Of a stretch of DNA of 8,276 bases, positions 1 through 8,276 are shown in pieces. Origin of the DNA: Candidatus Desantisiibacteriota bacterium (GTDB taxonomy: Bacteria; JACRDZ01); NCBI GenBank assembly GCA_016209155.1, contig JACQWU010000318.1, positions 1 to 8,276 on the forward strand. The letters are read 5' to 3'. Position numbers and translations under genes: made by a program. The first letter of the stretch is position 1; the number at the start of each line of letters is the position of its first letter. The notes beneath the pieces were generated by a model. The model saw only the letters and a list, made by a program, of their open reading frames with translations, made no database searches and was not told the origin of the DNA.

Positions 1-3000
1 CCTGATGAAAAAAAAGCCGGATTAAATAAAAATGAGGATGGTACTTCACAGACAAGTTTCCTTCGCATAAACAATCAGAGAAACAGTGATTTATGTACAA
101 ATTGCCATAAAAATCAGGGATTTGTGCTAAAAACTCCTCATGATATGGTTGAACTTGCGTTTAATGAAAAAAACATTCTCGGGAAAACTGCCGGAGCAAA
201 CGGGACATGTTCAGCTTGTCATTTAACACACAGAAGCAAAGACAAAAAACTCTTTGCAAGAGAATTTGGCCCCGGAGATGATATTATTACTAAAAAATGC
301 AACAGTTGTCATAATAAAGAAAAAGTTGCGGAAAAAAAATTATTAGCAGGAAATTCTCATACTATTAATTCTCCGCTTTTTTCAAAGAAAATGGCAACAA
401 ACCTGCCTCTTTTTGACAAGGAAGGCAATAAAAATCCCAAAGGAACAATTAAATGTCTGACATGTCATGATGCTCATCAATGGACTCAGGATAAATCGAA
501 ATTAGGGCAGGAGGTAAAAAATGAAAATATAACAATAACACAAGAAATAATAGAAAAAGGGATAATAGGGAAAATAGTATTTATAAAGGGAACTAACGTA
601 TATATTGATATACTGGATAATATTAAAGCTGAAATAAAAAAAGATCAAATATTATCAATTTTTAAAAATAATACTATTTTGTGCAGATTAAAAGTTCTAA
701 ATGTTAATCCTTTTGCCAAACAATCGGAAATATATGCTGTTGTTATAACCGAGGGGGCGGCAGGTAAAATCAGTATTGATGATATAGTTTTTGATCCGAC
801 AAAACTTGATGTGACTTTAGGCGGAGGAGTAAACGGGGATGGAAACAATAGTTTCTTGAATATTCAAAACAGTAAATCTGAATTATGCATCGACTGCCAC
901 AAAAATAAAAAACAAATATTCGGAACTAAACATGATATTTCAATTGTCGCCCCAAATTTTGCGAACTCAATAGGGCAGACGGTATCAACTTCAGGGACAT
1001 GTTCTGCATGTCATATTATCCATAATACAGATGGAGCATATTTAATAGATCAAAATAAAAAAGATCCGGAAAAAATCGATGTTTTAAGTAAAACATGCAG
1101 AATTTGTCATACCGGTACCGGTATTGCTTCCAATAAAATACCACAAAATCATCATCTTATACGTATGTTTCCTGAAGACAGGATAGATATCTCTCCTCCG
1201 CCTCCTTTTATGCCGCTTTATGATATTGACGGGAAAATAGGGTTCTGGGATTTTGTCAGCTGCGCTACATGTCATAATGTACATCAATGGGATCCGCGAA
1301 ATCCTGATAAGCATGAATTAAACGAAGGTGATAGTACAAACAACTTTTTAAGAATGAATAGTTCTGATAATCAGTTGTGCGATGCATGCCATGTTTCAAG
1401 ATATAATATGAAAATGACCAATGATCCAGATGAAACAAAGACACAGCCTGTACAACAAAATAAAAATTATGGAATATCAGAACCGGGTCAGGATAAAAAA
1501 GAAATAATTATATCAGAGGGCGGACCTAAAATAAGTATTGTATCACCAAAAAATAACTCTATTTTGACCAGCAAGGAACAAATTATTTCCGGAAATATAA
1601 GTGATTCATCTATACCAAAAGCCATGATAATATTAAATGGTAACCCGCAGATAATTCCTGTTTCATTAGGTATATTTGAAGAAAAACTGATATTTAAAGA
1701 AGGAAAAAATTTTTTTAAAATTCTTGCTACTAATCTGGATGGAAAAAGCGGAGCATCTGAAGAAATTAATGTTTTAATAGACACAAATAAATCAGGGATA
1801 ATAGGTTTTGATTATCCTAAACCGGTTACTCTGATGGATAATTTTCAGATGAAAATAATATTTAACCAATCAATGGATTCAAAAATCACCCCGATTATTT
1901 ATCTTTTAACAAGTGATTCTAAAACAATCATATTGGAAACTCAGGTTTCAGCCAAAGCTGTTTTTATAGGGCATTTTGAACCTCTCACTCCTCTTGATCC
2001 CCAGATCTACAGTGAAATAAAACAGGGAGATATGATATTAAATGCAAAAGAATATTATGGTTTTGAACAAAAACCTTTAGTAATTATTAAGGATTTATTA
2101 AAAAATAAAAATCCCGGTCCGGGAAATGATGAAGTCCAAATAATAGCCGCTTCCCCGACAGAACCAAATGGAGAAACTTTTGCTATAAAAGAACATCCGG
2201 TTTATGAAGGAATTTTTTCCGGAGATTTTGAGTTTGGCCGCTGGGAGGAATACGGGGATAACCTGCTTGGGATTGAGGATAAAAATAGTTTTACTGTAAC
2301 TTACAATCTGGGAGAATGGACATCAACTAATAAAACTAATGATACTTTTACATCTACTCCGATCAAAATCACCCGCAATATGAAAGGAGAAGTAAATATT
2401 GTGGTTGAAAATGCCAAAAGTATTAATGGAAATGTTATTGAACGAGATAATTCAGAATCCTTTGTTGTTTATCCTGATTTATTTAATATGAAAAACAAAA
2501 AGCCTGTCAGTATACTTGAAGGTATTGATATACGCACAACCGATATTCATCTTATATTTTCAGCTGAAGAAGCAACTCAGATGTTTATATCTGAAAAATT
2601 TGACCTGTCTTCCGGGAAATGGGAGCCATATGCGAAAGAGAAAAAATACTTTTTATTAAATCATCAAACCGGAAATAGAAAAATCTATTTTAAATTTAAA
2701 AATAAATTTGATGCTGAATCCCCTGTATTTATGGTGGACTTCAAATACAGTCCTGTAGAATATAATATGATACTTGATAAAGACATAACAAAAGACACCA
2801 TTTTTGAAGCTGATATGGGGCCTTTTATGATTCGTAAATCGATTAAAATAGATGAAGGTGTTACAGTTAAAATTAAGGAAGGATGTGTATTCTGGTTTGA
2901 TGCTTCAAGCAAAGAAAAAATTAAAATAAGTGTACCGGGAAAGCTGGAGGCTGAAGGTTCCAATGAAAAAAGAATAGTTTTTTCTTCAAATGCTTTAAAC

Positions 3001-4608
3001 CCTAAAAAAAGTGAATGGGAAGGTATCGAATTTATAAATTCAAAGCAAAATATTTTAAAATTTATTGATGTTCTTTATTCTGATAAAGGTGTTGTCCTTA
3101 TTAATTCACAGGCAATAATAGAAAATTGCAAATTTGAGTTTAATAATTTATCCGGTCTTACATGCAATAAAACCTCCGATACAATTATTTCTTTCAATAA
3201 ATTCATTAATAATGATATAGGAATATTGATAAGTAATAACTCCAATCCGAAAATAATGAATAATTATATTACAAACAACAACACGGGAATTTTATGCGAG
3301 ATTATTTCAACTCCAAGAATTATCAATAATTCAATAACAAAAAATATGAGTACCGGCATAAAATGTATTGAAATGTCTTCCCCTGCAATTTCTGATAATG
3401 AGATATCAAACAATACAGAATACGGAATTTATATTAAAAAAGCATCGCCAATGATATATCATAATAATATCGTCGAAAATATGATCGGAATTCTTTGTGA
3501 AGAATATCATAACCCTTTTCTTATTAAAAACAATAATATATTAAACAATAAAGATTATGCTATAAAATTATCGAATTTTGATCAAAACTTAGATGCTGCT
3601 AAAAATTGGTGGGGAACAAAAAATCCTGAAATAATAAAAAAATACTTGTATGATTACTGGAAAGATAATTCTTCGGGGAAGGTACTTTTTCTCCCGTATA
3701 TGGAAGCATCTGCAATCTTTACAAATATTAACATAGTTATAGATCAGAATAAGCCGGTAATTTTAACATGTGATTATCAAAAAATGGCAAATTTAACTTC
3801 GCATTTTCAAATATCTTTTGTTTTCAATGAATCCCTTAATCCTTTTGTTATCCCTGAGATTTCATTGGTTCACAAAAAAACCGGGGAGAAAATAATTTCC
3901 AAGACAGGAAGATTCTCATATATAACTTTTGAAAATGATACGTTCATAGCATCTGATATTACTCTTTTTGAAAGTATGGCGGGAGATATAGATATTTATA
4001 TAGAAAATGTGCAGGATGTAACCGGAAATATTATTGACAAAACCCTTGCAGGCACATTTACTCTTGACCCGACAGTAAAAAATACGGAGGGTGATTATCT
4101 CTCTTCTTCTCTACTGACACTCAATATATCAGCACCAGATGCAATAAGTATTATGATAAGTGAAGATCCTAAATTTACAGGAAAGGAATGGGAGGATTTC
4201 ACTCCTTTGAAAAAAATTAATATTTCGGAAGAAGAAGGGGAAAAGATAATTTATATCCGTACTCGTGATAAAACCGGTGCATCGTCGCCTGTGAGTCAAT
4301 ATATGGTTCATCTGGATAAAACTCCTCCCCTTATTCTTAATCCTGTTTATAATGTTCCAAAAGTAAAAGAGCTTTTCAACTTAAAATTATATTTTAGCGA
4401 ACGATTAGCTCCGGGCTGTAAACCAAAAGTTATTTTAAAAAGTCTTAACAATAATACTTTCACTTTGCCTGACGGTAAAATTACAAGTGCTACATTTATA
4501 GATGACACTTACACCGTACCTCCGGTAACTCTTCCTGAAAACATTGAAGGATATATTACTATTTTGGTGGAAAATGTAGGCAGAAAGATCGAACGGACGT
4601 TGAAATGA
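1..4608 (+). CDS. Giant multihaem c-type cytochrome / Ig-like / beta-helix surface protein, 5'-partial
   Basis: The frame is open from base 1 (a haem motif lies at 94-108, ahead of the first possible start, GTG at 124), so the true start and signal peptide are off the window. 1535 residues are visible. Domain order by base: nine CXXCH motifs (94-1392) in four-haem modules of the paired-CXXCH type; a beta-barrel-like insert (511-819); a bacterial Ig-like domain (1525-1788, starting ISIVSPKNN); an Ig-like domain with a nested insert (1795-2475); an FN3-like unit (2497-2748); a right-handed beta-helix (2785-3720); then alternating Ig-like units (from 3751). Haem attachment by CXXCH implies export across the inner membrane. 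A role in electron transfer at the cell surface is inferred from the haems plus adhesin-like architecture. The stop at 4606-4608 falls inside a repeat unit and the protein appears truncated there; the remainder follows in the next frame. The presence of haems and repeats is certain; the function is not. Confidence 0.9.
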   Translation, partial: PDEKKAGLNKNEDGTSQTSFLRINNQRNSDLCTNCHKNQGFVLKTPHDMVELAFNEKNILGKTAGANGTCSACHLTHRSKDKKLFAREFGPGDDIITKKCNSCHNKEKVAEKKLLAGNSHTINSPLFSKKMATNLPLFDKEGNKNPKGTIKCLTCHDAHQWTQDKSKLGQEVKNENITITQEIIEKGIIGKIVFIKGTNVYIDILDNIKAEIKKDQILSIFKNNTILCRLKVLNVNPFAKQSEIYAVVITEGAAGKISIDDIVFDPTKLDVTLGGGVNGDGNNSFLNIQNSKSELCIDCHKNKKQIFGTKHDISIVAPNFANSIGQTVSTSGTCSACHIIHNTDGAYLIDQNKKDPEKIDVLSKTCRICHTGTGIASNKIPQNHHLIRMFPEDRIDISPPPPFMPLYDIDGKIGFWDFVSCATCHNVHQWDPRNPDKHELNEGDSTNNFLRMNSSDNQLCDACHVSRYNMKMTNDPDETKTQPVQQNKNYGISEPGQDKKEIIISEGGPKISIVSPKNNSILTSKEQIISGNISDSSIPKAMIILNGNPQIIPVSLGIFEEKLIFKEGKNFFKILATNLDGKSGASEEINVLIDTNKSGIIGFDYPKPVTLMDNFQMKIIFNQSMDSKITPIIYLLTSDSKTIILETQVSAKAVFIGHFEPLTPLDPQIYSEIKQGDMILNAKEYYGFEQKPLVIIKDLLKNKNPGPGNDEVQIIAASPTEPNGETFAIKEHPVYEGIFSGDFEFGRWEEYGDNLLGIEDKNSFTVTYNLGEWTSTNKTNDTFTSTPIKITRNMKGEVNIVVENAKSINGNVIERDNSESFVVYPDLFNMKNKKPVSILEGIDIRTTDIHLIFSAEEATQMFISEKFDLSSGKWEPYAKEKKYFLLNHQTGNRKIYFKFKNKFDAESPVFMVDFKYSPVEYNMILDKDITKDTIFEADMGPFMIRKSIKIDEGVTVKIKEGCVFWFDASSKEKIKISVPGKLEAEGSNEKRIVFSSNALNPKKSEWEGIEFINSKQNILKFIDVLYSDKGVVLINSQAIIENCKFEFNNLSGLTCNKTSDTIISFNKFINNDIGILISNNSNPKIMNNYITNNNTGILCEIISTPRIINNSITKNMSTGIKCIEMSSPAISDNEISNNTEYGIYIKKASPMIYHNNIVENMIGILCEEYHNPFLIKNNNILNNKDYAIKLSNFDQNLDAAKNWWGTKNPEIIKKYLYDYWKDNSSGKVLFLPYMEASAIFTNINIVIDQNKPVILTCDYQKMANLTSHFQISFVFNESLNPFVIPEISLVHKKTGEKIISKTGRFSYITFENDTFIASDITLFESMAGDIDIYIENVQDVTGNIIDKTLAGTFTLDPTVKNTEGDYLSSSLLTLNISAPDAISIMISEDPKFTGKEWEDFTPLKKINISEEEGEKIIYIRTRDKTGASSPVSQYMVHLDKTPPLILNPVYNVPKVKELFNLKLYFSERLAPGCKPKVILKSLNNNTFTLPDGKITSATFIDDTYTVPPVTLPENIEGYITILVENVGRKIERTLK
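94..1392 (+). other. Nine-haem region: repeated four-haem paired-CXXCH modules
   Basis: CXXCH motifs lie at 94-108 (CTNCH), 208-222 (CSACH), 298-312 (CNSCH), 454-468 (CLTCH), 886-900 (CIDCH), 1000-1014 (CSACH), 1096-1110 (CRICH), 1261-1275 (CATCH) and 1378-1392 (CDACH). They form repeats in a fixed order: GTCSACHxxH, then CxxCH, then CxTCHxxHQW, then FLRxN...LCxxCH. The first motif in the window is the last haem of a preceding module, so at least one more module lies upstream. Recurrent extra histidines (three residues after CSACH, in the HQW motif, and in HD after two of the LCxxCH motifs) are candidates for distal haem ligands. The last module (CDACH) lacks the following HD, which marks the end of the haem array. 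Confidence 0.93.
511..819 (+). other. Beta-barrel (FlgT C-terminal-like) domain inserted in a haem module
   Basis: About 103 residues separate the HQW motif of one four-haem module from its final FLxxxN...LCxxCH element; the equivalent gap in the next module is short. The insert has no CXXCH. It shows a pattern of short beta strands: GKIVFIKGTNVYIDI, then a KKDQILSIF turn, then RLKVLNVNPFAKQSEIYAV, then ISIDDIVF. The scheme G-x-V-x-x-hydrophobic...V-Y-I-D, a charged loop, a V-x-x-V strand with a downstream Ser-acid pair, and a final D-x-V-F resembles small barrels such as the C-terminal domain of flagellar protein FlgT. The family assignment rests on pattern resemblance only; the insertion itself is seen directly by comparing modules. 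Confidence 0.55.
1951..2310 (+). other. Nested beta-sandwich insert within an Ig-like unit
   Basis: The Ig-like unit starting near 1795 (GFDYPKPV, FNQSMD) is interrupted before its second half resumes at 2311 (GEWTSTNKTNDTF, then INGNVIERD). In the other units these halves are nearly contiguous. The inserted sequence contains NKNPGPGNDEVQIIAAS, GETFAIKEHPVYEGIFSGDF and DKNSFTVTY. This matches a scheme often seen in large bacterial extracellular proteins (D-x-N-x-NP, D-x-V-x-V, GE-x-x-x-L-x-E, TGVF-x-G, D-x-x-TVTY). The exact borders are approximate. Confidence 0.6.
2785..3720 (+). other. Right-handed parallel beta-helix domain (NosD-like / pectate-lyase-like)
   Basis: An N-terminal cap (IKIDEGVTVKIKEG, VPGKLEAEGS, RIVFSS) leads into rungs of about 20-24 residues with Asn-rich turns, such as NNYITNNNTGILCE, NNSITKNMSTGIKC, DNEISNNTEYGIYI and HNNIVENMIGILCE. 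The domain ends with the KNWWG motif (3601-3615) and a closing GKVLFLPYM segment, a typical end for parallel beta-helix repeat proteins of the NosD/periplasmic copper-binding type. No catalytic residues can be assigned. In this context it is probably a rigid spacer or a carbohydrate-binding/surface module. Confidence 0.88.
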
Positions 4609-6263
4609 TTTTAAGTGAAAATAAGGATTTTAAAGATGCCGGATGGGAGCCATTGGAAAAAGAACATGGATTTAAACTCTCAAGCGGTGAAGGGGAAAAA
4701 ATTATTTATCTTCAATTCAGAGACAAAATAGGTTATATCTCCCCTATTCAGCAGGTAACTATTTTTGTGGACATAAATTCTCCATATATAATTAATTACG
4801 AATATCCGTCGCCTGTACAAATAAGTAATGATTTTCAGGTTAAGATCCAATTTAATGAATCCATGGATACTACATATATCCCTGTGGTAAATCTCTTAAG
4901 CACGGGAGAAAAAAATCCTATAATCTCAGGGCAAGGTACTTTTACAACAATTAAATCACCAAATGATACTTATATAACACCTCCTATAATACTCGATGAA
5001 AGCATGGGAGGAGCTATAACCATTGTGGTATCAAAAGCTTTCGACATGGCAAAAAATGAGATGGAATTGAAAATGGATAAAAGCTTTAACTTTGATACTT
5101 ATGCTCCAATCGCAGCGCAAATCAAAGTCAAAGAAGGAAATTATGTGCGCAATCCCAAAATTAATTTTACACTTTCAGTAATTGGAGCAGTTAAAATGAT
5201 GCTTTCTGAAAATCAGGAATTTAAAGACACCACATGGATTGACTATGCCGGAGATATAGAATATTTTCTTTCAAATAAGGATGGAATAAAAAAAGTATAT
5301 TTTAAATTTGAGGATGAAAATAAAAATATATCTAAACCAAAAAGAGTGGAAATTACTTTAGACCGTGTTAAACCTAAAATTACAGGATTTGATTTACCTG
5401 AAACGATAGAAATCAATAAACCTTTTAAAATTACTATTCATTACAGCGAAGAAATAAGGGCTGAAAAACCTGCCATCGTCCTTATGAGTACAAACCGTAT
5501 AAATTATTTAATTTTTAACGAAGGAACTTTTATAAGTGATAAAAACAAAAATGATACATATGTAACTCCGGAAATTGTATTTGATGAAAGTATGAAAGGT
5601 GCAATTGTTATTGTTGTCGATCAGATATTTGATCCTACAGGCAACAAAATGGATATTTTTAACAAACTGTTGTTTTATTTTGGAGTGGAAGATCCAAACA
5701 AGCAAAAAATAAAAATCAGTGAAGGGAAATATACTACAAAAGAAGATATAACAATTCTTTTTAATTATGCCGATATAAAAAAAATGAAGATAAGCGAAGA
5801 CCCAGAACAAAAATTTGCCAAATGGTTAGGGTATAAAAATAGAATAAGATACACCCTGAGCAAAAATGAGGGAGAAAAAAATATATATATAACTGTAATT
5901 CATAATGATGAAAAAATAGAAAAATCAAATTTCAAAATAATTCTGGACAAAACTGAACCTAAACTTATAAAATCTGTCTTCCCTGAAGAAGACAACCTTA
6001 TTTCAAATCAAATAAAATTTATTTTCAGCGAACAGTTAAATATAAATTTCCAGCCTGTGATTATTATCACAGACGCAAATGGGAAAAATATTCTTCTGAG
6101 TGAAAAGGGCAGATTTACTAATACAAAGGAAAAAAATGATACATTTATTACTCCTGTTATCCCAAAGTATAATAAGCTGGCTTATCCTATCGATATTTCC
6201 ATAACAAAAGCTTATGATGCAGCGGGAAATGTGATGAAACTTGTTCATGTAAAAAAAGAAAGA
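3751..6263 (+). repeat. Alternating Ig-like (A) and FN3-like (B) protein repeats across both frames
   Basis: Two diverged unit types alternate. Type A: FxxxFxESM near the start, then GxFxx...NDTYxTPxI, ExMxGxIxIxV, DxxGN. Type B: a turn, then MxISExxxF...W, then a LS...GEKxIYxxFxD...LDxxxP segment. Approximate borders: A 3751-4071, B 4075-4320, A 4330-4605 (cut), B 4605-4778 (headless), A 4785-5114, B 5115-5372, A 5379-5702, B 5706-5954, A 5961-6263. An earlier A/B pair lies at 1795-2748, before the beta-helix. Type B is related to the widespread extracellular scheme with GxKTVYVQFRDxAGN. The units differ strongly in sequence, so the array is old and not a recent tandem duplication. Confidence 0.85.
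4570..4607 (+). other. Frame-disrupting deletion junction within the repeat array
   Basis: In the intact unit upstream, the distance from the ENV strand (4003) to the M of MISED (4153) is 150 bases; the corresponding distance in the unit at 5031-5196 is about 165. Here ENV (4570) to MILSEN (4605) is only 35 bases. Roughly 115-130 bases are missing, and the loss is not a multiple of three, so the upstream frame hits TGA at 4606-4608 while the repeat continues in the -1 frame. No slippery heptamer or pseudoknot-like element is obvious at the site. Confidence 0.7.
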
Positions 6264-6266
6264 TAA
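4605..6266 (+). CDS. C-terminal Ig-like repeat region, probable frameshifted continuation of the upstream cytochrome gene
   Basis: This frame has 553 codons from the ATG that overlaps the upstream stop (ATGA). It has no signal peptide, no haem motif and no membrane segment. The first residues (MILSEN) fall in the middle of an FN3-like unit: the other units read MISED, MMLSEN and MKISED at the same place, with further strands before it. The frame is also open upstream of the ATG and reads TDVE just before it, which fits the repeat. Units by residue: partial FN3-like 1-58, Ig-like 61-170, FN3-like 171-256, Ig-like 259-366, FN3-like 368-450, Ig-like 453-553. There is no clear ribosome binding site before the ATG. 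Without a signal peptide a separate protein would stay in the cytoplasm, where such domains are not expected, so I read it as the severed 3' part of the upstream gene. Coupled translation through the ATGA overlap is the alternative. No C-terminal anchor or sorting motif is visible. Confidence 0.75.
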   Translation: MILSENKDFKDAGWEPLEKEHGFKLSSGEGEKIIYLQFRDKIGYISPIQQVTIFVDINSPYIINYEYPSPVQISNDFQVKIQFNESMDTTYIPVVNLLSTGEKNPIISGQGTFTTIKSPNDTYITPPIILDESMGGAITIVVSKAFDMAKNEMELKMDKSFNFDTYAPIAAQIKVKEGNYVRNPKINFTLSVIGAVKMMLSENQEFKDTTWIDYAGDIEYFLSNKDGIKKVYFKFEDENKNISKPKRVEITLDRVKPKITGFDLPETIEINKPFKITIHYSEEIRAEKPAIVLMSTNRINYLIFNEGTFISDKNKNDTYVTPEIVFDESMKGAIVIVVDQIFDPTGNKMDIFNKLLFYFGVEDPNKQKIKISEGKYTTKEDITILFNYADIKKMKISEDPEQKFAKWLGYKNRIRYTLSKNEGEKNIYITVIHNDEKIEKSNFKIILDKTEPKLIKSVFPEEDNLISNQIKFIFSEQLNINFQPVIIITDANGKNILLSEKGRFTNTKEKNDTFITPVIPKYNKLAYPIDISITKAYDAAGNVMKLVHVKKER

Positions 6267-6276
6267 AGGAGGTGAT
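6265..6276 (+). promoter_or_regulatory. Extended Shine-Dalgarno sequence for the lipoprotein gene
   Basis: AAAGGAGGTGAT complements the canonical 3' end of bacterial 16S rRNA over twelve bases. Its first two bases are the last two of the upstream TAA stop (6264-6266). It sits 7 bases before the ATG at 6284, which selects that start over the in-frame GTG at 6272, since the GTG lies inside the SD itself. Confidence 0.9.
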
Positions 6277-6283
6277 ACCTGCG

Positions 6284-6610
6284 ATGAAAAAAATGAATAT
6301 ATATTTGTTTATTATGCTTATTATTATATCTTTTTCTTTTTGTGGTTGTGAAGTAGATAAATTAAGAGAAGAAAATACAAATTTAAAACAGCAGATTGAA
6401 ACATTAACTTCTGAAAAAGCCACAATGGATTCACAAATAAAAGAACTTTCAACAAAAGTTGAAGATCTTACAAAAAACAGCGGCATCCTTGAAAGAACCA
6501 ATGAAAATTTAAGAGTACAGGTTAATGAATTAAGTAAAAAGAAAATAAGCAAAAACACTATTAAAGCTGCACCTAAAGCACCTGGTAATAAAAAAAAGAA
6601 GAAAAAATAA
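6284..6610 (+). CDS. Small coiled-coil lipoprotein with poly-lysine C-terminus
   Basis: 108 residues from the ATG that follows an exceptionally strong SD. Residues 1-22 are an export signal: KK at the N-terminus, a hydrophobic stretch YLFIMLIIISFSF, then FCGC, which fits a loose lipobox with Cys22 (or Cys20) as the lipidated residue. Residues 24-83 form an unbroken coiled coil: d positions L27, L34, L41, M48, L55, L62, L69, L76 and L83 are spaced exactly by seven, and a positions include V24, I38, I52, V59 and V80, with polar N31, K45, S66 and N73. The tail is basic (KAAPKAPGN, then six Lys). The layout recalls murein lipoprotein Lpp, a short lipidated coiled coil ending in Lys, but this resemblance is architectural and no homology is claimed. 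The gene starts 17 bases after the preceding stop, so it shares the transcript of the cytochrome/Ig gene. Confidence 0.85.
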   Translation: MKKMNIYLFIMLIIISFSFCGCEVDKLREENTNLKQQIETLTSEKATMDSQIKELSTKVEDLTKNSGILERTNENLRVQVNELSKKKISKNTIKAAPKAPGNKKKKKK

Positions 6611-6619
6611 TTATTCAAC

Positions 6620-6647
6620 GTAGAGACGCAGTGTATTGCGTCTCTAC
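6620..6647. repeat. GTAGAGACGC-type interspersed palindrome (REP/MITE-like hairpin)
   Basis: GTAGAGACGCA (6620-6630) and TGCGTCTCTAC (6637-6647) form a perfect 11-bp stem around a 6-base loop, GTGTAT. No T-run follows on either strand, so it does not look like a canonical intrinsic terminator. It is distinctly more GC-rich than its surroundings. Sequences of the form GTAGAGACGC...GCGTCTCTAC are known as dispersed intergenic palindromes in several bacterial groups, and this looks like one copy. It fills half of the 57-base gap between the lipoprotein and methyltransferase genes and could still affect mRNA stability or readthrough. Confidence 0.85.
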
Positions 6648-6667
6648 AATAAATTACAGGCGGAACA

Positions 6668-7651
6668 ATGATAAAACCAATAGATACTTTTAAAGATTTA
6701 ATTGACACCTCATGGGGATTTAGAATATCTAAAATAATATTTACCGCTATTGAACTTAATCTTTTCACTTTACTTTGCAAAGAAAAAATAGAAAGAGAAA
6801 AAATATTAAAAAAACTAAAATTGCTTCCTTCTGCAGGTGAATATTTTTTAAACTCCCTTGTTTCTTTAGGATTATTGGAGAAAAAAAACAATAAATATAC
6901 CAACTCAAGGATAAGCAATAAATTTCTCGCAAAACAATCAGGTTCTTACAGGGGTGATATACTTAAACACTTTCATAGCGGATGGGATAATTGGGCTAAT
7001 CTTGAAGAAGTATTATATGAAAAGAAAAGCACAAAACGCCAGAAAAATAAAGATGATAACTGGAGATCATTCATTTTAGGAATGCGTGATCTTGGGATAG
7101 AACGCGCAGAAAAAATGCTGTCTCTTATAGATTTCTCACAGAACGAAAAAATACTTGATTTAGGCGGCGGACCCGGAATTTATTCAATCATTTTCGCAAA
7201 AAAATTTTCAGGTCTAACTGCTGATATATTTGATCTGCCTGAAACAATAAAAATTGCCGGGGAAATAATCAAAAATTATAAGCTGGAAAAAAGAATAAGC
7301 ACAGTGAAAGGTAATTTTGTTTCCGATGAGCTTGGCAGTGGTTATACAATGGTTTTGGTTTCAAATATTATTCACAGCTATGGTACAAATACAAACCATA
7401 TGATTTTGAAAAAAGTTTTCAAATCGCTGAGTAAAGGCGGGAGAGTAGTTATAAGCGACTTTATTCTTGATGAAGAAAAAACTTCCCCTCTTCAGGCAGT
7501 ACTTTTCGGAATGCATATGATTGTAAATACAGAGGAAGGCCGTACCTATACAGGATCTGAGGTTGAGAGTTTGCTTAAAAAATCCGGTTTCAACAGAATA
7601 GAATTCAAACGTCTTGATGAAAATACAAAACTGGCAATAGGTTATAAATAA
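6668..7651 (+). CDS. AdoMet-dependent class I O-methyltransferase (plant COMT/hydroxyneurosporene methyltransferase-like)
   Basis: 327 residues, the normal length for the family. Residues about 10-90 form the N-terminal winged-helix dimerisation domain (AIELNLFTLL, then EYFLNSLVSLGLLEKKNNKY). The catalytic Rossmann domain carries the AdoMet-binding loop DLGGGPG (164-170), the acidic DLP after strand 2 (189-191), GNF (215-217), the SNIIH segment (232-236) whose His aligns with the usual LHDW catalytic position, and GGRVVISD (257-264). The C-terminal part MHMIVNTEEGRTYTGSEVESLLKKSGF is typical. Relatives methylate small phenolic, carotenoid, porphyrin or polyketide hydroxyl groups; the substrate cannot be read here. 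The start is ATG with an imperfect SD (AGGCGG, 6658-6663). The gene lies 57 bases after the lipoprotein gene, with a palindromic repeat between, so co-transcription is possible but not assured. No biosynthetic partner is visible. Confidence 0.9.
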   Translation: MIKPIDTFKDLIDTSWGFRISKIIFTAIELNLFTLLCKEKIEREKILKKLKLLPSAGEYFLNSLVSLGLLEKKNNKYTNSRISNKFLAKQSGSYRGDILKHFHSGWDNWANLEEVLYEKKSTKRQKNKDDNWRSFILGMRDLGIERAEKMLSLIDFSQNEKILDLGGGPGIYSIIFAKKFSGLTADIFDLPETIKIAGEIIKNYKLEKRISTVKGNFVSDELGSGYTMVLVSNIIHSYGTNTNHMILKKVFKSLSKGGRVVISDFILDEEKTSPLQAVLFGMHMIVNTEEGRTYTGSEVESLLKKSGFNRIEFKRLDENTKLAIGYK

Positions 7652-7654
7652 TAT

Positions 7655-8276
7655 TTAATCATTCCTTTCTCCCGCAATAAACTTTTCCAGCATTTTATAT
7701 GCTTTGTCATCAGAGAATTGCTTCATAGGATGTTTCATGAAATAAGCCGAGGGTGAGTATAAAATACCGCCCTGTTTCCGGTTAAGAGCAAGTTTGCAGC
7801 ATCTAATGGCATCGATAACAACTCCAGCCGAGTTTGGAGAATCTTCAACTGATAATCTTAATTCCAAATTAATCGGAACGTTACCAAAAATTCTTCCTTC
7901 CATCCTTATGAAACAGATTTTATTGTCTTTTTGCCACGGGACATAATCACTCGGGCCGATATGTATATTATTGTTTTCAAGCCTGTCCTTAAGGACAGAT
8001 TGTACTGCTTCTGTTTTCGATTCTTTTTTTGAAGTGAGACGTTTTCGCTCAAGCATATTGAGAAAATCCGTATTACCGCCGATATTAAGCTGATATGTCC
8101 GGTCCAGCTTTACTCCTCTTTTTTCAAATAAATCAGATAATACCCGATGGGTAATAGTTGCACCAAATTGAGATTTGATATCATCACCGATTATCGGTAT
8201 GTTTTTTGCTTTAAATTTATTTGCCCATTGAGGATTACTGGCTATAAAAACCGGTATATTATTTATAAGTGCAACA
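7655..8276 (-). CDS. ino1: myo-Inositol-1(3)-phosphate synthase, C-terminal part (5' end off window)
   Basis: The minus-strand frame is open to the right edge (first full codon at 8275), giving 206 visible residues, about half of a bacterial/archaeal-type synthase of roughly 360-390 residues. The ATG at 8056 is internal, not the start. Recognisable family segments in order: [98 protein letters not shown] and [17 protein letters not shown]. These closely follow the actinobacterial/archaeal Ino1 pattern; the Lys residues in GDDIKSQ and SKKESKT fall in the known active-site region. The enzyme converts D-glucose 6-phosphate to 1D-myo-inositol 3-phosphate using NAD+ as an internally recycled cofactor, in the cytoplasm. 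It feeds inositol phospholipids or inositol-based solutes. It converges on the methyltransferase with three bases between the stops and no visible terminator. Confidence 0.95.

Follow-up and report, generated by a model that had tools for sequence, protein, structure and literature searches.

The locus and its genes

The window, by which we mean the whole stretch of DNA analysed (8,276 nucleotides), is one complete contig (C295) of a metagenome-assembled genome (MAG) of Candidatus Desantisiibacteriota (G000; 3.08 Mb in 352 contigs, 79% complete), which was compared within a sample of four genomes of the phylum. Most of the window is occupied by the 3' part of a giant gene, and its features are the following:

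1-6266, + strand: giant gene, 3' part, spanning two frames, start missing
52-483, + strand: four-haem module 1 (CXXCH at 94, 208, 298 and 454; probable distal histidines at residues 47, 77, 120 and 159)
541-804, + strand: small beta-barrel insert (residues 181-268), from an AlphaFold2 model
844-1290, + strand: four-haem module 2 (CXXCH at 886, 1000, 1096 and 1261)
1378-1392, + strand: ninth CXXCH; homologues from other phyla end at most about 85 residues beyond it
1525-1752, + strand: first Ig domain, Glucodextran_B / Big_13 type (E 1.8e-5; 25 bits, just under the 27-bit cut-off)
1798-2463, + strand: stalk unit A with an inserted domain (about 1942-2277); the two halves match profile A at residues 600-647 and 760-821
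2512-2739, + strand: stalk unit B (unit-B profile, E 1.6e-24)
2743-3654, + strand: right-handed parallel beta-helix of PbH1 repeats (Pfam Beta_helix 5.5e-19, NosD 9.2e-13)
3754-4578, + strand: stalk units A-B-A (profile matches at residues 1252-1353, 1363-1436 and 1443-1526)
4570-4605, + strand: frame break, with a change of frame and about 45 residues of the paralogue L008 absent
4599-6266, + strand: stalk units (B)-A-B-A-B-A up to the stop codon, read in frame +3 (unit profiles)
6284-6610, + strand: small coiled-coil lipoprotein gene with a Lys-rich end, read from sequence; its coiled-coil matches are weak only

The remaining genes encode an O-methyltransferase and, on the opposite strand, an inositol-phosphate synthase (3' end); no redox partner gene adjoins the giant gene in the window. 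Frame +1, which has no start codon, runs open over bases 1-4608 (1535 amino acids) and frame +3 is open from 4548 to the stop codon at 6266, so the visible chain comprises 1535 plus about 555 residues, in agreement with the preliminary description of more than 2000 visible residues and a missing N-terminus. The ribosome-binding site of the lipoprotein gene overlaps the stop codon of the giant gene, therefore both genes probably belong to one operon. The lipoprotein, with its coiled coil and poly-Lys end, has a layout like that of Lpp.

Compared to L008, its paralogue in the same genome (G000:C156), the gene lacks about 258 N-terminal residues. This stretch holds six haems in L008, therefore about 15 haems are predicted in total. 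Retrieval of the upstream sequence had been recommended, but the window is already the entire contig, and a search of G000 with the first 258 residues of L008 gave no clear candidate contig for the missing start.

The haem modules

The nine CXXCH motifs are all in frame within residues 1-474 of frame +1. Chance would give about 0.3 matches to the CXXCH DNA pattern in the whole window, and shuffling of residues 1-474 gave a mean of 0.03 motifs and a maximum of 2. The spacings are 38/30/52 in the first module and 38/32/55 in the second, while the ninth haem stands alone. Pfam recognised Paired_CXXCH_1 (3.8e-14, above the cut-off) as well as Cytochrome_C7. The repeated four-haem modules noticed earlier are thus borne out, with a ninth haem besides.

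In an alignment of 40 sequences (the window, at most three sequences of the same phylum and the remainder from many other phyla) all nine CXXCH motifs are invariant, and the doubt whether the haem motifs are conserved in homologues was thereby removed. Seven further histidines (residues 47, 77, 120, 159, 311, 341 and 428) are present in 39-40 of the 40 sequences; by analogy with known bis-His cytochromes they are the probable distal haem ligands. Within the phylum, L034 has lost one CXXCH. The Pfam matches, the invariant motifs and the Sec-type N-termini of the relatives (the window's own N-terminus lies off the contig) identify the product as a multi-haem c-type cytochrome.

The two modules are separated by a small beta-barrel, which was missed previously. 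Its model resembles the N-terminal barrel of F1-ATPase and HerA (Z 9-11, a likeness of fold only), and the matches listed for the model of the haem region were all to this barrel. Only in this phylum did a profile of the module-barrel-module arrangement find matches that cover most of it. The barrel could interrupt the haem chain.

The tail

After the ninth haem the chain continues with the Ig domain, an interrupted unit A, a unit B, the beta-helix and then A-B-A-(B)-A-B-A-B-A, the last A unit being the 3' end of the gene. Profiles built from the stalk itself found six A and five B units over both frames. At the position of the first Ig domain the relative L031 reaches the cut-off of both Glucodextran_B and Big_13. 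The model of an A-B pair is all-beta (pLDDT 74, pTM 0.47) and its fold matches are Ig and FN3 domains, among them the S-layer protein SbsC for unit A and the C-terminal domain of an endo-N-acetylglucosaminidase for unit B; these matches (Z 7-9) show a shared fold and say nothing on function. No significant match was obtained between the tail sequence and solved structures. Taken together, the profile search of each segment, which had been proposed as a check, found the cytochrome, Beta_helix/NosD, Glucodextran_B-like and A/B units, and with the fold model it upholds the described chimera of haem modules, Ig domain, beta-helix and Ig/FN3-like stalk in that order.

The idea of a polysaccharide lyase was dropped, as Pfam gave no catalytic family. 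Beta-helix domains of the same type also occur in the genomes of the phylum as stand-alone secreted proteins and lipoproteins, and one further secreted protein contains an A-B pair. At L143 (G001:C61) several beta-helix genes adjoin each other, some apparently with TolB-like repeats at the end; this run is an expanded secreted family in the phylum.

The frame break and the assembly

The first frame terminates VENVGRKIERTLK and the second picks up RQKDRTDVEMILSENK, while L008 has about 45 residues more between these points. Of the single continuous chain that had been described, the order from haems to stalk stands, but the chain is broken at about 4570-4605 and some 45 residues are gone. A programmed frameshift was rejected, since residues are missing compared to the paralogue and not the frame alone. 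Although the DNA is AT-rich, the frames on either side run for 1535 and 572 codons with no stop, therefore any real inactivation would need to be recent. As judged from the sequence, the break is probably an assembly fault, which is the likeliest cause, or a recent deletion; the window's copy, startless and frame-broken, may be damaged.

Other contigs of G000 were inspected as well. On C141 a giant gene is broken and a haem-bearing segment is lost. At about 11434-12036 of L008 the stalk frame continues directly and in frame into the CTP synthase gene pyrG, of which no other copy was found in the MAG; this is probably a faulty join or a deletion. On C351 (L167, G000:C351:4000-8376) a small SPOR gene at 2901-3447, located between aminoacyl-tRNA-synthetase-like and HU-like genes, is split into two frames, its intact relatives having 181-193 amino acids; we regard this as a sign of general assembly faults. 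The valS gene of G000 is intact and rpoC is divided between contigs.

Relatives and the origin of the fusion

A search of the genome contigs with the raw protein gave no match; a search with the alignment found two members of the phylum (MAGs STD1_102 and Dive96_bin2.216) and many tail-less homologues. The haem giants of the phylum fall into three groups:

Group I: 35-37 haems followed by A-B-beta-helix (L032, 2429 aa; L033, 2545 aa; L034, cut at the contig end; L009, in two frames)
Group II, which includes the window: 15-22 haems followed by a long stalk (L008, 15 haems; L031, 2849 aa and 22 haems; L035/L036)
Group III: 33-34 haems without a tail, in a cluster with NHL propeller, cytochrome b561-type, three-haem and five-/six-haem genes

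The haem-tail junction lies in one open frame in L008, L031, L032, L033, L034 and L009b, that is in four genomes of three families. On the evidence of these frames the fusion is real and conserved across three families of the phylum.

Several further observations were made on these loci. L035 and L036 (G002:C168 and C1) overlap by 46 residues and together give about 4,450 residues with A, B and several beta-helix units; this stalk is among the longest seen, and its missing start probably carries haems. A conserved gene for an exported cytochrome of 7-8 haems lies directly upstream of the 35-37-haem gene in L032, L033 and L034. L037, L038, L039, L041 and L045 encode 33-34-haem proteins (28 haems in L045) within the NHL/cytochrome b561-type gene cluster; this cluster, which looks like an uncharacterised electron-export system, occurs in other phyla too.

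Homologous four-haem modules with the same histidine pattern were found in a widespread group of 18-38-haem proteins of Nitrospirota, Desulfobacterota and Proteobacteria (L048-L124; L100 among these loci is a group III locus of the present phylum). The haem modules are homologous, but the window's chain adds a tail of more than 1000 residues, whereas these proteins terminate no more than about 85 residues past the last haem, and A, B or beta-helix units are absent from all 251 open reading frames with at least six CXXCH motifs in these loci. When a junction query was run against 386 genomes, a single protein matching both sides was found only in G000 and G001; group I proteins, whose linker varies at this point, match one side. 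Because the homologues from other phyla stop near the last haem and have no tail units, the sequences indicate that the tail was added in this lineage to the end of an otherwise complete cytochrome. A Desulfobulbaceae protein at L052 (14392-21933) was set aside as a different family: its open reading frame of at least 2514 amino acids contains 17 CXXCH motifs and then a long tail of propeller-like and thrombospondin-3-like repeats, a haem-tail fusion unrelated to that of the window.

Export and position in the cell envelope

The N-termini of L008, L009 and L031-L034 are Sec-type signal sequences with a hydrophobic core of mean hydropathy 2.0-2.9, and no later transmembrane-like stretch was seen in the relatives tested or in the visible parts of the window's gene; both calls were made by inspection and hydropathy, without a trained predictor. 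The concern raised earlier that the upstream part might carry no export signal is thus answered by the relatives that retain their start. BamA-type proteins are encoded in all four genomes of the phylum, therefore an outer membrane is expected.

In our view the product is rather probably (about 0.7) a multi-haem c-type cytochrome, soluble and exported, from a candidate phylum of diderm bacteria: an electron-transfer wire positioned by its tail. This reading is favoured because the motifs and histidines are conserved, the fusion is conserved within the phylum, the relatives have Sec-type N-termini, the group III genes neighbour NHL, cytochrome b561-type and small multi-haem genes, and BamA is present. 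The conserved haem motifs and probable axial ligands, the export-type N-termini of the relatives, the domain order and the conserved fusion are direct observations. From these we infer that electrons would hop along the bis-His haems, and that the tail, presumably without redox chemistry of its own, would position the haem chain by its length and by binding a polymer, either cell wall or exopolysaccharide.

The preliminary description suggested a surface conduit on a stalk or a redox-active adhesin. The electron-carrying chimera in this proposal holds, but the surface location is not borne out, as neither a lipobox, a surface-sorting domain nor a porin partner was found and L031 carries a C-terminal SPOR (peptidoglycan-binding) domain (29.1 bits against the Pfam cut-off of 21), which among the relatives is the sole envelope-targeting domain found. 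Therefore a surface redox adhesin is just one option and the cell wall is at least as well indicated. That the Ig stalk lifts the haems past the outer membrane, with the beta-helix binding exopolysaccharide, mineral or a partner cell, is nevertheless quite conceivable, if somewhat short of even odds. About ten Ig-like units and the beta-helix would extend to some 40-50 nm by the usual domain sizes, more than the width of the periplasm, and the stalk in G002 exceeds 4,400 residues. Unit A resembles S-layer domains of SbsC, and a like role was proposed for the pectin-lyase-like domain of the ANME MHC-C proteins (PMC9012536). However, no outer-membrane export route was identified, nor a transmembrane helix or any known surface-sorting domain; no porin was recognised beside the window gene or L031-L034 by reading and, for some of the neighbours, by Pfam. 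The SPOR domain of L031 also favours the cell wall.

The tail might instead fix the haem chain to peptidoglycan, so that a periplasmic wire relays electrons between the inner and outer membranes. We regard this as nearly as likely. It accords with the SPOR domain of L031, with a Sec signal as the only export signal and with the Lys-rich end of the neighbouring lipoprotein, which recalls Lpp; but the SPOR domain occurs in one relative only, Pfam finding none in the window's gene, and the stalks look over-long for the periplasm unless they lie along the wall.

Both ideas can be combined in an electrical stalk tethered to the cell wall, with its C-terminal end on peptidoglycan (the SPOR domain in G001) and the Ig and beta-helix part carrying the haems outward. 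This is unlikely, as is its corollary that one soluble polypeptide with no membrane anchor spans the distance from the wall to the exterior, or else the whole periplasm.

Finally, that the joining of haems and tail is itself a metagenome-assembly artefact is highly improbable: the joins on C141, C156 and C351 of the same MAG look faulty, but C156 and three further genomes of the phylum show the haem-tail junction unbroken, which refutes this reading for the fusion, while an assembly fault is still likely where the frame breaks at 4570-4605.

For most uncultured lineages it is not settled how carriers that move electrons over long distances are positioned, whether within the cell envelope or from cell to cell. 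Here the same genomes encode members of one haem-chain family with and without a tail, so that comparing the two directly offers a way to study what the tail does.

Comparison with known systems

In the literature searched we found no paper with haem, Ig-like and beta-helix parts together, no haem chain that carries a beta-helix as well as a long stalk of alternating Ig/FN3 domains, and no paper that joins "multiheme" with "SPOR domain". The ANME MHC type C proteins and the 86-haem protein of ANME-2c combine very many haems and a pectin-lyase-like beta-helix in one exported chain (PMC9012536). By the published description these chains, like the present one, have no transmembrane anchor; however, the ANME proteins are archaeal, their beta-helix is reported to be N-terminal (PMC9012536) whereas it follows the haems in every member of our phylum, and no long Ig/FN3 stalk was described.

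In the MtoA-like cytochromes of Dethiobacter alkaliphilus, large Ig-like domains form the C-terminal part (PMC10376724), similarly with the haem part first and the Ig-like tail behind. These are, however, relatives of the decahaem MtoA/DmsE proteins for which a beta-helix or a long alternating stalk was not reported, and the present protein lies outside the DmsE/MtrA/MtoA decahaem family (TIGR03508; 19.2 bits against a cut-off of 192.2). The PCC3 porin-cytochrome systems also contain very large repetitive multi-haem proteins, proposed to be wires, with up to 85 haems (PMC5566968), but a neighbouring porin and an inner-membrane protein are part of their definition, neither of which was recognised next to the present genes, and no Ig/beta-helix tail was reported. 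OetF of syntrophic sulfate reducers is a cytochrome with fibronectin domains thought to touch the matrix or a partner (PMC10553843); compared by description, the fibronectin domains on a cytochrome are alike, but a beta-helix and a long stalk were not reported. Of the OmcS/OmcE/OmcZ cytochrome filaments, in which small subunits polymerise, our profile weakly matched an OmcE (8.6e-8) and an OmcS (2.8e-4) chain, over CXXCH-rich stretches.

Haems with a beta-helix (ANME MHC-C) and haems with Ig domains (Dethiobacter) are therefore already known, and each pairing has its precedent. New compared to the literature searched are the beta-helix together with a long alternating Ig/FN3 stalk on one haem chain and the SPOR domain on such a protein, the latter offering, in L031, a way to test whether electron transfer is linked to the cell wall.
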